Assembly: GCA_903832055.1 (NCBI GenBank)
Contig: CAILAC010000012.1
Coordinates: 1-64,000, forward strand
DNA length: 64,000 nt
Direction: 5' to 3'
Source of the DNA: an uncultured Acidobacteriota bacterium
Lineage (GTDB): Bacteria; Acidobacteriota; Terriglobia; Terriglobales; Acidobacteriaceae
The translations under genes and the position numbers were made by a program. The notes under the pieces are model-generated. The model had not been told where the DNA came from. It saw only the letters and a program-made list of their open reading frames with translations, and made no database searches. Below are positions 1 through 64,000 of this stretch, in pieces (the stretch's first letter is position 1; each line of letters opens with the position of its first letter).

Positions 1-141
1 AGAACGGAAGGTGTTCTTCGGGTTGTGCTTGGAAAGCACCTTGGTGATCGCCGCCGTCAACGTCGTCTTCCCGTGATCGATGTGTCCGATCGTGCCTACG
101 TTTACGTGCGGCTTAGAACGGTCAAATTTTTCCTTCGCCAT
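1..141 (-). CDS. tuf: Elongation factor Tu, N-terminal fragment (cut by window edge)
   Basis: The minus strand from the ATG at 139-141 encodes the first 47 residues of EF-Tu, beginning [20 protein letters not shown] and containing the P-loop motif [11 protein letters not shown]-Tu carries aminoacyl-tRNA to the ribosomal A site in its GTP form. The gene continues beyond the left edge, so domains 2 and 3 are not visible. It is the last gene of a minus-strand series of four tRNA genes and two small ORFs, the same kind of tRNA-tuf arrangement as tufB of E. coli, so it is probably co-transcribed with them. Identity is certain from the motif; whether this is the only tuf copy cannot be told from this window. 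Confidence 0.97.
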
Positions 142-228
142 GATCTAACCTCAGTCCCTTCTTCTGCGTGGGCGCTGTTCGCTGAAGCGACAGCTGCCTT
201 CAAGTGAATTCTTGCGCACTCTTTTAAC

Positions 229-537
229 TCAGTAGTACGCGTACAGCTTCAAAAACCTTTGCCGCAGCTCGACAGGAATCTGCTCGATCCGCGCCAGATA
301 CTTCTCCCGAATGAGCGCCTGGTCGCTGACGGGGAGCGACGAGTACAACTCGTGCGCATCCTTGCCCAGCAAACCCGCATTCAGAACCAGCTCGAACTGC
401 CGGATCCGCAGCTTCTTTGCTGCTACCGAAGCCAGAAACAAGTCAGCCCGATTCGAAGCACATGCTGCCTCTACGCGCGATGAGAGCTGCTGGAACCCCT
501 GCACGTTCTGGACCGGAAATGTCGCCTGCTCAAACAT
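229..537 (-). CDS. Hypothetical protein between tRNA-Gly and tuf
   Basis: An open frame of about 102 residues, 88 bp upstream of tuf and 82 bp downstream of tRNA-Gly. It reads as a soluble, mostly helical protein with conserved-looking charged stretches (for example IREKYLARIEQIPVELRQRF near the C-terminus); no signal peptide, membrane segment or known motif is visible. The start is uncertain: TTG at 556-558, ATG at 547-549 and ATG at 535-537 are all in frame; the last is preceded by a purine-rich stretch at usable spacing. If real it would be translated from the processed tRNA-tuf transcript. I do not recognise the family. Codon use is compatible with coding but homology would be needed for proof. 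Confidence 0.5.
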   Translation of the reverse strand: MFEQATFPVQNVQGFQQLSSRVEAACASNRADLFLASVAAKKLRIRQFELVLNAGLLGKDAHELYSSLPVSDQALIREKYLARIEQIPVELRQRFLKLYAYY

Positions 538-619
538 TCTGTTTCCCATTCCCTGCAATGACCGGAGCCCTTGACCCTGACTCTCAGCCAGAGCCCTCGC
601 AAGCTGAAGCGTTACAAAC

Positions 620-694
620 TGGAGCGGGAGACGAGGATCGAACTCGCGACCAACAGCTTGGAAGGCTGTGACTCTACCACTGAGTTACTCCCGC
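620..694 (-). tRNA. tRNA-Gly (anticodon TCC), CCA encoded
   Basis: The minus strand folds as a tRNA: acceptor GCGGGAG (694-688) pairs with CTCCCGC (630-624), the anticodon loop is CTTCCAA with TCC, the T arm contains GTTCGATCC, and discriminator T is followed by an encoded CCA at 622-620. Reads GGA/GGG glycine codons. It is the fourth tRNA of the tuf-linked cluster. Confidence 0.95.
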
Positions 695-734
695 AAAACG
701 GCGGCTGGCATACGACCGCCAGCCGCTGAAAATC

Positions 735-810
<76 letters not shown>

Positions 811-815
811 CCTGC

Positions 816-1064
816 TTACAACTTTCCGGCCTCTTCGCTGCTTCGCCGCCTGATCTTGTCCGCCTCCCGCGCCATCACGGTTCGAAAGACAAACGTACCC
901 AGGACCAACAGCGGAATCAACCGAATCTCGACTGGCCTGCCAAAGACGAAGGTTGTGCCTTCTCCAAGGGTAAACCAGACACCCAACCCGAGGATGCCGT
1001 AGAGGCCGAGAGCGATCCAGAATTTCCGATCCACACTCCGCTTTTGAACTGCCTCTTCCAACAT
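816..1064 (-). CDS. Small two-helix membrane protein embedded between tRNA genes
   Basis: An 82-residue frame starting MLEEAVQKRSVDRKFW. Two hydrophobic stretches are visible, about residues 14-33 and 46-62, joined by a short loop with GRPVEIR, followed by a basic tail (READKIRRRSSEE). A positively charged C-terminus suggests both ends in the cytoplasm. The ATG (1062-1064) is only 19 bp downstream of the mature 3' end of tRNA-Tyr, and the stop is 5 bp upstream of tRNA-Thr, so processing of the two tRNAs would release a short mRNA with almost no untranslated regions. A longer frame begins inside the tRNA and is not credible. Family not recognised. Confidence 0.65.
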   Translation of the reverse strand: MLEEAVQKRSVDRKFWIALGLYGILGLGVWFTLGEGTTFVFGRPVEIRLIPLLVLGTFVFRTVMAREADKIRRRSSEEAGKL

Positions 1065-1083
1065 CCTAAAGCCCTCAAAACGC

Positions 1084-1171
1084 TGGTGCACAGGGAAGGA
1101 TTCGAACCTTCGTAGTCCCAAAGAACGGCAGATTTACAGTCTGCTGCCATTAACCACTCGGCCACCTGTGC
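1084..1171 (-). tRNA. tRNA-Tyr (anticodon GTA), class II, CCA encoded
   Basis: Minus strand, 88 nt: acceptor GCACAGG (1171-1165) pairs with CCTGTGC (1094-1088); anticodon stem GCAGA/TCTGC encloses CTGTAAA with GTA; a long variable arm typical of bacterial tRNA-Tyr follows; T loop GTTCGAATC; discriminator A and encoded CCA at 1086-1084. Confidence 0.95.
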
Positions 1172-1379
1172 CCATCTCTGCAATCCTTCGCACGTTCCCG
1201 TTTTGGCGCATCCCGACCCGTCCGGAAATCTCCGGGCATTGAAACCTGGAAGCGACGCCTCTGGGGGTTTACCGCGGAGGACTGGATTGACTTGCCTGCA
1301 GTGGCTGCAAAACCCCACCCAAGAGCCAACCCAAATAACTTTTCTACCGTCTCAAGCGGCTCGCTGTCCGCGTTTGAAG

Positions 1380-1455
1380 TGGAGCTGGCGAAGGGATTTG
1401 AACCCCCGACCCTCTGATTACAAATCAGATGCTCTACCAGCTGAGCTACGCCAGC
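1380..1455 (-). tRNA. tRNA-Thr (anticodon TGT), CCA encoded
   Basis: Minus strand: acceptor CGCTGGC-type stem GCTGGCG (1455-1449) pairs with CGCCAGC (1390-1384); anticodon stem TCTGA/TCAGA encloses TTTGTAA with TGT; T loop GTTCAAATC; discriminator T and encoded CCA at 1382-1380. It is the first tRNA of the cluster, 208 bp upstream of tRNA-Tyr; nothing else recognisable lies in that spacer. Confidence 0.95.
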
Positions 1456-1538
1456 GCAATTTCCACCGGAGACCGGCTTTCTGCTCCATGGGAACATCGG
1501 GCGCACCTGCTCCCGCCGCGACCACGGCACAGAACTCA

Positions 1539-1568
1539 AGATTAGCACAGGGGCGCAGAGGGGGCAAA
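1539..1568 (-). promoter_or_regulatory. Candidate promoter of the tRNA-tuf operon
   Basis: On the minus strand TAATCT (1544-1539) with an upstream TGTGC resembles an extended -10 box, and TTTGCC (1568-1563) sits 18 bp upstream as a weak -35. It would start transcription roughly 75 bp before tRNA-Thr. This is a by-eye match only. Confidence 0.3.
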
Positions 1569-1736
1569 CGACAAGCCGCTCCCGCTTGAAAGACTCTCTT
1601 TCCGGTGCTGTCTGAACTGGCAGGTCCCACTGAATTAAAGGCGATTTCGCTTGACAGAATGCAAGCGACAGGGGAATCTGCAAGGGTCACTTCCTTCATG
1701 GATTTCAATCTCATTGAGTAGCTGCAAGGACACGGA

Positions 1737-2735
1737 ATGAAGATCAAGCAGATTTTTCTCACAATGACTTTACTCGCCACGTTGATGGGCGGGGCTTTGC
1801 AAACACCGGCAAACGCAGCGGCACCGCACAAACCAAGGATTGCCGTCATGGACTTTGACTACGGCACCGTGCGTACCTACTCAGAGGCGATTTTCGGAAG
1901 CGACATTGACATTGGCAAGGGTATTTGCGATCTGCTGGTCAATGACCTGGTCAAGGACGGTACGTACTCGATCATTGAGCGCAAGGCTCTCGACAAGATC
2001 ATGGCGGAACAGAATTTCTCCAATTCTGACCGCGCCGACGCCACAAGCGCCGCAAAGATCGGCAAGCTGCTGGGCGTTGACGCGATTCTGGTCGGGAGCA
2101 TTACGCAGTTTGGCAGTGAAACCAAGAAGACCAACCTCGGCGGTGGCGGCGGTACCTGGGGCGGCTATGGAATCGGCGGCATCGGTCACTCCAAATCGAA
2201 GTCAACCGTGGGCATTTCAGCCCGACTGATCAGCGTGGATACGGGCGAGATTCTCGCGGTTGCCGAGGGCAAGGGCGAGTCTTCGCGCTCCAGCACCTCA
2301 CTGCTCGGCGGTGGAGGCAGCTGGCGTGGATTCGGTGGCGGCAATGCGGATTTTGGCTCCAGCGACTTTCAGAACACAATCATCGGCGAATCCACCAAGA
2401 TTGCTGTGGACCAATTGACCTTGAATGTGGTCGCCGGGGCGCCCAAGATCGCGACGCATACCGTGACGGTCGAGGGACTGGTAGCTGCGGTCGATGGCGA
2501 CCAGATCGTTCTGAACGTCGGCGGCAAGGCGGGCATCAAGGTTGGCGACCAGCTCGATGTGGTGCGCGTCACCAAGGAGATCAAAGACCCGACAACCGGA
2601 AACGTGATTCGCCGGCTGACGACGACCGTGGGCGTGGTCAAAGCCACCGACGTTGATGATGCCTCGACGGTGTGCACGCCGGTCAGCGGATCGGGCTTCC
2701 AGAGCGGGGACCGGGTCAGAACTGCTGCGCAATAA
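1737..2735 (+). CDS. Secreted CsgG-family protein with FlgT-like C-terminal domain
   Basis: 332 residues. Residues 1-27 form a type I signal peptide ending PANAA, without a lipobox cysteine. Residues about 33-235 follow the CsgG fold family (RIAVMDFDYGTV, then LLVNDLVKDGTYSIIERKAL, then GVDAILVGSITQFG), interrupted by two Gly-rich insertions near residues 135-150 and 192-205. The remainder (GLVAAVDGDQIVLNVGGKAG, VGDQLDVVRV) resembles the C-terminal domain of FlgT-type proteins. CsgG itself is an outer-membrane secretion channel for curli, but no csgA, csgE or csgF neighbours occur here, and many solitary homologues have no known role. It is divergent from the tRNA operon and ends at a hairpin. 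Function beyond family membership is unknown. Confidence 0.85.
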   Translation: MKIKQIFLTMTLLATLMGGALQTPANAAAPHKPRIAVMDFDYGTVRTYSEAIFGSDIDIGKGICDLLVNDLVKDGTYSIIERKALDKIMAEQNFSNSDRADATSAAKIGKLLGVDAILVGSITQFGSETKKTNLGGGGGTWGGYGIGGIGHSKSKSTVGISARLISVDTGEILAVAEGKGESSRSSTSLLGGGGSWRGFGGGNADFGSSDFQNTIIGESTKIAVDQLTLNVVAGAPKIATHTVTVEGLVAAVDGDQIVLNVGGKAGIKVGDQLDVVRVTKEIKDPTTGNVIRRLTTTVGVVKATDVDDASTVCTPVSGSGFQSGDRVRTAAQ

Positions 2736-2833
2736 GGAATGATTAAGGCAAGAGCCAATTTTTCAAATTCAGAGACGTCCTCGCCGAAGTAAACGCAGGA
2801 GAGACGACTCTTCTCAGACCGATTGATTCATCC

Positions 2834-2869
2834 AACAGGGGTCCACACATAATTGAGTGGGCCCCTGTT
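2834..2869. terminator. Bidirectional hairpin between convergent genes
   Basis: AACAGGGG-T-CCAC (2834-2846) pairs with GTGG-G-CCCCTGTT (2857-2869) around a 10-nt loop, with one G-T pair. It lies between the converging ends of the CsgG-like gene and the next minus-strand gene, so it can serve both. No long T-run follows. Confidence 0.6.
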
Positions 2870-2895
2870 CGATTCAAGGTAAAATCGCGCTTTAC

Positions 2896-3474
2896 TTACA
2901 GCGCTGGCGGAATCGTGACGTCGTCGGAAACGAAAGCGGCGAGCGAGGTTCCCTTTTTGATTTCAACGTTCTTGCCGTGCTTGATCAGACCGATGGGTCC
3001 GAAGAGGACGGTGAGCACGACAGCGCCGGTGACTCCGCTCTGGCCTTCTTTGCCTTTTGAGCCACGCAGCCGGACTTTGACATCCCCGACCTTGAGGTAA
3101 GTAAGACGAATACTCAGATCGCCGGCCTTGCCCATCATGCCCGATTTAGAAGCCTTGGTGACTTCGCCAAAGGCCTTGCTCCCGGCCTTGGCTACGACGA
3201 CTCCACTTACTTTGAGGTCATCATCGAGGACGAAGGTAACGGAATCGCCCTCTGCTGCAGTTTTGGAAGAAATATCCTGATCAAACTTCAAGGCAACATC
3301 TACGCCTTCTCGCAGAACCAATGGGCCGCTCGGGGCCATTGCGGGTGCCTGCGTCGCGGCAGCAGGTGGCGCAGGTGCTGCCAATGGATCGGTGGCGGGC
3401 GCTGGCTGTTGAGAAAAAGCGCTATGACTGGATGCCAGAATGACGACGGCGAGAAGAGCTACAGACTTTCGCAT
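2896..3474 (-). CDS. Hypothetical secreted protein, Pro/Ala-rich linker
   Basis: 192 residues. A signal peptide (residues 1-21, ending SAFSQ) is followed by a Pro/Ala-rich linker to about residue 50 and a globular region with a beta-rich pattern (LVLREGVDVALKFDQDISSK, GDSVTFVLDDDLKVSGVVVA). A short hydrophobic stretch (VTGAVVLTVLFGPIGLIKHG, around residues 147-166) precedes the C-terminus. The beta-rich part is the type seen in many secreted acidobacterial proteins of unknown role. A polar neighbour is absent: the gene stands alone, converging with the CsgG-like gene. I cannot assign a function. Confidence 0.75.
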   Translation of the reverse strand: MRKSVALLAVVILASSHSAFSQQPAPATDPLAAPAPPAAATQAPAMAPSGPLVLREGVDVALKFDQDISSKTAAEGDSVTFVLDDDLKVSGVVVAKAGSKAFGEVTKASKSGMMGKAGDLSIRLTYLKVGDVKVRLRGSKGKEGQSGVTGAVVLTVLFGPIGLIKHGKNVEIKKGTSLAAFVSDDVTIPPAL

Positions 3475-3758
3475 GATTACCTTCCTTGGACCTATCTAAG
3501 TTGGGAGAGACCTCACCGTACATCGAAGTGCAGCCATGACGCAAGTAGTTCGTGGGTCGGAGCGGCATCTCGCGAAGAGTGAACGGGATGCGGGTAAGTG
3601 GCTGCCGGAGAAACTTGCTGGTCGCAGCCCACAGACCATGCGGCTTGCAACCCGAGGAACCGAGTTTCACTGTCAAGCCAGTACCAGCCAAGTTGGAGCC
3701 AGCCGCAGCCAAGCAGCAGAACAACTGTGGCGTCTGAGTCTAAGCACGTTCTACAACG
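3475..3758. other. Intergenic region, nothing recognised
   Basis: 284 bp between a minus-strand secreted-protein gene and the plus-strand RHH gene. Several overlapping frames on both strands exist but none has a convincing ribosome site, family motif or consistent codon use. It should contain both divergent promoters. Confidence 0.5.
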
Positions 3759-4028
3759 ATGGCCATGCACCTTGCCAAAACCATCTCGATCGCCCTTTCT
3801 CCTGAACTCCTGCTGAAGGCAAAGGCAGTTGCAGAAAAGGAGGACTGGACGTTTAGCGAGTTGTTCCGGGAAGCGCTAGGTCGCTATGTGAGTGGGGAGC
3901 CGGAGTCGAACGGGTTGTTGCGCCGGGCGCGTGGTGCTGGAGCGGCCCTTGGAATTGCGACAGAAGAGGATGTGGAGCGCCTCTCGGATGAATTTCGCGT
4001 CGAGAAGCGCAGCCTCGTACGGCAGTGA
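3759..4028 (+). CDS. Ribbon-helix-helix (CopG/Arc-type) antitoxin-like protein
   Basis: 89 residues (or 87 from the second ATG). Residues about 6-45 match the ribbon-helix-helix pattern: a short strand KTISIALS, then helix PELLLKAKAVAEKEDWT and FSELFREALGRYVSGE. Such proteins bind DNA as dimers and often act as antitoxins that repress their own operon. The C-terminal 45 residues (LLRRARGAGAALGIATEEDV, VERLSDEFRVEKR) would be the toxin-binding arm. No toxin gene follows: downstream are repeats and a 520-bp gap before an unrelated gene. It may be an orphan antitoxin or a stand-alone regulator. Confidence 0.75.
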   Translation: MAMHLAKTISIALSPELLLKAKAVAEKEDWTFSELFREALGRYVSGEPESNGLLRRARGAGAALGIATEEDVERLSDEFRVEKRSLVRQ

Positions 4029-4099
4029 CCCATAAGCGCTGAGATAGGCTTCAACGCGGGCTCTAAATGCCCCTTGAACGGCTGAATGCGCACTGCCGG

Positions 4100-4200
4100 C
4101 AATCCGTTTTTGCTTTTGTCTTTGCTTTTGTCTTTGCTTTTTTGGCTGTCATTCCCACCAGGGAATCTGCTTCACCCACCACAAAACCGGGTGCCCACAT
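4100..4200 (-). repeat. REP-like element, family A, copy 1
   Basis: Read on the minus strand this holds GGGTGAAGCAGATTCCC, a 4-nt loop, GGGAATGACAGC, then A-rich units of AAAGCAAAGAC type. The hairpin ATTCCC (4151-4156)/GGGAAT (4161-4166) is perfect. The same string occurs on the plus strand at 58861-58916. It is an intergenic palindromic repeat, not a gene. Confidence 0.75.
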
Positions 4201-4308
4201 CATTTGCATAGAATTACGCACAAGCGGCGTAAACTGGATAAAAGTTTCCGCCTGGCGTCGTCGGCAACCAGTCTCCTCACCGGTCGCACCGAGAACTGGA
4301 CTCGATAT

Positions 4309-4425
4309 GCAGCACAAAATGCAGCAGAAAACGCACAAAATGCGCCTGGTAACCACCTCTTAAGTTATTCATAAATAATAGGTTACATGATTTTTCCGCA
4401 AAATACCCCACCCCCCCTTTTTGAG
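4309..4425 (+). repeat. Possible intergenic repeat, family C, copy 1
   Basis: GCACAAAA-type units (4310-4343) are followed by an AT-rich stretch and a TACCCC-A-C7-T5 run at 4404-4422. A looser counterpart on the minus strand at 50838-50960 has CAGCACAAAA and a C5-GTA-type run. Similarity is partial and judged by eye. The rest of the 4029-4552 gap holds no convincing gene. Confidence 0.4.
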
Positions 4426-4552
4426 GTGAACTAAAGTCACTTTCGGATCAATTTTCGCGCCCTGAAACGCCCCCACTTCGAATATCGTCGCGCAATCGAG
4501 TAAACTCAGGCGATGATTGAGACGAGCTGTGGACTGTCTCAGCCCGGTTTGA

Positions 4553-5548
4553 ATGCATAGACGAACGCGTAGAACGCTTTGGATTGTGGCTCTGGTGCTG
4601 CTGGTTCTGGCGGCGGCGATTTATCTGCGCTTCAAGGCGCCGCCTGAGGCTGCCCGCCTCTTGCCCGAGTCGGACGGCATTGTCTACGTGAATCTGCGAC
4701 CGCTGCGGGCGGTGATGAAGCAGAATCTGCCCCCTGTGACGCGCGACCCGGAGTACCAGGGATTCATTGACGCGACGGGCATTGACTGGGAGCGCGATCT
4801 GGACGAGGCGGCGGTGGCGCTGCACCGCATGAGCGACCCCAAAGGGCCGAATGGGCCGGTTGCTTACTCCATGGTGCTGGTCGGCAAGCTGGACGGCAAA
4901 GCGCTGGCGCGGTATCTCGAAGCCCACGCGGCGAGCCGCGAAACCTATGCCGGACACACCATCTACAGCCTGATGAGCCAGGGCCGCACGGTGCGCGTCA
5001 CGCAGGTGAGCTACGACACGATTGCTGTTTCGAATACGCCGAGTACCGAACAGATTCACTCGATCATGGATCGCCACGTGACGGCGGCGCTTCCCTTCTC
5101 TGGATCAACCCTCCTGGCTGAGCACTACTCTGAAATGCCGCTGCTCTCGGTGGCGTGGGGCATGGGGCAGATCGGTTTGCCCTTCAGTGAAGATGGCGGG
5201 ATCAAGGTATTTGGCATGACTCTGCCGCTCGAACCAGATTCGACGTTTCTGGCCTCAGTGCACTGGGCCGGAGCGCTGAAGCTGCGGGTGGTGGAGATAA
5301 GCCCGTCTGACGCGGTAGCGACCAGCCAGGCGGCGAGCCTGAATATGCTGCTGGGGATAGCGCGAGTGGCGACGGCTGGACTCTCGGCCGGAGCAGCCAA
5401 TGACGGCATTAAAGAGGTGCTGCGGACCGCTGAGATTACCCAGCGCCGCAACCGTGTTGTCGCAGATGCCACATTCCCGCGGACCCTGCCCGTCGCGCTG
5501 CTCAAAGGCCAGGAAGCTTCGACGGAGCCTGCAACGCCGACAAATTAA
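4553..5548 (+). CDS. Hypothetical protein with N-terminal membrane anchor
   Basis: 331 residues. The basic N-terminus MHRRTRRTLW precedes one membrane helix (about residues 9-26, IVALVLLVLAAAIYL); no cleavage site is obvious, so it is probably an anchored periplasmic protein. The remainder is a mixed alpha/beta domain starting ARLLPESDGIVYVNLRPLRA, a pattern reminiscent of DUF3352-type proteins in which the N-terminal part states lipid- or envelope-associated proteins of unknown role. No catalytic motif is seen. It stands alone ahead of the PQQ-type dehydrogenase gene (161-bp gap), and the ribosome site is weak. Function unknown. Confidence 0.75.
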   Translation: MHRRTRRTLWIVALVLLVLAAAIYLRFKAPPEAARLLPESDGIVYVNLRPLRAVMKQNLPPVTRDPEYQGFIDATGIDWERDLDEAAVALHRMSDPKGPNGPVAYSMVLVGKLDGKALARYLEAHAASRETYAGHTIYSLMSQGRTVRVTQVSYDTIAVSNTPSTEQIHSIMDRHVTAALPFSGSTLLAEHYSEMPLLSVAWGMGQIGLPFSEDGGIKVFGMTLPLEPDSTFLASVHWAGALKLRVVEISPSDAVATSQAASLNMLLGIARVATAGLSAGAANDGIKEVLRTAEITQRRNRVVADATFPRTLPVALLKGQEASTEPATPTN

Positions 5549-5709
5549 GCTACTGCGTTTGTGTTTGTCTAGTGAAACTGACGGGCGACAAACTGCACGC
5601 AGATTGCCTACAATTGCTTCGATCCAGAAAATCAGGAGCACCGACTTTTTCGATTTTCTCCCAGCTCTTGACGCCCCCTTCGCAATCCTCACCTGACATA
5701 AGGAGTTCC

Positions 5710-7080
5710 ATGAAAACCGGGTCATCCCAGTCTTCTTCGCTGCAACGAGCAGTTTTTTCTTTTGCCTGCCTGGCATTGCTTGCGCCTTTCGCCGCGGCGG
5801 CAGCTGGGGCACAGGTGACCGCGCCGTCTGGAACGCTGACGGGTCACGCTGCCTTCACTGACTATCTGCACGAGGCACCGGGCACGCGGCGCAAGGTGAC
5901 TGCGGCCGACCTGCCTGCGCCCGCTCCGTCCGAATCGCTCGACAACGGCGCAAATATGGTGCCGCGGCCGGAGGGAGCGTGGCCGATTCCGCCCAAGGGA
6001 TTCAAAGTGGAGTTGTACGCAACCGGCCTTGAGAATCCGCGCCTCATCCGGACCGCGCCAAACGGCGATATCTTCCTGGCCGAAAGCAATGCGAACAAGA
6101 TCATGGTGTTCCGCGGCGTTGGCCCGGACGGCAAGGCGAAGCAGGTGTCGGAGTTCGCAGCGGGACTCAACCTTCCTTTTGGCATCAACTTCTACCCGGC
6201 GGGGCCAAATCCCAAGTGGGTTTACGTCGGCAACACTGACGGGGTGGTGCGGTTCCCGTACAAGAGCGGGGACCTGGTTGCCAGCGGGCCACCCCAAAAG
6301 CTGTTTGAGCTGCCCGGCGGCGGACACCTGCGCGGTGGCGGACACTGGACGCGCGACCTGGCCTTTTCAATGGATGGGACAAAGCTCTTTGTCTCGGTCG
6401 GCTCACTCTCGAATGTCGATGATGTGGACACGCATCCGGCGGAGTTTCACCGTGCCGATGTGCTGGAGTTCACGCCGGAGGGCAAGTTCATCAAGGTCTA
6501 CGCCTCGGGAATTCGCAACTGCGTGGGCGAGGCCATCAATCCGACGACCGGCGAGCTTTGGTGCTCAACCAACGAGCGCGACGGGCTGGGCAACAACCTG
6601 GTTCCGGACTATGTGACGCATATTCAAGAGGATGGCTTCTATGGCTGGCCGTGGTACTACATGGGCGGGACGGCTGGAGAGGCCGGGGGCGGCAGGCAGG
6701 ACCCTCGCCATGCTGGCAAGCATCCTGAACTGCAGGCCAAAGTGATTACGCCGGACACTCTGGTCAATCCGCATTTTGCCTCACTGGAAATGCTCTTCTA
6801 CCAGGGGACGCAGTTCCCCGCCGCCTATCGTGGCGACGGCTTTGCAGCCGAGCATGGCTCGTGGAACCGCGCGGTCCGCAGCGGGTACGAGGTGATTCGC
6901 CTGCCGATGAAAGATGGTCACGCAACCGGCGAGTATGAGGATTTTCTTACTGGATTTGTGCTGCCCAATGGCGATGTGTGGGGACGGCCCGTGGGCGTGG
7001 CAGTAGCCAATGACGGTTCACTCTTCGTCTCCGACGATGGCTCCCGCTCAATCTGGCATGTAATCTATAACGGTAAATAA
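5710..7080 (+). CDS. Secreted PQQ-dependent sugar (sorbosone-type) dehydrogenase
   Basis: 456 residues from the ATG at 5710, which follows a good AAGGAG at 5700-5705; an upstream in-frame extension lacks these features. A signal peptide spans about residues 1-35. From about residue 90 the protein follows the soluble glucose/sorbosone dehydrogenase beta-propeller family: GFKVELYATGLENPRLIRTA, GDIFLAESNANKI, HWTRDLAFSMDGTKLFVSVG, EFTPEGKFIKVYASGIRNCV, GELWCSTNERDGLGNNLVPD and GFYGWPWYYMGG. Such enzymes oxidise sugar or polyol substrates in the periplasm with pyrroloquinoline quinone; the true substrate cannot be read from sequence. It is monocistronic, ending at a strong hairpin. Confidence 0.88.
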   Translation: MKTGSSQSSSLQRAVFSFACLALLAPFAAAAAGAQVTAPSGTLTGHAAFTDYLHEAPGTRRKVTAADLPAPAPSESLDNGANMVPRPEGAWPIPPKGFKVELYATGLENPRLIRTAPNGDIFLAESNANKIMVFRGVGPDGKAKQVSEFAAGLNLPFGINFYPAGPNPKWVYVGNTDGVVRFPYKSGDLVASGPPQKLFELPGGGHLRGGGHWTRDLAFSMDGTKLFVSVGSLSNVDDVDTHPAEFHRADVLEFTPEGKFIKVYASGIRNCVGEAINPTTGELWCSTNERDGLGNNLVPDYVTHIQEDGFYGWPWYYMGGTAGEAGGGRQDPRHAGKHPELQAKVITPDTLVNPHFASLEMLFYQGTQFPAAYRGDGFAAEHGSWNRAVRSGYEVIRLPMKDGHATGEYEDFLTGFVLPNGDVWGRPVGVAVANDGSLFVSDDGSRSIWHVIYNGK

Positions 7081-7103
7081 GCGCGGCAAGCGGACTCAAA
7101 AGA

Positions 7104-7134
7104 AGAGGGCCTGAGCATCGCGCTCAGGCCCTCT
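7104..7134. terminator. Bidirectional rho-independent terminator
   Basis: A perfect 13-bp stem AGAGGGCCTGAGC (7104-7116)/GCTCAGGCCCTCT (7122-7134) with a 5-nt loop. Short T-tracts flank it on both strands. It separates the converging sugar dehydrogenase and M23 peptidase genes. Confidence 0.85.
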
Positions 7135-7157
7135 TTGCACGCATTTCTGAGGGCTGG

Positions 7158-8156
7158 CTACTTTTTGGCTACAGCCGGAGCTGGCAGGTTGTTTGCGGCC
7201 ATCTCAGCAAAGGTAGAGCGCAGATATTTGTGCGGATTGACCGGCACGTTGTTGATGCGCACTTCGTAGTGAAGGTGGGGCCCGGTTGAGCGGCCTGACT
7301 GGCCAACGTAGCCGACGATCTGGCCGCGGGTTACATGTTGCCCATCCATCACGAGCATGCCTGAGAGGTGGCCGTAGACGGTGTGAACGCCGTGGCCGTG
7401 ATCTACGATCACCTCGCGACCGTAGCCACTGACCATGGCGGCAGAATTGACGACGCCATCGGCGGTTGCTCGCACGACAGTGCCGTTGGGGGCAGAGATG
7501 TCAAGGCCCGCATGGAAAGCGCCTTCACCGTTGAAAGGATCTTCGCGCTCGCCAAAGCTGGAGGTAACGCGACCCTCGACAGGCCAGAGCGAGGGAGCGT
7601 CGGCAATCTGCGTCCAGTCACTGAAGCCAGAGGTGACGCCGGTAGTCAGGCCGCCCTCAAGTGCGCGAGAAACGCGTCCGCTGAGCGCCTGTGCGCGCAG
7701 GGTATAGAACTCGTCCAGGGAAACTTTGACCTGCTGCTGGCTGACTTCGTCGCTCAACGCTAGACTGGCCGGAGTGGCTGAGGAGGCAGCGGCGGCGGCC
7801 TGCTTGCCAGGGGCGGGCATCTTGTCACCAAGCTTGTTTTGCTTCAAGCCATAAATGGCGGTTACTTCGCTGGCCAGAGCGCCGAGCGAGGCAACCTGTA
7901 CGTCGCGCTCATGCGCAATCGCCGCCATCTGCTGGTAATTTTTGCGGAGCGTCTCGCGCTCCTGGCGAACCTGATTAAAGCTCTCTGTTTTCAACAACAT
8001 GCGGGTGTAAGAACCGGCGAGGCCAACGATTGTAAATGCTCCGACCAGTGCAGCCGCGACAAACCCATAGACATATTGGACCGGCAGCGGAATTTTGCGC
8101 ACGCGCCCGTCTTCATCTCTTGCCACAAACAGAATGTAATATCGCTTACGCAGCAT
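7158..8156 (-). CDS. Membrane-anchored M23 (LytM-type) metallopeptidase
   Basis: 332 residues. A short cytoplasmic N-terminus is followed by one membrane helix (about residues 30-50), a coiled-coil region (about 55-100) and a linker rich in Ala/Ser. The C-terminal M23 domain (about 200-315) keeps the zinc ligands: H215 and D219 in HAGLDIS, and H296 in GPHLHYE, with YGREVIVDHGHGVHTVYGHL between them. M23 enzymes cut peptide cross-links in peptidoglycan; coiled-coil versions also activate amidases as EnvC/NlpD do, but here the active-site residues are intact so true hydrolysis is expected. It is transcribed alone, divergent from thiL. Confidence 0.9.
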   Translation of the reverse strand: MLRKRYYILFVARDEDGRVRKIPLPVQYVYGFVAAALVGAFTIVGLAGSYTRMLLKTESFNQVRQERETLRKNYQQMAAIAHERDVQVASLGALASEVTAIYGLKQNKLGDKMPAPGKQAAAAASSATPASLALSDEVSQQQVKVSLDEFYTLRAQALSGRVSRALEGGLTTGVTSGFSDWTQIADAPSLWPVEGRVTSSFGEREDPFNGEGAFHAGLDISAPNGTVVRATADGVVNSAAMVSGYGREVIVDHGHGVHTVYGHLSGMLVMDGQHVTRGQIVGYVGQSGRSTGPHLHYEVRINNVPVNPHKYLRSTFAEMAANNLPAPAVAKK

Positions 8157-8389
8157 GGAACTCCTTCGACGTCATGCCCGGTTGGACGGCAATTTGCCCC
8201 AGAACGAATACCGGGAATGGCGAAATCAGGCTCGAGCCCCCGCTCTGAGCCTTCCCTACTGAAGAGACGTAAACCGAATCTTGTAGACCTTATTGTAGAG
8301 CAATCCGGCTCATATCCAACTAAAGTACTACGAGATTCCCTTGGAATTTCCTGCGATTTGCGGTGAGTTGACCCGCCCGCCGGAGTAGT

Positions 8390-9460
8390 GTGTCGCGATA
8401 TGCTGCACATAGAGTGCAATCGCAAAAGCCCAGTTCCCGACCCTCCTCCAAGCCCGCGCAAGCCGGGGAGCTGGCCTTGATTCATTCGATCCGCCAACGG
8501 GCTGCGCAGTCCTTTCCGGACAAGCGCATGGCGGCTATGGGTGTGAGGCTGGGCATTGGCGACGACTGCGCGCTGCTGCGGCCCCGCGCTGGCGAAGAGC
8601 TGGCCGTGACCACGGATCTATCGATCGAAGGCCGACATTTTCGCCTCGGCTGGCATCCGCCCGAGTCAGTTGGCCACCGCACACTGGCCCGCGGGCTGAG
8701 CGATCTGGCAGCCATGGGCGCGCGGCCGGTGGCGGCGTTTCTGTCGCTGGGCCTGCCGCGTGAATTAACTGTGACCTCGTCGTCAGGAAAAGCCTGGGTG
8801 GAGCGGTTTCTGGATGGGCTGCTGGCACTGGCCGCCCTTCACGGAGTGCCTCTGGCCGGTGGTGACCTGGCAGAATCGCCGGTTGCCATCGCTGACATCG
8901 TCCTCACCGGGGCGGTTCCCAAAGGCAAGGCGCTGCTGCGCTCGGGAGCGCACCCCGGCGATCGCATCTACGTGACCGGCAGCCTGGGGGGAGCAGCGGC
9001 AGAGCTGGCTGCACTTGGCGTGGCGCCTGATTTATTCGCCGCAAAGACGGCAGCGACTGCAGCCTCGCCGCATCTCTATCCTCAACCGCGCCTGGCTCAG
9101 GGATTGTGGCTGCGCAAGCGGGGTTTGGCCTCAGCGGCAATGGATTTGAGCGATGGCCTCTCGACTGACCTGGCGCATTTATGCCAGGCCTCTGGCGTGG
9201 CAGCTGAAGTAGAGGGGGCCGCGCTACCCCTCGGCCCCGCCGCATCTCTTCAGCAGGCACTGCATGGCGGCGAAGACTATGAACTACTCTTTACCGCGCC
9301 CCCTTCGGCCCGCATTCCGCGCAGTATCGCCGGGGTCGCGATTACTGCAATCGGCTGGATTCGCGACAAGGAAAGCGGCGATCCGGATGTGATTCTGCAC
9401 GCGGCAAGCGGCCCCCAGCCGCTGCTGCCGCAAGGCTGGGAGCACTTCAGCGGAAGTTGA
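8390..9460 (+). CDS. thiL: Thiamine-monophosphate kinase
   Basis: ThiL phosphorylates thiamine monophosphate to thiamine diphosphate with ATP, the last step of cofactor synthesis, in the cytosol. Family motifs are in order: GELALIHSIR, GIGDDCALLRP, VTTDLSIEGRHFRL, AARGLSDLAAMGARP-type segment, GGDLAESP, GDRIYVTGSLGGAAAELAAL, AMDLSDGLSTDLAHLCQAS and HGGEDYELLFT. 356 residues counts from the GTG at 8390; the family usually begins only a few residues before GELALI, so the first 26 residues may be untranslated and a start such as the TTG at 8476 is possible. Its last 14 bp overlap the 3' end of the converging metalloprotease gene. No other thi gene is near. Confidence 0.93.
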   Translation: MSRYAAHRVQSQKPSSRPSSKPAQAGELALIHSIRQRAAQSFPDKRMAAMGVRLGIGDDCALLRPRAGEELAVTTDLSIEGRHFRLGWHPPESVGHRTLARGLSDLAAMGARPVAAFLSLGLPRELTVTSSSGKAWVERFLDGLLALAALHGVPLAGGDLAESPVAIADIVLTGAVPKGKALLRSGAHPGDRIYVTGSLGGAAAELAALGVAPDLFAAKTAATAASPHLYPQPRLAQGLWLRKRGLASAAMDLSDGLSTDLAHLCQASGVAAEVEGAALPLGPAASLQQALHGGEDYELLFTAPPSARIPRSIAGVAITAIGWIRDKESGDPDVILHAASGPQPLLPQGWEHFSGS

Positions 9461-12041
9461 AGTCCGGGCCGTCATCATCCGCCGAGCCGATCGGCTGGCC
9501 CGGCGGGGTGGCCAGTGGGGGTGGTGCGGCAAACCGCTCCGGCTCCTTGCGAAAGCGCTCGATCCGGTCGATTGCGGCGGCTCGGTGCGCCTGAATCGCA
9601 GGGCCTGCGGCGGCTTGATTCTGCGCCTTGAGCCAGTCTTCCAGCTTTCCGATCTCGGCGAGAGCCTCGGCACGGGCCTGGGAAGAGGCTGCTGTACCGG
9701 CTGCAACGTTGAGACTTATGCCGGCGGGAAACGCCGCGCCGGCTGACTGGCCCAGGCCGCCGTTGCCTGCCGCGAGGCTGAGCAGGTGGGTGAGGATCAC
9801 GTCCTCGACGGCGAACTGCGTCTCGGCAGCCAGACCTTCGGCTCTTGGGGATTGCCAGGTGGATTTCAACGCCTCACTGACAACCTCACCGAGGCTGGGC
9901 AGGTTTGCGTCGATTGCGTGATGCTCGACGAGGCGGCTGGCGCGGGTGGGTTCAAAGAGCAGCGAAGCGGTGAGGTTTGCAGACGCTTCAACCGCGCCGA
10001 GTGGGTCAAAGGTCAGGCCGGTGTTGCCCTCAAACGATTCACGGGTGCGCGGATAGCCGGGTGGTTGCGGCGGCAGCTTGGCCAGCAACTCCGGGGAGAG
10101 GGTCAGTGCCACTGGATCCAGAGTTTTCAAAACGGCGGCAAGAGCTTTTCGCTGTCGTTCCGGGCTGAGCTGGGCGGTGACCATGGCTCCATCGCCGCGG
10201 ATGGCGTAGCGATAATCGAGGCCGCCGATGAGTTTGGCAGCAGCCTCAGTTTGGTAGCGATGCAGCAGGTAGAGGGGTACCAGCGTCTCTTCAAGCTGGG
10301 CCATGGGCTCGCCGGGTCGAATGGCGTTTTCACCAAAGCGGGCCAGCGCCGCCTTGCGGACGGCGAGAATGCGCTCCAGCTCTGCCGGTGAGTCTGGGCC
10401 GTTGTCCCAGAGGTGCGCGTAGGGATGGGCGCTGCCCAGCGGGCGGGAATCCTCGTCGGTTATGTAGCGGAGGCCGTCTTTCTGGTCCTGCTGGAGCAGG
10501 GCCTCGAGCGCAGGCTGCTCAGGCGTTCCTGGTGCGAATTCTGAATAGCCGAAGCGGATGGAGGCTTTGTCCCAGGAGCCGATGCCGACGGCATACGCAT
10601 TGTCGAGGGTAGGCTTACCGGAGGCATCGAGGGTAACGAGAGGGTGGGGGTAGTCCATCACCGAGGTCTGCTGTCCGAGCGTTGAAGCTGCAAAGTTGTG
10701 CTGGAGCCCGAGAGTATGGCCGACTTCGTGTGCTGCGAGCTGGCGGGTACGGGCGAGCACCATCTGCTCCATCGCGGGCGGAATGGGCTGGCCGTCGAGG
10801 TACGGAGCCAGAAGTGCTTCGGCGATTTTGTAGTCCTGGCGGGCGCGGAGGCTGCCGAGGGTGACCTGGCCTTTGATGATTTCGCCGGTGCGGGGGTCGG
10901 TGATGGCTTCGCCGTAGCTCCAGCCGCGGGTAGCGCGATGGACCCACTGGATCATGTTGTAGCGCACGTCCATGGGGTCGGCGCCCTCGGGCAGCACTTC
11001 GACGCGGAAAGCGTTTTTGAAGCCGGCTGCCTCAAAGGCCTGTGCCCACCAGTTGGCCCCTTCGACGAGAGCGGAGCGGATGGGCTCGGGTGCGCCCCGG
11101 TCAACGTAGTAGATGATCGGCTTGATGGGTTCGCTGACTGCGGCCTTCGGATCGCGTTTTTGCAGACGGTGGCGGATGATGAATTTCTGGTCCATGCGCT
11201 CGCTGAGCGGAACAGAGTAGTCGCGGAATTCAAAAGGTATGAAGCTGGAGCGAGGATCAAAGCGGCGCATCTTGAATCCTGGCTCGGGCAGGGCGATCAG
11301 CGAAGTATGCTCCCGCAGGGTAACGGCGTGGGGGTCGGGGGTGACGGAAGCGACATACTCACCCTTGGGACGGCCATCTGAGACGAAGGTCAGAATCGCC
11401 TCGACCTCGGTGTTTTTAGGGAAATTCTTTGTGTTCTCGAGCGTGATGGCGGACCGGCTTGCTTCCTGGTGAAAGCTGCCCTGGCCTGTCGATTGCAGAC
11501 GCTCTGCTACGCCATGCGAGTCACGAAGGAAGAACTCCGTGGCGTCGACCAGAACACGGCCCGGCTCCTCGGCCTCGACTTTGAAGCCCCAGAGGACGGA
11601 TTCGGCGAAGGATTCGGTGACAGCAATCCGCTCGTCTGGGTCGGCTGCGCTGGAGCGGTACGCCATATTTGGCTGAATCAGGAGCACCTTGCCCCCGACG
11701 TGGGTAAAGTGCACCAGGCGTCCCTCGCCAAGTTGCCCGCGGTCGAGGCCGATGTCGTTTGAACCGATGCCATAGGGAATGTGGTCAAGGAGCAGTACGT
11801 CGCCTGTATGGTCGGGGATTTCGAGGTAGAGCTTGCCAGCTTTTGCGTCCCAATCAAGCGGAAACAGCCCATCTTTGCGCTCCATCCCTGCAATTTTCTG
11901 GGCGACAGTTTGAGGTGCATCCGTTGCGGGTTGCAGCGAGAGGCCTGAAATAGCAGGCAGGAGAGACACGGAAAGAACAAAAAATGGCAATCGGCGCAGC
12001 GGCACGGGTAACCTCACTGGATAGAAGAGTAATCCATGCAT
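9447..12041 (-). CDS. Secreted zinc-dependent metalloprotease (DUF5117/DUF5118 type)
   Basis: 864 residues from the ATG at 12039-12041, which has AGGAGAGG upstream; an 11-residue longer start lacks one. The signal peptide is about residues 1-40. The zinc site HEVGHTLGLQH lies near residues 438-448, followed by SVMDYPHP, a Met-turn-like segment, so the enzyme is metzincin-like. The arrangement (N-terminal beta-rich region with KDGLFPLDWDAKAGKLYLEI, then the catalytic domain, then a long helical C-terminus) is that of the DUF5117/DUF5118 family found in secreted proteins of Acidobacteriota and Bacteroidota. Probably an envelope or extracellular protease; substrates unknown. Its 3' end overlaps thiL by 14 bp tail to tail. 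Confidence 0.9.
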   Translation of the reverse strand: MHGLLFYPVRLPVPLRRLPFFVLSVSLLPAISGLSLQPATDAPQTVAQKIAGMERKDGLFPLDWDAKAGKLYLEIPDHTGDVLLLDHIPYGIGSNDIGLDRGQLGEGRLVHFTHVGGKVLLIQPNMAYRSSAADPDERIAVTESFAESVLWGFKVEAEEPGRVLVDATEFFLRDSHGVAERLQSTGQGSFHQEASRSAITLENTKNFPKNTEVEAILTFVSDGRPKGEYVASVTPDPHAVTLREHTSLIALPEPGFKMRRFDPRSSFIPFEFRDYSVPLSERMDQKFIIRHRLQKRDPKAAVSEPIKPIIYYVDRGAPEPIRSALVEGANWWAQAFEAAGFKNAFRVEVLPEGADPMDVRYNMIQWVHRATRGWSYGEAITDPRTGEIIKGQVTLGSLRARQDYKIAEALLAPYLDGQPIPPAMEQMVLARTRQLAAHEVGHTLGLQHNFAASTLGQQTSVMDYPHPLVTLDASGKPTLDNAYAVGIGSWDKASIRFGYSEFAPGTPEQPALEALLQQDQKDGLRYITDEDSRPLGSAHPYAHLWDNGPDSPAELERILAVRKAALARFGENAIRPGEPMAQLEETLVPLYLLHRYQTEAAAKLIGGLDYRYAIRGDGAMVTAQLSPERQRKALAAVLKTLDPVALTLSPELLAKLPPQPPGYPRTRESFEGNTGLTFDPLGAVEASANLTASLLFEPTRASRLVEHHAIDANLPSLGEVVSEALKSTWQSPRAEGLAAETQFAVEDVILTHLLSLAAGNGGLGQSAGAAFPAGISLNVAAGTAASSQARAEALAEIGKLEDWLKAQNQAAAGPAIQAHRAAAIDRIERFRKEPERFAAPPPLATPPGQPIGSADDDGPDFNFR

Positions 12042-12107
12042 CCCCTGCAACCTCTCCTTTTTACGAATCTTCACCAGAGGGCGTTATGCTCTTAAAGGAC
12101 GGTGACT

Positions 12108-12914
12108 ATGACCACACAGGCAGAGATTGATGAGCTTTTCAAGCAGACCCTTGAAGGCGACTACGACGACGATGAAGAAGAAGGCGGACCCTGGGAAGCA
12201 GTGAGCAAACTGCAGGCCATCGCCAGCCGCGAAGTTTATGACAAGGCTGTGCAGTGGGCGCGGCACAAACAGCCCGCCAAGCGCCGGCGCGGTGTGGATA
12301 TTCTGGCGCAGCTGGGCAAGACCGAGGACCATCCAACGACCATCTTTGCCGAAGAAATCTACACGGTGATTGTTGATGTGCTTGAGGACGAGCTTGACCT
12401 GCAGGTCATTGATTCATGCCTGGTTGCGCTTGGGCATCTGGGCAATCCGGCGGCGATTCCGCTCATTCTGGAGCATCGCAACAACAGCGACCCCGATGTG
12501 CGCTTTGCGGTGACGTTTGCGCTGGGATCATTCGCAGATTCGCCGGAAGTGGTGCCGGTGCTGCTGCATCTGATGGAAGACCCTGACCCGGATGTGCGCG
12601 ACTGGGCGACTTTTGCGTTGGGCGTGCAGGGCAATGCTGACTCGCCGGAGATTCGCGAGGCGCTGCTGGAGCGGCTGGACGATGGCAACCCCGATACACG
12701 GGAAGAGGCCGTTGCCGGTCTGGGCAAGCGCAAGGAACTGCGCGTGCTGCCAGATCTGATTGAGATGCTGCAGCAGGAAGAGGTTTCCTACGGTGTGGTT
12801 GAGGCTGCTTGCAGCCTGCTTGATCTACCCGAAATCAACGAAGAGTGGAGCGCTGACGAGTACATTGAAGCGCTGAGCAGCCGCTACGCGGACGAACTCG
12901 ACCGCTATAGTTAA
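12108..12914 (+). CDS. HEAT-repeat protein
   Basis: 268 residues from the ATG at 12108, which has AAAGGA eight bases upstream; a GTG six bases earlier is less likely. An acidic N-terminus (EGDYDDDEEEGGPWEAV, residues about 17-33) is followed by helical repeats of about 30 residues with the typical pattern DPDVRFAVTFALGSFADSPE, DPDPDVRDWATFALGVQGN, NPDTREEAVAGLGKRKELRV. These are HEAT/PBS-lyase-type repeats that form a solenoid for protein binding. No catalytic domain, no signal peptide, so a cytosolic scaffold is expected; the partner is unknown. Divergent from the metalloprotease gene and closed by a strong terminator. Confidence 0.85.
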   Translation: MTTQAEIDELFKQTLEGDYDDDEEEGGPWEAVSKLQAIASREVYDKAVQWARHKQPAKRRRGVDILAQLGKTEDHPTTIFAEEIYTVIVDVLEDELDLQVIDSCLVALGHLGNPAAIPLILEHRNNSDPDVRFAVTFALGSFADSPEVVPVLLHLMEDPDPDVRDWATFALGVQGNADSPEIREALLERLDDGNPDTREEAVAGLGKRKELRVLPDLIEMLQQEEVSYGVVEAACSLLDLPEINEEWSADEYIEALSSRYADELDRYS

Positions 12915-12921
12915 AGCCCGG

Positions 12922-12954
12922 CGGGGCCTGCGCATGAATGGTCCGCAGGCCCCG
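12922..12954 (+). terminator. Rho-independent terminator of the HEAT-repeat gene
   Basis: Perfect 11-bp stem CGGGGCCTGCG (12922-12932)/CGCAGGCCCCG (12944-12954) followed by TCTTTATT. It also serves the converging ferritin-like gene. Confidence 0.85.
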
Positions 12955-12985
12955 TCTTTATTCCGCGATTGGATTGCTTTTCTCG

Positions 12986-13876
12986 CTACATGCTTGCGGG
13001 CGGGTTGCCGCTGGTGTGCTTGTAGACGTTGGGCAACCCGGCCAGTGCATCGCTCAGGGTATATCCAGGGCCAGTGCTGGGCGTGAGGAATGGCGTCAGC
13101 GCGACGACCGCAGAGCTTGCGCCGTTGTAAATCGAGGTCAGCCCGTCGGTCTGCAGGAAAGTAAAGTTGTTGGCAGGATCGGTGCCGCCAATGACGCGAC
13201 CCAGAACCCGGTGCTCAGCTTCGGTGCCGAGGATGGAACCGGCGATTGAGGCGAGCAACTGGTACTGCTTGGACGTGAAGCGGGCATCGAAGCCGGTCAG
13301 GGTTCCACTTGCTGCCTGCGCGGCTTTGTAGCTAAGCTCCTGAATCAAAATGATGTAGGCGCCGATGAAGGCGTTTTCCAAGGCATCCAGAATCCCCAGG
13401 AAATTGGCGAGCGTATCGAAGGTGCCCGTAGGGAAATAGAAGGTCTGGTAGGGATCCTTTTCAGGATGCATGGGCGAGCCCGTCAGCTTGGAACGGAAGA
13501 AGTTGGCGTGCTGAGATTCCTGATAAATCGCTGCGCCGAGATAATCGACATTGCCGGCATTCCCAGACGCCGAAGGGTGGCGTACATTACCGCCAGGGCC
13601 GGCGAGATTGGGGTCTTGCACGACGGCACCGATGAGACCGTTGTAGTAGAAAGTGGTGGCGAGATCTTCTGCGATCAGAAAGGCTGTAAACATCTCGGCG
13701 GTCGTGTCCATTGACTGTGAGGCGTTCTGCTGTGCCTTGGCGGAAGTTCCGGATAACAGAGCGCTTGAAGCGGCGGCTCCGAGACCAAAGAAACCGGCCT
13801 GACGAAAGAACTTGCGCCGATCAAGGCGCGCCTGGGCGATGGTTGCGATCTGCGAATCAACTGTTGAATTTTTCAT
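12986..13876 (-). CDS. Tat-exported ferritin-like domain protein
   Basis: 296 residues. The N-terminus carries a twin-arginine pattern, LDRRKFFRQAGFFGLGAAAS (residues about 18-37), followed by a cleavable hydrophobic stretch ending SAKAQ, so export in folded state is likely. The rest is a four-helix ferritin-like domain (family of PF13668): TAEMFTAFLIAEDLATTFYY, AAIYQESQHANFFRSKL, ALENAFIGAYIILIQELSYK, GSILGTEAEHRVLGRVIGG. Conserved Glu and His residues in E-Q-HANFF and TEAEHRV could bind a di-metal centre. The role in Acidobacteriota, where these proteins are abundant, is not established. Single gene. Confidence 0.85.
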   Translation of the reverse strand: MKNSTVDSQIATIAQARLDRRKFFRQAGFFGLGAAASSALLSGTSAKAQQNASQSMDTTAEMFTAFLIAEDLATTFYYNGLIGAVVQDPNLAGPGGNVRHPSASGNAGNVDYLGAAIYQESQHANFFRSKLTGSPMHPEKDPYQTFYFPTGTFDTLANFLGILDALENAFIGAYIILIQELSYKAAQAASGTLTGFDARFTSKQYQLLASIAGSILGTEAEHRVLGRVIGGTDPANNFTFLQTDGLTSIYNGASSAVVALTPFLTPSTGPGYTLSDALAGLPNVYKHTSGNPPASM

Positions 13877-14147
13877 CTGAAATCCTCGTTTGGACTTGGT
13901 GAATTCTGTTGAAAATGCATAACTCGGGTTTGCTTCCAGCGTGGAAGCTTTCTAGCGGCGAGTTTGCTGTTGGCGCTGAATTTCTTACTGCAATCTCTAC
14001 GCGCCAGAAACATCTTCGGATTTAGCGGAATGAAAATAAGTTCGCTTTTGACCGGACTGATGAACTTTCCGGTAAAAATCCTGACTGGGGCAAGGTCTAT
14101 CATCAAAGTTCTATGGTTAATAGATTGATTCGCTTACGAACGATGCC

Positions 14148-14822
14148 GTGTTTTCCGGGGCTTCAGGGGTGACCGCGGCCGGGGTTGAGGTGGTTTTTGC
14201 GCGGAACTGGAGTGCGGAGATTTTGCCGCAGCGGCCGTTGATATTGCCGCGGCGGCAGTTTGTGTATCCGGCGCAGGCCGATGAAGTGGAGCGGGGGGCG
14301 CTTGAGGTACTGGTGCGGCCGGCGCAGGGCGAGCCATTTCTGGCAACGTGCGCGCTGGGTTATCGGGATTCTGCGACGCCTACGGGTGTCTGGTCGATGC
14401 CAGACCCGGACTGGCTGTGCGCGGTATCGGGCGGGTATACCTATCTGATTCATGTGCCGGAGCCGGAGCGGTTTGTGTTTTTGCGATATCGGCCGGTGCT
14501 TGCTGTTCGCAATCTTTGTCTTGACGACGCGCAATCGCCGACAGGCGCGGGGCAATCGACAACGGAAAGCAAGCAATGCGCGTCAGGTGGCCTGACCTTG
14601 TTTGTAGGGCACCACTCGATCCTGGCCTGGGGCCGGGAGGGCGAGGCGTGGGAGTCAGACCGGCTCTCGTGGGAGGGCGTCACGGTCGATCGTATCGAGG
14701 ACGGAGTTCTGTATGGGCAGGGCTGGGACCTGATGACGGACAAGGACCTTCCCTTTGCTCTGGACCTCAAGACTGGCAAGAAGTCAGGCAAAGGCTTCTC
14801 AACAGCAATCATCCAGCACTGA
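14148..14822 (+). CDS. Conserved hypothetical protein
   Basis: About 224 residues from the GTG at 14148; the true start may lie some codons further in (e.g. GTG at 14169) because the conserved-looking part begins around WSAEILPQRPLILPRRQFVY. That segment plus DEVERGALEVLVRPAQGEPF and FLATCALGYRD is followed by a longer region with VPEPERFVFLRYRPVLAVRN, GGLTLFVGHHSILAWGREGE and a C-terminus containing DLPFALDLKTGKKSG. No signal peptide or membrane helix. The sequence looks like a beta-rich soluble protein. I do not recognise a functional family. It sits 125 bp before a large secreted protein gene on the same strand. Confidence 0.7.
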   Translation: MFSGASGVTAAGVEVVFARNWSAEILPQRPLILPRRQFVYPAQADEVERGALEVLVRPAQGEPFLATCALGYRDSATPTGVWSMPDPDWLCAVSGGYTYLIHVPEPERFVFLRYRPVLAVRNLCLDDAQSPTGAGQSTTESKQCASGGLTLFVGHHSILAWGREGEAWESDRLSWEGVTVDRIEDGVLYGQGWDLMTDKDLPFALDLKTGKKSGKGFSTAIIQH

Positions 14823-14947
14823 GGTTTTCGTCAATGTGGCTTTGCCGTTGCGTGGGCAGTTGTCTGCTTGGTAGGGTGAGGTCTAACTGAAATACCCGCA
14901 GGAATACAGAGTCGAAAACGAAATCGGGCAAAGAAAGAGGTTGGTGC

Positions 14948-17755
14948 ATGGCGGCAGGATTGAGCAAGCGGAGTGGACACGGCTGTGGAATAGGCCTGTC
15001 CCTGATTTTGGCGGCGGCAGGGCAGTTGGGCATGGCTCAGATCAATGTGCCGACAGAGCGATATGACAACAGCCGGACGGGAGCCAATCTTGCGGAAACT
15101 CAACTGACGACCGCGAACGTAAATCCATCGCATTTTGGCAAGGTGTGGTCTTGGTCAGTGAGCGGGTCAGTGCAGGCTCAGCCACTTTATTTGAAGGGCA
15201 TCACGATACCCAACAAGGGCTTGCACAATATGGTTTTTGTAGCCACCATGAACGATGTGGTCTACGCCTTTGACGCCGACTCGAGCGTGAACACGCCGCT
15301 TTGGAAGGTGGATTTGACGCTGCAGACACCGGGAACAACGCCCGTGCCGATTGTCGATATGACCGGGGATAACTTTCTGAACATCGTCGGAAATGTGGGG
15401 ATTGAGAGCACGCCGGTGATTGATACGGCGACGGGAACGATCTACCTGCTGGCGCGGACCAAAACAAATGGGCAGTATTTTCAAAAGCTGCATGCTCTGA
15501 GCATTTACAACGGAGCAGAGAAGTTTGGCGGGCCGGTCGCTATTGCAGGTTCAGTGCCCGGGACGGGCGTGGCGAGTTCAGGTGGGATGCTGGCGTTTGA
15601 TCCGCTGATGCAGAACCAGCGGTCGAGCCTGGCGCTTGCGAATGGGCAGGTGCTGATGGCCTGGGCTTCGCATGAGGATTATGACCCGTATCACGGCTGG
15701 ATCATGTCGTATGACGCGACGACTCTGAAGCAGACGGGGATTTTTCAGACGACGCCGAATGGAGACAAGGGCGGGGTGTGGATGAGCGGGCACGCGCCAG
15801 TGGTAGATGCGGTGGGGAACGCGTATTACATTTCAGGCAATGGGGATTGGGACGGGACCAAAAATTTTGGTGAATCAATACTGAAGTTTGGGACGGGCAG
15901 TGGGCTGCCTCTGCTGGACTGGTTTACGCCGGATAACTACGCCAATCTGAATGCAGGTGATGCGGACCTGGGGTCGTCTGGGCCGGTGCTGATTCCGGGG
16001 ACGGATTTGCTTGTGGGCGGGGGCAAGCAGAGCGTTCTTTACGTGATGCATACCACCACAAATGGGCAGATGGGGCACGAGCAGACGGGCAACGGGCAGA
16101 TCGTGCAGAGCCTTTACAACAACGGCGGCGAGATCAAGGGCGGGCCTGTGTACTGGAACCGCGCAGGTGGGCTGGGGCCGTGGCTTTACGTGTGGTCGAA
16201 CGGCGGGGACTACGCAAAGGCCTATCACTTCAACGGGGCGACTTTTGACGCGACGCCGATCTCTCAGAGCGCGATTCCGTCAGCTGGTGGCGCTTCGGGC
16301 GGAGTGCTGACGCTCTCGGCCAATGGGAGCAAGGCAGGAAGCGGGATTGTGTGGTCATCCATGCCGCTGACCGATGACGGAGATCATGGGGTTCACCAGG
16401 GAGTGTTGCGCGCGCTCAACGCCGACGACCTGAAGACGGAATTGTGGGATTCGCAGATGTATGCGGCGCGTGACGGCGTGGGGCTATGGCCGAAGTATTC
16501 GCCGCCGCTGGTGGTGAATGGACGGGTTTATATGGCTTCGTTTGCAGCGAATGGAGTTGGAAGTTCGCTGGTGTCGGTGTTTGGGCTGCTTCATCCGACG
16601 TTTTCGATTGCCGCCACGCCGCTGAGCCGGATAGTGAGACCGGGGGTCAACACGTCGTTTGGCCTGACGATCACTCCGCTAACCGGGTTCAATGGAACGG
16701 TGAGTCTGAGTGTTTCCGGGCTGCCGAAGGGAGCGACGGGGGCATTTTCGACAGCAGGACTGCCCAAGGCTTCAGTGCTTACGGTGACGACGAGCTACCT
16801 GACGCCGGTGGGGAGCTATCCGCTGACGGTGACAGCGGTGAACGGAACTGGCTCGGGTGCAACGCGGATTCCGCTGACGCTGCAGCTGGTGGTGACCGCG
16901 GTTGGTCCCGGGCTGGGCACGATCAGCATCGACATGGTCGGGAATGGCTCAGTGATGAACAAGTTGGAGACGGCGGGCGTGGTGCCGCGAGCAAACTGGA
17001 ATGCCGCGACGGGCGGGGCGAGCACAGCCGCTCTGCCGCTGGTGGATGAGACCGGCACGCATACGACGGCGACGGCGACGTGGACGAGCGGGCCGGGCGC
17101 GAACGTCTGGCGGCTGCCGATAGCCGATGCGCCGGGAAATGCGCGGATGATGGCAGGGTACCTTGATCCGCTGGGCGGCACGGCTACGGTAACGGTGCAG
17201 GGCTTGCCCGCGTCGCCGCAGGGGTATGACGTGTATGTGTATGCCGATGGGGACAATGGCGGCGCGGCGCGGACGGCCAGCTATCAGATCGCGGGCGCAG
17301 GAATTACAACGACCACGACCAATTTGACAGACGCGGCGAATGCCAACTTTGCCGGCAAGTTTGCGCAGGCGGCCAACGGGAATGGAGACTTCGTTCGCTT
17401 CACGGTCCATGCGACCGGGTTTACGGTGACGGCGACTCCGGGTGCTACGTCGGACGGGACCCCGCGCGCGCCGATCAACGGAGTGCAGATTGTGCCGCGG
17501 GATTCGATCGTGCCGGGCCCCGTGTTTTCGCCTGCGGCAGGTTCGTATACGGTTGCGCAGCAGGTGGTGCTGGAGTCGCCTTACACGTCGGCGGTCATGT
17601 ATTATACAACCAATGGGAACCCGCCGACGACTGCTTCCACGAAGTACACTGGGCCGATTGTTGTTTCAAACTCGATGACGATCAGGGCGATTGCAGTGGC
17701 GGGCGGGTATACGTCGCTGATCAATGGCGCGAATTATGTGATTGCAAAGCCTTAG
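14948..17755 (+). CDS. Large secreted beta-propeller protein with C-terminal CHB_HEX domain
   Basis: 935 residues. A signal peptide ends near GMAQ (residue about 31). Residues 32 to about 555 form a propeller of PQQ-like repeats (FVATMNDVVYAFDADSS, GNVGIESTPVIDTATGTIYL, GSSGPVLIPGTDLLVGGGKQ), a layout related to outer-membrane or extracellular quinoprotein-like proteins. Then follow an Ig-like stretch with GFNGTVSLSVSGLPKGATG (about 585-650), an immunoglobulin/CBM-like middle region, and near residues 860-930 a chitobiase/hexosaminidase-type C-terminal domain (FSPAAGSYTVAQQVVLES, YYTTNGNPPTTASTKYTGPI). The propeller probably binds substrate or other proteins at the cell surface; no catalytic residue can be named. 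Strand shared with the preceding gene, spacing 125 bp. Confidence 0.85.
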   Translation: MAAGLSKRSGHGCGIGLSLILAAAGQLGMAQINVPTERYDNSRTGANLAETQLTTANVNPSHFGKVWSWSVSGSVQAQPLYLKGITIPNKGLHNMVFVATMNDVVYAFDADSSVNTPLWKVDLTLQTPGTTPVPIVDMTGDNFLNIVGNVGIESTPVIDTATGTIYLLARTKTNGQYFQKLHALSIYNGAEKFGGPVAIAGSVPGTGVASSGGMLAFDPLMQNQRSSLALANGQVLMAWASHEDYDPYHGWIMSYDATTLKQTGIFQTTPNGDKGGVWMSGHAPVVDAVGNAYYISGNGDWDGTKNFGESILKFGTGSGLPLLDWFTPDNYANLNAGDADLGSSGPVLIPGTDLLVGGGKQSVLYVMHTTTNGQMGHEQTGNGQIVQSLYNNGGEIKGGPVYWNRAGGLGPWLYVWSNGGDYAKAYHFNGATFDATPISQSAIPSAGGASGGVLTLSANGSKAGSGIVWSSMPLTDDGDHGVHQGVLRALNADDLKTELWDSQMYAARDGVGLWPKYSPPLVVNGRVYMASFAANGVGSSLVSVFGLLHPTFSIAATPLSRIVRPGVNTSFGLTITPLTGFNGTVSLSVSGLPKGATGAFSTAGLPKASVLTVTTSYLTPVGSYPLTVTAVNGTGSGATRIPLTLQLVVTAVGPGLGTISIDMVGNGSVMNKLETAGVVPRANWNAATGGASTAALPLVDETGTHTTATATWTSGPGANVWRLPIADAPGNARMMAGYLDPLGGTATVTVQGLPASPQGYDVYVYADGDNGGAARTASYQIAGAGITTTTTNLTDAANANFAGKFAQAANGNGDFVRFTVHATGFTVTATPGATSDGTPRAPINGVQIVPRDSIVPGPVFSPAAGSYTVAQQVVLESPYTSAVMYYTTNGNPPTTASTKYTGPIVVSNSMTIRAIAVAGGYTSLINGANYVIAKP

Positions 17756-17850
17756 CGCTGCGGATTTCATCCAGGATTCATTCGAAGGGGGCCAAAGGTC
17801 GCGCAACGCAACTGAGGATCGTGCATCCAAGGGTGAAGGAGTTTTGAATT

Positions 17851-18876
17851 ATGCCGAGTGTGATGGGTCGTGCGTTTCAGGTGAGTGCCGCGGGTGGGGA
17901 GCTGGAGCTGGTGGAGCGCGAGTTTCCTGCGCCGGGCGTGGGCCAGGTGAGGATGCGGGTTGAGGCCTGCGGAGTGTGCCATGGGGACGCGGTTGTGCGG
18001 TTTGGACATTTTCCCGGGATTGTCTATCCGCGGGTGCCGGGCCATGAGGTCGCTGGAGTAATTGATGCGGTAGGGCCGCAGACTGCGATGTTCAAGGTTG
18101 GGCAGCGGGTGGGCCTGGGCTGGCACGGGGGCCATTGCGGCTTTTGCAGCCAGTGCCGCCGCGGCGACTTCATCATGTGCGACAATGCGCAGATTTCGGG
18201 TCTGAGTTTTGATGGCGGATATGCAGACTACGTCATTGCTCCTGCGAACGCGCTGGCGCTGATTCCGGATGAACTATCAGATGTGGATGCTGCTCCGCTG
18301 ATGTGCGCCGGGGTAACGATGTTCAACAGCCTGCGGCATGCCGGCGCGCTGGCCGGGGATCTGGTGGCGGTGCTGGGCATTGGCGGGCTGGGGCACCTGG
18401 GAGTGCAGTTCGCGGCCAAGTCGGGGTATCACACGATTGCGGTGGCGCGAGGGGCGGAGAAGGGTCCGCTGGCGAAGCAACTGGGCGCACACCGATATAT
18501 TGATTCGACCACGGAGAATGTGGCGGCTGAGCTGCAAAAGCTTGGCGGGGCAGCGGTGATCCTGTCGACGTTGACCGATGCTTCGGCACTGTCGGCCGCA
18601 GTGCATGGGCTGGCACGAAATGGGAAGCTGATCGTATTGGGCGTGCCGGAGCAGACATTTGACCTGCATGCGGTTCCACTGGTGCAGGGGCATCGGACGG
18701 TAAAAGGCTGGCCGTCGGGGACGGGGATGGATTCAGAGGACACGCTGAGGTTTTCAGTGCTGCAGGGAATCAAGCCGCAGATTGAGGTGTATCCGCTGGA
18801 GAAGGCTCCGGAGGCCTTTGAGCGGATGATGAGCGGGAAGGCGCGCTTCCGGGTGGTGCTGACCACGGGGGCGTAA
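17851..18876 (+). CDS. Zinc-dependent alcohol dehydrogenase (MDR family)
   Basis: 341 residues. Catalytic zinc ligands are C40 (EACGVCHGD), H65 and E66 (VPGHEVAG) with a further ligand later; the structural zinc lobe has C96, C99, C102 and C110 (GHCGFCSQCRRGDFIMC). The Rossmann domain carries AVLGIGGLGHLGVQFAAKSG. This is the Adh1/YahK-like group that interconverts alcohols and aldehydes with NAD(P)H; preference for NADP cannot be decided from sequence. The gene begins 95 bp after the propeller gene, so an independent promoter is likely. A strong hairpin follows the stop. Confidence 0.93.
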   Translation: MPSVMGRAFQVSAAGGELELVEREFPAPGVGQVRMRVEACGVCHGDAVVRFGHFPGIVYPRVPGHEVAGVIDAVGPQTAMFKVGQRVGLGWHGGHCGFCSQCRRGDFIMCDNAQISGLSFDGGYADYVIAPANALALIPDELSDVDAAPLMCAGVTMFNSLRHAGALAGDLVAVLGIGGLGHLGVQFAAKSGYHTIAVARGAEKGPLAKQLGAHRYIDSTTENVAAELQKLGGAAVILSTLTDASALSAAVHGLARNGKLIVLGVPEQTFDLHAVPLVQGHRTVKGWPSGTGMDSEDTLRFSVLQGIKPQIEVYPLEKAPEAFERMMSGKARFRVVLTTGA

Positions 18877-18884
18877 CGTGGATA

Positions 18885-18920
18885 GTGGGCGCTCTCGCAG
18901 GTCAGAACGAGAGCGCCTAC
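18885..18920. terminator. Hairpin after the alcohol dehydrogenase gene
   Basis: GTGGGCGCTCTCG (18885-18897) pairs with CGAGAGCGCCTAC (18908-18920), 13 bp including one G-T pair, loop 10 nt. There is no T-run, so it may be a rho-dependent 3' end or a repeat-type hairpin. Confidence 0.55.
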
Positions 18921-19030
18921 CCGAAATCAAAGACAGTCAATTCCTCTCTGCCTGGTAAATACTGACCGCCAAAATCGGCTTCTGAGCACCAAAGGCGCTA
19001 TGCAAAGGAATCGGGGATAACTCTCAAGCT

Positions 19031-19456
19031 ATGGATCTCGAGAGAGTACGCACGTTTTGTCTGGCGTTGCCGCATGCAGCGGAGACGGTGAACTGGGGTC
19101 ATGCGCTTTGCTTCTTCGTCGGCGACAAGGCGATTGGCGGCAAGATGTTTGCCATTGTTGACCTGGACGGAACGGGCAAAGGGGTGCTTTCGTTTCACTG
19201 CGGGGCAGAGCGGTTTGATGAGCTGCTGGAGGTGGAGGGCGTGATTCCTGCGCCGCACCTGGCGCGGGCGCATTGGGTGATGCTGGAGCGGTGGGATGCA
19301 CTGCGCGGGCGGGAGATTGAGGACGAGTTGCAACGGGCGCATGCGCTGATCTATGAAAAGCTGCCCAAGCGGACGAAGACCGTGCTGGCGATGCCGGAGA
19401 AGGAGCGGATGAAGGTGATTCGCGAACGGAAAAAAGTGCTGGCAGAGCGCGGGTGA
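19031..19456 (+). CDS. MmcQ/YjbR family protein
   Basis: 141 residues. The opening MDLERVRTFCLALPHAAETVNWGH matches the MmcQ/YjbR family (DUF419), with FFVGDKAIGGKMFAIVDLDG and the LSFHCGAERFDELLEVEGVI segment typical of the fold. Members bind DNA in one structural family but most have no known role. A conserved helix LARAHWVMLERWDALRGREI precedes a basic C-terminal tail (EKERMKVIRERKKVLAERG). Cytosolic and probably monocistronic. Confidence 0.88.
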   Translation: MDLERVRTFCLALPHAAETVNWGHALCFFVGDKAIGGKMFAIVDLDGTGKGVLSFHCGAERFDELLEVEGVIPAPHLARAHWVMLERWDALRGREIEDELQRAHALIYEKLPKRTKTVLAMPEKERMKVIRERKKVLAERG

Positions 19457-19510
19457 AGCGGCCGGAACATTGACGGGGCGCGGCGCGTATATTTCTCTGG
19501 GGAGTACGCC

Positions 19511-19702
19511 ATGGTGAAGTTTCTATTGTTTTGTATCTTGTTTGTGCTGTGCTGGCCGCTGGCGCTGATGGCGCTGTTGCTGTACCCGGTGGTCTGGGTG
19601 CTGCTGCTTCCCTTCAGAATTGTAGGGATTGCGGTGGGTGGGGCGCTGGAGCTGGTGGGGGCGATTATTTTCTTGCCGGCGCGGGTATTGCGCTCGATTT
19701 AG
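19511..19702 (+). CDS. Small membrane protein, hypothetical
   Basis: 63 residues. The whole length is hydrophobic with two or three helices: FLLFCILFVLCWPLALMALLL, VVWVLLLPFRIVGIAVGGAL, then ELVGAIIFLPARVL. It starts with ATG preceded by GGGGAGTAC-type sequence, and the basic motif ends the protein. No family recognised. It is 54 bp after the MmcQ/YjbR gene, possibly in an operon with it. Confidence 0.6.
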   Translation: MVKFLLFCILFVLCWPLALMALLLYPVVWVLLLPFRIVGIAVGGALELVGAIIFLPARVLRSI

Positions 19703-19793
19703 CCGGCTGGAATGGGAAAGCTGCAAGCTTATCTGCATAAGCTCACTCCTGGCGGTTTGCGCGCCTTTGGCTGGCTAGGGTAGGTTGAACCCT

Positions 19794-20588
19794 ATGAGCG
19801 GAGTGGAACTGAATCTTGACAACAGGGTGGCGCTGATTACGGGCGGTTCGCGGGGCATTGGCGCGGAGACAGTGCGGCTTTTTGCGGCGGCGGGCGCGCG
19901 AGTCATCTTCAGCTATCAGCGGGCGCAGGAGCGGGCCGAGGCTCTCGTTGCAGAGTGTGGCGGGCCTGAGCGATGCCGCGCAGTGCAGCAAGAACTGAGC
20001 ACCCCGGCAGAGGGCCGTGCGCTGGTGGAGCAGGCGGTCGCGGAGTTTGGCCGACTCGATGCGCTGGTGGTAAATCACGGCATCTGGCCTCCAATGGATG
20101 CTCCAATCGCTGCGATGACCGATGCCCAGTGGCGCAACACGATGGGCGTTAATCTGGATTCAGTCTTTGGGCTGGTGCAGGGCGCGGTGGCGCAGATGCT
20201 GGGGCAGCCTCCGATAGTGGCAGGCGCGATTCGCGGCCATGTCGTGTTGATCAGCTCAACGGCCGGGCAGCGCGGCGAGGCTAACCATGCCGACTATGCC
20301 GTGACCAAAGGGGCGCTGATTAGTCTTACCAAGAGCCTGTCGAGCGAGCTGGCTCCGCAGGGGATTCGCGTCAATTGCGTGGCGCCGGGATGGGTGGATA
20401 CAGAGATGTCGGCGGCGTCACTGAAGCATCCGGAGATCGGGCCCAGGATCGCAGCGGGAATACCCGTGGGCCGGGCAGCGACAGCGCGGGAGATTGCGGG
20501 GCCGGTGCTGTTTTTGTGCACCGCTCTGGCAGGATTTATCAGCGGCGAAGTGCTGAATGTAAACGGCGGTGCGGTGCTGGTGGGATAG
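19794..20588 (+). CDS. SDR-family NAD(P)-dependent oxidoreductase
   Basis: 264 residues from the ATG at 19794; a TTG nine bases upstream is also in frame. Residues 17-24 hold the cofactor motif TGGSRGIG. NHGIWPP replaces the usual NAG motif. The catalytic triad is present: Ser in VVLISSTAG, and Tyr and Lys in YAVTK. C-terminal SGEVLNVNGG is typical of FabG-like enzymes. It reduces a keto group or oxidises an alcohol using NAD(P); the substrate is unknown. The strand continues to the next gene 29 bp later with a duplicated stop region between. Confidence 0.93.
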   Translation: MSGVELNLDNRVALITGGSRGIGAETVRLFAAAGARVIFSYQRAQERAEALVAECGGPERCRAVQQELSTPAEGRALVEQAVAEFGRLDALVVNHGIWPPMDAPIAAMTDAQWRNTMGVNLDSVFGLVQGAVAQMLGQPPIVAGAIRGHVVLISSTAGQRGEANHADYAVTKGALISLTKSLSSELAPQGIRVNCVAPGWVDTEMSAASLKHPEIGPRIAAGIPVGRAATAREIAGPVLFLCTALAGFISGEVLNVNGGAVLVG

Positions 20589-20605
20589 CCGTGCTGGTGG
20601 GATAG
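20574..20605 (+). repeat. 15-bp direct duplication across the SDR stop codon
   Basis: GTGCTGGTGGGATAG occurs at 20574-20588 and again at 20591-20605, separated by two bases. The first copy supplies the last codons and stop of the SDR gene, so the second duplicates that end just before the next ribosome site. It is probably a recent slippage product. Confidence 0.9.
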
Positions 20606-20617
20606 GGGAGAAGAGCC

Positions 20618-21415
20618 TTGGCAAATCGATGGGTAGGAGCGCTGGTACTGAGTTGTGTGCTGACGATTGCGCCGGGAATGGCTGGCGGCGGGCAGGATGC
20701 AGCCTCGGCAAAGAATGCTGCCCAGGCGCGGGCTGCGCTGGATGCGATGGTAAAGGCGCTGGGCGGGGACGCCTGGATGCAGATGCAGAATCGCGAGTAT
20801 GAGGGGCGGACGGCGGCGTTTTACCAGGGGAAGCCGTCGGGCGGGACGACGGAGTTCTGGCAGTTTCACGCCTGGCCAGACAAAGACCGTACGGAGTACA
20901 CCAAGCATCGCGACGTGGTGCAGATGGTGATTGGCCGGGTGGGCTGGGAGGTCATTTTCAGCGGCAAAAAGGAACTGCCAAAGGAGCAGGTAGATGACTT
21001 TCTGCGGCGGCGGGACCACTCCATCGAGATGGTGGTGAAGGAGTGGCTGAAGGACCCCGCCACGATGCTGATCTACGAGGGTCAGCACCTGGCGGAGCGG
21101 CATCTGGCGGAGCAGGTAACGCTGATCTCCGCAAAGAATGAGGCGGTGACGATTGATCTGGATTTGCAGACGCACCTGCCGCTGCGGCGCACCTTTGAGT
21201 GGCGCGACCCGGTGTACAAAGACAAGAATGAAGACGCCGAGGAGTATGACAACTACCGTCCGGTGGATGGATTTCCAACGCCGTTTAACATCACGCGCTT
21301 TCGCAATGGAGAAATGGTGAACCAGCTTTTTCTCTTCAAGGCGAGCTACAACCAGGCACTCCCCGCGGATGAGTTCAACCCAGACGTGGCGGCCACGAGA
21401 ATTGTAAAGAAGTAA
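20618..21415 (+). CDS. Secreted LolA-like/outer-membrane lipoprotein-sorting-like protein
   Basis: 265 residues with a TTG start at 20618, supported by GGGGAGAAGAG just upstream. Residues about 1-25 form a signal peptide. The mature part begins ARAALDAMVKALGGDAWMQM, followed by beta-strand segments (REYEGRTAAFYQGKPSGGTT, LMLIYEGQ-type stretch, VTIDLDLQTHLPLRRTFEWR) that resemble the LolA/LolB-like curved beta-sheet fold used by periplasmic proteins that carry lipoproteins or lipids. The similarity is a pattern judgement only. Follows the SDR gene by 29 bp and may be co-transcribed with it. Confidence 0.7.
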   Translation: MANRWVGALVLSCVLTIAPGMAGGGQDAASAKNAAQARAALDAMVKALGGDAWMQMQNREYEGRTAAFYQGKPSGGTTEFWQFHAWPDKDRTEYTKHRDVVQMVIGRVGWEVIFSGKKELPKEQVDDFLRRRDHSIEMVVKEWLKDPATMLIYEGQHLAERHLAEQVTLISAKNEAVTIDLDLQTHLPLRRTFEWRDPVYKDKNEDAEEYDNYRPVDGFPTPFNITRFRNGEMVNQLFLFKASYNQALPADEFNPDVAATRIVKK

Positions 21416-21550
21416 CCTGCCTGGCCAGGGACGATGTGAGGCGGCAAGCGGAAACCGGCTGCAAATTGGGAGTATGCAGTATGGTGCGGTTTATAATCTG
21501 CACTTGCGTGTATAGGCGCAGCATTGAGTGAAGAGCGACCGGAGCCGTAG

Positions 21551-22096
21551 ATGACGCAAGAGACCGAGAGTGCAATCGAGACCGTCAGCAAGCCCATCAA
21601 TCAGACGATGAACATCGGGCAGATCATGGACTTTCTACCGCACCGCTACCCGTTTCTTTTGATTGACCGTGTGGTTGAGATGGAGCGGGCCAAGCGGATT
21701 GTGGCCATCAAGAATGTGACCATCAATGAGGAGTTTTTCAACGGTCATTTTCCTGGTTATCCGATCATGCCGGGCGTGCTGGTAGTGGAAGCGATGGCCC
21801 AGGCAGGCTGCATTCTGCTGCTGAACGAAGTGGCAGACCGGGAAAGCAAGCTGGTGGTGTTTACCGGGATTGAAGGCGCGAAGTTTCGCCGTCCCATCAC
21901 ACCCGGAGACCAGTTGCGGCTGGAGGTAGATGTGCTGTCGTTCAGGCCGCGCGCAGGGCGCATGGAAGGCAAGGCCTACGTGGATGGCAAGCTGGCCTGC
22001 GAAGCGACACTGACATGCGCTGTGGTGCCGAGGCAGGGTGCAAGACCGAGCGCGGCGCAGGCCGTAGCTGCAAAGACCAACGAGGGCGCAGAGTGA
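21551..22096 (+). CDS. fabZ: 3-hydroxyacyl-ACP dehydratase FabZ
   Basis: 181 residues. FabZ removes water from beta-hydroxyacyl-ACP in fatty-acid elongation, in the cytosol. The hot-dog fold motifs are intact: LPHRYPFLLIDR, then FFNGHFPGYPIMPGVLVVEA with catalytic H66 and E80, and GIEGAKFRRPITPGDQLRLE. The Pro/Ala-rich C-terminal extension (residues about 160-181) is dispensable. The start is the ATG at 21551; a weak ribosome site (GGAGCCGTAG) precedes it. The last bases overlap lpxA (GTGA), so the genes are translationally coupled; beta-hydroxyacyl-ACP is the shared intermediate of lipid A and fatty-acid synthesis. Confidence 0.97.
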   Translation: MTQETESAIETVSKPINQTMNIGQIMDFLPHRYPFLLIDRVVEMERAKRIVAIKNVTINEEFFNGHFPGYPIMPGVLVVEAMAQAGCILLLNEVADRESKLVVFTGIEGAKFRRPITPGDQLRLEVDVLSFRPRAGRMEGKAYVDGKLACEATLTCAVVPRQGARPSAAQAVAAKTNEGAE

Positions 22097-22878
22097 GCGT
22101 TCACCCTGGTGCTGTGATTGCCAAAGGCGCGGTGGTGCCGGAGAGCTGCACTGTGGGCCCTTTCTGTACGATTGGGCCGGACGTAGTGCTGGGCGAGGGC
22201 TGCACGCTTGTTTCGCACGTGGTGCTTGATGGGCGGACGCGGATTGGCGACCGGAACACGTTTTATCCCTTCAGCTCGGTGGGCATAGCGCCGCAGGATC
22301 TGAAGTACTTTGGCGAGCCTACGGAGACGGTGCTGGGCAACGGCAACACGATTCGCGAGTGCGTGACGATTTCGCGGGGAACGACGAAGGGCGGCGGGAT
22401 TACGCGGGTCGGTTCCAACTGCCTGATCATGGCGTATGCGCACATTGGGCACGACAGCCAGGTGGGAAACAACTGCATTCTTGCCAATGCGGCAACGCTT
22501 GCCGGCCATGTGGTGATTGAGGATTTCGCGACGGTGGGCGCGTTCTCGCCGATACATCAGTTCTGCACGGTGGGCGCGCATGCATACATTGGCGGCGGGA
22601 CGATCGTGACGCAGGATGTGCTGCCGTATTCGTTGACCTCGGCGCGGCGCGAGAACAAGGCGTTTGGGATTAACAAAGTCGGGCTGTCGCGGCGTGGATT
22701 TTCAGAGGAGCGGCTGAAGCTGCTGCAGAAGGCCTTCAGGCTGCTGCTGGCGGCAAAGATGAACACCTCCGCGGCAGTGGAAAAGATCAAGGCCCTTGAT
22801 GGTTCGCCAGAGGCTCTGGAGGATGTGGCGATGCTGGTCTCGTTCATTGAGCGCAGCGAGCGCGGAGTGATCAAGTAG
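22093..22878 (+). CDS. lpxA: Acyl-[ACP]-UDP-GlcNAc O-acyltransferase
   Basis: 261 residues from the GTG at 22093 that overlaps the fabZ stop (GTGA). LpxA transfers a 3-hydroxyacyl chain from ACP to UDP-GlcNAc, the first step of lipid A synthesis, in the cytosol. The left-handed beta-helix is obvious from hexapeptide repeats (VSVHPGAVIAKGAVV, ESCTVGPFCTIGPDVVLGEG, NTIRECVTISRGT), the catalytic His lies in AYAHIGHDSQVGNNC, and the C-terminal helices include INKVGLSRRGFSEERLK. A longer frame reaching back into fabZ is not credible. It lies in the operon fabZ-lpxA-lpxI. Confidence 0.97.
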   Translation: MSVHPGAVIAKGAVVPESCTVGPFCTIGPDVVLGEGCTLVSHVVLDGRTRIGDRNTFYPFSSVGIAPQDLKYFGEPTETVLGNGNTIRECVTISRGTTKGGGITRVGSNCLIMAYAHIGHDSQVGNNCILANAATLAGHVVIEDFATVGAFSPIHQFCTVGAHAYIGGGTIVTQDVLPYSLTSARRENKAFGINKVGLSRRGFSEERLKLLQKAFRLLLAAKMNTSAAVEKIKALDGSPEALEDVAMLVSFIERSERGVIK

Positions 22879-22880
22879 CC

Positions 22881-23759
22881 GTGGCTTTCGATGCCAAGCC
22901 GCATGCAAAGCTGGGGCTGATTGCGGGCAATGGGCGCTTCCCTTTTTTGCTGCTGGATGCGGCGCGCGCGGCAGGCTGCCACGTGGTTGTTGCGGCGATC
23001 AAAGAAGAGACAGATCTCGAGATCAATGAGCGCGCAGCGCAGGACTCTGACATTCAGGTGCACTGGCTTTCGCTGGGTGAACTGTCAAAGCTGATTGAGA
23101 CTTTTCAGCGGGCTGGTGTGACGCGCGCGGTGATGGCCGGGCAGGTGAAGCACAAGCAGATTTTTTCGAGCATTCGGCCAGACTGGCGATTGGCAAAACT
23201 GCTGATGAGTCTGAGGACGCGTAATACAGATATGCTGCTGGGTGCTGTAGCCAAAGTGCTGGGCGATGAGGGCATCGAGTTGATCTCTTCCACCGCCTAT
23301 CTGGAACCGCTGCTGGCAAAAGTTGGCGTGTTGACACGACGCGCCCCGAGTGAAGAAGAAGAGAAAGACATCGCTTACGGCCTCACAGTTGCGACAGGGC
23401 TTGCAGGCTTTGATATTGGGCAGACAGTCGTGGTGGCAGCGCAGGCGTGCGTGGCCGTGGAAGCGATGGAAGGCACTGACGCAACCATCGAGCGGGCCGG
23501 TGCGTTGATGCGGACGCTGGATGAGGATGCATCGACTTTGCAGCGTTCGCTCACGGTGGTGAAGTTGCCCAAGCCGAAACAGGACATGCGCTTTGACGTT
23601 CCGGTGATTGGCCTGCGCACGCTTGAATCAATGAAGCGCAGCGGGGCGCGGTGCCTGGCGATTGAGGCAGAGCGCACGCTGCTGTTTGATGAGAGCGCAT
23701 TGATTCGATGCGCGGATGAAGCAGAGATTGCCATTGTTGCAGTTCCGCGCCGATACTGA
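22881..23759 (+). CDS. lpxI: UDP-2,3-diacylglucosamine pyrophosphatase LpxI
   Basis: 292 residues with GTG start at 22881, two bases after the lpxA stop. LpxI hydrolyses UDP-2,3-diacylglucosamine to lipid X and UMP, replacing LpxH in many bacteria. Family features (DUF1009): KLGLIAGNGRFPFLLLDAAR, VTRAVMAGQVKHKQIF, RRAPSEEEEKDIAYGLTVAT, GFDIGQTVVVAAQACVAVEA, EGTDATIERAGAL, VVKLPKPKQDMRFDVPVIGL and the C-terminal LAIEAERTLLFDESALIRCA. Enzyme is cytosolic at the inner membrane face. It closes the compact three-gene lipid A segment; lpxD and lpxB are not in the window. Confidence 0.95.
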   Translation: MAFDAKPHAKLGLIAGNGRFPFLLLDAARAAGCHVVVAAIKEETDLEINERAAQDSDIQVHWLSLGELSKLIETFQRAGVTRAVMAGQVKHKQIFSSIRPDWRLAKLLMSLRTRNTDMLLGAVAKVLGDEGIELISSTAYLEPLLAKVGVLTRRAPSEEEEKDIAYGLTVATGLAGFDIGQTVVVAAQACVAVEAMEGTDATIERAGALMRTLDEDASTLQRSLTVVKLPKPKQDMRFDVPVIGLRTLESMKRSGARCLAIEAERTLLFDESALIRCADEAEIAIVAVPRRY

Positions 23760-23842
23760 GGGCGCACTTAGCCAGCGACTATTCCCCGCGCTGGAACGTC
23801 TCAACACATGTCGGACTAACAAATTTCTGGAGGATTGCTGTT

Positions 23843-24412
23843 ATGCATTTCAAGGCTGTTGCAAAGCTTGCCCTGCTCTCAATCTCGTCAGCCCTGCTGC
23901 TGACGGCTGCTGTTCAAACTGCGCATGCTGGAGATTCGCTAGCCGCTGGAACGACTGCTCCCGCGTTTACGCTGCCCTCGCAGGACAACACGCCGATCTC
24001 GCTGGCCGATTACAAGGGCAAGTGGGTGGTGCTGTATTTCTATCCGAAGGACTTCACCGGCGGCTGCACGATTGAGGCGCATAACTTTCAGCGCGATCTG
24101 GATAAGTTCAAGGCCGCAAATGCAGTCGTGCTGGGCGTGAGCCTGGATACGGCGGCGAGCCATCAGAGCTTTTGCACCAAGGAGAGCCTGAGCTTCAAGC
24201 TACTGGCAGACACGGAGCACAAAGTGGTGGATGCGTTTGGCGTGCCGATGAAAACCTTTGATACACCCAACGGCAAGGTCACGATTGCACTGCGGCAGAC
24301 GTTCCTGATTGATCCCACAGGCAAGATTGTGAAGGCGTGGCCGAACGTGGATGAGGACCTGAAAAATCACAGCGCCAATGTGCTTGCAGCGATTGCAGCT
24401 GGCGGCAAGTAA
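23843..24412 (+). CDS. Exported peroxiredoxin (AhpC/TSA, PrxQ/Bcp-like)
   Basis: 189 residues with an N-terminal signal peptide (ending QTAHAG, about residue 30), so it acts in the periplasm rather than the cytosol. The thioredoxin fold starts APAFTLPSQDNTPISLADYK; the peroxidatic site is KDFTGGCTIEA with C75. A second cysteine, C111 in SFCTKES, is placed to form an intramolecular disulfide. The C-terminal FLIDPTGKIVKAWPNVD matches the family. It reduces hydrogen peroxide and alkyl peroxides with a thiol reductant. Preceded by GGAGG at 23830 and closed by a terminator. Confidence 0.93.
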   Translation: MHFKAVAKLALLSISSALLLTAAVQTAHAGDSLAAGTTAPAFTLPSQDNTPISLADYKGKWVVLYFYPKDFTGGCTIEAHNFQRDLDKFKAANAVVLGVSLDTAASHQSFCTKESLSFKLLADTEHKVVDAFGVPMKTFDTPNGKVTIALRQTFLIDPTGKIVKAWPNVDEDLKNHSANVLAAIAAGGK

Positions 24413-24441
24413 GACACGCGAAGTTCAATTGAGCAAAGACG

Positions 24442-24485
24442 CAACAAGCCCGGCAATCGAGAGGAAATCTCGGCCGGGCTTGTTG
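24442..24485. terminator. Rho-independent terminator between peroxiredoxin and histone-like gene
   Basis: CAACAAGCCCGGC (24442-24454) pairs with GCCGGGCTTGTTG (24473-24485), with an inner CGAGA/TCTCG helix (24458-24462/24468-24472). It is symmetrical and can act for both converging genes. Confidence 0.85.
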
Positions 24486-24504
24486 CTTGCCTGGTGAACA
24501 GAAG

Positions 24505-25419
24505 TTAGCTGGTTGCGGCTTTCTTGGGAGCAGCTTTCTTTGCTGCGGCCTTCTTTGCCGGTGCTTTCTTGGCGACAGCCTTCTTTGCGGGCGCCTTTTT
24601 CGCTGCAGCTTTCTTGACGACGGCCTTTTTGGCGGGCGCCTTTTTCGCTGCAACTTTTTTAGCGACGGCTTTCTTGGCGGGAGCCTTCTTGGCGACTGCC
24701 TTGACTGCTGCCTTCTTCGCGGGGGCCTTCTTGACTGCTGCCTTCACTGCTGCTTTTTTGGCAGGAGCCTTTTTCACGACGGCCTTCTTAGCGACAACCT
24801 TCTTGGCCGCTGCTTTAACTGCAACTTTCTTTGCTGCTTTCTTTGTTGCCAACGGAGTACCTCTCTTGATTGGTTTGCTGGCGCTCTTGCCGGGCGCAGT
24901 CTTCTTCACTGCGACCTTGCCACCGCGTTTCGCACCAGTACTGCTCTTCTTCGCGGCAGACACTTTGACGGCTTTCTTAGCCGACTTCCTGACTGCGGCA
25001 ACCTTGGTGGCCGGAGCTTTCTTAGCAGGAGTTTTTTTCGCAACAGCTTTCTTGGCAGCAGCTTTCTTCACTGGTACTGCTTTCTTCACTGGTGCAGCTT
25101 TCTTGACTGCAGCTTTCTTGACTGCAGTTTTCTTGACTGCAGCTGCTTTCTTTGCAGGCGCCTTTTTAGGCGCAGCCTTTTTCGCGGGTGCAGAGGCAAC
25201 CGGAGCTTTCGCTTTTGCCTTTTTCACGGGCTTCTTCGCGGGAGCAACTGCGATGATTGGCTCACTGACGAGGAGCACCTCAACCACACCTGAACTGTTG
25301 CTCGCGATGATTTCCTCTTCTTCATCTTCGAGTTCAATGTCTTGTGCGGGAGTGCTCTGAAGTGCGGATGAATTGTCGTCTGAATCACTGCGGGCGTACA
25401 TTGGAAATTTTTCTGCCAT
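24505..25419 (-). CDS. Histone H1-like, Ala/Lys/Pro-repeat DNA-binding protein
   Basis: 304 residues from the ATG at 25417-25419 (GGAGG eight bases upstream). Residues about 1-60 are acidic and mixed (SDSDDNSSALQSTPAQDIEL, EDEEEEIIASN), residues about 62 to the end are nearly only Ala, Lys, Pro, Val and Thr in units such as KKAPAKKAAVKK. This is the composition of eukaryotic H1 tails, of chlamydial Hc-type proteins and of AlgP; such proteins bind DNA or RNA through lysines and compact the nucleoid. A core near residues 150-200 contains RSGAKRGGKVAVKKTA-like sequence breaking the regular repeat. It is a single gene between a peroxiredoxin and mltD, ending at a terminator. Long repetitive coding also gives long spurious frames on the other strand. 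Confidence 0.85.
   Translation of the reverse strand: MAEKFPMYARSDSDDNSSALQSTPAQDIELEDEEEEIIASNSSGVVEVLLVSEPIIAVAPAKKPVKKAKAKAPVASAPAKKAAPKKAPAKKAAAVKKTAVKKAAVKKAAPVKKAVPVKKAAAKKAVAKKTPAKKAPATKVAAVRKSAKKAVKVSAAKKSSTGAKRGGKVAVKKTAPGKSASKPIKRGTPLATKKAAKKVAVKAAAKKVVAKKAVVKKAPAKKAAVKAAVKKAPAKKAAVKAVAKKAPAKKAVAKKVAAKKAPAKKAVVKKAAAKKAPAKKAVAKKAPAKKAAAKKAAPKKAATS
24514..25230 (-). repeat. Tandem Lys/Ala/Pro coding repeats
   Basis: Degenerate 12-24 bp units encoding KKAPAKKA-type peptides run through most of the histone-like gene, including several nearly identical GACTGCAGCTTTCTT units at 25104-25145. Copy-number variation between strains is likely here. Confidence 0.85.
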
Positions 25420-25600
25420 GCTGTTTGCCTCCAGCGCAATTGCGCTGACTGAGATTGTTCGAGTGCATGATGCAAGCGAGTTCAGACAGTGGTCTGAGTG
25501 TGTTCGCCTACGGCGCACATTGTAACAACAGCTTGCATGGATTTTCCAATGATGACAAGTACGCAACTAGCTACTTTTCTATATTTTTCTATGAATAGCT

Positions 25601-27562
25601 TTAGTGATGGGCCTGTGTCTTTTTGGAATTGCCCACTCCTGAAGTTTTAGCTGCATGCTTTGTGCTTGTTGCAGCCTTGCTTGTGCTGCTCTTCTCAGGC
25701 GTCTTTACGGGCTTGTCTGCGCTCTTTGATGCATTGGATTTATTGGTCGCGTTGCGTGTGCCGCGCTTGTGATGTGATGCAGATGAAGACTGTTTTTCCT
25801 TTTGATCACGCGCATGTGCAGCAGTGTGTGCAGGCTCTGCGACGCGTATGCGCTGGCCTGCGGTGACGCTGGTTCCGTGATTCCAACGACGCAGATCGTC
25901 GAGAGTGACACCGAAGCGATCGGCGATTGTGATAAGCGTATCGCCGCGGCGCGCCTTGTAGTATTCAACATGCGATGCGGGCGCAGTGGGCACAGGCACG
26001 GGGATGACGAGTGCTTCAGTTTTATCGAGCGCATCATCCGGATGCAGTTGGTTGACTGCGGCAAGCTGATCGATGGATACGTGATAGCTGCGCGCAACGC
26101 TGGCGAGCGAGTCCTCTGGTGTGACGCGATGATAGCGCCAATGAGTGCGATGTTCTTCCGGAATTTCAGAGATTCGTGACTTGAAGAGCGTCGCAGTGCC
26201 TGGCGGTACATGCAGATCGTAGGTGCCTTGAGCAATGCCCGCCGGTGGAGTTACCAGCCGCAGCAGGCCGGGGTTGAGTGCGAGAAGTTCCTGAGGCTGC
26301 GCATCCACAAGGTCTGCGACGAGGCGCAGATCAATTGCGTAATCGATGGGCACCGTATCAGACACAACGGCTGGCTCAAACTGTACATCCTCAAAGCCGT
26401 ACTGCTTGGGATTTTTAGCGATGATGATGGCGGCGAGAATTTCAGGGACATAATTCTTGGTTTCGCCGGGAAGATTGTTGCGCTTGTAAAGTTCCCAATA
26501 ATCTGCGTAACCGGTCTTTTGCACTGCACGCTGTACGTTGCCCGCTCCCCAGTCATAGGCGGCCATGGCGAGATACCAGTCGCCTAACTGGTTGTAGAGA
26601 AACTTCATGTAGCGGGCATAGGCGCGTGTCGATTTCTCCGGATCGAAGCGCTCGTCGACGTATCCATTGCGCGTGAGGCCGTAGTCTCCGTGAGGCATGA
26701 ATTGCCACATGCCGCCTGCACCAGAGCGACCGTTGACAGCCTGTGGCTGAAAGCCTGATTCAGCGACGGCAAGGTAGATGAGATCCTGGGGGACACCCTC
26801 ATCATTGAGTACGCGCTGAATCATCGACATGTAGCGGCCTCCGCGTTCAAGCGAGTGGCGAAGGGTGTTGTGGCCGCGTTGTGAGTAAGCAAAGAAGTTG
26901 ATGTAACCGGCGACGTAGTCGTTGATGACGAGGGGCAGATCGGATTTTGTCGTGGCGAGTTGTGCCTTGGCGGTAGCAATGAGATTTGGATCAACCTCAA
27001 AGGTGATGTCGTTGGCTACGTCTGCAGGCGATGGTTCGACGGCTGGGGCGAAGCCGTTTCCGCGCTTGAGGGCTTCCATCTCGAGGGCGTTGATGGCATC
27101 GACGACGCGGTTGAATTCATCCTGAAGCTGAGGCTCGGTTTTGATATCGAGGTCGTGATTGTTGCCGCCAGCGAGCATGAGATCAACTGCGTTGTCGAAG
27201 TCAGACTTGGCCTGCAGCAATTGACCTTTACGATAGTGGCTCTGACCGCTGAGGAAGGCTCGATCAACCTGCGCAATCAACTGCTGAAGGCTGTGCTGCC
27301 TGGGTGATGGAACGGGCGCTGGATTGACTGCGGGAGCTTGAGGCGCAGCTTGAATTTCGGGAGCGAGCGTCTTGCTGCTGTCGGCCACTGGCACAGCGGC
27401 GACATGCGGAGATTCGCAGCCTGTAAGGACCAGAGTGAGGACAAGAGTAAGGGCCAGAGGAAGCGACATGACCAGTACCGCCAACGAGCCCAGGGCTGGC
27501 TGAGAGTCCAGCACAGCAGAGCGGGTGTTTCTGACGGGATGGTGGAGTCGATCAAAAATCAT
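25601..27562 (-). CDS. mltD: Membrane-bound lytic murein transglycosylase (MltD-like) lipoprotein
   Basis: 653 residues. The lipobox LVLTGC puts C49 as the lipidated residue after a hydrophobic stretch, so the protein should be an outer-membrane lipoprotein. A Pro/Ala linker leads to the lytic transglycosylase domain (about residues 245-370): RVLNDEGVPQDLIYLAVAES with catalytic Glu in AVAESGF, then GAGGMWQFMPHGDYGL and YLAMAAYDWGAGNVQRAV. Two LysM-type segments follow (about 495-535 and 555-590: YKARRGDTLITIADRFGVTL), binding glycan. The C-terminal 60 residues are Lys/Ser/Thr/Ala-rich and disordered. It cuts the glycan of peptidoglycan with formation of anhydro-muropeptides. Preceded by a 181-bp gap from the histone-like gene. 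Confidence 0.93.
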   Translation of the reverse strand: MIFDRLHHPVRNTRSAVLDSQPALGSLAVLVMSLPLALTLVLTLVLTGCESPHVAAVPVADSSKTLAPEIQAAPQAPAVNPAPVPSPRQHSLQQLIAQVDRAFLSGQSHYRKGQLLQAKSDFDNAVDLMLAGGNNHDLDIKTEPQLQDEFNRVVDAINALEMEALKRGNGFAPAVEPSPADVANDITFEVDPNLIATAKAQLATTKSDLPLVINDYVAGYINFFAYSQRGHNTLRHSLERGGRYMSMIQRVLNDEGVPQDLIYLAVAESGFQPQAVNGRSGAGGMWQFMPHGDYGLTRNGYVDERFDPEKSTRAYARYMKFLYNQLGDWYLAMAAYDWGAGNVQRAVQKTGYADYWELYKRNNLPGETKNYVPEILAAIIIAKNPKQYGFEDVQFEPAVVSDTVPIDYAIDLRLVADLVDAQPQELLALNPGLLRLVTPPAGIAQGTYDLHVPPGTATLFKSRISEIPEEHRTHWRYHRVTPEDSLASVARSYHVSIDQLAAVNQLHPDDALDKTEALVIPVPVPTAPASHVEYYKARRGDTLITIADRFGVTLDDLRRWNHGTSVTAGQRIRVAEPAHTAAHARDQKEKQSSSASHHKRGTRNATNKSNASKSADKPVKTPEKSSTSKAATSTKHAAKTSGVGNSKKTQAHH

Positions 27563-27838
27563 AGAGGCGAATCGTTGAGTCAGAGGAACGCCGCCATTCG
27601 TAGCGGCTGGCGGGAATTTTGGTGAATCTGATGAATCCCTTTGGCGCCAAACTTGGAATCAGGCTCTGGACTGCAGTCTTGACCGGTCAATATGCCGCAC
27701 TCTGGAAGCCGTGCTCTGGACCAACCTGTCAGCGGGGGCTCGATGGGTCTGGAGACTTGCTCTACTCTTCCGATGATAAGCTATGGACTTGAGGGGTTTT
27801 GCGGAGAAGTGCCGCAGTCTCTCATGTGAAACCTCCCA

Positions 27839-29650
27839 ATGGACTCTAGTCTCCTCCGAAATTTCGCCATTATTGCTCACATCGACCATGGCAAGTCGAC
27901 GCTCTCTGACCGTCTGCTTGAGATGACCGGCTCCCTCACTGCGCGTGAAATGCAGGCGCAGGTGTTGGACGCGATGGATCTGGAACGTGAGCGCGGCATC
28001 ACCATCAAGGCCCATGCGGTGCGCATGATGTACAAGGCCAAGGATGGGGTGACCTACCAGTTGAACCTGATTGATACGCCCGGGCATGTGGACTTCAGCT
28101 ACGAGGTTTCGCGTTCGCTGGCCTCGTGCGAGGGGGCGCTGCTGGTGGTGGACGCAAGTCAGGGCGTTGAGGCGCAGACGCTGGCCAACGCCTTTTTGGC
28201 GATCAGCGGTGGCCTGGAAATCATTCCGATCATCAACAAGATTGATCTGCCGTCGGCCGACATCACGCGCACACAGGAAGCCATTGAGCAGGCCGTGGGG
28301 CTGGACGCGACCGATGCGATTCCGGTGAGCGCGAAGACCGGCCAGGGTGTCGAAGACATCCTGGAGGCGATTGTGCATCGTCTGCCGCCGCCCAAGGGCG
28401 ACATCAACGCTCCGTTGCAGGCGCTGGTTTTCGATTCGTGGTTTGATCCGTACCGCGGCGTTGTAGTACTTGCCCGGGTGGTGCATGGGCGCATGCGCCA
28501 GGGACAGAAAATTCGCTTCATGTCGAATGGACGTGTCTTCAATATCGACACACTGGGCGTGCTGACGCCCAAGCCGGTGCCGATTCAGGAGCTGACTGCC
28601 GGCGAGGTTGGTTTCTTTACGGCGACGATCAAGAACGTGGCGGACACGAAGATTGGCGATACCGTAACGGATGATGAACACCCAGCTGCGACCCAGTTGC
28701 CAGGCTTCATGGAAATCATGCCAATGGTCTTCGCGGGGCTGTATACCGTCGATTCGCACGAGCACACACTTTTGCGCGATGCGCTCGAAAAGCTGCGGCT
28801 GAATGATTCCTCGTTTTTCTTTGAGCCGGAGAGCTCAGTTGCGCTGGGGTTTGGCTTTCGCTGCGGATTTCTTGGACTGCTGCACATGGAGATCATCCAG
28901 GAGCGGATTGAGCGCGAGTACAATCTGGACCTGATCACCACGGCCCCTGGAGTGCGCTACAAGATAACGCTGACCTCAGGTGAGGTGGTAGAGGTCGAGA
29001 ATCCTTCGCGATGGCCTGAGCCGACCAATATCGAGATGATTGAAGAGCCGGTCATCAATGCGATGATTTTGACCAACGAAGAATATGTGGGCGGCATTCT
29101 GAAGCTGGTGGAAGAGAAGCGCGGGCGGCAGAAGAATTTTGAATATGTATCCGCTACCCGGGTGATGCTGACCTATGAGCTGCCACTGAATGAGATCGTG
29201 CTGGACTTCTACGACCGCCTGAAGTCCGTTTCGCGCGGTTACGCATCGCTGGATTACCAGTTGGCCGGAATGTGGGTTTCGCCGATGGTGAAGATGGATA
29301 TTCTTGTTTCTGGCGAGCCGGTGGATGCGCTTTCAATCATCGTGCACCGGGATTTTGCCTACGAACGCGGCAAGGCGTTGGTCTCCAAAATGCGGGAGCT
29401 CATTCCCCGGCAACAGTTTGAGGTAGCGATCCAGGCAGCGATCGGGGCCAAGATCGTTGCGCGCGAAACCGTAGTGGCGCTGCGCAAGAATGTAATTGCC
29501 AAGTGCTACGGCGGCGACATCAGCCGCAAGCGTAAGCTGCTGGACAAGCAGAAAGAAGGCAAGAAGCGGATGAAGCGCATCGGCAAGGTGGATATCCCGC
29601 AGGAGGCCTTCCTGGCGGTGCTGCGGGTAGGCGAAGAAACGCAGTCTTGA
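27839..29650 (+). CDS. lepA: Elongation factor 4 (LepA)
   Basis: 603 residues, full length. LepA is a ribosome-binding GTPase that back-translocates or rescues stalled ribosomes. GTPase motifs: [57 protein letters not shown]-like domains include [20 protein letters not shown]; the LepA-specific C-terminal domain ends [20 protein letters not shown]. Start is the ATG at 27839 without a clear Shine-Dalgarno. The 276-bp gap from the mltD start (27563-27838) holds the divergent promoters and nothing else recognised. Confidence 0.97.
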
Positions 29651-30060
29651 GGCGGGATTCAGTAAATATTTGAATTTCTGAAGGCGGCTGGATTCATGCG
29701 CTATTCATGGCTATCTGTGGAAAGCTCAGAGAGCGGCGCAGAAGAGAATTAGCCAGCGCAAATCGTCGCACGATTGGTGCGCTCTTAGTGCATTTACTGA
29801 AAATAAAGAACTTAGACTTATAACCAGAAACAGCGATTGTTTGGCAAGCGAAAAATATGGAATTTGCAGTCAAATTCAGTAAAAACTTATCCACATAGTT
29901 TTCCACAGCGCAAGACATTGCAGCGAGGATTTCCGCATCGAAAATTCATTACTGGAACTATTGGAGTTGTAGTGCCATAACGGACCCTTGATCGCGACGA
30001 GGTGCATCGTGCGGGGCTGCTGCTGAGAAGGGGTCGCAAACAGAAATCAGGGCAAATGAG
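29651..30060. other. AT-rich intergenic region with DnaA-box sequences
   Basis: 410 bp between lepA and the skp terminator. The stretch 29790-29910 is much more AT-rich than the rest of the window and contains TTATCCACA (29887-29895), TTTTCCACA (29899-29907) and, 170 bp away, TGTGGAAAG (29716-29724, minus). No open frame with a ribosome site is present. Confidence 0.6.
29887..29907 (+). promoter_or_regulatory. Two DnaA boxes, 12 bp apart
   Basis: TTATCCACA at 29887-29895 is the perfect consensus and TTTTCCACA at 29899-29907 fits TTWTNCACA, in the same orientation with start-to-start spacing of 12 bp. Such pairs occur at oriC or DnaA-regulated promoters. An AT-rich tract lies immediately upstream (29790-29886). 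Confidence 0.65.
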
Positions 30061-30092
30061 AATGGCGGCTCCGATGACTCGGAACCGCCATT
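30061..30092 (-). terminator. Rho-independent terminator of skp
   Basis: AATGGCGGCTCCGA (30061-30074) pairs with TCGGAACCGCCATT (30079-30092) with a 4-nt TGAC loop. It lies 21 bp after the skp stop codon. The same shape, AATGGCCGCT...AGCGGCCATT with TGAT loop, follows dnaA at 58811-58846. Confidence 0.8.
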
Positions 30093-30113
30093 ATTTTGGC
30101 CGTAGCCGGGTGA

Positions 30114-30758
30114 TTAGTTCTTGGGGGCTGCGGGCATGGCCTTGGGAGCTGGCTTGGCTGCGGGTGCGGTTGCTGCGCCTGCGGGGGCCGCTGGGGGCGC
30201 CGGTACGCCGGACTTGGCGTTGTAGGCGCTGATGATGGGCTGGGTGATGTTGGTGGCTTCAGCGGCCCACAGAACCGGGCTCTGCTGCTGGCTCACGTCA
30301 ACAACCATGGTGAAGCCCTGCTCCTGCGCGTAGCTCGAGACGACTTCGTAGACCTTGGAGGCCAGGGTGTTGTACATATCCTGGATTTCCTGCTGGAAGT
30401 CGTTCTGGGCATCTTCGGCAGAGCGCTGAAGGGTCTTGGTTTTATCGTCGATAGACTTGGTGCGGGCTGCGCTCTCGGCAGGGCTGAGTTTGTCGCCCTG
30501 TGCCTGCAACTGCTTCTTGAGGGTCTCAATTTCGTCGTTGAGCGACTTGAGCTGGGCGCGCTTGGGTTCGAACTTTTTCTGGAGATCAGAAAAATTGCGC
30601 TGTCCCTCATTGGTTTGGGCGACCGCTACCTGAAATGCAAGAACGGCAACCTTTGCCGGGATGGGAGCGACGGTAGCGGCAGGAGCCGGTGTTTGGGCAG
30701 TGGCATTCAGGGCGAGGCCTGACGCGAGCAAGGCAGCTAGGGCAAAAGTACGTTTCAT
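30114..30758 (-). CDS. skp: Periplasmic chaperone Skp/OmpH
   Basis: 214 residues from the ATG at 30756-30758 (AAGGAG upstream, spacing about 11). The signal peptide ends NATAQ. The body is a long coiled coil (ALLKSLNDEIETLKKQLQAQ-like region, residues about 65-150) of the OmpH family: VAVLAFQVAVAQTNEGQRNF, SDLQKKFEPKRAQLKSLNDE, TKTLQRSAEDAQNDFQQEIQ, KVYEVVSSYAQEQGFTMVVD. A Pro/Ala-rich tail (about 180-214) is extra relative to E. coli Skp. Skp holds unfolded outer-membrane proteins and hands them to BamA, whose gene is upstream on the same strand 362 bp away, separated by a hairpin. Confidence 0.93.
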   Translation of the reverse strand: MKRTFALAALLASGLALNATAQTPAPAATVAPIPAKVAVLAFQVAVAQTNEGQRNFSDLQKKFEPKRAQLKSLNDEIETLKKQLQAQGDKLSPAESAARTKSIDDKTKTLQRSAEDAQNDFQQEIQDMYNTLASKVYEVVSSYAQEQGFTMVVDVSQQQSPVLWAAEATNITQPIISAYNAKSGVPAPPAAPAGAATAPAAKPAPKAMPAAPKN

Positions 30759-31067
30759 TTGAATCGGAAACTCCTTCGGTATTCCTGATGTGTGTGCCCG
30801 CATTCCTTCGGGGAAGCAAGACATTGCTTCCTGTCAATCCTCTGGAGTCTTTACGGGAATCTGCTCGGCCGGAACGACAGAAGCGGGACTGGAGTAAGAC
30901 GCGGACAGAGACGTCAGCAGGAACTATCTGGATTATAGGAGGCGGGGTTGGGATGGTCAAACCTTCATGGTGTTAATTTGGTGGGAAATGCCTTGGTTTT
31001 GGCGGGATTTCACTACCTCAGAGGGATTGCAAAGGTGTCTTTTGTCTGGAATGGCGCACAAACACCG
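30759..31067. other. Intergenic region between bamA and skp, nothing else recognised
   Basis: Holds the skp promoter and the bamA terminator. Short frames on both strands lack any supporting features. Confidence 0.5.
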
Positions 31068-31092
31068 AGGGCCGCCCGTCGAGGGCAGCCCT
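31068..31092 (-). terminator. Hairpin after bamA
   Basis: On the minus strand AGGGC-T-GCCC pairs with GGGC-G-GCCCT around TCGAC (31068-31092), followed by CGGTGTTTGTG. It lies 28 bp after the bamA stop. Confidence 0.6.
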
Positions 31093-31120
31093 GGATTTTC
31101 ATCGCGAATGGATGGCAGTG

Positions 31121-34003
31121 TTAGAACGTTGTGGAAACGGTCAGGCGGAATGTCTTGCGCGGTTCACGCAGTTGGTAGCGTGATCCGTAGAGTTGCAGAG
31201 CCTGATCGTAGGAGAAGTCGCCTGCGCCGCCGGCTGGGAACATCTGGCGTGTGATGAGGTTCTCGCTCTCAGCCTGGCGTGAGAGACGCATCGGGTTAAA
31301 GGCATAGTAGACGCGGAAGGGCGCGTTGACGATCGGCATGATGACCTGCAGCTCGGCGCCGGTTGACATGCGCGGCACCCAGTTCGTGCCAGTGAGCGGG
31401 CGGATGTATGGGTTGAATTTGACCTGGAAACCACCCTCGCAGGTGCCATTGTTGTAGACCGGGCAACCATAGAGCGGCGAATTGAGTGAGGCTGCACCTT
31501 GCGGGCTCTGCTTCAACTGGTGGCTGAAGGCGGACGCGTCGATGCCAAAATCGTTGAAGATGGCAAAGGTGACGGGGCCGGCGATCGGGATGCGGTACTC
31601 AATGTTGTTGGTGAGATTGGTATCACCGCCAACTGACACGACGCTGTAAACCGGCAGGGGAACCTGGATGCACTGATTCAACTGCGGATTGTTGGGATCG
31701 CGCGGGACGCAGCTTCCGTCTGGGTTGTTGAGGTTGAAGAGAATCTTGTTGGGGATGTAGGCCAACGGAGTGGTGCTGCGCACATCAAAGCCACGGATAT
31801 CGCCTTCGCCACCGGCGTAGAAGCGGTTGGTGGGCGGCGCCACGTCTCCACCGAAGCCCTGGATGAATTTCAGTTCGGTGCGAATGCCGAGAACATTGCG
31901 GCCATTTGGATCAAAGAAGAAGTTCCGCATGGGGAAGAACTGCTTGTAGGCGAACGCCGGGAAGTAGTAGCGGACATTGCCGCCGAGACCGGCTACCTGC
32001 AGGACAGCAGAGATTTCCTTGCCGCTGCGGGGGCGCTGGGGGTTGCTGATGGTGTTGTAGGTGTAGCTGAAGGATGCCGAGCTGTTGACGATTCCATTGA
32101 GCGCGTTCTGGCCCTGAATGCCGCTGCGGAAATTGATGGTCTGGAAGAGATTCTGCGAAGCCGTGCTGAAGGCAGAAATATTTGAGTCGGTGAGCGAATA
32201 CGTGACGCCGACGCGCTGGAAGTTGTGGCGCGGCAGAGGGTAGCTCACTGAGGCGTTGAGGCCGATGGAGGAGTTGTTGTAGTTCTGCACCAGCGATTGC
32301 TGGGCCTGGGTGAGGTTCGCGCCCTGACCACTGGTGGCCTGATAGTTCTTGGCGGCGTTGTAGTCGGTCTTGTTGTTGAAGAGCTGGAAGCCGAGGTTCA
32401 GTGGCCGATTATGGAAGTACGGCTGGGTGAAGCCAAAGAGGAACTGGCGGCTCAGATTGCCGATGTTGGCCTGTACGCTGAGTGTTTCGCCGAGACCGAG
32501 GAAGTTGTTGGTCTGGTAGTTGAGACCCAGGAATGCGCCGGAAAGGCCGGAGACGCCGCCGTTGAGGCCGATGGAGTTCTTGCCCTTTTCCTTGACCTTG
32601 AGAAGAAGGTCGACGGTTCCGTTTTCGGTATCCTGATGAGCTTCAGAGTCCTGATCGACTTTGAGGGGATCGAAGTAATCAAGCTGATTGAGACGCAGAA
32701 GGCTGTACTCCCAAAGCTGAGAGTTGTAGACCTGACCTTCTTCGAGGAGCAGTTCGCGACGGATGACGCGGTCGCGGGTCAGGGTGTTGCCCTGGATCTC
32801 GATGCGTGAAACGTAGAAGGGCTTGCCTTCGTCGATGTCGATGTTGAAAGCGACGGTCTTTTTGGCTTCGTCAAAGCTGGGCTTGGGGATGGCGCCGAAG
32901 TTGATGTAGCCGAGCTGACCGTAAGCCTTCTTGAGGGATTCCATGCCCTTGCCGATGAGCGTGGCATTGAAGTAGTCGCCATCCTTCATGTTGAAGGTGC
33001 CGCGGAGGGCGCGGACATTGTTGACAGCCTTGTTGCCAGTAAATGTGATGGCGCTGAGGCGATAGCGTTCGCCTTCTTCAATCGGCATCAGGACGTCAAT
33101 GCGCTTGCCCTTGTTTGGGCGGAAGGTAATGAGATTGAGGCCGCCTTCGTCGCGAATCTGGGTGCGAGGTTCTTCGACAGCGGCGTTGTAATAGCCCTTG
33201 TCGCGGTAGGCCTGGCGAACGCGCTCGGCGTCTTCTTCAAGCTTGGAGCTGTCAAATGTCTTCGCAAAGAGATTTTCGAGGATTAGCGAGTAGGGAATGC
33301 CGATGGGGCGCAGGTTCTTCATCGCCCGACGGAGAACGAGGCTGCTCTGGTGCTCATTTCCGACGAACTTGATCTGGCCAACTTTGACCGTCGGACCCTC
33401 TTTGATATTGAAGTTGACCTGCACGGAAGCGGGCGGAATGGTCTTGACTTCAGTCTTGATGGTGGCAAACTGGTGGCCGTGCTCGGCGAGGAGCTCTTTG
33501 AGCACTGTTTCAGCGCGCTTGATCTTGGTTGGGTCGTACTGGCTCTCAACGGAGAGCGGAACCTTGGCCTTCTTGAACCGGTCAAGGACATCGGACTGGG
33601 AGACGGCGTTGAGGCCCTTGTAGTTGATTTCGCGAATGTTGGGGCGCTCGCGGAGGTAAATGTTGAGAATGACGCCCTTTTCTGAATCTTCGCGCTCAAT
33701 GCGGAGATCGTCGAAATAGCCTGTGTTCCAGAGGGAATTGAAGTCGCGCTCGATGGAGACCGGGTCATAGACATCGCCGGGGTGCGTGAAAAGCCGGGCG
33801 AGAACAGTTTCCTTCGGAATACGGCGGTTACCGATAACGCGGATCTGTTCAACGGTGAGCGATTGGGCAATGGCAGATGCAGCAAAACCAGCCAGCAAAA
33901 GCAGCGCCAACAGTGTCCTGCAAAGGGATCCTGAGGCAAAGCCGGTTTGAGGCCTGGACGGAATGCCAGCCTGGCGGCAATTTTGGATGTACCCGGACTT
34001 CAC
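31121..34003 (-). CDS. bamA: Outer-membrane assembly protein BamA
   Basis: About 961 residues. BamA is the pore of the complex that folds beta-barrel proteins into the outer membrane. A signal peptide (LCRTLLALLLLAGFAASAIA) precedes five POTRA domains (VEQIRVIGNRRIPKETVLAR, REINYKGLNAVSQSDVLDRF, VKVGQIKFVGNEHQSSLVLR, RLSAITFTGNKAVNNVRALR, YVSRIEIQGNTLTRDRVIRR) and a C-terminal barrel with the conserved GEGDIRGFD and FRLTVSTTF end. The frame is open up to 34222, but the first 70 residues there look non-coding and a candidate promoter lies inside it, so I prefer the GTG at 34001-34003; the GTG at 34085-34087 is another option. The skp gene follows downstream. Confidence 0.95.
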   Translation of the reverse strand: MKSGYIQNCRQAGIPSRPQTGFASGSLCRTLLALLLLAGFAASAIAQSLTVEQIRVIGNRRIPKETVLARLFTHPGDVYDPVSIERDFNSLWNTGYFDDLRIEREDSEKGVILNIYLRERPNIREINYKGLNAVSQSDVLDRFKKAKVPLSVESQYDPTKIKRAETVLKELLAEHGHQFATIKTEVKTIPPASVQVNFNIKEGPTVKVGQIKFVGNEHQSSLVLRRAMKNLRPIGIPYSLILENLFAKTFDSSKLEEDAERVRQAYRDKGYYNAAVEEPRTQIRDEGGLNLITFRPNKGKRIDVLMPIEEGERYRLSAITFTGNKAVNNVRALRGTFNMKDGDYFNATLIGKGMESLKKAYGQLGYINFGAIPKPSFDEAKKTVAFNIDIDEGKPFYVSRIEIQGNTLTRDRVIRRELLLEEGQVYNSQLWEYSLLRLNQLDYFDPLKVDQDSEAHQDTENGTVDLLLKVKEKGKNSIGLNGGVSGLSGAFLGLNYQTNNFLGLGETLSVQANIGNLSRQFLFGFTQPYFHNRPLNLGFQLFNNKTDYNAAKNYQATSGQGANLTQAQQSLVQNYNNSSIGLNASVSYPLPRHNFQRVGVTYSLTDSNISAFSTASQNLFQTINFRSGIQGQNALNGIVNSSASFSYTYNTISNPQRPRSGKEISAVLQVAGLGGNVRYYFPAFAYKQFFPMRNFFFDPNGRNVLGIRTELKFIQGFGGDVAPPTNRFYAGGEGDIRGFDVRSTTPLAYIPNKILFNLNNPDGSCVPRDPNNPQLNQCIQVPLPVYSVVSVGGDTNLTNNIEYRIPIAGPVTFAIFNDFGIDASAFSHQLKQSPQGAASLNSPLYGCPVYNNGTCEGGFQVKFNPYIRPLTGTNWVPRMSTGAELQVIMPIVNAPFRVYYAFNPMRLSRQAESENLITRQMFPAGGAGDFSYDQALQLYGSRYQLREPRKTFRLTVSTTF

Positions 34004-34171
34004 CGGGGCTGAACCCTGCGGCGAACAACTGGACTGACGCGATGCCTGAGACGGCGCATGGATCGACTTGACGGGAAAGATAAGCACACCCTCACAACTC
34101 TGAAAAAATCGTTTCCTGATCCGGTTCCTGATCCGGGTTCCTGCTTTGGCTTCGCAATCGGCGAAAGACTG

Positions 34172-34201
34172 ATTATATTGGACCGAACCAGCCTGACCCA
34201 A
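34172..34201 (-). promoter_or_regulatory. Candidate bamA promoter
   Basis: On the minus strand TATAAT (34177-34172) is a perfect -10, with TTGGGT (34201-34196) 18 bp upstream as -35. Transcription would start around 34165, inside the upstream frame extension, supporting a later bamA start. Confidence 0.5.
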
Positions 34202-34225
34202 ATTTGGGTTGGCGTGGGGCACGAT

Positions 34226-34423
34226 TCAACTCTCGAGCTCCGACTCGATTTGATACGCATCCTGACGTTTGTCCCACGTAATGCTTAGGACATTTGGCTT
34301 GCAACAGACCTGGCAATCTTCCACATAGCTCTGACGACGACCCGCGGATGGATCGACGCTGGTCTCGTTCCACTCTCCACAGCCAGCGCAAAGAAAGCCA
34401 GTTTCATCCAAAGTGTTTGTCAT
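34226..34423 (-). CDS. CPXCG-motif cysteine-rich zinc protein
   Basis: 65 residues from the ATG at 34421-34423, preceded by AGGAG at eight-base spacing; a longer frame starts 60 bases upstream without support. The sequence FLCAGCGEWNETSVDPSAGR, QSYVEDCQVCCKPNVLSI follows the CPXCG family (small zinc-ribbon proteins with CxxC...CxxCC arrangement). No function is known; small metal-binding roles are assumed. It lies on the same strand as bamA; its stop is 3 bp from the furthest upstream bamA start. Confidence 0.85.
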   Translation of the reverse strand: MTNTLDETGFLCAGCGEWNETSVDPSAGRRQSYVEDCQVCCKPNVLSITWDKRQDAYQIESELES

Positions 34424-34553
34424 GCAGAAATCTCCTGCCTGCCGCTTCCAGTCTATCGGAAGCGAACCCGATTCGCCTTGCATTGCTGCGTCAAAGGGAA
34501 GGTCGGCTGCATCTTTTTAGACGTAGGATTCACAATCTAGTGAGGTATGCTGC

Positions 34554-35060
34554 ATGACTGATGCAATCCGGCCGGTTGTTGGACCGGGCTTTTACGACTT
34601 TTCTGCTCTATCCATTGATGGGCACGAGGTGCCGCTGGCGCAGTACCGGGGCAAGGTAGTGCTGATCGTGAACACAGCAAGCAAATGTGGCTACACGCCG
34701 CAATATGCCGGGCTTGAGACCCTTTACGAGCAATATAAGGACCGCGGGCTGGTGGTTCTGGGATTTCCGTGCAACCAGTTTGGAGCCCAGGAGCCTGGAG
34801 GCGAGGCGGAGATCGCACAGTTTTGCGAGCTTAATTTTGGGGTCAGATTCCCCATTTTTGCCAAAGTCGACGTAAACGGTCAGGATGCTCATCCGCTTTT
34901 CAAATTTCTCAAGAGCGAAAAGGCAGGAATCTTTGGGACGGAAGCGATCAAATGGAATTTCACAAAATTTCTGATTGATCGCGCCGGCAACGTTGTGGGG
35001 CGATTTGCCCCAGCCACGGCACCTGCAGACCTTGGCGCGGCAATCGACAAACTCCTTTAG
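34554..35060 (+). CDS. Glutathione peroxidase family protein
   Basis: 168 residues. The catalytic cysteine C45 lies in [16 protein letters not shown], with Gln in [14 protein letters not shown] and Trp in [14 protein letters not shown]; a second cysteine C75 is in the Gln motif. Cysteine-type, non-selenium enzymes of this kind usually take electrons from thioredoxin rather than glutathione. It reduces peroxides, in the cytosol since no signal peptide is present. Single gene between two regions of opposite strand. Confidence 0.95.
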
Positions 35061-35117
35061 AAGTTGCGTCATGCCTGGCCACTTTGGCTAAGGTGTCCCA
35101 CGCCCCAGCGAGACAGC

Positions 35118-35945
35118 TCAGCCGAAGCGATAGGCAGAGATGACAGCGTGCAGGGGCGCGTCGTTGAGCACTTGAATACCCGGGTCTGGTCCGGCAGCAC
35201 CGGCAGCAACCATCAGCGGGATGAGGTGCTCCTCGCGGGGGTGGGCGAAACGGCCACCGGGCGCGGTAGACCACTCCTCCAGGAGCGCTTTTCTTGTGGC
35301 TGCAGGTGCCTTGACGGTGTGGGTTAACCAGCTGTCAAAAGCGCGGGAACGGGCCTCGGTATCCGGCTGGCCAAATCCTCGCATGTTGTGGAAGCTCATG
35401 CCGCTGCCGATAATCAGCACTCCTTCGTCGCGCAGGGGAGCCAGCGCTGCGCCCGCGGCGAGATGGAGAGCTGGGTCGAGCGAATGGGCGAGGGAAAGCG
35501 TCACGACAGGAATCTCGGCCGCAGGGAACGCCACTTTCAAAGGAATGAAGACGCCGTGGTCATAGCCTCGGCTGGAGGTCGTGGCCGGCAACCCGGCACT
35601 GCGCAGAAGCTCGACCACCCGCGCCGCCAGTTCCGGATTGCCGGGGGCGGGCCACGTCAGGCGGTAGGTGGATTCGGGAAAGCCTGAGTAGTCAAAGATC
35701 AGTTCAGGCCGTGCGGCCGTGCTTGCCGTAAAGACGGGCTCCTCCCAATGTCCGCTGATGACCAGCAATGCGGTGGGCGGCGCGGGCAGAGTCTCGGCGA
35801 TGCCGGCGAGGAAGTCTCTGGTTTTATCCCAGGTATCCGCAGGCCCCCAGTTCCAATCCATAAAGAAGCATGGTCCGGCCCCGTGGGGAAGAAAAAAGAC
35901 CGGCTGGCGGAGCTCACTGGCTTTGGCGGACGGGCGGGTTTCCAT
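35118..35945 (-). CDS. DODA-type extradiol dioxygenase (LigB/YgiD family)
   Basis: 275 residues. Motifs of the class III ring-cleaving family: VFFLPHGAGPCFFMDW, LLVISGHWEEPVFTA with metal-binding His, RGYDHGVFIPLKVAFP, VVTLSLAHSLDPALHLAAGA, and IIGSGMSFHNMRGFGQ. YgiD-type relatives cleave DOPA and related catechols with a metal centre. It acts in the cytosol on a catecholic substrate not determinable here. It converges with the glutathione peroxidase gene 58 bp away. Confidence 0.92.
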   Translation of the reverse strand: METRPSAKASELRQPVFFLPHGAGPCFFMDWNWGPADTWDKTRDFLAGIAETLPAPPTALLVISGHWEEPVFTASTAARPELIFDYSGFPESTYRLTWPAPGNPELAARVVELLRSAGLPATTSSRGYDHGVFIPLKVAFPAAEIPVVTLSLAHSLDPALHLAAGAALAPLRDEGVLIIGSGMSFHNMRGFGQPDTEARSRAFDSWLTHTVKAPAATRKALLEEWSTAPGGRFAHPREEHLIPLMVAAGAAGPDPGIQVLNDAPLHAVISAYRFG

Positions 35946-36235
35946 TTTAGGGGATCTCCTTGAAATGCCCGGTTCAGGCTTGCTGCAAGCTCTCCGGGAA
36001 TTTAGTCGTTATAACAACTATTTCTTGGATGTGCCGGAATCGGTAAAGTTGCAAATCCTGCGCGCTTTGCGCATTGCCAGATTCAGTGCAACTTGTGCGG
36101 GTCACAGGGGGTTACCTGCATGGTTTCGGTATTGGAAATTCCCGAGCAGCTTGTCTGCTTGCTGGCCTATACTTTGGCTAGCCGACTGGCAGGGTAGTTT
36201 TTGGCTGCTGCACCAATTATGTTTCGGAGGCTGGA
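35946..36235. other. Intergenic region between dioxygenase and MerR gene
   Basis: 290 bp holding divergent promoters. GGAGGCTGGA ahead of the MerR start is a good ribosome site. No gene seen. Confidence 0.5.
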
Positions 36236-36787
36236 ATGGCCGCTCAATCCGCTCAGAAGCGCGTGCCGTCGGCGACCGACATTCCCGACCGCCTCTATTT
36301 TCGGATTGGGGATGTGGCTCGGATCTGCGACGTGGAAACGCACGTTCTGCGTTTTTGGGAGACACAATTCCCAAACCTGAAGCCAAACAAGGGCGGCACA
36401 GGCCAACGGCTGTACAAACGCCGTGAAGTCGAGTTGGCCCTGCGGATCAAGCAGCTTGTGCATGAGGAAGGCTACACGCTGGCTGGCGCTCGACAGGCGA
36501 TGGAGGGTGCTCAGCGTCCTCGATTGACCCAAAGTGGCACAACAGGCGCGGGCAAGGCTCAGAGCAAGACCCCGGGTACGAGCCTGAAGGCAGGTCAGGG
36601 GCAACTCTCGCTCAGCAACGATCTGGCGCAGAAGAGGTTAGACTCGGCGACGGCGGTGATTGGGCAGATTCGCGCTGAATTGCGAGATTTAGCTCACCAA
36701 TTGGCCGTGCAGGAACCTACGGTGCACCGCCGGCGGAGCCGTTTGACTGCATTCAAGGCCCCGGTGGAACCGCTTTTTCCCCTGTAG
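36236..36787 (+). CDS. MerR-family transcriptional regulator
   Basis: 183 residues. An N-terminal winged helix-turn-helix: FRIGDVARICDVETHVLRFW, ETQFPNLKPNKGG, QRLYKRREVELALRIKQLVH. The MerR-type recognition is the short, sensor-less kind without an obvious metal or effector site. A Ser/Thr/Gly-rich linker (about 95-125) leads to a helical C-terminus (LDSATAVIGQIRAELRDLAH) for dimerisation. Its target cannot be read; paired GTAAC/GTTAC sequences occur 90 bp downstream. GGAGGCTGG precedes the ATG. Confidence 0.9.
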   Translation: MAAQSAQKRVPSATDIPDRLYFRIGDVARICDVETHVLRFWETQFPNLKPNKGGTGQRLYKRREVELALRIKQLVHEEGYTLAGARQAMEGAQRPRLTQSGTTGAGKAQSKTPGTSLKAGQGQLSLSNDLAQKRLDSATAVIGQIRAELRDLAHQLAVQEPTVHRRRSRLTAFKAPVEPLFPL

Positions 36788-36869
36788 TGATCAGATAGAG
36801 CCACTGAGGCTTTGAGCCCTTGAACGCAGGGACTGCAGCTTTTTATCTTTTTTACCAGATTCACTTGCG

Positions 36870-36918
36870 CTCAACTTCAGTAACCGAGTATCGTTACACT
36901 TCAGTAATGTTACCGTCC
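36870..36918 (+). promoter_or_regulatory. Clustered GTAAC/GTTAC inverted repeats
   Basis: CTTCAGTAACCGAGTATCGTTAC then CTTCAGTAATGTTACC places two CTTCAGTAA units with GTTAC partners within about 45 bp. This could be a binding region or part of a hairpin after the MerR gene. No further evidence. Confidence 0.25.
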
Positions 36919-37058
36919 TGCCAAGCTGGCTGGCTTTGACAGCATTGAAACTTTTCTGTGCTAGTGTTTAGTTCAGGAATTTCCGCTGAATGGCAGAACA
37001 ACGCCGTTTTGAACGGTCGCACATGAGTTAGAGAACTAGTTGAAGAACAGGATTTCCT

Positions 37059-37298
37059 ATGAATTGCCCTTACTGCGGAACCCCAAAATTCCGGACATCG
37101 CGGTTGCGTTTTGCTGATATTCCTCGCCTTGCTCTTTTGCAATTCCCTGTTCGCTGCCGGCTTTGCCGCGAACGGTTTTCAGTTGGGATTTCCCTTGCGC
37201 TGCATTTACTCCAGGCTCAGCGAGTGCGCGAGGATGAGGAAGCCGCATTACGCCGCGAGAAATACAAAAGCAAGGATCAGACCGAGCATCCTGTCTAG
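37059..37298 (+). CDS. Small zinc-ribbon protein
   Basis: 79 residues, starting MNCPYCGTPKFRTSR. Cysteines C3, C6, C33 and C36 form two CxxC knuckles (MNCPYCG, RCRLCRER) of a zinc ribbon. The C-terminus (about 45-79) is helical and basic. ATG at 37059 follows an AGGA-containing leader. A zinc ribbon of this length could bind nucleic acid or serve as an adaptor. Family not recognised beyond zinc-ribbon. About 270 bp after the MerR gene, on the same strand. Confidence 0.65.
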   Translation: MNCPYCGTPKFRTSRLRFADIPRLALLQFPVRCRLCRERFSVGISLALHLLQAQRVREDEEAALRREKYKSKDQTEHPV

Positions 37299-37939
37299 AG
37301 TTGTGTGGCTTTGTCGAGCAGAAGCGATCGATCAAAGCGGTCTGGACAGCGGTAAGCTCTGCGGATTTGACCCACTTATCCGGCAGAGAGCAAAAGCGCA
37401 AAGTGAATTATCAGGATTGGCCTGGGGCCAGTGAAACCTCTTCCTGCCTTGAATTGATTTTCGGTCACGCACCCTCGCCTTTTGCGTACATTTCATTTCG
37501 AGTGGCTTGTGTATACACGGTAAGAAAATAGAGAACTCCGGCGACCCACAAAGGGGAGATAAATCATGTTATCCACTCAACGCCTGGTTTCAAGATCGGA
37601 AAACGGGGTTGCCTGAGGTCCGACTAACTAAGATAGGCCAGAGCATACGACGCACATTTCTGGAAGGTACAGCAGAAGGATTTTTACTTCCACTCCGGAA
37701 GGACCAATTAAAACCATGGTCCATCTCGACTCACTGACAACGGATTTCCTTTGGAGCAGGTATTTCGAAAAGGCAGCCAGCCAGGCTTTCGACGCTTCCG
37801 GCAAGAGCTCCGTTTCCCAAGCCGGAAGTAGTTCCGTTCTGCGCTCGAGCCGCTCCGCTTAAGTAAGTGAATAAACAGAAAGATATCTCTCCACTCGCCA
37901 TGCAAATAGGCGATTTTCTTCTGTATTCTTTGTATACCA
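37299..37939. other. Intergenic region, 641 bp, no convincing gene
   Basis: A 16-codon frame at 37566 (with GGGGAG upstream) and a 48-codon Ser-rich frame at 37716-37862 exist, but neither is persuasive. The LacI gene promoter should lie in the last 200 bp. No operator like those at 42462 or 48491 was found here. Confidence 0.4.
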
Positions 37940-38971
37940 ATGAAAAGAAATGCCCACCCAACACTGACCGAAGTTGCGCGCAAAGCTGGAGTCGGCACCA
38001 CGACGGTTTCGCGCGTGATCAATGGCGGAGAGCGGGTAAGTCCGGCGACTCTTGCGCATGTCCTCAGCGTTATCGAAACGCTGGGCTACATGCCCAATGA
38101 AGCGGCGCGCACCCTCAAGGGACATCGCACCAAAACCATTGGCCTGGTTGTTCCCAGCATTGCTGATCCTTTCTTTTCCAGTTGCGCAGAAGCAGCCCAG
38201 GCTGTTGCTCGTGCAAACGACTCCCTGCTCATTGTCACCACGACACAGAATGATCCAGCAATTGAGATAGAAAGCATCAAAGTCCTCATCCGCCACCGTA
38301 CCGATGGTCTGCTGATCGCCCCCGCCGACTCCAAAGGCAGCGCGCTCCGTGACCTGCTTCATCGCACTGTTATTCCTGTCGTCACGATTGATCGACCCAT
38401 TGAAAACTCATCACGTGGCTGCGTAGTGGCGGATAATTTCAAAGGCGCAAAAGCCGGCACAGATCACCTCATTGAACACGGATACAAGAGGATTGCCTGC
38501 CTTACGGGTGAACCATCCCTCTACACAATTGGTGAGCGCATCAAGGGATACAAGAAAGCAGTGGAAGGGGCTGGCCTGACTCCGATCCTCGATACCTCGG
38601 TTACGGACTACAAGTCTGCCGAGTTGGTGATTCGAAGATTGCTTGCGGGTCCGAATCCGCCTGATGCAATCTTCGCGCTCAAGAACAGCACGACCATCCA
38701 CACCTTTGAGGTTCTGCAAAAGCTCAATGTCGCAGTGCCGCAAACTGTCGCCCTTCTCGGATTTGACGACTTTGAATTAGCCTCGACTGTAAGGCCATCC
38801 ATCAGCGTCATCGAGCAGCCTGTCGAAAACATGGCGCGCATCGCTGCCGAGCAACTCTTCAGCCAATTTCTTGGCACCAATGGAGCTACACCGGAGCGCT
38901 CCAAATTGGGCGAGGTAGTCAAGCTGGAAACTCGTTTGATTCGCCGCAGTTCCTGTGGCTGCGGGGCCTGA
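37940..38971 (+). CDS. LacI-family transcriptional regulator
   Basis: 343 residues. The N-terminal helix-turn-helix is LTEVARKAGVGTTTVSRVIN, followed by a hinge helix GERVSPATLAHVLSVIETLG. The periplasmic-binding-protein-like effector domain spans about 60-335 (TIGLVVPSIADPFFSSCAEA, DGLLIAPADSKGSALRDLL, GYKRIACLTGEPSLYTIGER, VALLGFDDFELASTVRPSIS). The effector is most likely a sugar derived from mannosides, from its neighbours. It faces a minus-strand alpha-mannosidase gene across a terminator, and operator sites fitting a LacI-type protein occur upstream of the mannosidase and receptor genes. It ends SCGCGA, an unusual Cys pair. Confidence 0.93.
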   Translation: MKRNAHPTLTEVARKAGVGTTTVSRVINGGERVSPATLAHVLSVIETLGYMPNEAARTLKGHRTKTIGLVVPSIADPFFSSCAEAAQAVARANDSLLIVTTTQNDPAIEIESIKVLIRHRTDGLLIAPADSKGSALRDLLHRTVIPVVTIDRPIENSSRGCVVADNFKGAKAGTDHLIEHGYKRIACLTGEPSLYTIGERIKGYKKAVEGAGLTPILDTSVTDYKSAELVIRRLLAGPNPPDAIFALKNSTTIHTFEVLQKLNVAVPQTVALLGFDDFELASTVRPSISVIEQPVENMARIAAEQLFSQFLGTNGATPERSKLGEVVKLETRLIRRSSCGCGA

Positions 38972-38989
38972 GAACGGCTATCTGCTAAC

Positions 38990-39031
38990 AAAACAGCCGG
39001 CCTCGGGAGTTACCCCAAGGCCGGCTGTTTT
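38990..39031. terminator. Bidirectional terminator between LacI and mannosidase genes
   Basis: AAAACAGCCGGCCT (38990-39003) pairs with AGGCCGGCTGTTTT (39018-39031), 14 bp perfect. Its ends are A/T-rich on both sides, giving T-tracts in both directions. Confidence 0.9.
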
Positions 39032-39045
39032 GCGTTGAGCCATTG

Positions 39046-42000
39046 CTATTTTTGCGCAGGCGGGTAGTTCACCTTCAAGGTAAGAATCTCGAAGGGATGG
39101 ATGGGTGCGGTGACGGTGTCGCCTGTGACCGTCAATGCCTCGCCTTCCGGCTTCTCGAGCAGGTTTGTCAGAGTCGCTCCAGTCGCGCCGTTGGGTACGT
39201 GGAACTCGACATTGTCAGCCTTGCCCGCCCATTCGTACACGCGGAAGATCAAGCTATTGTCGTCCTCTGCCTTCTTGATCGCCGTCAAAACCACGGTCTC
39301 TGGCTTCACCGAGACGTATGAGTACTTCGCCGGCAGACTGCCCGTGTGGGCCTCAACCTGCATGGCCTGCAACTTGTAGTTGTACTCGTACCCGTGACGA
39401 ACGGTAAGTGCCTGCTTCCAATCTCCACCGTGTGGATAGAGAGCAAAGCTGAAGTGGTGATGTCCGCGATCCGCATCGGGGTCAGGTGACGTAGGCGAAC
39501 GCAGCAGCGAGATACGCAGCACGTTGTCCTTGGCATCGTAGCCATACTTTGATTCGTTCAACAGGCTCACGCCATGCTGCGCATCGCCGAGATCTGCCCA
39601 GCGCAGGGCCGGCACTTCAAACTGAGCCTGCTCCCACGTATTGGTGCGCAGAGTGGTTCGTTGAATGGTGCCATAGGGCACTTCATAAGTCGCCTTTGCG
39701 CTCGTGGCAGCAAGCGGGAATGCAGCCTTAAGCAGGACATGGGTCTCGTGCCAATCAATGTCATTGACGATGTTCAATTGGTCGGAACCAGCGGCCAGAG
39801 TGATATCTTGAACAAACTTCGAGCTCTGCCAACTCCGCTCCACTCGAATGACGGCTTGCATTGGTCCTTTCTCAATCAGCGTCACCGAATCTGCCTTGTC
39901 AATTGCGGTGAAGTGATCGAGCGTGCCGGGGTCGATGTTCCAGGCATCGTAGTCTTTCGGGAGATCCTTGAATGTCTGTAGCTGGTTGCCGCATGCGCCT
40001 GGAGCGAGAGTTTCGAATTTGCTCTTCTTGTCATACAGGCTGGTGATGCAGCCCGTCTGCTTATCGACGACTACCTTGAGCAATGCGTTTTCAAGAGTAA
40101 GCCCGTCTGCTTTCAAGTCAGTCACAAAAGGCTTGGTTCCCGGCACCACATGCAGCAGCGTATAGCCAAGGGAGGGAACGTCCTTCACATCCACGAGCAG
40201 GTGATACGCGTTGGTCTTGTCATTGCTGTGCATGATCTGGGAAGGAACAACATGGCTGGCTGCATCAAGGACCGTCACTCCGTTGGGAGAAGCGGCCGGA
40301 AGCTGGACATCAACCGTGATTGATCCAGACCGCTGCCATGCGAGTGGGTTGTAGACGAGTACCGGAACTCCACCGGCCCCTTTGGTATCGACATCCGCAT
40401 TGATTTCGTGCAACGCCGTCTGCGTGATCTCGTTGGTCGACCAGCGCACCTGGTCGTAGTCGCTTTGCGCATCCTTGTAAATGACGCCAATGCCGGAGCC
40501 GGCGGCAAGGTCATGGAAGACATTGAATGAAATCTTCTTCCACGCATCGGTCAACTCTTTTCCCGGATAGGGTTTGCCCTTGAGCCAGGCAAGAGATGCA
40601 TATTTCTCAGCATCGAGGGTCTGAATCTCACTCTCGCGCATGTTGCGCTTGTGGTTCGCCTGGGTGGTCATAACGCCGCGATGATATTCAAAATACATCT
40701 CGCTCTTCCAGGTAGGAATGGAGATTTTGCCATCGACGGGCGTAGGCGATTTGTAACCCTTGGCGATCGAGTCGTAGTCCCATGTAGTTGAGTCCGAAGC
40801 GATCTTGCTTTCGACATTGGTGAAGTAGCTTTGTGCGGTTCCGAACTTCATCGGCGGCACAACTCTTTCCGGCTGGATCCAATGATCTCCTTCATCGAGC
40901 ACAGCGCGTGTAGGACCGCCGCCATGATCTCCGACACCGTACAGATCCATGATTTCCGTCATGCCCGGCGCCTGCTTGCGCGCCATTGCCAGATCGTTCG
41001 TAAGTCGAACAGGATTGAGATTCCCATTTGCGTAGTCGTGCGGGAAGTAGGTCAACACCTTGCTGCCGTCTGGCGACTCCCACCAGAAGAGTTTGAAGGG
41101 CAGCTGATTGGTGTCGTTCCATGTCATTTTCTGCGTGACGAAATAGTCGATGCCCGACCGTTTGTAGATCTGTGGAAGCTGCCACGTGTATCCAAACGAA
41201 TCGGGATTCCAACCAATGCGAACGTCTACGCCATATTCCTTCTGGAACCATCGCTTGCCGACCAGAATGGTGCGAACCTGGGACTCGCCGTCTGGCATAT
41301 TCAGATCCGGTTCAACCCACATGCCACCAACGATCTCCCAGCGACCCTCTTTGATGCGCTGCTTGATCTGCTCATTCATCGCTGGATACTTATCAGCGAT
41401 CCAGGCGTTGTATTGGGCGGCTGATTGGGTGTAGGTGTAGTCCGGATACTCGTTCATCAACTGCAGTGCTGTACCGAAAGTGCGTTTGACGACATCGACA
41501 GTTTCTGTCCATGGCCAAAGCCACGCCGCATCAATGTGGGAGTTTCCGGTGAGGTGCAGCGTTGCCTGCTTCAGGAACGGCTTGAGAGCGCTGAGGCTTG
41601 CATGAGCCTGTGCGAGTGACGCATCAAATTTCGCAGAATCCTTGGTGTCGAGAGCGCTCAGATCAACGGCGCCGATTGCCTTCTCAAGCGTCGCCGTATC
41701 TCCAGCCGGATCTTTGGAGAGGCTTGGAATCAGCAAGGCAGCGGAAAGAATTTCTAGCCGTGTATCTTCGGGACTGGGCCTGTTCTCAGCAAAATCAATG
41801 CGCAGGTTGGCGCCCTCAAATGTCTTGTTTTCAACCGTGGGCAGCAGCTTTACGGCAACGAGAATCTTCTCTCCCGGCTTGGCCTTATCAAAGAGGACGA
41901 TGGGTTCAAGATCTTCGCCAAGCGCGACGCGGCGACCGTTGAAATAGAAAATCTCGGGGATGGGTCCGTTGCCGTTCGCATCAAAGGAAAACCATATCCT

Positions 42001-42363
42001 TGCGTCCGTCAGGTTATAGCCGTGATGGCTCTGCGGCACCTCAATGGTGCGTCGGAACCACACAGCTTGCTTGGAAACTTCCTGATGAGGTTTGACCTGC
42101 GTCCATGAGGAGTCATCGAGATCGGGTGATTCGCCATGAGGCAGGTCGCCCACATGCGAGCGCCACTGCTCGGCGGGAAGTTGATCCAATTCGCTGAGCC
42201 GTTGCACCACGGTACGCGAATGTTCGCTGAGTGATTGAACGACTTGTGCCGCTTGTTCCGGCGTCTGAGCCCCGGCTATCAGCGCGCCAATCGCGCTCGT
42301 CGCAAGTGAGGCCATTGCAATCGATGCAAGCCAACTTTTACTGGATCGAATTCTTACTTTCAT
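39046..42363 (-). CDS. Secreted alpha-mannosidase, glycoside hydrolase family 38
   Basis: 1105 residues. Signal peptide about residues 1-32. A beta-rich N-terminal part (WFRRTIEVPQSHHGYNLTDA, a jelly-roll like segment) precedes the GH38 catalytic domain: LHLTGNSHIDAAWLWPWTET with zinc-binding HID, RIGWNPDSFGYTWQLPQIYK with the nucleophile Asp (about residue 388) in NPDSFG, and HDLAAGSGI later. C-terminal beta-sandwich domains follow. It should release alpha-mannose from mannosides or glycans in the periplasm. SD AGGAG lies upstream of the ATG at 42361-42363. A LacI-type operator sits at 42462-42475 across its predicted promoter. Confidence 0.92.
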   Translation of the reverse strand: MKVRIRSSKSWLASIAMASLATSAIGALIAGAQTPEQAAQVVQSLSEHSRTVVQRLSELDQLPAEQWRSHVGDLPHGESPDLDDSSWTQVKPHQEVSKQAVWFRRTIEVPQSHHGYNLTDARIWFSFDANGNGPIPEIFYFNGRRVALGEDLEPIVLFDKAKPGEKILVAVKLLPTVENKTFEGANLRIDFAENRPSPEDTRLEILSAALLIPSLSKDPAGDTATLEKAIGAVDLSALDTKDSAKFDASLAQAHASLSALKPFLKQATLHLTGNSHIDAAWLWPWTETVDVVKRTFGTALQLMNEYPDYTYTQSAAQYNAWIADKYPAMNEQIKQRIKEGRWEIVGGMWVEPDLNMPDGESQVRTILVGKRWFQKEYGVDVRIGWNPDSFGYTWQLPQIYKRSGIDYFVTQKMTWNDTNQLPFKLFWWESPDGSKVLTYFPHDYANGNLNPVRLTNDLAMARKQAPGMTEIMDLYGVGDHGGGPTRAVLDEGDHWIQPERVVPPMKFGTAQSYFTNVESKIASDSTTWDYDSIAKGYKSPTPVDGKISIPTWKSEMYFEYHRGVMTTQANHKRNMRESEIQTLDAEKYASLAWLKGKPYPGKELTDAWKKISFNVFHDLAAGSGIGVIYKDAQSDYDQVRWSTNEITQTALHEINADVDTKGAGGVPVLVYNPLAWQRSGSITVDVQLPAASPNGVTVLDAASHVVPSQIMHSNDKTNAYHLLVDVKDVPSLGYTLLHVVPGTKPFVTDLKADGLTLENALLKVVVDKQTGCITSLYDKKSKFETLAPGACGNQLQTFKDLPKDYDAWNIDPGTLDHFTAIDKADSVTLIEKGPMQAVIRVERSWQSSKFVQDITLAAGSDQLNIVNDIDWHETHVLLKAAFPLAATSAKATYEVPYGTIQRTTLRTNTWEQAQFEVPALRWADLGDAQHGVSLLNESKYGYDAKDNVLRISLLRSPTSPDPDADRGHHHFSFALYPHGGDWKQALTVRHGYEYNYKLQAMQVEAHTGSLPAKYSYVSVKPETVVLTAIKKAEDDNSLIFRVYEWAGKADNVEFHVPNGATGATLTNLLEKPEGEALTVTGDTVTAPIHPFEILTLKVNYPPAQK

Positions 42364-42437
42364 TGAAAGTCTCCTGGTCTCTTTGGCAAACGTTTCGGCG
42401 AGGCGAACCGCGCAACATCATACCCAAATCAATGCGA

Positions 42438-42467
42438 ATTATACGGCTCCGAGGGTACTTATGGAAA
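42438..42467 (-). promoter_or_regulatory. Candidate mannosidase promoter overlapped by LacI operator
   Basis: On the minus strand TATAAT (42443-42438) is a perfect -10 and TTTCCA (42467-42462) 18 bp upstream is a 4/6 -35, lying inside the operator. Start site would be about 42430, 67 bp upstream of the ATG. Operator over -35 is the classical arrangement for repression. Confidence 0.55.
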
Positions 42468-42475
42468 CGATACCA
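42462..42475. promoter_or_regulatory. LacI-type operator, site 1
   Basis: TGGAAACGATACCA fits the symmetric pattern TGG-A-CG-T-CCA centred on CG, typical of LacI-family operators. The same 14-mer in reverse is at 48491-48504. Confidence 0.75.
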
Positions 42476-42527
42476 TTTGAAAATTCACTTTTTGCTTGTT
42501 CTTAAGTTCAGGTGATTGAAATAGCCG

Positions 42528-43490
42528 TCAGCGCGGCTTTGGCGGGGGCACTACAGGCAGGTAGGGATTGGGTGTCGCGCTTGAGGAATGAGTGCCATTC
42601 AGTCGGGCGCAGATCTCAAATTCGTGGCGAGCTGAATCCATTGCTCCCTGCTTGCGATACAGGGTACCCAGCTTGAAATGGAGTCCCGAACTATCCGGCG
42701 AGAGCGATACAGCCCGCTCCAACTCAACCTGCGCTTTGGAGAGGTCTTTCTGTGCCTGGTAAGCCGTGCCCAATTCTTCATGCGTTTTCGGGTTATTCGG
42801 AGCTATCGCAGCAGCCTGTGCGAGATAGGATATCGCCTTTTCCAGATCGCCTTCATCGGCGAGAAGTGACCCCAGGTTCAGGAAGGGCTGCGCATCCAGG
42901 GGAGTATGGCCCTGCCATTCAATCGCAGTCAGGAAGGCTGCCTTGGCTTCAGTCGACTTATCCAACTCCTTCAGACACAGACCAAGGTTATTCTCCGCTT
43001 CAACATAGTGCGGATGCAGTTCCAATGTGCGTTCAAATGCAGTGGCCGCTTTCTCGAATAGGTTTTCGTTATAACGCGTCCTGCCCAGCAGATACCAGGC
43101 ATTGGCATCGTTTGGAGTTTCAGCAATCACTTCGTTAAACCACTTGTCGGCGTCTACATAATCGGCCAGGAGCACATAGTCTGAGGCTACGGTCATGAAC
43201 TCTTCTGCGCGCGGATGCCGATACTTCGCGCCAGCAGTAAATTCAGCGAGTGATTCCTTGGCCTTTTGCTCACGGAAGAGCACATACCCTAAGAGAAAGT
43301 GCGCATCTGGGGAAGAGGGATTTGTGGAGATATAGGTACGAAGCGACGCTTCAGACTGCACAAGTTGACCTGAAGCGAGCAGAGCGCGTGCGGCAGCAAG
43401 GGGGTCGGCCTGAGACAAGGCCGATTGCTGGGTGAACCCGAGCAGCGCCAAGAGGAAAGGAAGCGCGGCAGCAGCTGCAGGAGCGTTCAT
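42528..43490 (-). CDS. TPR protein, secreted or periplasmic
   Basis: 320 residues from the ATG at 43488-43490, which directly follows the stop of the preceding TPR gene (one base between, TGAG-ATG), so translation is coupled. A signal peptide (ALPFLLALLGFTQQSALSQA, about residues 9-28) is followed by TPR helices: SEASLRTYISTNPSSPDAHF, NAWYLLGRTRYNENLFEKAA, HYVEAENNLGLCLKELDKST, NPKTHEELGTAYQAQKDLSK, GLHFKLGTLYRKQGAMDSAR. It ends in a Pro-rich tail (VVPPPKPR). The protein probably scaffolds partners in the periplasm; the partner is unknown. The gene is 164 bp upstream of the GH38 start. Confidence 0.88.
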   Translation of the reverse strand: MNAPAAAAALPFLLALLGFTQQSALSQADPLAAARALLASGQLVQSEASLRTYISTNPSSPDAHFLLGYVLFREQKAKESLAEFTAGAKYRHPRAEEFMTVASDYVLLADYVDADKWFNEVIAETPNDANAWYLLGRTRYNENLFEKAATAFERTLELHPHYVEAENNLGLCLKELDKSTEAKAAFLTAIEWQGHTPLDAQPFLNLGSLLADEGDLEKAISYLAQAAAIAPNNPKTHEELGTAYQAQKDLSKAQVELERAVSLSPDSSGLHFKLGTLYRKQGAMDSARHEFEICARLNGTHSSSATPNPYLPVVPPPKPR

Positions 43491-43491
43491 C

Positions 43492-44682
43492 TCAGTGAGC
43501 CTGATCTTTGATTGCGCCTGCGCCTGAGGCCTGCCCTGCGACGGTCTCTCGCGCTTCGCGTTGCAAGCGATTATAGGTCTGCATCTCTTGCTGAGCTTCT
43601 GCTGACTTCCCTTCCGACCGATAGACAGAGGCAAGCAGAAAATGGATAGCTGGCTCGCCGGGGCTTTCCTTTACCGCCATCTCGAGGTCTGGCTTGGCGT
43701 CTGCCTGCTTACCGAGGCGAATCAACGCACGTGCACGATCCACACGCGCCTGCATCAGCGTTGGGCAGCGATCGATGGCAAGATTCAATTCTGCGAGCGC
43801 ATCGTCGTTTGATTCGTTGGCCTCCAGCATGGAGTTCGCCAGCTTCCAGTGCGCCGCACAGTTATTGGGATCAACGGATAGCTCGGCCTTGAATTCCGTC
43901 TCCGCCGATCCCCACTTACCAATGAGCCAATACGCATTAGCCATGTGCATGTGGGTACCCGGCTGCTGGGGAGCCAGGTCAACCGCTTTCTTGTATTCCA
44001 GGAGGGCCAGATCGTAATTGTGCATGCTTTCGTCGATCTCACCTGAAATCTCGTGCGCAACCACTGAATTGGGGTCGATTTCATTGATCTTGCGCAATGC
44101 GTCCTGTGACATTTGCAGGTATGTCTTACCGAGCGAATACCAGGCCTGCTGGTCCTTGGGGTTACGATTCAAGTAGTTGCCCAGCGTCTGCGTTGCTTCC
44201 TGATACTTTCTTAGCCTGATCTGGACCTGAGCCAACGCTAATGCAGCCTGATCGTCAGCAGGGTTTGCGTTGACAGCGGCACGGATAAGTGGCTCTGCCT
44301 TCTCGCTCATACCCAGTTGAAAGTAGCTCATGCCGAGCATGGCGGCAGCAGTTGGCATCTTTTCGTGAAGTTTGAGACCACGCTCCAATATCTCAGCAGC
44401 ATGGGAAAAATCATGTTCGTTGAAATAGAGCATGCCGAGATTGTTATAAGCGGCTGCCAGATGCGGAGCGAGCTTGATGATGGCGCGGTATTTCTCAATG
44501 GCGGTAGCGCTGTCATTACGCTGCTGAGCTGACTTTGCCTGAGCGTAGAGCTGCTCCACCTGAGGCGTCACCTCATCCTCTTCCGCTTGCGCCCAGGAGG
44601 TAGACGCAGTGGAGAACATGACAATTGCAAGCAGACAAACCGGGATTCGCAGAAGTGCGCGGAGATGGACAAGCAGCTTCAT
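43492..44682 (-). CDS. TPR protein, secreted or periplasmic
   Basis: 396 residues. Signal peptide about 1-32 (LLAIVMFSTASTSWAQ). At least eight TPR units follow, e.g. AAAYNNLGMLYFNEHDFSHA, AAAMLGMSYFQLGMSEKAEP, AWYSLGKTYLQMSQDALRKI, VAHEISGEIDESMHNYDLAL, HMHMANAYWLIGKWGSAETE, AAHWKLANSMLEANESNDDA. A Gly/Ala-rich stretch ends the protein. No catalytic domain. It precedes the second TPR gene by 1 bp and lies between the receptor and mannosidase genes, suggesting a role in the same sugar-uptake system; binding partners and function are not identifiable. Confidence 0.88.
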   Translation of the reverse strand: MKLLVHLRALLRIPVCLLAIVMFSTASTSWAQAEEDEVTPQVEQLYAQAKSAQQRNDSATAIEKYRAIIKLAPHLAAAYNNLGMLYFNEHDFSHAAEILERGLKLHEKMPTAAAMLGMSYFQLGMSEKAEPLIRAAVNANPADDQAALALAQVQIRLRKYQEATQTLGNYLNRNPKDQQAWYSLGKTYLQMSQDALRKINEIDPNSVVAHEISGEIDESMHNYDLALLEYKKAVDLAPQQPGTHMHMANAYWLIGKWGSAETEFKAELSVDPNNCAAHWKLANSMLEANESNDDALAELNLAIDRCPTLMQARVDRARALIRLGKQADAKPDLEMAVKESPGEPAIHFLLASVYRSEGKSAEAQQEMQTYNRLQREARETVAGQASGAGAIKDQAH

Positions 44683-44763
44683 CTATCACGATTATAAAGG
44701 AACGTGTGGACCATCGCTGAACGCGGAAGAGAGTGCAGCGGTGCGTATCTTGAGCAAAAAGAA

Positions 44764-44786
44764 ACCGGGCTGCGCGGCAGCCCGGT
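44764..44786 (-). terminator. Rho-independent terminator of the TonB receptor gene
   Basis: On the minus strand ACCGGGCTGC (44786-44777) pairs with GCAGCCCGGT (44773-44764) around a 3-nt loop, followed by TTTCTTTTT. It comes 24 bp after the receptor stop and would separate receptor and TPR transcripts. Confidence 0.85.
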
Positions 44787-44809
44787 GGAAGCGATGAGCA
44801 AAGGTGAAG

Positions 44810-47800
44810 TTAGAATTCCAGTCGGAAGCTGACCTGGCCCTGACGATTGGGTGTACCTGCGTTATTACCAGTATTCACGACTCGGCCAAAGTTACCGGTG
44901 AAGACACCATCCTTGAAGCTATTGTCATCGATGTTGGTGTCTGGTCCGTTAAAGATGGTCCGGTTGAACGCGTTGAAGTAATCCACTTGCAGGATGCCGG
45001 TTAGATGTTCTCCAATGAAGAACTTCTTTCTGGCATTGAGGTTTTCGTTGTAGAAATTCGGGTTGCGAAGCTCTGAGTAGTTCCTCTTTGCATTGCCAAG
45101 GGTGTAGGAAGTGATTGGGGCGAATGCATTCGGGTTAAAGATTTGAGCTGTGGCAGACTTACCGACGAAGAAATCCCTCGCCCGCTTGTAGCTCGCAGTA
45201 CCCAGACTAACTGAATTGACCCGGTTGGGCCGATTGGTGTTGTTTGGAATACCGGTAACACCGGTTCCGACGCCAAATGCCGTTCCAGCTTCATAGTCAA
45301 GAATCCACGCCACCTGCCAACCACCCAGTATCTGACCGGTGATCCCATGGTTATTGAGGTACTTCTTCTTGGGACCGATCGGGAGTTCGTAGGTTCCGCT
45401 GACCTTGAGAGTCTGCGGCTCATCCGCGCCTGAAATTGACCATTCCGGCTTCTGGTTGTACTTGTTTTGGACACCGTTTTGGAAGCTTGAGAAGCCGCTG
45501 CCCGTGTTATCCATCTGATGCGAGAGTGTGTATCCCGCCAGGAAGGCCAGGCCGTTGGTAAACCGCTTTTCGAGCTCGATCTGCCCACTCTGGTAGTACG
45601 CCGTGCCCGAGGCCTCAAAGTTGTTTGAGATGTTGGAGTACTGAGGGTAAGGAGCAAGTGCCTGAGCAACCGTTGCCGACCCGCCAAAATCGTTGACAAA
45701 GTTCTGGTATGGCAGTGGAACACCATCCAACGATGTTTGATCAGGAGCAAAAGCATCTGTGAGCTTGGCTCCCAGAGTTAGATTCGTGGGATTGATCTGG
45801 TTGATCGGGTTAAGTTGGCTGGGCAGATGAATGACGCGGTTGCCTAGCCATGCCACGGTGAGGAACATGTTATAAGGCAGTTCACGCTGATAGTTTGCGT
45901 TCCACTGTTCAGCGTAGGGCGCGTAGCCGTCCTTCTTACTGAAAGCATTGATTTGCGTGCCGGCACCCAATGCCGTATTGAACGGCGTAGCACCAGGATT
46001 TGGCATTTGGTTTGTATCCCAGCTTCCAAAGGAGGATACATTGCTGCCCGAGCTATTGCGGGTATAGGAACCGACCAGCAGATTGCCATAATTGACTGCA
46101 ACCTTGTTGGTTCCATATTCATATGCGCCGCCATTCAGGAATGCAATGGCAAAGCCACCCTGAACTACGCTCTTGTTGTTGATCTTGTAGGCAAAGCCGA
46201 TGCGTGGCCCAAAGTGTGTGTAGTGCAGGTCTGCCTTGGAATAACCGGCGCATCCAGTGCAGCTGCCAAATTTGGTTGCAGCACCAGCAATCGGGGAGCC
46301 CGATGCCCCAGCGTAATGTGGGTCGGTTCCGGTTGGATTGAAGAACACGACATTGTTATGCATTTCCGTGAAGGGATCCTGCAGATCCCAGCGCAGGCCG
46401 AGGTTGAGGGTGAGTTTAGACGTGAGCTTGATGTCGTCCTGGATATATGGAGACAGATCCCAATTGCGCAGCTTCAGCTCCTGCGAGTTACTGCGATTCG
46501 CAGAGTCAGGCAAGCCGAGCAGGAAGCTCGCAAAGGAGCTGCCGTAGCTACCAAAGTTGGGGTCAGTAACATCCGGCACCGAAGTGGTTTTGTGACTGAA
46601 GGCAAAGTGTCCGCCGGCAGTCTGTTCTTCGTTGTCATCCTGGTAGGATCGGCGGAATTCGGCACCGATGTTGAACGTCTGTCGTCCCTTGGTCCAAAGC
46701 CAGTTGTTCACAAGCGCGATACCGAGCTTGCGGTTGACTGATCCGGAGTTGGAACCGCCGGTTCCCCAGGAGGTCGGTGCATGCTGGCCGTCGAAGGTGA
46801 TGCTCGGAGGGATAACGCCGCCAGCGACTGCGGGGAAACTGTACTTGCTGAGGTTGAACTGATTGTTGATTTCGCCGATCCACCCAATGCCAGCTGTGGT
46901 GGCGAGATGCGGTGTGACGGCGTTGTTGTACGTGAGCAGGTACCCGCTGCCTTGCGAGGGAAAGTCGCGCAAGCTGTTGAGAGGGTTCGGCGGAAGCACG
47001 AACGGCGGATTATCAAAACCAACGTTGTGCTCGTGGTTATGCCACATGCTGAAGTGCAGGCTCTGTGTGCTGTTCAGCGTCTGGTCGACGGTGAAGCCCC
47101 AAACGTGCTGGATAGTCGGGTTTGGATAAGCCGCGAAGTTCTTGTTGCTCTCCAGACCATTGCTCAATCCCGGTCGATCAGGGTCGGGAAGGGACGGAAT
47201 CAGCAGGGCTGAATTTGCACTGATGCGATCAGGGCAGATCACGTTCATTTTGCCGTTGCATTCGAACTGCTTGCCGGTGGTGGGATCGTAGATGGGAATC
47301 GGGTTGCCTGAGCCATCAACGTAGTTGGTAAAGTCACCCGTCTTCATGGCAGCAGTGGGTACTGTCGAGACGTTCATGTTCTCGTTGTTGAGCTTGAACC
47401 ATTCCTGACTGTAATGGGCAAAGGTCTTGTCACGGCCGTTGTACAGGTGAGGAATCCAGACCGGCCCTCCTACCGTGAAGCCGTAATTGTTCTCGTGATC
47501 TGTGGGTGGTTTGTCGTGGACATTGTTCGTATTCCAGTAGTGGTTGTTAAAGAAGCCCACGGAATCAAACAGGCTGTTACGGTTGATCTCAAAGAGATCG
47601 CCGTGATAGTGGTTGGTGCCCGATGCCATCTGATAGGTCAAAGCGCCCTGGCCGAGACCAAATTGCGCGCTGAACGTGGAACGCTCGACGCGGAACTCCT
47701 GCACCATTTCGAAGGGAGGATTGAAGTTGGTGGTATAGCCTTCGGTTTCTGGTTGCGGAGCGGGGATACCGTTGTAGATGATTTCCTGTTCGAAATCGAC

Positions 47801-48379
47801 GCCGCCACCGATACGGTGGGAGAAGGTGTTGCCGGTCGTGCCGGGGGCGAGGAACTGAAGTTGGTCGATCTGGCGGCCGCGGCCGGAAACTTCGTTCGGC
47901 AACGCAGCTACGACTTCAGGCTCGATGGTACTGCCCATCTGCGGCTGAGTTGTATTCAAAGCGATCTGGTCTGAGGTGACCTCCACGGTATCCGTAGTGG
48001 CGCCAGTGGAGAGGGTGATGTCGACCGTCGCGATCGTACTCACTTCGACGGGTACATCTTTCTGTACGTCCTTTTTGAAGCCGGGAGCTTCTGAGGAGAT
48101 GGTGTAACGGCCCGGGTTGAGGCCTGCGACCACGTAGGTTCCAGCGCTCGAACTGACCAGGTGGGTGGCTACGGAGGTTTCCTGGTTGGTGATTGTGATT
48201 TTCACGCCCGGTACGACAGCGCCGGTGGAGTCAGTCACTGTTCCGGTGAGACCTGCGTTAGCCTGGGCGTTGGCAATTTTCTGCCCTGCAAAAAGCAGGC
48301 AAAGGATGCTCAACATCAGGATGGGGAGTTGTCTTGTGAACAGACTTATTGGGTGGGGCGTTGGGAACTGGCGTCTCAC
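44810..48379 (-). CDS. TonB-dependent receptor with N-terminal carboxypeptidase-like domain (Oar type)
   Basis: 1189 residues. Signal peptide to about residue 38 (IANAQA). Residues about 42-130 form a carboxypeptidase regulatory-like Ig domain (GLTGTVTDSTGAVVPGVKIT, GTYVVAGLNPGRYTISSEAP). The plug follows (NEVSGRGRQIDQLQFLAPGT, PFEMVQEFRVERSTFSAQFG, GALTYQMASGTNHYHGDLFE), then a long barrel ending GRVVNTGNNAGTPNRQGQVS and the terminal FRLEF. Oar-like proteins are the common outer-membrane receptors of Acidobacteriota, importing oligosaccharides by TonB energy. A full and a partial LacI-type operator lie 110-120 bp upstream of the start. Substrate inferred, not shown, to be a mannoside. Confidence 0.9.
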   Translation of the reverse strand: MRRQFPTPHPISLFTRQLPILMLSILCLLFAGQKIANAQANAGLTGTVTDSTGAVVPGVKITITNQETSVATHLVSSSAGTYVVAGLNPGRYTISSEAPGFKKDVQKDVPVEVSTIATVDITLSTGATTDTVEVTSDQIALNTTQPQMGSTIEPEVVAALPNEVSGRGRQIDQLQFLAPGTTGNTFSHRIGGGVDFEQEIIYNGIPAPQPETEGYTTNFNPPFEMVQEFRVERSTFSAQFGLGQGALTYQMASGTNHYHGDLFEINRNSLFDSVGFFNNHYWNTNNVHDKPPTDHENNYGFTVGGPVWIPHLYNGRDKTFAHYSQEWFKLNNENMNVSTVPTAAMKTGDFTNYVDGSGNPIPIYDPTTGKQFECNGKMNVICPDRISANSALLIPSLPDPDRPGLSNGLESNKNFAAYPNPTIQHVWGFTVDQTLNSTQSLHFSMWHNHEHNVGFDNPPFVLPPNPLNSLRDFPSQGSGYLLTYNNAVTPHLATTAGIGWIGEINNQFNLSKYSFPAVAGGVIPPSITFDGQHAPTSWGTGGSNSGSVNRKLGIALVNNWLWTKGRQTFNIGAEFRRSYQDDNEEQTAGGHFAFSHKTTSVPDVTDPNFGSYGSSFASFLLGLPDSANRSNSQELKLRNWDLSPYIQDDIKLTSKLTLNLGLRWDLQDPFTEMHNNVVFFNPTGTDPHYAGASGSPIAGAATKFGSCTGCAGYSKADLHYTHFGPRIGFAYKINNKSVVQGGFAIAFLNGGAYEYGTNKVAVNYGNLLVGSYTRNSSGSNVSSFGSWDTNQMPNPGATPFNTALGAGTQINAFSKKDGYAPYAEQWNANYQRELPYNMFLTVAWLGNRVIHLPSQLNPINQINPTNLTLGAKLTDAFAPDQTSLDGVPLPYQNFVNDFGGSATVAQALAPYPQYSNISNNFEASGTAYYQSGQIELEKRFTNGLAFLAGYTLSHQMDNTGSGFSSFQNGVQNKYNQKPEWSISGADEPQTLKVSGTYELPIGPKKKYLNNHGITGQILGGWQVAWILDYEAGTAFGVGTGVTGIPNNTNRPNRVNSVSLGTASYKRARDFFVGKSATAQIFNPNAFAPITSYTLGNAKRNYSELRNPNFYNENLNARKKFFIGEHLTGILQVDYFNAFNRTIFNGPDTNIDDNSFKDGVFTGNFGRVVNTGNNAGTPNRQGQVSFRLEF

Positions 48380-48683
48380 GAATCCTCCTAAGATTTTAGT
48401 GAATGTGCTTGTTCAATTGCTTTTGGCATTGGCGACAGGCTGATTCCTGTCTGTCCGGTTCTTGCATTATGGAAACGATGGGGAACAAAGTGGTATCGTT
48501 TCCATAAAGCGCAAATCCTAAGTCCCACCTCGAACACCTGTCAAGGTTTTTTTCAGAAAAGGGCATCCAGCCCATCGTTTGGTTGATGCGACACGCCAGA
48601 TTTTGTGGTGCAACCAGAAGGTTTGACCCACGACACGAGGTTTCCTCGCACATCAGAAACTCTCAGAGCGTTTCAAGCCGACC
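48380..48683. other. Intergenic region with operators, no gene
   Basis: 304 bp between the receptor start and the CRTAC stop. It contains the promoter and operators at 48466-48504; nothing else was recognised. Confidence 0.6.
48466..48504 (-). promoter_or_regulatory. Receptor promoter with LacI-type operator and half-operator
   Basis: CATAAT on the minus strand (48471-48466) is a 5/6 -10 box. A full operator TGGTATCGTTTCCA (48491-48504) overlaps the -35 position, and a related TGGAAACGAT (48470-48479) has its centre 21 bp away, about two helical turns. A repressor could bridge the two sites. Confidence 0.65.
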
Positions 48684-50570
48684 TCAGGGCAGGGGGTTGG
48701 CAGATGCGACCGGTGGGGTTTTCGCAGGAGGGACAGAACATGGCATCCCGGCGCAAAGCGAACCGGTGATCCCCTGCCCTTCCTTCACGAGATAGACGCG
48801 GTCAACGGCTGGAAGAACAACTGTCTCTTTGCGTCCCGAGGGCCAGTGGATCTCAGCAGTTCCGGCATCCGTTGCGTCACCTAGTCCAAAGTGAAGACGC
48901 TGATCGTTGGAGGATGCATAGCTGCCGCCGCTCATCACATCTTCCCGGTGACGCATTCCGTTCGCTTTCAGGTACACGCTGGCACCGATGGCGTCACGCG
49001 GGCTACCGTTGCCGCCTTCGAGCTTCAGGGTGACCCAGTGATGGTGGTCGGGGCTGACGTTGCGCAGCAGCCTGGGCGGACCATCCTCTGGATTGATGAT
49101 CACATCGATCCTTCCATCGTTGAACAGATCGCCGAAGGCCGCGCCCCGGCCAGAGATCACCGCCGCTTCACCTGAACCCCTGACCGGCGTTATCTCTTCA
49201 AACTTGCCATCTCTGGTGTTGTGAAAGAGTTGCAGGCGCTGCTTGTACGATGTGCCCCAATTCGAGGTGTCCGCCGCCGGATAGATATGGCCATTGATCA
49301 TCATGAGGTCAAGCCAGCCGTCGTTGTCATAGTCGAGGAAGCCAGTACCCCAACCCAGAAAGGGCATGGACTTTCGGCCAACGCCGGCGCGCACGCCTAC
49401 CTCAGTAAAGCTGCCACCGCCATCATTGCGGTAGAGCAGCTTGGCTTCTTCAGAGAAGTCAGTGATGGCGACATCAAGCAGGCCATTGTTTAGATAATCG
49501 CCAACGGCCACACCCATGGCTGCAACCTCGCGGCCGTTTTCATTGAGCGCAATCCCTGAGGTGAAGCTCGCGTCTTCAAAGGTGCCGTCGCCACGATTCA
49601 GGTAGAGATAGCTCTGAGTGGAATCGTCGGCGATCAGCAGGTCCAGTTTGCCATCATTGTTCAGATCGGCAAATACAGGCGTGATGCCGTAATACCGATT
49701 CGCTTCATCATCCACGCCCGCCTTGGTGCTGACATCGGTGAACGTGCCATCGCCATTGTTGTGGAAGAGGTGGTCAGGCTCGCCTTCCAGGTTCTTGGGG
49801 CCACACATCACAGATACGCCGTGAAACTCACAGAACGAAAATCCGGTTGCCTTGGTCTTCTCGTATGGCAGGTTGTTCCGGTCAAAATGGACGTACCCGG
49901 TGACGAAGAGGTCAGGTCGGCCATCGCCGTCGTAATCGCCCCAGGTTGCGCCGGCCGACCAGTTGCCCAGCGTGACGCCCGCCTTCTCTGCGACATCAGT
50001 AAAGGTGCCGTCATGGTTGTTGTGAAAAAGGCGATTTTTACCCCAGTTGGCCACGAAGATATCTGGCCAGCCGTCGTTATCGTAGTCTGCGATGGCCACG
50101 CCAAAGCCCCAACGGTCGTTGGTGACCCCGGCTTTGCTGGCCACGTCGGTGAAGGTGCCGTCGTGGTTGTTGTGGAAAAGAGCCGCGTGGGGCATGGACT
50201 CTTTGCCATCCAACGCGTCAAAAGTCGCGCCGTTGACCAGGTAGATATCCAGCCATCCGTCCTGGTCGTAGTCGATCAGGCCGACCCCGGATCCGTTGGT
50301 TTCGAGGATCAGCTTCTTTTCGGCGGTGCCCATGGTGTGGGTCCATTCAGACAGGCCGGCCGCTTTGGTCACATCGCTGAAGAGCATGGGGCCCGTTTCC
50401 AGGAAGCCTCCGGCGGTAACGGGCACGGCAGTCGGAGTTGGCTTGCCGGCTGGCTGGGAAGCCTGGATGCCTTCCGCCGCCTCGGGGGGATTGTGCCCGG
50501 CAAGCGCCATTGCGGAAGCCGTCCATGCGAGGCTGATGCCGCTCAAGACCAGCACTCTTACCAGGAACAA
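48684..50570 (-). CDS. CRTAC1/ASPIC-UnbV protein with FG-GAP repeats
   Basis: 628 residues from a TTG at 50568-50570 that gives a signal peptide (FLVRVLVLSGISLAWTASAM) and has GGAGGG at 50577-50582; the frame is open further upstream. Seven or so FG-GAP/VCBS calcium-binding repeats make a propeller (GVGLIDYDQDGWLDIYLVNG, GVAIADYDNDGWPDIFVANW, GATWGDYDGDGRPDLFVTGY, FLDYDNDGWLDLMMINGHIY), and the C-terminus is the ASPIC/UnbV domain (WVTLKLEGGNGSPRDAIGAS, HFGLGDATDAGTAEIHWPSG). These are secreted or surface proteins common in Acidobacteriota, often next to TonB receptors and TPR proteins; their biochemical role is unsettled. It is the upstream gene of this minus-strand cluster. Confidence 0.88.
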   Translation of the reverse strand: MFLVRVLVLSGISLAWTASAMALAGHNPPEAAEGIQASQPAGKPTPTAVPVTAGGFLETGPMLFSDVTKAAGLSEWTHTMGTAEKKLILETNGSGVGLIDYDQDGWLDIYLVNGATFDALDGKESMPHAALFHNNHDGTFTDVASKAGVTNDRWGFGVAIADYDNDGWPDIFVANWGKNRLFHNNHDGTFTDVAEKAGVTLGNWSAGATWGDYDGDGRPDLFVTGYVHFDRNNLPYEKTKATGFSFCEFHGVSVMCGPKNLEGEPDHLFHNNGDGTFTDVSTKAGVDDEANRYYGITPVFADLNNDGKLDLLIADDSTQSYLYLNRGDGTFEDASFTSGIALNENGREVAAMGVAVGDYLNNGLLDVAITDFSEEAKLLYRNDGGGSFTEVGVRAGVGRKSMPFLGWGTGFLDYDNDGWLDLMMINGHIYPAADTSNWGTSYKQRLQLFHNTRDGKFEEITPVRGSGEAAVISGRGAAFGDLFNDGRIDVIINPEDGPPRLLRNVSPDHHHWVTLKLEGGNGSPRDAIGASVYLKANGMRHREDVMSGGSYASSNDQRLHFGLGDATDAGTAEIHWPSGRKETVVLPAVDRVYLVKEGQGITGSLCAGMPCSVPPAKTPPVASANPLP

Positions 50571-50765
50571 CGCATACCCTCCAACGCCTCTGAGTGTAGA
50601 ACATCCGCGCCGAGGAGAGAAGTTGCCCTCCTCGGTCGAAATCAACACATGGGAAGGCTGACGCGGCGATCGATGGAAATGCGGACCAGTCAGCGACCTG
50701 TCACCATTTCCGCGGCAGAAGCCTTTCAAGAGACTGACAATGATTTCGACGCGGTTTGTGGATGG

Positions 50766-50800
50766 ATTTTCGGGGATTTGAGAAACCCCGGTCTCAAAAG
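50766..50800. repeat. Palindromic repeat family B, copy 1 (degenerate)
   Basis: TTGAGA (50778-50783), loop AACCCCGG, TCTCAA (50792-50797). The core ACCCCGGTCTCA resembles copies at 51073 and 53625. Confidence 0.5.
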
Positions 50801-50837
50801 CTGAAAATGAATCATCCGATGGCGTGTTTGCGGATTG

Positions 50838-50960
50838 AAAAAAGGGGGGGGTACCCCCGTTTTCAGCCTAATTGTCTTGTTATGTGTGAGTTAGATGTGT
50901 TTTTTGTGCTGTTTTGATGTGTTTTTACGCACTTTTTGGGTGATTTTTTGGGGGGTGCTC
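50838..50960 (-). repeat. Possible intergenic repeat, family C, copy 2
   Basis: A run of A6-G8-TACCCCC at 50838-50857 and TTTTGTGCTG (50902-50911) plus GTGTTTTT units match, in the opposite orientation, the parts at 4309-4425. Similarity is loose. Confidence 0.4.
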
Positions 50961-51034
50961 TTGTAGTTGGGGCGCTTGCGTTGCTGAGCCTGTTTCGAGT
51001 GTACGCGGATGGGTTTTAATTCTCGGCAAGGTCA

Positions 51035-51571
51035 TCAGTAGTTTGGGGAGGGATTTTCAGTGGTTTGGGAAACCCAGGTCTCAGAAACGAGACCTGGGGC
51101 AAACGTGCCTGCCGCTGACGGCCTCAAGCGTCTGTTTTCCTTGACGTGATCGTGGATGATGCGCACGTCTGCGACGAAGTGTCTCTCAACGGATTTGCCG
51201 TTCACCTGCTTACCGCCGGCTTGCGCGAAGACGGCAATCTGCTCCCCTTCGTCGGCTTCGGCCTGCTTTACCGCCTTGAGAATGAGGTTGTCGATCGTCG
51301 TGCCGCCCTGCTCCATCTCTTCTTCGAGGGCGTTGTAGTCGATTTCCGCGCTTTCTCTCAGGTCCGCTTCGATTTGATGTTCCACTGTGGCTTCGTCAAC
51401 CAATTCGTCCTCTGCTGCCACGTCACTCAGTTCACCGTTGAGCTCTGCGACGAGTGCGTTGTCGTCCTGGGGCACGGCCTTGTCTTGCCCATGCAGCTGC
51501 TGGGGGTGGAGAGCCAGTCCAAGGACAACCAGAGAGACTGCTAACAGGTAGATGCTCGCTTGTCTTGTCAT
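51035..51571 (-). CDS. Small acidic secreted protein
   Basis: 178 residues from the ATG at 51569-51571 (AAGGAG upstream). Signal peptide to about residue 28 (ALHPQQLHGQ). The mature part is strongly acidic (LNGELSDVAAEDELVDEATV, EADLRESAEIDYNALEEEME), followed by a basic part (VERHFVADVRIIHDHVKENR). The C-terminal 20 or so residues, PGLVSETWVSQTTENP, are encoded by a family B palindrome at 51073-51098, so they probably derive from repeat insertion. Family unknown. It lies 73 bp after the membrane TPR gene, probably its operon partner. Confidence 0.7.
   Translation of the reverse strand: MTRQASIYLLAVSLVVLGLALHPQQLHGQDKAVPQDDNALVAELNGELSDVAAEDELVDEATVEHQIEADLRESAEIDYNALEEEMEQGGTTIDNLILKAVKQAEADEGEQIAVFAQAGGKQVNGKSVERHFVADVRIIHDHVKENRRLRPSAAGTFAPGLVSETWVSQTTENPSPNY
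51073..51098. repeat. Palindromic repeat family B, copy 2
   Basis: CCCAGGTCTC (51073-51082), loop AGAAAC, GAGACCTGGG (51089-51098), a perfect 10-bp stem. It is inside the 3' end of the gene at 51035-51571. Confidence 0.8.
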
Positions 51572-51644
51572 CGTTTCTCCTTGCGTGTGTTGTGAGCGCG
51601 TGCTTTGACGTGATCTGCCGCTGGTTTGAGCCTCGACAGAGGAC

Positions 51645-53411
51645 CTATGGTTCCTGGGTCTGATCGGGAATGGTGAGTTGATCGAATTGCTTTCTGGCTT
51701 CGAGAAGTTTTTCCTGTTGGTCACGGGCCTCGGCGAGAGCTTTGCGGGCCGCAGAGTCCTTGGGATCATGTTTGAGCTTCGCCTGATTGGAAGCCAGGGC
51801 GGCGTGGTTTAGCTCATCCCAGCCTTTGAGAGCGGCACCCCAGTTACTGTAGGTCTTGTAGGCCGGGTCAAGTTGCATCGATTTTTGATATCTTTCGATG
51901 GCCTCAGGATACCTCTGCTGGACGAGGAAGAGATCTCCCCAACTTCTGAAGGCCGTCGAGTATTGCGGGTCGAGTTCGGCAGCCTTCTGGTATTCGGCAT
52001 CGGCCTGCTCGTACTCCTGCCCATGGCGATAGATGTCACCCAGAACTTTGTGAACGGGTGCGCCCCCTGGATCGAGGGTGATGGAGGTCTGCAATTTGTC
52101 GATGGCCGCCTGGTATTGCTTTGCCGCACGATAGGGGGCACCTTCTTGATTGGGGTTCTGCTCATCGATGACTTCTGCCCAGTTCAGATAGGCTGTTGCA
52201 TCTTTGGGATTGAGCTTGATGGCCATCTGGAACTTATCGATGGCTGCCTTATCCTGCGCGGGGTCACGGTTCTGGTTCTGGTCATCGATGGCGACGCCCC
52301 AGTCGTCGTAGACCATGGCGTCTGTGGGGTCGAGCTGGATGGCCATTTGATATTTTTCAATGGCCCCGGTGTAGTCCTTCCGGTCTTCAAGCATGTTGCC
52401 CCAACTGTTGTAGGCGTCGGCGGCGTGGGGTGGGGAGGGATGGTTGTACCAACGGCGTCTCGCTCGATCAATTTCGATGGCTTTTTGAAAGCTGGCCTCT
52501 GCCTTTGCATAGCTTTTCTGGTCGGCGAGGATATCTCCCTGGAGGATGTAGGCAGCTGTCTTCAGGCCGTCTTCAAGCGATGGTTGCTGAAGCAGCTGAT
52601 CGAGGATGTGAAGCGCGGTCTCCTCCTTGCCCTGCTGCCGTTTGTAGACGGCAAGGATGTAGGGATTGACCTGCAACAGGACGACCTCGGCCGTGCATTG
52701 GGCGAGGCCATCCATGTCATCGCGAGGCACAACAAACCTGACCGACGAGGTGCCGCCGCCCCTCGGTGATGTGGCGTAGACCGTTGCCACTGCGACAGGA
52801 ACCTGGGCGAGAGAGGGTGCACTGTCACAGGCGTACTTTTCGCGGCTGGGGATCAGGGCCGGCTGGGCCAGCGGGGTTTGGGACTGGGGAAAGACGATGT
52901 CGCCGGTGATGCGCTGCGGATAGAAGCGAAAGACGCTGCGAAGGATGGCGACCAGATCATTGATGCCCAGTTTTGTACCGGGAACCTCGATGGAAGGTGT
53001 TGCGACGGCCTCCTGAGGCAGGCGGACGTTGTCTTTCTTCATTTGAGACTGGGTGGTGGCTTCGATGTGCCGTATTGCAGCGCCGACCTGATTGACCATG
53101 ACGGCGGAGGTAAAGCCGTTTTTGCTGAGGTCTGGCGGCAGGTTGATGGAGTCAATGACGAGGACATGGTGGGTGGTTTCGTCGTAGAGATAAAGGAGTG
53201 TCGGGACGAGGACGAGGGCAAAGGCGACCTGGGTGAGGGTGAGATCTTTTGCAAGATTCTTGAGTGAGGCGAGCAGGCGATGGGCCCTCTCTGGCTGCCA
53301 GAGCCACTTGCGGGCTGTCATTTGCCATTCATGCAGGATCATTGCTTGCCCGTTTGCCCGATGGGGAGAATGCTGGACATCCCCCTGGATCGGAGGGTGG
53401 ACAGTCCGCAT
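51645..53411 (-). CDS. Membrane-anchored TPR protein
   Basis: 588 residues from the ATG at 53409-53411 (GAGG upstream); ATG at 53340-53342 is an alternative. One membrane helix is around residues 57-76 (LTQVAFALVLVPTLLYLYDE), giving a large periplasmic or cytosolic domain. Residues about 80-280 are unidentified; at least six TPR units follow: ALHILDQLLQQPSLEDGLKT, KAEASFQKAIEIDRARRRWY, YTGAIEKYQMAIQLDPTDAM, KAAIDKFQMAIKLNPKDATA, QYQAAIDKLQTSITLDPGGA, YPEAIERYQKSMQLDPAYKT. Typical of adaptor proteins. Family unknown. Forms a likely operon with the small acidic protein downstream; both are bracketed by family B repeats. Confidence 0.8.
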   Translation of the reverse strand: MRTVHPPIQGDVQHSPHRANGQAMILHEWQMTARKWLWQPERAHRLLASLKNLAKDLTLTQVAFALVLVPTLLYLYDETTHHVLVIDSINLPPDLSKNGFTSAVMVNQVGAAIRHIEATTQSQMKKDNVRLPQEAVATPSIEVPGTKLGINDLVAILRSVFRFYPQRITGDIVFPQSQTPLAQPALIPSREKYACDSAPSLAQVPVAVATVYATSPRGGGTSSVRFVVPRDDMDGLAQCTAEVVLLQVNPYILAVYKRQQGKEETALHILDQLLQQPSLEDGLKTAAYILQGDILADQKSYAKAEASFQKAIEIDRARRRWYNHPSPPHAADAYNSWGNMLEDRKDYTGAIEKYQMAIQLDPTDAMVYDDWGVAIDDQNQNRDPAQDKAAIDKFQMAIKLNPKDATAYLNWAEVIDEQNPNQEGAPYRAAKQYQAAIDKLQTSITLDPGGAPVHKVLGDIYRHGQEYEQADAEYQKAAELDPQYSTAFRSWGDLFLVQQRYPEAIERYQKSMQLDPAYKTYSNWGAALKGWDELNHAALASNQAKLKHDPKDSAARKALAEARDQQEKLLEARKQFDQLTIPDQTQEP

Positions 53412-53705
53412 CGAGGCCTCGAGAAGCGGTCGGAATCTTCACTCGAATCAACGTCGGGAAAGTCCATCACCCGGGGAGCGGATGTTTCCGGAATTCAAGG
53501 AGAGTACATGGAATGAGTGACATGCGCAAGGCGGGGGCAGGGGCGGGGAATGATTGGGCCTTGGAGCCCCTCATCTCAAAATCGAGTTGGTGGGGAGTAC
53601 CGGGTGTTTTCTTGTTTTGGGATACCCCGGTCTGAAAGTCCAGACCGGGGGCACCCACTTTTGTCGGATTCCGGAGACCCCAGTTTGATTCTGAAAAACC
53701 GGATT
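53412..53705. other. Intergenic region before yidC, holding a repeat
   Basis: 294 bp. It holds family B copy 3 and a degenerate neighbour (GGAGACCCCAGTTTGATTC around 53670-53690). No gene recognised. Confidence 0.5.
53625..53650. repeat. Palindromic repeat family B, copy 3
   Basis: CCCCGGTCTG (53625-53634), loop AAAGTC, CAGACCGGGG (53641-53650), perfect 10-bp stem, with flanks TTTTGGGATA and GGCACCCA that match the other copies. Confidence 0.85.
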
Positions 53706-55496
53706 TTATCTTCGGCCCTGGATGGTTTTGTTGGCGGATTTGGCGGCTCGTTTGGCGGCGAGGGCTTTGAGTTCGAGGCCCATTTTTGATTGGTTGATGC
53801 CGAGTTGGAGGCCGAGGTTGAGCAGGTTGCCGGTAGCCCAGTAGAGGGCGAGGCCAGAGGCGAAGTTCCACATCGAAAATCCAAAAATCGCAGGCATCAT
53901 GAAGGCCATCATGCGGCGCTGGGCGGGGTCCATACCGGGCGACGGGGTGATGAACTGGACCAGGAACATGCTGGCGATGATGATGACGGGAAGGATGTGC
54001 CAGGGGTCGGCGATGGCAAGATTTGGGAGCCATCCCCAGGTGGCCTGGCGGAGCTCAATGACGTTGGCGAGGACGCGGTAGTAGGCGAAGAAGAGCGGCA
54101 TCTGGACGAGCAGGGGCAGGCAGCCGCCGTACATGTTGATGCCCTCGTCCTTGTAGAGCTTCATGGTCTCGGCGTTCATGTCGTTGCGCCGGGGGTCGGT
54201 GGCCTTGACGTTGGCGTACTTGCGCTTGATGGCCTCGAGCTTGGGCTGGACGCGCTGCATTTTGAGCGACGACTTCATCATCATGAGGCGGGTGGGCAAC
54301 ATGAGGAAGTTGAAGAAGAGGGTGACGAGGACGATGGCCCAGCCCCAGTTGCCGACGTAGTGGTAGACGAAGCGGAGCAGGAGGAAGAGCGGCTCGGCGA
54401 TGACCTTGAGCCAGCCGAACTGGATGAGCGGCTTGAGGTCTTCGCCCGTGGTCTTGCCGTCGGGGCCTGTGGCGTGGATGGAGGCGAGGACATCGAACTG
54501 GAGGGGTCCGGCGAAGAGGCGGGTATGGGTGTCGCCGCTGGTGTCACCGACGGCGAGGCCGAGAACGGCGGACTTGAATTTTTCGCCGGTGGGGTTGGCT
54601 GCGTCTTTTGGCACGTCGATGGTGTTGTGCAGCGTGACCAGGGTGGCGCGGGAGGGGACGGCGGGCAGGAAGGCGGCGGCAAAGTAGAGATCGATGGCGC
54701 CGGCGTACTGATAGGGCTGCTCGAGGGTGGCGCCGCCGTTGACCTTGTTGGGGCCGACGGAGTCATGTTTTCCGTCGATGGACCAGGCGAATTTGCCGGC
54801 GGCGTACTGGGCTACTTCCTCCTGGTCACCGAGGCCGCTGGGCCACTGAACGAGGGTGCGGACGGGCGAGCCGGCGCGTGTGACGTTGACCTCGGTATCG
54901 ACAACGTAGCTCTCGTTGAAGGTGAAGGTCTTGGTGACGGTGAGGGGGCCCTTGGCGTATTTGAAGATGATGCCGGCGGGCGCGGTAACGATGCCGGTGG
55001 CGGAGGACTGGTAGAGGGCCTGGTTCAACTCAGTGGTGAGGGCCGGCTCATAGGTGTAGAGAGAGAGAGGGTAGCCGAAGTCAGCGGCGGCGCGCTGGTT
55101 GATGAGATCGAGCGGGCGGCCGTGGGAATCCTTGTATTTCTTGAGGATCCAGCTCTTGACCTGGGCACCGCGATTGGTGAAGGTGACGCGGTAGAGCTCG
55201 TTTTCAACGATGGTCTGGGTTTCAGCAGCGGCGACGATGGCCGGGGCGGCACCGGGCGCGGCAGGCGAAGACTGACCAGCTGCGCCGGGAGCGGCAGGAT
55301 TCATGGCAGCGGGAACCTGCGCCGACTGCGATGACTGCTGCTGCGAGGGCGGCGTCGACGGTGTGGGCGGCTTCAGGTACTGGAAGGCGATAAGCGCGAT
55401 GAGGGCGAGCACGGTAAAGGCCAGCATGGAGCGCATGTCGCCGCCGCCACCGCCGGAGCCTTGCTGGGGAGCATTCGGATTACGTAGTTCAGCCAA
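53706..55496 (-). CDS. yidC: Membrane protein insertase YidC
   Basis: 596 residues from the TTG at 55494-55496, giving MAELRNPNAPQQ, the usual start in Acidobacteriota; a longer frame reaches 55574. An N-terminal helix (MLAFTVLALIALIAFQYLK) is followed by a Pro/Ser-rich linker, the periplasmic beta-super-sandwich (about 110-330) and a conserved five-helix core: PLFLLLRFVYHYVGNWGWAI, LFFNFLMLPTRLMMMKSSLK, MNAETMKLYKDEGINMYGGC, LVQMPLFFAYYRVLANVIEL, FSMWNFASGLALYWATGNLL. The positive C-terminus (KRAAKSANKTIQGRR) binds ribosomes. YidC inserts inner-membrane proteins with or without SecYEG. It follows yidD and rnpA in the conserved order. Confidence 0.96.
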   Translation of the reverse strand: MAELRNPNAPQQGSGGGGGDMRSMLAFTVLALIALIAFQYLKPPTPSTPPSQQQSSQSAQVPAAMNPAAPGAAGQSSPAAPGAAPAIVAAAETQTIVENELYRVTFTNRGAQVKSWILKKYKDSHGRPLDLINQRAAADFGYPLSLYTYEPALTTELNQALYQSSATGIVTAPAGIIFKYAKGPLTVTKTFTFNESYVVDTEVNVTRAGSPVRTLVQWPSGLGDQEEVAQYAAGKFAWSIDGKHDSVGPNKVNGGATLEQPYQYAGAIDLYFAAAFLPAVPSRATLVTLHNTIDVPKDAANPTGEKFKSAVLGLAVGDTSGDTHTRLFAGPLQFDVLASIHATGPDGKTTGEDLKPLIQFGWLKVIAEPLFLLLRFVYHYVGNWGWAIVLVTLFFNFLMLPTRLMMMKSSLKMQRVQPKLEAIKRKYANVKATDPRRNDMNAETMKLYKDEGINMYGGCLPLLVQMPLFFAYYRVLANVIELRQATWGWLPNLAIADPWHILPVIIIASMFLVQFITPSPGMDPAQRRMMAFMMPAIFGFSMWNFASGLALYWATGNLLNLGLQLGINQSKMGLELKALAAKRAAKSANKTIQGRR

Positions 55497-55586
55497 AGAA
55501 TTAGGTCCTGTCGTCTGGTACAGAGTGCGTCTTGCCGTTTCCTGGTGGAGCGCATGGGAAGAGGTCCCGGACAAGTCGCTGCTCTT

Positions 55587-55886
55587 CTATGGTAATGGGT
55601 CGGGGGCGGTTGCCCGTTGCCTGTTTGCGTCGATTGGATGGTTTGCGGCGGGGGCGGGTACTGGGGTCGGTACCGGATCGTAACCACTGCCGCCGAAAGG
55701 GTGGCAGCGGAGCAGGCGGCGCAGGGCCAGAAAGCTGCCGTGGAGAGCGCCGTGAGAGGTGATGGCTTCTGTGGCGTATTGCGAGCAGGTGGGCTGGAAG
55801 CGACAGCCGGAGGGAAAGAGCGAATGGAGGGCGGGCGAGATCCAGTAGCGGTAGAAGGCGAGGATAGCGAGAAGGATCTGCTTCAT
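55587..55886 (-). CDS. yidD: Membrane protein insertion efficiency factor YidD
   Basis: 99 residues, with the family's CR-x-QPTCSQYA motif: [20 protein letters not shown], then [20 protein letters not shown]. One N-terminal helix ([20 protein letters not shown]). It helps insert proteins near YidC. Its start ATG overlaps the rnpA stop by 4 bp (ATGA at 55883-55886). The 3' part is Pro-rich beyond the usual end. Confidence 0.95.
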
Positions 55887-56485
55887 ACTCTGCTTTGCTG
55901 GGCTGGCCGGGGCGGCGCTTCTTCTGCGGGGCGGCGGCTGGCTGCCTGACGCATTTGCGCGGCGGCCTGACGAAAGATACGCAGAAGCTCGGCGTCAAGT
56001 TTCAGGAAATCCATCTCCATGACAAAACGGCGGGGATGGAGGATGAGATCGATGCCCTGGGGCAGCTCGTGGATGTGCAGGCGGACGAGTTCGCGGAGGC
56101 GGCGCTTGATGCGGTTGCGCTCGTGGGCCTTGCCGATGACTTTGCCGACGGTGAGGCCGACCCGGGGAGTGGCCTGGGGGGCGTCTGGTCGGGCGGCGAG
56201 GAACCATGTCATCGAGGAGGAGAATTGCTTGCGAGAGGCCTTGTAGGCGCGCTGGTAGTCAGCGTGCTTGCGCAGGCTAATCTGCCTGGCGGGGCTCAGC
56301 TTTACCGCAGAGCTTGCGGCCGTCGAGCTGCGTTTCTGAGCAGTAAAAATACCCGACCCCTGCAGTGCAGGGGTTTGGGCATTGGAGATCAGATTTTGTG
56401 TGGGCTCTGAGCCGGAGAGTGTTTCGGATGAAGTCACGACGGTCACAAACCTTGTTGTGATGGAGATGTTGCGGGGCCGTGACAA
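55883..56485 (-). CDS. rnpA: Ribonuclease P protein component
   Basis: About 200 residues in this frame. RnpA is the basic protein subunit of RNase P, which trims tRNA 5' ends with the RNA. The conserved core begins at about residue 70 ([20 protein letters not shown]) with [44 protein letters not shown] later. The first 65 residues are Ser/Thr-rich and unlike the family, so the start is doubtful; TTG at 56483-56485 is the first possible start, GTGs at 56444-56446 and 56435-56437 are others. It sits 42 bp after rpmH and overlaps yidD. Confidence 0.93.
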
Positions 56486-56527
56486 TGAGCCGGTACGAAT
56501 TCTACGAGAGAACTGGTTCCGGAAAGA

Positions 56528-56683
56528 CTAGTCGCGGAACCCGGCGCTGACGGCAACGCGCTTGCGGCCCTGTGCGCGACGGCGGCTCAGTACGGCGGCG
56601 CCGCTCTTGGTCTTCATGCGGGCCCGAAAGCCGTGGGTCTTTACGCGCTTGCGGCGGTTGGGCTGAAATGTGCGCTTGGGCAT
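56528..56683 (-). CDS. rpmH: 50S ribosomal protein L34
   Basis: 51 residues, [50 protein letters not shown]: a basic protein matching L34 across its length, with a short C-terminal extension. L34 lies in the large subunit near the tRNA exit. It precedes rnpA, the usual order in bacteria. The gene is too short for most automatic gene-size limits but is certain. Confidence 0.97.
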
Positions 56684-57290
56684 CGGAATGCGCTCCTGAA
56701 TCTTCTCTGTTGATTTCTTCGCCTTGACGGCAAGTCCTGAGTATAACGCAGAAGCGTTTCTAAATCCAGTGCCGAGACCCGTGAAGCCCGAACATGCCTG
56801 GCGGAGGGTCGAAGGGGACGTTGACCGAGGGCGCGGGAAGGCAGTTTGAGGAATCGGGGGTGGGTTGGCGGAAGAGCTCCCCTGGGGGTAACATGGGCAC
56901 TGCAGGGACGATGAAAGTGGGTTGGCGTCTCGGATGATGGGTGAGTTGGCGGCTGTTTTTGCCTTCCGGCGAGACTCTCTGTAGAAGGTTTCACCAAGGC
57001 TGGTGCAATTAGCCGAGTTGTGTGAATGACACGTTTCATGAGCCCGATTTTGTGCTAGTATCGGACCCGTTCACCAAAGATTCGGAAGGCTTATCTGTAC
57101 CGAGTTTTGTCTACGAAGTCGATGCAAATTGCAGGCAACCGCCTGCATGTCTCACGGTAGATTTGATTACCAATTCCGGCGCGAGGTGTTACCTTTCGCG
57201 TCGAGGGCGAAGCATTGTTTTTTACTCTGTAGCAAAACTGGACACAGACCGATCGCTGGGCAGAAGAAAGTGTACTTAAGGAATCTATCG
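56684..57290. other. rpmH-dnaA intergenic region, no perfect DnaA box
   Basis: 607 bp between divergent rpmH and dnaA. No TTATCCACA or TTWTNCACA match was found; the closest is TGTGAATGA at 57021-57029 with one mismatch. A weak -10-like TAGTAT (57056-57061) with TGTGC ahead could be a dnaA promoter, giving a leader of about 220 bases. AAGGA lies before the dnaA ATG. Confidence 0.6.
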
Positions 57291-58784
57291 ATGTCATTTG
57301 CAACGACGCCAGCTACGGCGATTAACCCCTGGATGCAGATCCTGGCGGCTCTGGAAAAAAAGGTCAATCGCCAATCGTTCGAGACCTGGCTTAAGCCAAC
57401 GCGATTCAGCCATATAGCCGGACGCACTTTGTACGTTCGCATTCCGACGGAAGAGTTTCAGCACATTGGCGATAAGTACAGCGACCTGGTGCAGGAGGCG
57501 ATTGACCTGTTGCGCCTGGACCTGGACGACGTGGCATTTGTGACGGCAGAGGAAGATCCGTCGCGGCCACCGATTCGCAGCGACGGCGGTTTTGGGCCGG
57601 TGCCAACGCATGCGCCGACGGCTCCGGCGGGCAGCCAGTCGGGGTACGGAAATTCCAACTTTGGCCAACAAAACAATTACGGCGGCCAGCAGGGCAACTA
57701 CAACGGGCAATCAAACCGCCGTGGTCAGTTCCAGCCAGTGCAGAGCCAGTTTGACTGGTCAACGGCGGCGCAACTGAACCAGCGCTACACGTTTGACAAC
57801 TTTGTGATTGGCAACGGCAACCAGTTCGCCCGCGCTGCTTCGCTTGCGGTGGCCGAGCGGCCCTCGAAGGCCTACAACCCGCTCTTTTTGTATGGCGGTG
57901 TGGGGATGGGCAAGACGCACCTGATGCATGCGATTGGCCATGAGGTAAAGCGGCGGCAGCCGATTGCCAACATCTGCTACGTCTCAGCGGAGAAGTTTAC
58001 CAACGAGATGATCAACTCGCTGCGCAACGACCGCATGACGAGCTTCCGTGACCGCTTCCGCACGGTCGACGTGCTGCTGATCGACGACATTCAGTTCATC
58101 GCGCAAAAGGAGCGGACGCAGGAAGAGTTCTTCCACACGTTCAACGCGCTGCACGAGAGCATGAAACAGATCGTCATCGCTTCAGATCGGCCGCCGAAGG
58201 AGCTTGCGGAGATTGAAGACCGGTTGCGGTCGCGCTTTGAGTGGGGCCTGATTGCCGACATTCAGCCGCCGGATCTGGAGACCAAGGTCGCAATCCTGCA
58301 GAAGAAGGCGGAGAGCGAATCGGCCAATCTGCCGACGGACGTGGCGATGTTCATTGCCTCGAATGTGCGGACGAACGTGCGCGAGCTTGAGGGCGCGCTG
58401 GTGCGACTGATTGCCTGGTGCAACATGAACGGCATGGAAATCACGCTGCAATCGACGCAGCAGTGCCTGAAGCAGTTCATCGACACGCAGGTACGCAAGA
58501 TCACGATCGACGCGATTCAAAAGGCCGTCGCGGAGAGCTTTGCGATGCGGGTGAGTGAGTTGAAGGCCAAGAACAACTCACGCGCGGTGGTGGTGCCGCG
58601 GCAGATTGCGATGTACCTGGCGAAGAACCTGACCGAAGCGAGCCTGCCTGAAATCGGGCGGCAGTTTGGTGGCAAGCACCACACGACGGTGATGCACTCG
58701 ATTGGGAAGATTGACGAGCTGCGGCGGACGGACAAGGACCTGAACCGGACCATCAACAAGCTGCAGGAGACGTTGAACCGGTAG
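57291..58784 (+). CDS. dnaA: Chromosomal replication initiator DnaA
   Basis: 497 residues from the ATG at 57291 (AAGGA upstream); a longer frame from 57129 is not credible. Domain I (about 1-90): PWMQILAALEKKVNRQSFET. Domain II (about 95-165) is an unusual Gly/Asn/Gln-rich linker (FGQQNNYGGQQGNYNGQSNR). Domain III has the P-loop GGVGMGKTHLMHAIGHEVKR (about 202-221), Walker B LLIDDIQF (about 260-268). Domain IV binds DnaA boxes (FGGKHHTTVMHSIGKIDELR near 459). DnaA opens oriC and regulates transcription. dnaN does not follow; a terminator and a GH51 gene do. Confidence 0.97.
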   Translation: MSFATTPATAINPWMQILAALEKKVNRQSFETWLKPTRFSHIAGRTLYVRIPTEEFQHIGDKYSDLVQEAIDLLRLDLDDVAFVTAEEDPSRPPIRSDGGFGPVPTHAPTAPAGSQSGYGNSNFGQQNNYGGQQGNYNGQSNRRGQFQPVQSQFDWSTAAQLNQRYTFDNFVIGNGNQFARAASLAVAERPSKAYNPLFLYGGVGMGKTHLMHAIGHEVKRRQPIANICYVSAEKFTNEMINSLRNDRMTSFRDRFRTVDVLLIDDIQFIAQKERTQEEFFHTFNALHESMKQIVIASDRPPKELAEIEDRLRSRFEWGLIADIQPPDLETKVAILQKKAESESANLPTDVAMFIASNVRTNVRELEGALVRLIAWCNMNGMEITLQSTQQCLKQFIDTQVRKITIDAIQKAVAESFAMRVSELKAKNNSRAVVVPRQIAMYLAKNLTEASLPEIGRQFGGKHHTTVMHSIGKIDELRRTDKDLNRTINKLQETLNR

Positions 58785-58810
58785 GTTTTCTGGGACTTTC
58801 AGGACAGAAG

Positions 58811-58846
58811 AATGGCCGCTTCGGACTGATGTCCGGAGCGGCCATT
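58811..58846 (+). terminator. Rho-independent terminator of dnaA
   Basis: AATGGCCGCTTCGGAC (58811-58826) pairs with GTCCGGAGCGGCCATT (58831-58846) around TGAT, with one mismatch pair. It lies 26 bp after the stop codon. Confidence 0.85.
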
Positions 58847-58860
58847 GTGCGTTTTAGAGT

Positions 58861-58916
58861 CGGGTGAAGCAGATTCCCTGACGGGAATGACAGCAAGAAA
58901 GACAAGTGCAAAAGCA
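58861..58916 (+). repeat. REP-like element, family A, copy 2
   Basis: GGGTGAAGCAGATTCCCTGA, then CGGGAATGACAGCAAGAAAG, then short A/G-rich units. The hairpin ATTCCC (58873-58878)/GGGAAT (58883-58888) is perfect. The same element occurs reversed at 4100-4200. Confidence 0.8.
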
Positions 58917-58944
58917 AGGGCAATTGCTGTCGGAATTTGTGGCT

Positions 58945-58984
58945 CCCACCCTGGCGACAACAACAAGTGCGTCGCCAGGGTGGG
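58945..58984. terminator. Long perfect hairpin beside family A repeat and after GH51 gene
   Basis: CCCACCCTGGCGAC (58945-58958) pairs with GTCGCCAGGGTGGG (58971-58984), 14 bp, with a 12-nt loop. It lies 35 bp after the GH51 stop (minus strand) and could be its terminator, but it also looks like the second half of the family A repeat. Confidence 0.6.
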
Positions 58985-59019
58985 GCGCCCAAATTGGCCT
59001 CAATTGAAACGAAAGCGAG

Positions 59020-60957
59020 CTACTTCTTTGTGTCTAACTCGATGACTTCAAAGGAGTAGCCGGGCATGGTGTGCTTGAGTTTGGTGCCGGTGACGGGCAG
59101 GGTGCTGTCGACCGGGACGATGTGTTTGGGTTCGGTGATGGTGTTGGTGTCGTTGGGCGAGAGCGCGTGAAGCTGGGTCAATTTGGCCGGGCCGGTGATG
59201 GCGCTGATTCCGCTCAGGTCGATCTCGATGGGCTGCGGGGTGGGAACTCCGTTGACGACCTTGACGAAGACCTTGCCGGTCGCATCGGACTTGGTGACGG
59301 AGTAGGCCACGCGCGTTCCGGCGCCGGTGATGGTTGAGGCCGGGACGGCGTCACCAATCTTGGCGGCGAAAAGCGACAGGACGTAGTAGCTGGGCGAGCC
59401 GTAGCTCGACAGGCCGTCGTAGCCGATCAGGTCAGGGTGCCACTGCATGCCGCCGTTGTGCACGTTGACCAGGAGTGGCGCGTAGCTGGACATGACGACA
59501 ACGTCGGAGTTGCGTTCGACGCCGGTGAGCCAGGCGGCGTCACCCAGGGCCGCGCCAAAGTCGGCGGTAGGGGAGCCCTCCATGGTGGCGTATTCTCCCA
59601 TGAAGATTTTGGGGCCGTTGCGGTCAAACTTGTCGTAGTGGTGCACGTCGTTGAAGTAGTTTTCGGCGCTGAGGTAGAAGTGGTCGTCGAGGACGTCAGG
59701 CTTGACGCTGGTGACGGGGGCGGTGGCGATGAGCTTCTGGTCAGGGTATTTGGCCTTGATGGCGTCGTGGAACTGCTTGAAGCGGCCGTCGTAGCTCTTG
59801 GATTGGTCGAACCAGTCTTCGTTGCCGACCTCAACGTAGGCGAGCTTGAAGGGCGCGGGGTGGCCGTCTTTAACGCGCTGCGCTCCCCACTTGGTGTCGG
59901 GGCCGCCGGTGGCGTATTCGATTTCGTCGAGGGCGTCCTGGACGTAGGGGTCAAGGGCGGGGCCGGGCTCGACGTGCTCCTGCTTCATGGAGTAGCCAGC
60001 GTAGACGGCGAGGACGTTCTGCATGTTGAGGTCTTCGCACCACTCAAGAAATTCGAGCAATCCCAGGCCGTCTGACGAGTGGTAGCCCCAGGGGCTGGGG
60101 TGGGTGGGGCGATCAACGAGCGGGCCGACGGTTTCCTTCCACTTGAAGCGCTCGTCAATGTGGTCGCCCTCAAGGTAGTTGCCACCGGGAAAGCGGAGGA
60201 AGGCGGGGTGCATGCCGGCGAGCTTTTCCATCAGGTCGACGCGGCGGCCGTTCACGCGGTTTTTGTAGGTTGGGGGGAAGACCGAGACGAGGTCGATCCA
60301 GAGGGTGCCGGGTTTGGTGAGGGTGATTTCGTAGTGGTACGCCTCGGATGCTTCGATTTTGCCGGTCTTGAGGGTGGCGGAGTACTGCTTCCAATCGCTG
60401 CCGATGGAAGGGATTTCGGCGCTGGCGACGCTTTTGCCGGTCTTGTTGCTGACGAGATTGAGGTGCAGCGGGCCGAGCGAGCCGGAGTCTGACTTGGCGT
60501 AGAGCGACGCGGCGTAGGTGGTGTCTGGCTTGAGCGGATAGCCCCAGTAGCCCTGGTTGCGCACTCCGGCGGGCTCGGCTTCGCTGGCGGCAGTGACGGT
60601 GATCTTGATGCTGTCGGTCAGCGCAGCGGAGGGGCCGGTGGTCTTGTCCTTCTCGACCTTGGCGCCGGCGGCGGAGTTCTGGAGGGTGAGCCAGTCCTGC
60701 TGGTTCCAGTCGCGGTCGCGCATGGTGCGGTTTTTAACCAGTTCGGGATAGAGGCCGCCGTCGTAGGAGAAGTTGATCTCCTCGGTCATGAGGCCGTAGA
60801 GGGTGGGGCTGACGGAGTGCTCAGTCTTGTCGACCTGGACGGCGATGACGGCTGGGGCCTTTGCGGGGGCCTGGGCAAAGCTGGAAAGCGAGGCGGGAAG
60901 GGCGAGAGCAATGCCCAGAATCGGGCTGAATATCCTGTGGGTTTTGAGCGACGGCAT
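59020..60957 (-). CDS. Alpha-L-arabinofuranosidase, glycoside hydrolase family 51
   Basis: 645 residues from the ATG at 60955-60957 (GAGG upstream); a 51-residue longer frame is unlikely. Signal peptide about 1-29 (ALALPASLSSFAQ). Residues about 35-200 include a carbohydrate-binding-like region (WGYPLKPDTTYAASLYAKSD). The GH51 barrel has HPAFLRFPGGNYLEGDHIDE, the acid/base Glu in AYVEVGNEDWFDQS (about 377) and the nucleophile in KIFMGEYATMEGS (about 455). It removes arabinofuranosyl side chains from plant hemicellulose or pectin, probably in the periplasm. Single gene after dnaA. Confidence 0.93.
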   Translation of the reverse strand: MPSLKTHRIFSPILGIALALPASLSSFAQAPAKAPAVIAVQVDKTEHSVSPTLYGLMTEEINFSYDGGLYPELVKNRTMRDRDWNQQDWLTLQNSAAGAKVEKDKTTGPSAALTDSIKITVTAASEAEPAGVRNQGYWGYPLKPDTTYAASLYAKSDSGSLGPLHLNLVSNKTGKSVASAEIPSIGSDWKQYSATLKTGKIEASEAYHYEITLTKPGTLWIDLVSVFPPTYKNRVNGRRVDLMEKLAGMHPAFLRFPGGNYLEGDHIDERFKWKETVGPLVDRPTHPSPWGYHSSDGLGLLEFLEWCEDLNMQNVLAVYAGYSMKQEHVEPGPALDPYVQDALDEIEYATGGPDTKWGAQRVKDGHPAPFKLAYVEVGNEDWFDQSKSYDGRFKQFHDAIKAKYPDQKLIATAPVTSVKPDVLDDHFYLSAENYFNDVHHYDKFDRNGPKIFMGEYATMEGSPTADFGAALGDAAWLTGVERNSDVVVMSSYAPLLVNVHNGGMQWHPDLIGYDGLSSYGSPSYYVLSLFAAKIGDAVPASTITGAGTRVAYSVTKSDATGKVFVKVVNGVPTPQPIEIDLSGISAITGPAKLTQLHALSPNDTNTITEPKHIVPVDSTLPVTGTKLKHTMPGYSFEVIELDTKK

Positions 60958-61057
60958 TTCTGGAACCTCTTCAAGTAAAGGTTTTCTTGAAATGCGAGTG
61001 TATGACCGACGCCTCGCAATTGGCAAGACTCTTACCCAGGAAATCGCGGTGAATTGC

Positions 61058-61069
61058 ATGTAAATACAT
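61058..61069. promoter_or_regulatory. Palindrome ATGTA-AA-TACAT in a divergent promoter region
   Basis: A 12-bp inverted repeat between divergent GH51 and Uma2 genes. It could bind a regulator of either. Single occurrence in this window as far as I can see, so this is a suggestion only. Confidence 0.3.
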
Positions 61070-61103
61070 TGCGTGACGGCATAAATCGCAGGATAATCGC
61101 TGC

Positions 61104-61637
61104 ATGGCAACCCAGCCGATCGCCGAACCTCTCATTTCAGTCGAGGAGTACCTGCGAACCGTTTACGAGTCGGATTGCGAGTACAACGAGGGAGTGGTCG
61201 AGGAGCGCAACTTGGGCGAGTTTGAGCATTCACTGCTTCAGGGCATGCTGGTGACGATTTTCATGAATCACGTTGCCGATTGGGGTGTGTTTGCCCTGCC
61301 TGAGCAGCGGGTGCAGTTGCGGGCCAGACGACTCGTGGTGCCGGATGTAGCGGTGCTGCGAATGGGGTTGTCGAGGGAACGGATTTTGACGCGGCCGCCG
61401 CTGATTACGATTGAGATCATGTCGCCCGAGGACCGGATGAAGAAGGTCACTGCCAAGTCGCTGGAGTATCGCGACTTCGGCGTGGAGCATATCTGGGTGA
61501 TCGATCCGCAAAAGCGGGTGGCATATCGCTGGGCTGAAGGCGGGATGCAATTGGTTGATTCCGGGGAGCTCACGGTGCCGGGGACGCCGATTTTGGTGCA
61601 GGTGAACGAGCTGTTTGCCCGACTGGACCAATTCTGA
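61104..61637 (+). CDS. Uma2-family (DUF820) endonuclease-like protein
   Basis: 177 residues. The family's PD-(D/E)xK-like core is visible: VEEYLRTVYESDCEYNEGVV, EFEHSLLQGMLVTIFMNHVA, ARRLVVPDVAVLRMG with Asp, PLITIEIMSPEDRMKKVTAK with Glu, and FGVEHIWVIDPQKRVAYRW. This family is abundant in cyanobacteria and Acidobacteriota, often as solitary copies with no known target. No toxin, transposase or restriction partner lies nearby. Divergent from GH51. Confidence 0.88.
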   Translation: MATQPIAEPLISVEEYLRTVYESDCEYNEGVVEERNLGEFEHSLLQGMLVTIFMNHVADWGVFALPEQRVQLRARRLVVPDVAVLRMGLSRERILTRPPLITIEIMSPEDRMKKVTAKSLEYRDFGVEHIWVIDPQKRVAYRWAEGGMQLVDSGELTVPGTPILVQVNELFARLDQF

Positions 61638-61643
61638 AGTAAA

Positions 61644-63824
61644 TCAGACTTTTGCGACCTCGACCAATGTGGAATAGAAGGTGGCGGCCTGGCCGATGTC
61701 GGTGAGGCGTTCGCTGGTGAGGGAGTTGACGTTTTGGCCGCCGGGGGTGAGTTTGGCCCAGTCGAGGCGGCTGGCGACAACGCCGGGGTTTACTTTTTCT
61801 GAAACAAGGGCGGTGAGGTTGAGGGTGCCGCGGTCGTTCCAGATGCGGATGGGGTCGCCGTCTTGGATACCGCGTGCGGCTGCGTCGGCGGGGTGAATTT
61901 CGAGGCGGTGGTTGGTCGTTGCTTCCATCTTCCGGTGGCCGTCGAGGTTGGCAAAGGTGGAGTTCATGTAGTTGTCGGCCTTGCGGGGCAGGAATTCGAG
62001 CGGGAAGCGGGCGGCATCCGGGCCGAGGCGGGATTCTGTTGGCGGGATAAAGGCGGGAAGGGGGTCCTCTCCTGCGGCGGCCAGAGTCTCAGAGTAAAAC
62101 TCGATTCTTCCAGTCGGCGTGGGGACGGGGCCGCTTTGGAATGGGCGGGCAGCGCCCTCGGGAAATTGCAGGTGAATATGGCCCTCGGCAGCCAGCGACT
62201 CCGCGGTGATGTGCTCCATGCCGGGATTTTGTGAGTGGCCGGTGGCGTCGGGGTTGAGGGCCTGGCGGATCATCTCTTCAGGGGTATCGCCGAAGCAAGG
62301 TTCGGTGAAGCCGCAGCGCTGGGCGAGTTGTGAGAAGAGCCAGACATTGGAGCGGGATTCGCCGACGGGCGCGATGGCCTGGTTGGATTGCTGGACGAAG
62401 TAGTGGCCGTAGGCGCCCTGGATGTCGGTGTGTTCGAGGAAAGTGGTGGCGGGCAGCACGAAGTCGGCGTAGTCGGTGGTGTCGGTAAGGAACTGCTCGT
62501 GGACAACGGTGAAGAGGTCAGGGCGCTGAAGCCCGGCGCGGACGGCGTTCTGGTTTGGAGCGATGGCGGCGGGGTTGGAGTTGTAGACGAAGAGGGCGTG
62601 GACCCTGGGATTGTTGGCGGGGCCTTCGCCGGGTAGGGTGCCCAGTTCGGTGAGTGCATGGCCAAGGCGGCTCATGTTGACGACGCGCGCCAGGCGGCCG
62701 AGGGGCGATGCGAGCGCGAGGTCGGGGCGCTCGATTGCGGCTGAGTTCCACTGAAACGCGCCGGACATGGAGAGCTGAGCACCACCGCCCAGGTGTCGCC
62801 AGGCCCCGGTAAGGGCGGGGAGCATGGCGATGGCGCGGACGGCGGTGCCGCCATTCTCAGAGCGCTGGACGCCGTAGTTCATGCGGATGACGGCGGGCTT
62901 GGTGGTGGCGTACTCGCGGGCGAGTTGCTCAATTTCGGCCGGGGTGAGGCCGGTGATTTGGGCTACGCGCTCGGGGGTGTATGCGCGGACGCGCTCAGAT
63001 AGCGGGGCAAAGCCGTGGGTCATTTCGTCGATGTAGTGCTGATCCTGCAGGCCTTCGCGGAGGATGACGTGCATGAGGCCGAGGGCGAGCGCCGCGTCGG
63101 TGCCGGGGCGGATGCTGATGTGCCAGTCAGCGAGGGCGGCGGTGCGGGTGCGGTAGGGGTCGATGACGATGAGGCGGGCGCCGTTGCGGCGAGCCTGTTC
63201 GACGAAGGGCCAAAGGTGAACGTTGGTGCCGTGGATGTTCGCTCCCCAGGCGAGGATGAGGCGGGATTTCGGGAATTCTTCGTTGGGGGTGCCGAGTTTT
63301 TTGCCGTAGACGAGTTTGAAGGCCTGGCCACCAGCCTCGGCGCAGATGGTGCGGTCGAGCTGCGAGGCACCGAGGCGGTGGAAGAAACGGCGGTCCATGG
63401 AGCCGTAACCCAAGAGTCCGATCGTCCCGGCGTAGCTGTAGGGGAGGATCGATTCGGGGCCGTGTGTTGCTGCGATTTGCTGGAGGCGGCTGGCGATGGC
63501 GGCGAGGGCTTCGTCCCAGGTAATTGGCTCGAATGCTTCGAGTTCCCTTCCCTTTTCTCCAGTTTTGCCTAACGGGCCTTTGGGGATGCCGGGCTTGCGG
63601 CGCAGCGGGTGAAGGATGCGCTGGGGGGAGTAGACACGGTCAAGGTATTTGGCGACTTTGCCGCACAGGAACCCTTGCGTCACGGGATGGGCAGGGTCGC
63701 CCTGGACTTTGACGGCTCGACCCTCGCTGTTGACCGTGACGAGGACGGCGCATGAATCCGGGCAGTCGTGGGAGCAGACGGTGTAGACGATGCGGAAGGG
63801 ACCTGTCTGGGTAGCGGCGGCCAT
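61644..63824 (-). CDS. Molybdopterin-dependent oxidoreductase with [4Fe-4S] cluster
   Basis: 726 residues. The N-terminus has C17, C21, C25 and C54 (VCSHDCPDSC, GFLCGKV) for a [4Fe-4S] cluster. The molybdopterin domains follow in order: ITWDEALAAIASRLQQIAAT, TICAEAGGQAFKLVYG (its Cys may be the Mo ligand), ILAWGANIHGTNVHLWPFVE, RLIVIDPYRTRTAALADWHI and the C-terminal dinucleotide-binding domain (NHRLEIHPADAAARGIQDGD, VVASRLDWAKLTPGGQNVNS). No Tat signal is seen, so the enzyme is cytosolic. The substrate cannot be read; no partner Fe-S or membrane subunit is adjacent. The 3' end faces the Uma2 gene at 6 bp. Confidence 0.93.
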   Translation of the reverse strand: MAAATQTGPFRIVYTVCSHDCPDSCAVLVTVNSEGRAVKVQGDPAHPVTQGFLCGKVAKYLDRVYSPQRILHPLRRKPGIPKGPLGKTGEKGRELEAFEPITWDEALAAIASRLQQIAATHGPESILPYSYAGTIGLLGYGSMDRRFFHRLGASQLDRTICAEAGGQAFKLVYGKKLGTPNEEFPKSRLILAWGANIHGTNVHLWPFVEQARRNGARLIVIDPYRTRTAALADWHISIRPGTDAALALGLMHVILREGLQDQHYIDEMTHGFAPLSERVRAYTPERVAQITGLTPAEIEQLAREYATTKPAVIRMNYGVQRSENGGTAVRAIAMLPALTGAWRHLGGGAQLSMSGAFQWNSAAIERPDLALASPLGRLARVVNMSRLGHALTELGTLPGEGPANNPRVHALFVYNSNPAAIAPNQNAVRAGLQRPDLFTVVHEQFLTDTTDYADFVLPATTFLEHTDIQGAYGHYFVQQSNQAIAPVGESRSNVWLFSQLAQRCGFTEPCFGDTPEEMIRQALNPDATGHSQNPGMEHITAESLAAEGHIHLQFPEGAARPFQSGPVPTPTGRIEFYSETLAAAGEDPLPAFIPPTESRLGPDAARFPLEFLPRKADNYMNSTFANLDGHRKMEATTNHRLEIHPADAAARGIQDGDPIRIWNDRGTLNLTALVSEKVNPGVVASRLDWAKLTPGGQNVNSLTSERLTDIGQAATFYSTLVEVAKV

Positions 63825-63860
63825 GGAGTCATTGTAGAGTGGCGGTGGAGGGAAAACGTG

Positions 63861-64000
63861 ATGCGATTTCGTGGATGGATGCTGGTGGGTACGTTGGGGT
63901 TGATGTTTGGCTATTTGGGAGTGGCGCGGGCTGCTGCTTCTGCGGGGCCAAAGGACGAGGCCGCAGCGATCCGCGCGGTACTGCAGGCGCAGGTGGCGGC
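63861..64000 (+). CDS. Secreted protein, 5' fragment (NTF2/DUF4440-like?)
   Basis: ATG at 63861 follows GGAGGG at eight-base spacing. The 46 visible residues are a signal peptide (GWMLVGTLGLMFGYLGVARA) and then KDEAAAIRAVLQAQVAA, which resembles the start of DUF4440/SnoaL-like NTF2-fold proteins. The right edge cuts the gene; the family is an inference from a short segment. Confidence 0.65.
   Translation, partial: MRFRGWMLVGTLGLMFGYLGVARAAASAGPKDEAAAIRAVLQAQVA

Follow-up and report, generated by a model that had tools for sequence, protein, structure and literature searches.

Two minus-strand genes of this locus, one for a GH38 alpha-mannosidase and one for a TonB-dependent receptor, share a short palindromic word near their promoters, and the question is whether a single regulator reads both copies, and which one. 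A sequence-only reading of the window (the whole stretch of 64,000 nucleotides that was analysed) had placed the exact 14-mer TGGAAACGATACCA at 42462-42475 on the plus strand and at 48491-48504 on the minus strand, each beside a sigma70-like promoter of a minus-strand gene. Both positions and orientations were confirmed in our analysis, and such promoters were present at both sites, with TTTCCA-18-TATAAT at the first and TTGACA-18-TAGGAT at the second (Table 1). The reading that we favour, at a probability of about 85%, is that gene 37940 encodes a local LacI-family repressor of alpha-mannoside use in Acidobacteriaceae, as judged from sequence comparison. For this we computed the sites, their rarity and conservation, their linkage to a LacI subgroup, their placement in promoters and the families of the target genes.

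Table 1. Features around the LacI-family gene and the shared palindrome (positions in the window).
Feature	Position	Strand or sequence	Remarks
LacI-family regulator P0001, 343 aa	37940..38971	+	Recognition helix VGTTTVSRVIN; proposed repressor
GH38 alpha-mannosidase P0002, 1105 aa	39046..42363	-	Target 1
GH38 gene promoter	42438..42467	-	TTTCCA, 18 bp, TATAAT; -35 within operator 1
Operator 1	42462..42475	TGGAAACGATACCA (+)	Before GH38 gene; site also before GH38 in relatives
TPR protein	42528..43490	-	Pfam TPR; start by simple gene caller, longest frame to 43634
TPR protein, 396 aa	43492..44682	-	Pfam TPR
Terminator-like hairpin	44764..44786	-	10 pairs, T-rich tail; between receptor and TPR genes
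TonB-dependent receptor P0003, 1189 aa, GTG start	44810..48379	-	CarboxypepD_reg and OMP_b-brl_4 (Pfam); target 2
Second operator, probably decayed	48470..48483	TGGAAACGATGGGG (+), CCCCATCGTTTCCA (-)	One half perfect
Operator 2	48491..48504	TGGAAACGATACCA (-)	About +5 to +18 of predicted receptor transcript, start point estimated from the -10
Receptor gene promoter	48515..48544	-	TTGACA, 18 bp, TAGGAT

The product of gene 37940 belongs to the LacI/GalR family, as the Pfam LacI helix-turn-helix was found at residues 8-53 (E 2.3e-16, 59.7 bits) with Peripla_BP_1 and Peripla_BP_3 C-terminal of it, all above cut-off. Its gene points toward the mannosidase and receptor cluster from the opposite side. 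The recognition helix is kept in most of the closer homologues, with VG-TTTVSR as the common part, and the helices of six aligned LacI paralogues from the same genome are unlike it. Homologues with an xMTVSR helix (L137, L140, L141 and L142) had an intergenic site in none of four cases, and three loci (L115, L116 and L118) have the same recognition helix, yet no exact site. The upstream region of the lacI gene itself (37740-37960) holds no operator with fewer than four mismatches, the best candidates having four, and so gives no sign of autoregulation; in relatives, six of 47 targets are LacI-type genes. The mannosidase carries the N-terminal, middle and C-terminal GH38 domains of Pfam (E down to 1.4e-78). 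Among plasmid sequences, the receptor is matched best by a gene with 71% identity, annotated as TonB-dependent receptor, which Acidisarcina polymorpha (Acidobacteriota, Terriglobia, Acidobacteriaceae) carries on a plasmid next to GH38 and GH125 genes.

Within the window, the motif is not conspicuous. The relaxed form was at chance level (four matches with at most one mismatch, 2.41 expected), as was the promoter scan (six found, 6.3 expected), and the 14-mer with up to three mismatches was slightly above chance (seven versus 3.35 expected); the weight of the operator evidence thus lies in the whole assembly and in the relatives. In the complete assembly of 4,568,361 bases, TGGAAACGNTNCCA occurs at these two places only. 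The relaxed palindrome TGGNANCGNTNCCA occurs at 11 places in the 4.57 Mb, compared to five for the reversed control pattern, and nine of the 11 are inside long open frames. The remaining two are the 42462 and 48491 sites, so that the genome scan proposed earlier, for intergenic copies near TonB receptors and glycosidases, returned two intergenic places of 11, both in this cluster. With only two intergenic matches, the regulator appears to be local and not global, and a global cre-like regulon was rejected on the same count. Operators of PurR and CcpA have an AAACG core and a central CG, as has the operator here, and the PurR helix is similar (TTTVS); those proteins are global or purine regulators, in contrast to the two intergenic sites found in this genome.

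The looser pattern TGGWAWCGWTWCCA, with one mismatch allowed, gave nine places in the same assembly versus five for the control, and the seven mismatch-bearing places were mostly within long frames. One of the one-mismatch sites, TGGAAACGATTCCC at G000:C16:1092763-1092776 (L217), immediately precedes a frame that encodes GH57 and DUF3536 domains. It is a weak candidate for an extra target, and it also falls within a stop-to-stop frame of 255 aa. A second GH38 gene is present in the genome (G000:C16:883004-886327, 64% identical to the first); no W-type site, exact or with one mismatch, was found beside it. A different LacI-type gene is located about 4 kb from this second gene.

Relatives were chosen from 300 sampled genomes of the family, of which 101 had a LacI homologue with an E value no worse than 1e-60. 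Scanning 300 family genomes for the motif with one mismatch, which served for orientation only, gave matches in 106, many of them singletons, and three low-similarity loci from the contig scan, in Bacteroidia, Ferruginibacter and Eubacteriaceae, were left out. Around 60 homologues, we collected stretches of at most 20 kb each (1.16 Mb in total), with 41 homologues at about 53% identity or more and 19 at 40-50%; gene limits were set by a simple gene caller. In these 60 loci TGGNANCGNTNCCA matched 92 times, whereas none of 59 palindromes permuted from the same letters matched more than five times (mean about 1.4). The loci were picked by LacI homology, and the counts are not independent because the loci are related to each other. 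Intergenic DNA makes up 15.6% of the stretches and holds 85 of the 92 palindromes, 81 of which lie at most 320 bp ahead of a gene with the proper orientation. Eleven of the 60 loci were without an exact match, seven among the 41 closer and four among the 19 more distant ones.

The genes behind these sites are of few kinds. Beside the 41 closer homologues, the 47 targets comprised 18 receptors with the same barrel, 11 ROK proteins, 10 GH38 enzymes, six LacI-type genes and two others. Beside the more distant homologues there were 40, including 12 same-barrel receptors, up to eight genes with GH38 domains, two GH92, four MFS and five LacI-type genes, as well as GH3 and GH31. An alpha-mannosidase and outer-membrane uptake are therefore among the targets both in the own genome and in the relatives, and the target families (receptor, GH38 and ROK) point to alpha-mannosides as the substrate. 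Four of the ROK proteins were scanned; they resemble glucokinase models and stay below every curated NCBIfam cut-off, and mannokinase activity of the ROK targets is a guess. No ROK gene with an operator was found in the own genome in the assembly-wide scan with TGGNANCGNTNCCA.

Fifty intergenic sites gave as consensus the 16-bp palindrome RTGGWAWCGWTWCCAY. At the two free positions, A or T was present in 95 and 94 of 100 half-sites, and the flanking base is a purine at 84 of 100 positions; the remaining ten operator positions were fixed beforehand by the search pattern. The consensus is an even palindrome with a central CG, as expected of LacI/GalR operators. Among the sites of L084-L123, an asymmetric form with A at all four free positions on one strand was the commonest (14 of 50), and the window has it likewise; kinship of the loci could account for its prevalence.

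Additionally, we compared the presence of the site with that of the regulator in the upstream regions of the best 30 GH38 loci (from 167 genomes with a match) and the best 30 receptor loci (from 51). Where the genome encodes a LacI homologue with 50% identity or more, an exact site was found before GH38 in 10 of 15 loci, the window included (9 of 14 without it), whereas none of the 15 loci from genomes lacking such a homologue had one. Similarly, the receptor gene had an exact site in 17 of 21 loci with the homologue, the window included (16 of 20 without it), versus 3 of 9 loci lacking it. Fisher tests gave p = 0.0002 for GH38 and p = 0.03 for the receptor, values that serve as guides only as the genomes are related. 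The three site-bearing receptors from genomes lacking a homologue of at least 50% do have LacI homologues of 42-49%. Despite a close LacI homologue, five GH38 genes, one of them with a one-mismatch site, and four receptor genes, including that of the Acidisarcina plasmid, had no exact site. Several of the scored genes are far from lacI, e.g. in G017, G119 and G070, which argues that the link is more than neighbourhood.

The best surviving alternative is that the palindromes are real LacI-type operators which are bound mainly by another LacI protein of the same genome, or by a global cre-like factor. It gains from the at least six further LacI-type proteins encoded in the assembly and from the homologues of 42-50% identity that also lie in palindrome-rich loci, indicating that several subgroups read similar sequence. 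We nevertheless regard it as improbable, since the six aligned paralogues have other recognition helices, a global factor would be expected at far more intergenic places than the two that exist, and the GH38 sites among the best 30 loci follow the closer LacI homologue as described above. The naming of the gene 37940 product as candidate regulator, which the sequence-only reading had marked as inference, is supported by the linkage to the palindrome, the co-occurrence with GH38 sites, the presence of the palindrome before some of the lacI genes themselves and the conservation of the helix, and we infer that this protein binds the sites.

The placement of the sites in the promoters was scored for those regions whose site had no more than one mismatch (11 of the 30 GH38 and 20 of the 30 receptor upstream regions). 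In all 11 GH38 regions the TTTCCA of the operator stands 18-19 bp ahead of a hexamer that shares five or more of its six bases with TATAAT; as background, a -10 occurs at a fitting distance at 2.2% of positions (130 of 5920, true promoters included). The mannosidase promoter combines a weak -35, TTTCCA, with a -10 of high quality, and relatives keep this combination. A different arrangement was found before the receptor gene, where 19 of 20 site-bearing regions have TTGACA separated by 17-18 bp from a -10-like hexamer that ends 7-11 bp before the first operator. Only L206 is without this element before the operator, and for one receptor region (L209) just 94 bp of upstream sequence was at hand.

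A half-site had been reported at 48470, with 21 bp between its centre and that of operator 2. Its position and spacing were correct, but the term needs amending: because relatives hold a second operator at 19-22 bp, the element is probably a second operator that has decayed, in which 3 of 10 specified positions differ, one half being perfect and the other degenerate. Together with operator 2 it forms a 16-nt inverted repeat with arms at 48464-48479 and 48495-48510. A full second operator (at most one mismatch), with 19-22 bp between centres, was found in 11 of the 19 site-bearing receptor promoters of relatives; weaker ones have two mismatches in L199 and three in L194, and the window has three at 21 bp.

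An operator over one -35 and another just behind the other start fit repression of both promoters, whose minus-strand transcripts are predicted to begin near 42431 and 48508. It is conceivable that the regulator activates the mannosidase promoter from the -35 site and represses the receptor promoter only, as the poor TTTCCA beside an excellent -10 is what is seen in promoters that need help. This we consider still less probable than the action of another regulator. The receptor operators behind a near-consensus promoter in 19 of 20 regions are placed for repression, the centre of the mannosidase site at about -37 is not the usual place of a class II activator, and a single protein that represses both genes is simpler. 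That the two 14-mers are alike by chance and have no regulatory meaning, as the near-chance counts of the relaxed motif within the window alone might suggest, is for practical purposes refuted by the concentration of the palindrome around LacI homologues, its intergenic placement, the co-occurrence and the promoter geometry.

For local repression by the gene 37940 protein we propose a scheme in which binding, repression rather than activation, the pairing of dimers and the effector are inferred. A repressor dimer would bind the 16-bp palindrome. At the GH38 gene, a repressor bound over the -35 hexamer would exclude RNA polymerase. Repressor on the receptor operator, which lies at about +5 to +18 behind the near-consensus promoter, would block either initiation or promoter escape. 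Many relatives have a place for a second dimer, which could bind 19-22 bp further on, two helical turns away and on the same face of the DNA; in the window this second site would be half decayed. A breakdown product of alpha-mannosides, in the simplest case mannose or a small manno-oligosaccharide, would release the repressor, and uptake and hydrolysis would be induced together. The inducer is most likely mannose or a small mannoside, judging from the target families alone.

The system has much in common with the local sugar regulons of the LacI/GalR family described by Ravcheev et al. 2014 (PMC4052901), namely an even palindrome with central CG, a regulator encoded close to the genes it controls, a role in sugar use, tandem sites whose spacing peaks near 22 bp and autoregulation in some orthologues. 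The paper gives peaks of intersite distance at 13, 22 and 32 bp, the last two being read as cooperative binding. Unlike the regulons described there, the core targets here are an outer-membrane receptor and GH38, and the own lacI gene is without an operator. The word acidobacteria is absent from the main text of that paper. As in Shewanella (manR I/II, PMC2996990) and Bacteroides thetaiotaomicron (ManR, PMC3878776), one regulator would govern transport across the outer membrane, the hydrolysis of mannosides and mannose kinase or later steps, a likeness in function. The ManR of B. thetaiotaomicron is a GntR-family protein, unlike the LacI-family protein here.

We found no paper on a LacI regulon of Acidobacteria in our searches of an open-access library. 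The present one is a well-supported, ordinary LacI-type regulon that is new in this group as far as these searches tell, and its uncommon part is the strictness with which two different promoter geometries are kept. A more tentative proposal, which we consider less likely than not, is that one regulator works through two fixed geometries across Acidobacteriaceae, a single operator at the mannosidase, with the -35 supplied by its half-site, and paired operators behind the receptor start, which would give an ordered induction, and that this is the first family-wide defined sugar regulon of the phylum in the literature searched. If true, the double-site receptor would be tightly held and the single-site enzyme released at a different inducer level. 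Acidobacteriota are abundant in soil and have many TonB-type receptors without a known substrate (38 to 172 first-look candidates in a sample of genomes). A motif that ties a receptor type to alpha-mannosidases and sugar kinases points to its likely substrate and offers a way to assign other receptors. The conserved promoters additionally provide clean -35/-10 examples and a candidate sugar-inducible promoter for this group.

The TPR genes had been put forward as regulon candidates beside the mannosidase and the receptor. The latter two stood, whereas the TPR genes may be outside the regulon because a terminator-like hairpin intervenes between them and the receptor gene. A TATAAT-like stretch was observed before the first TPR gene, and together with the hairpin this suggests that the two TPR genes may be transcribed on their own. 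Terminator-like matches in the region overall were not above those in shuffled sequence (7 versus 11.9). An operator half-site-like word, CATCGCTTCCA, is found at about 44784-44797, between the receptor stop and the hairpin, and may be there by chance. Upstream of the receptor, an FG-GAP/ASPIC-UnbV protein is encoded on the minus strand (48684-50729), and similar genes were found near the LacI homologue in several relatives.
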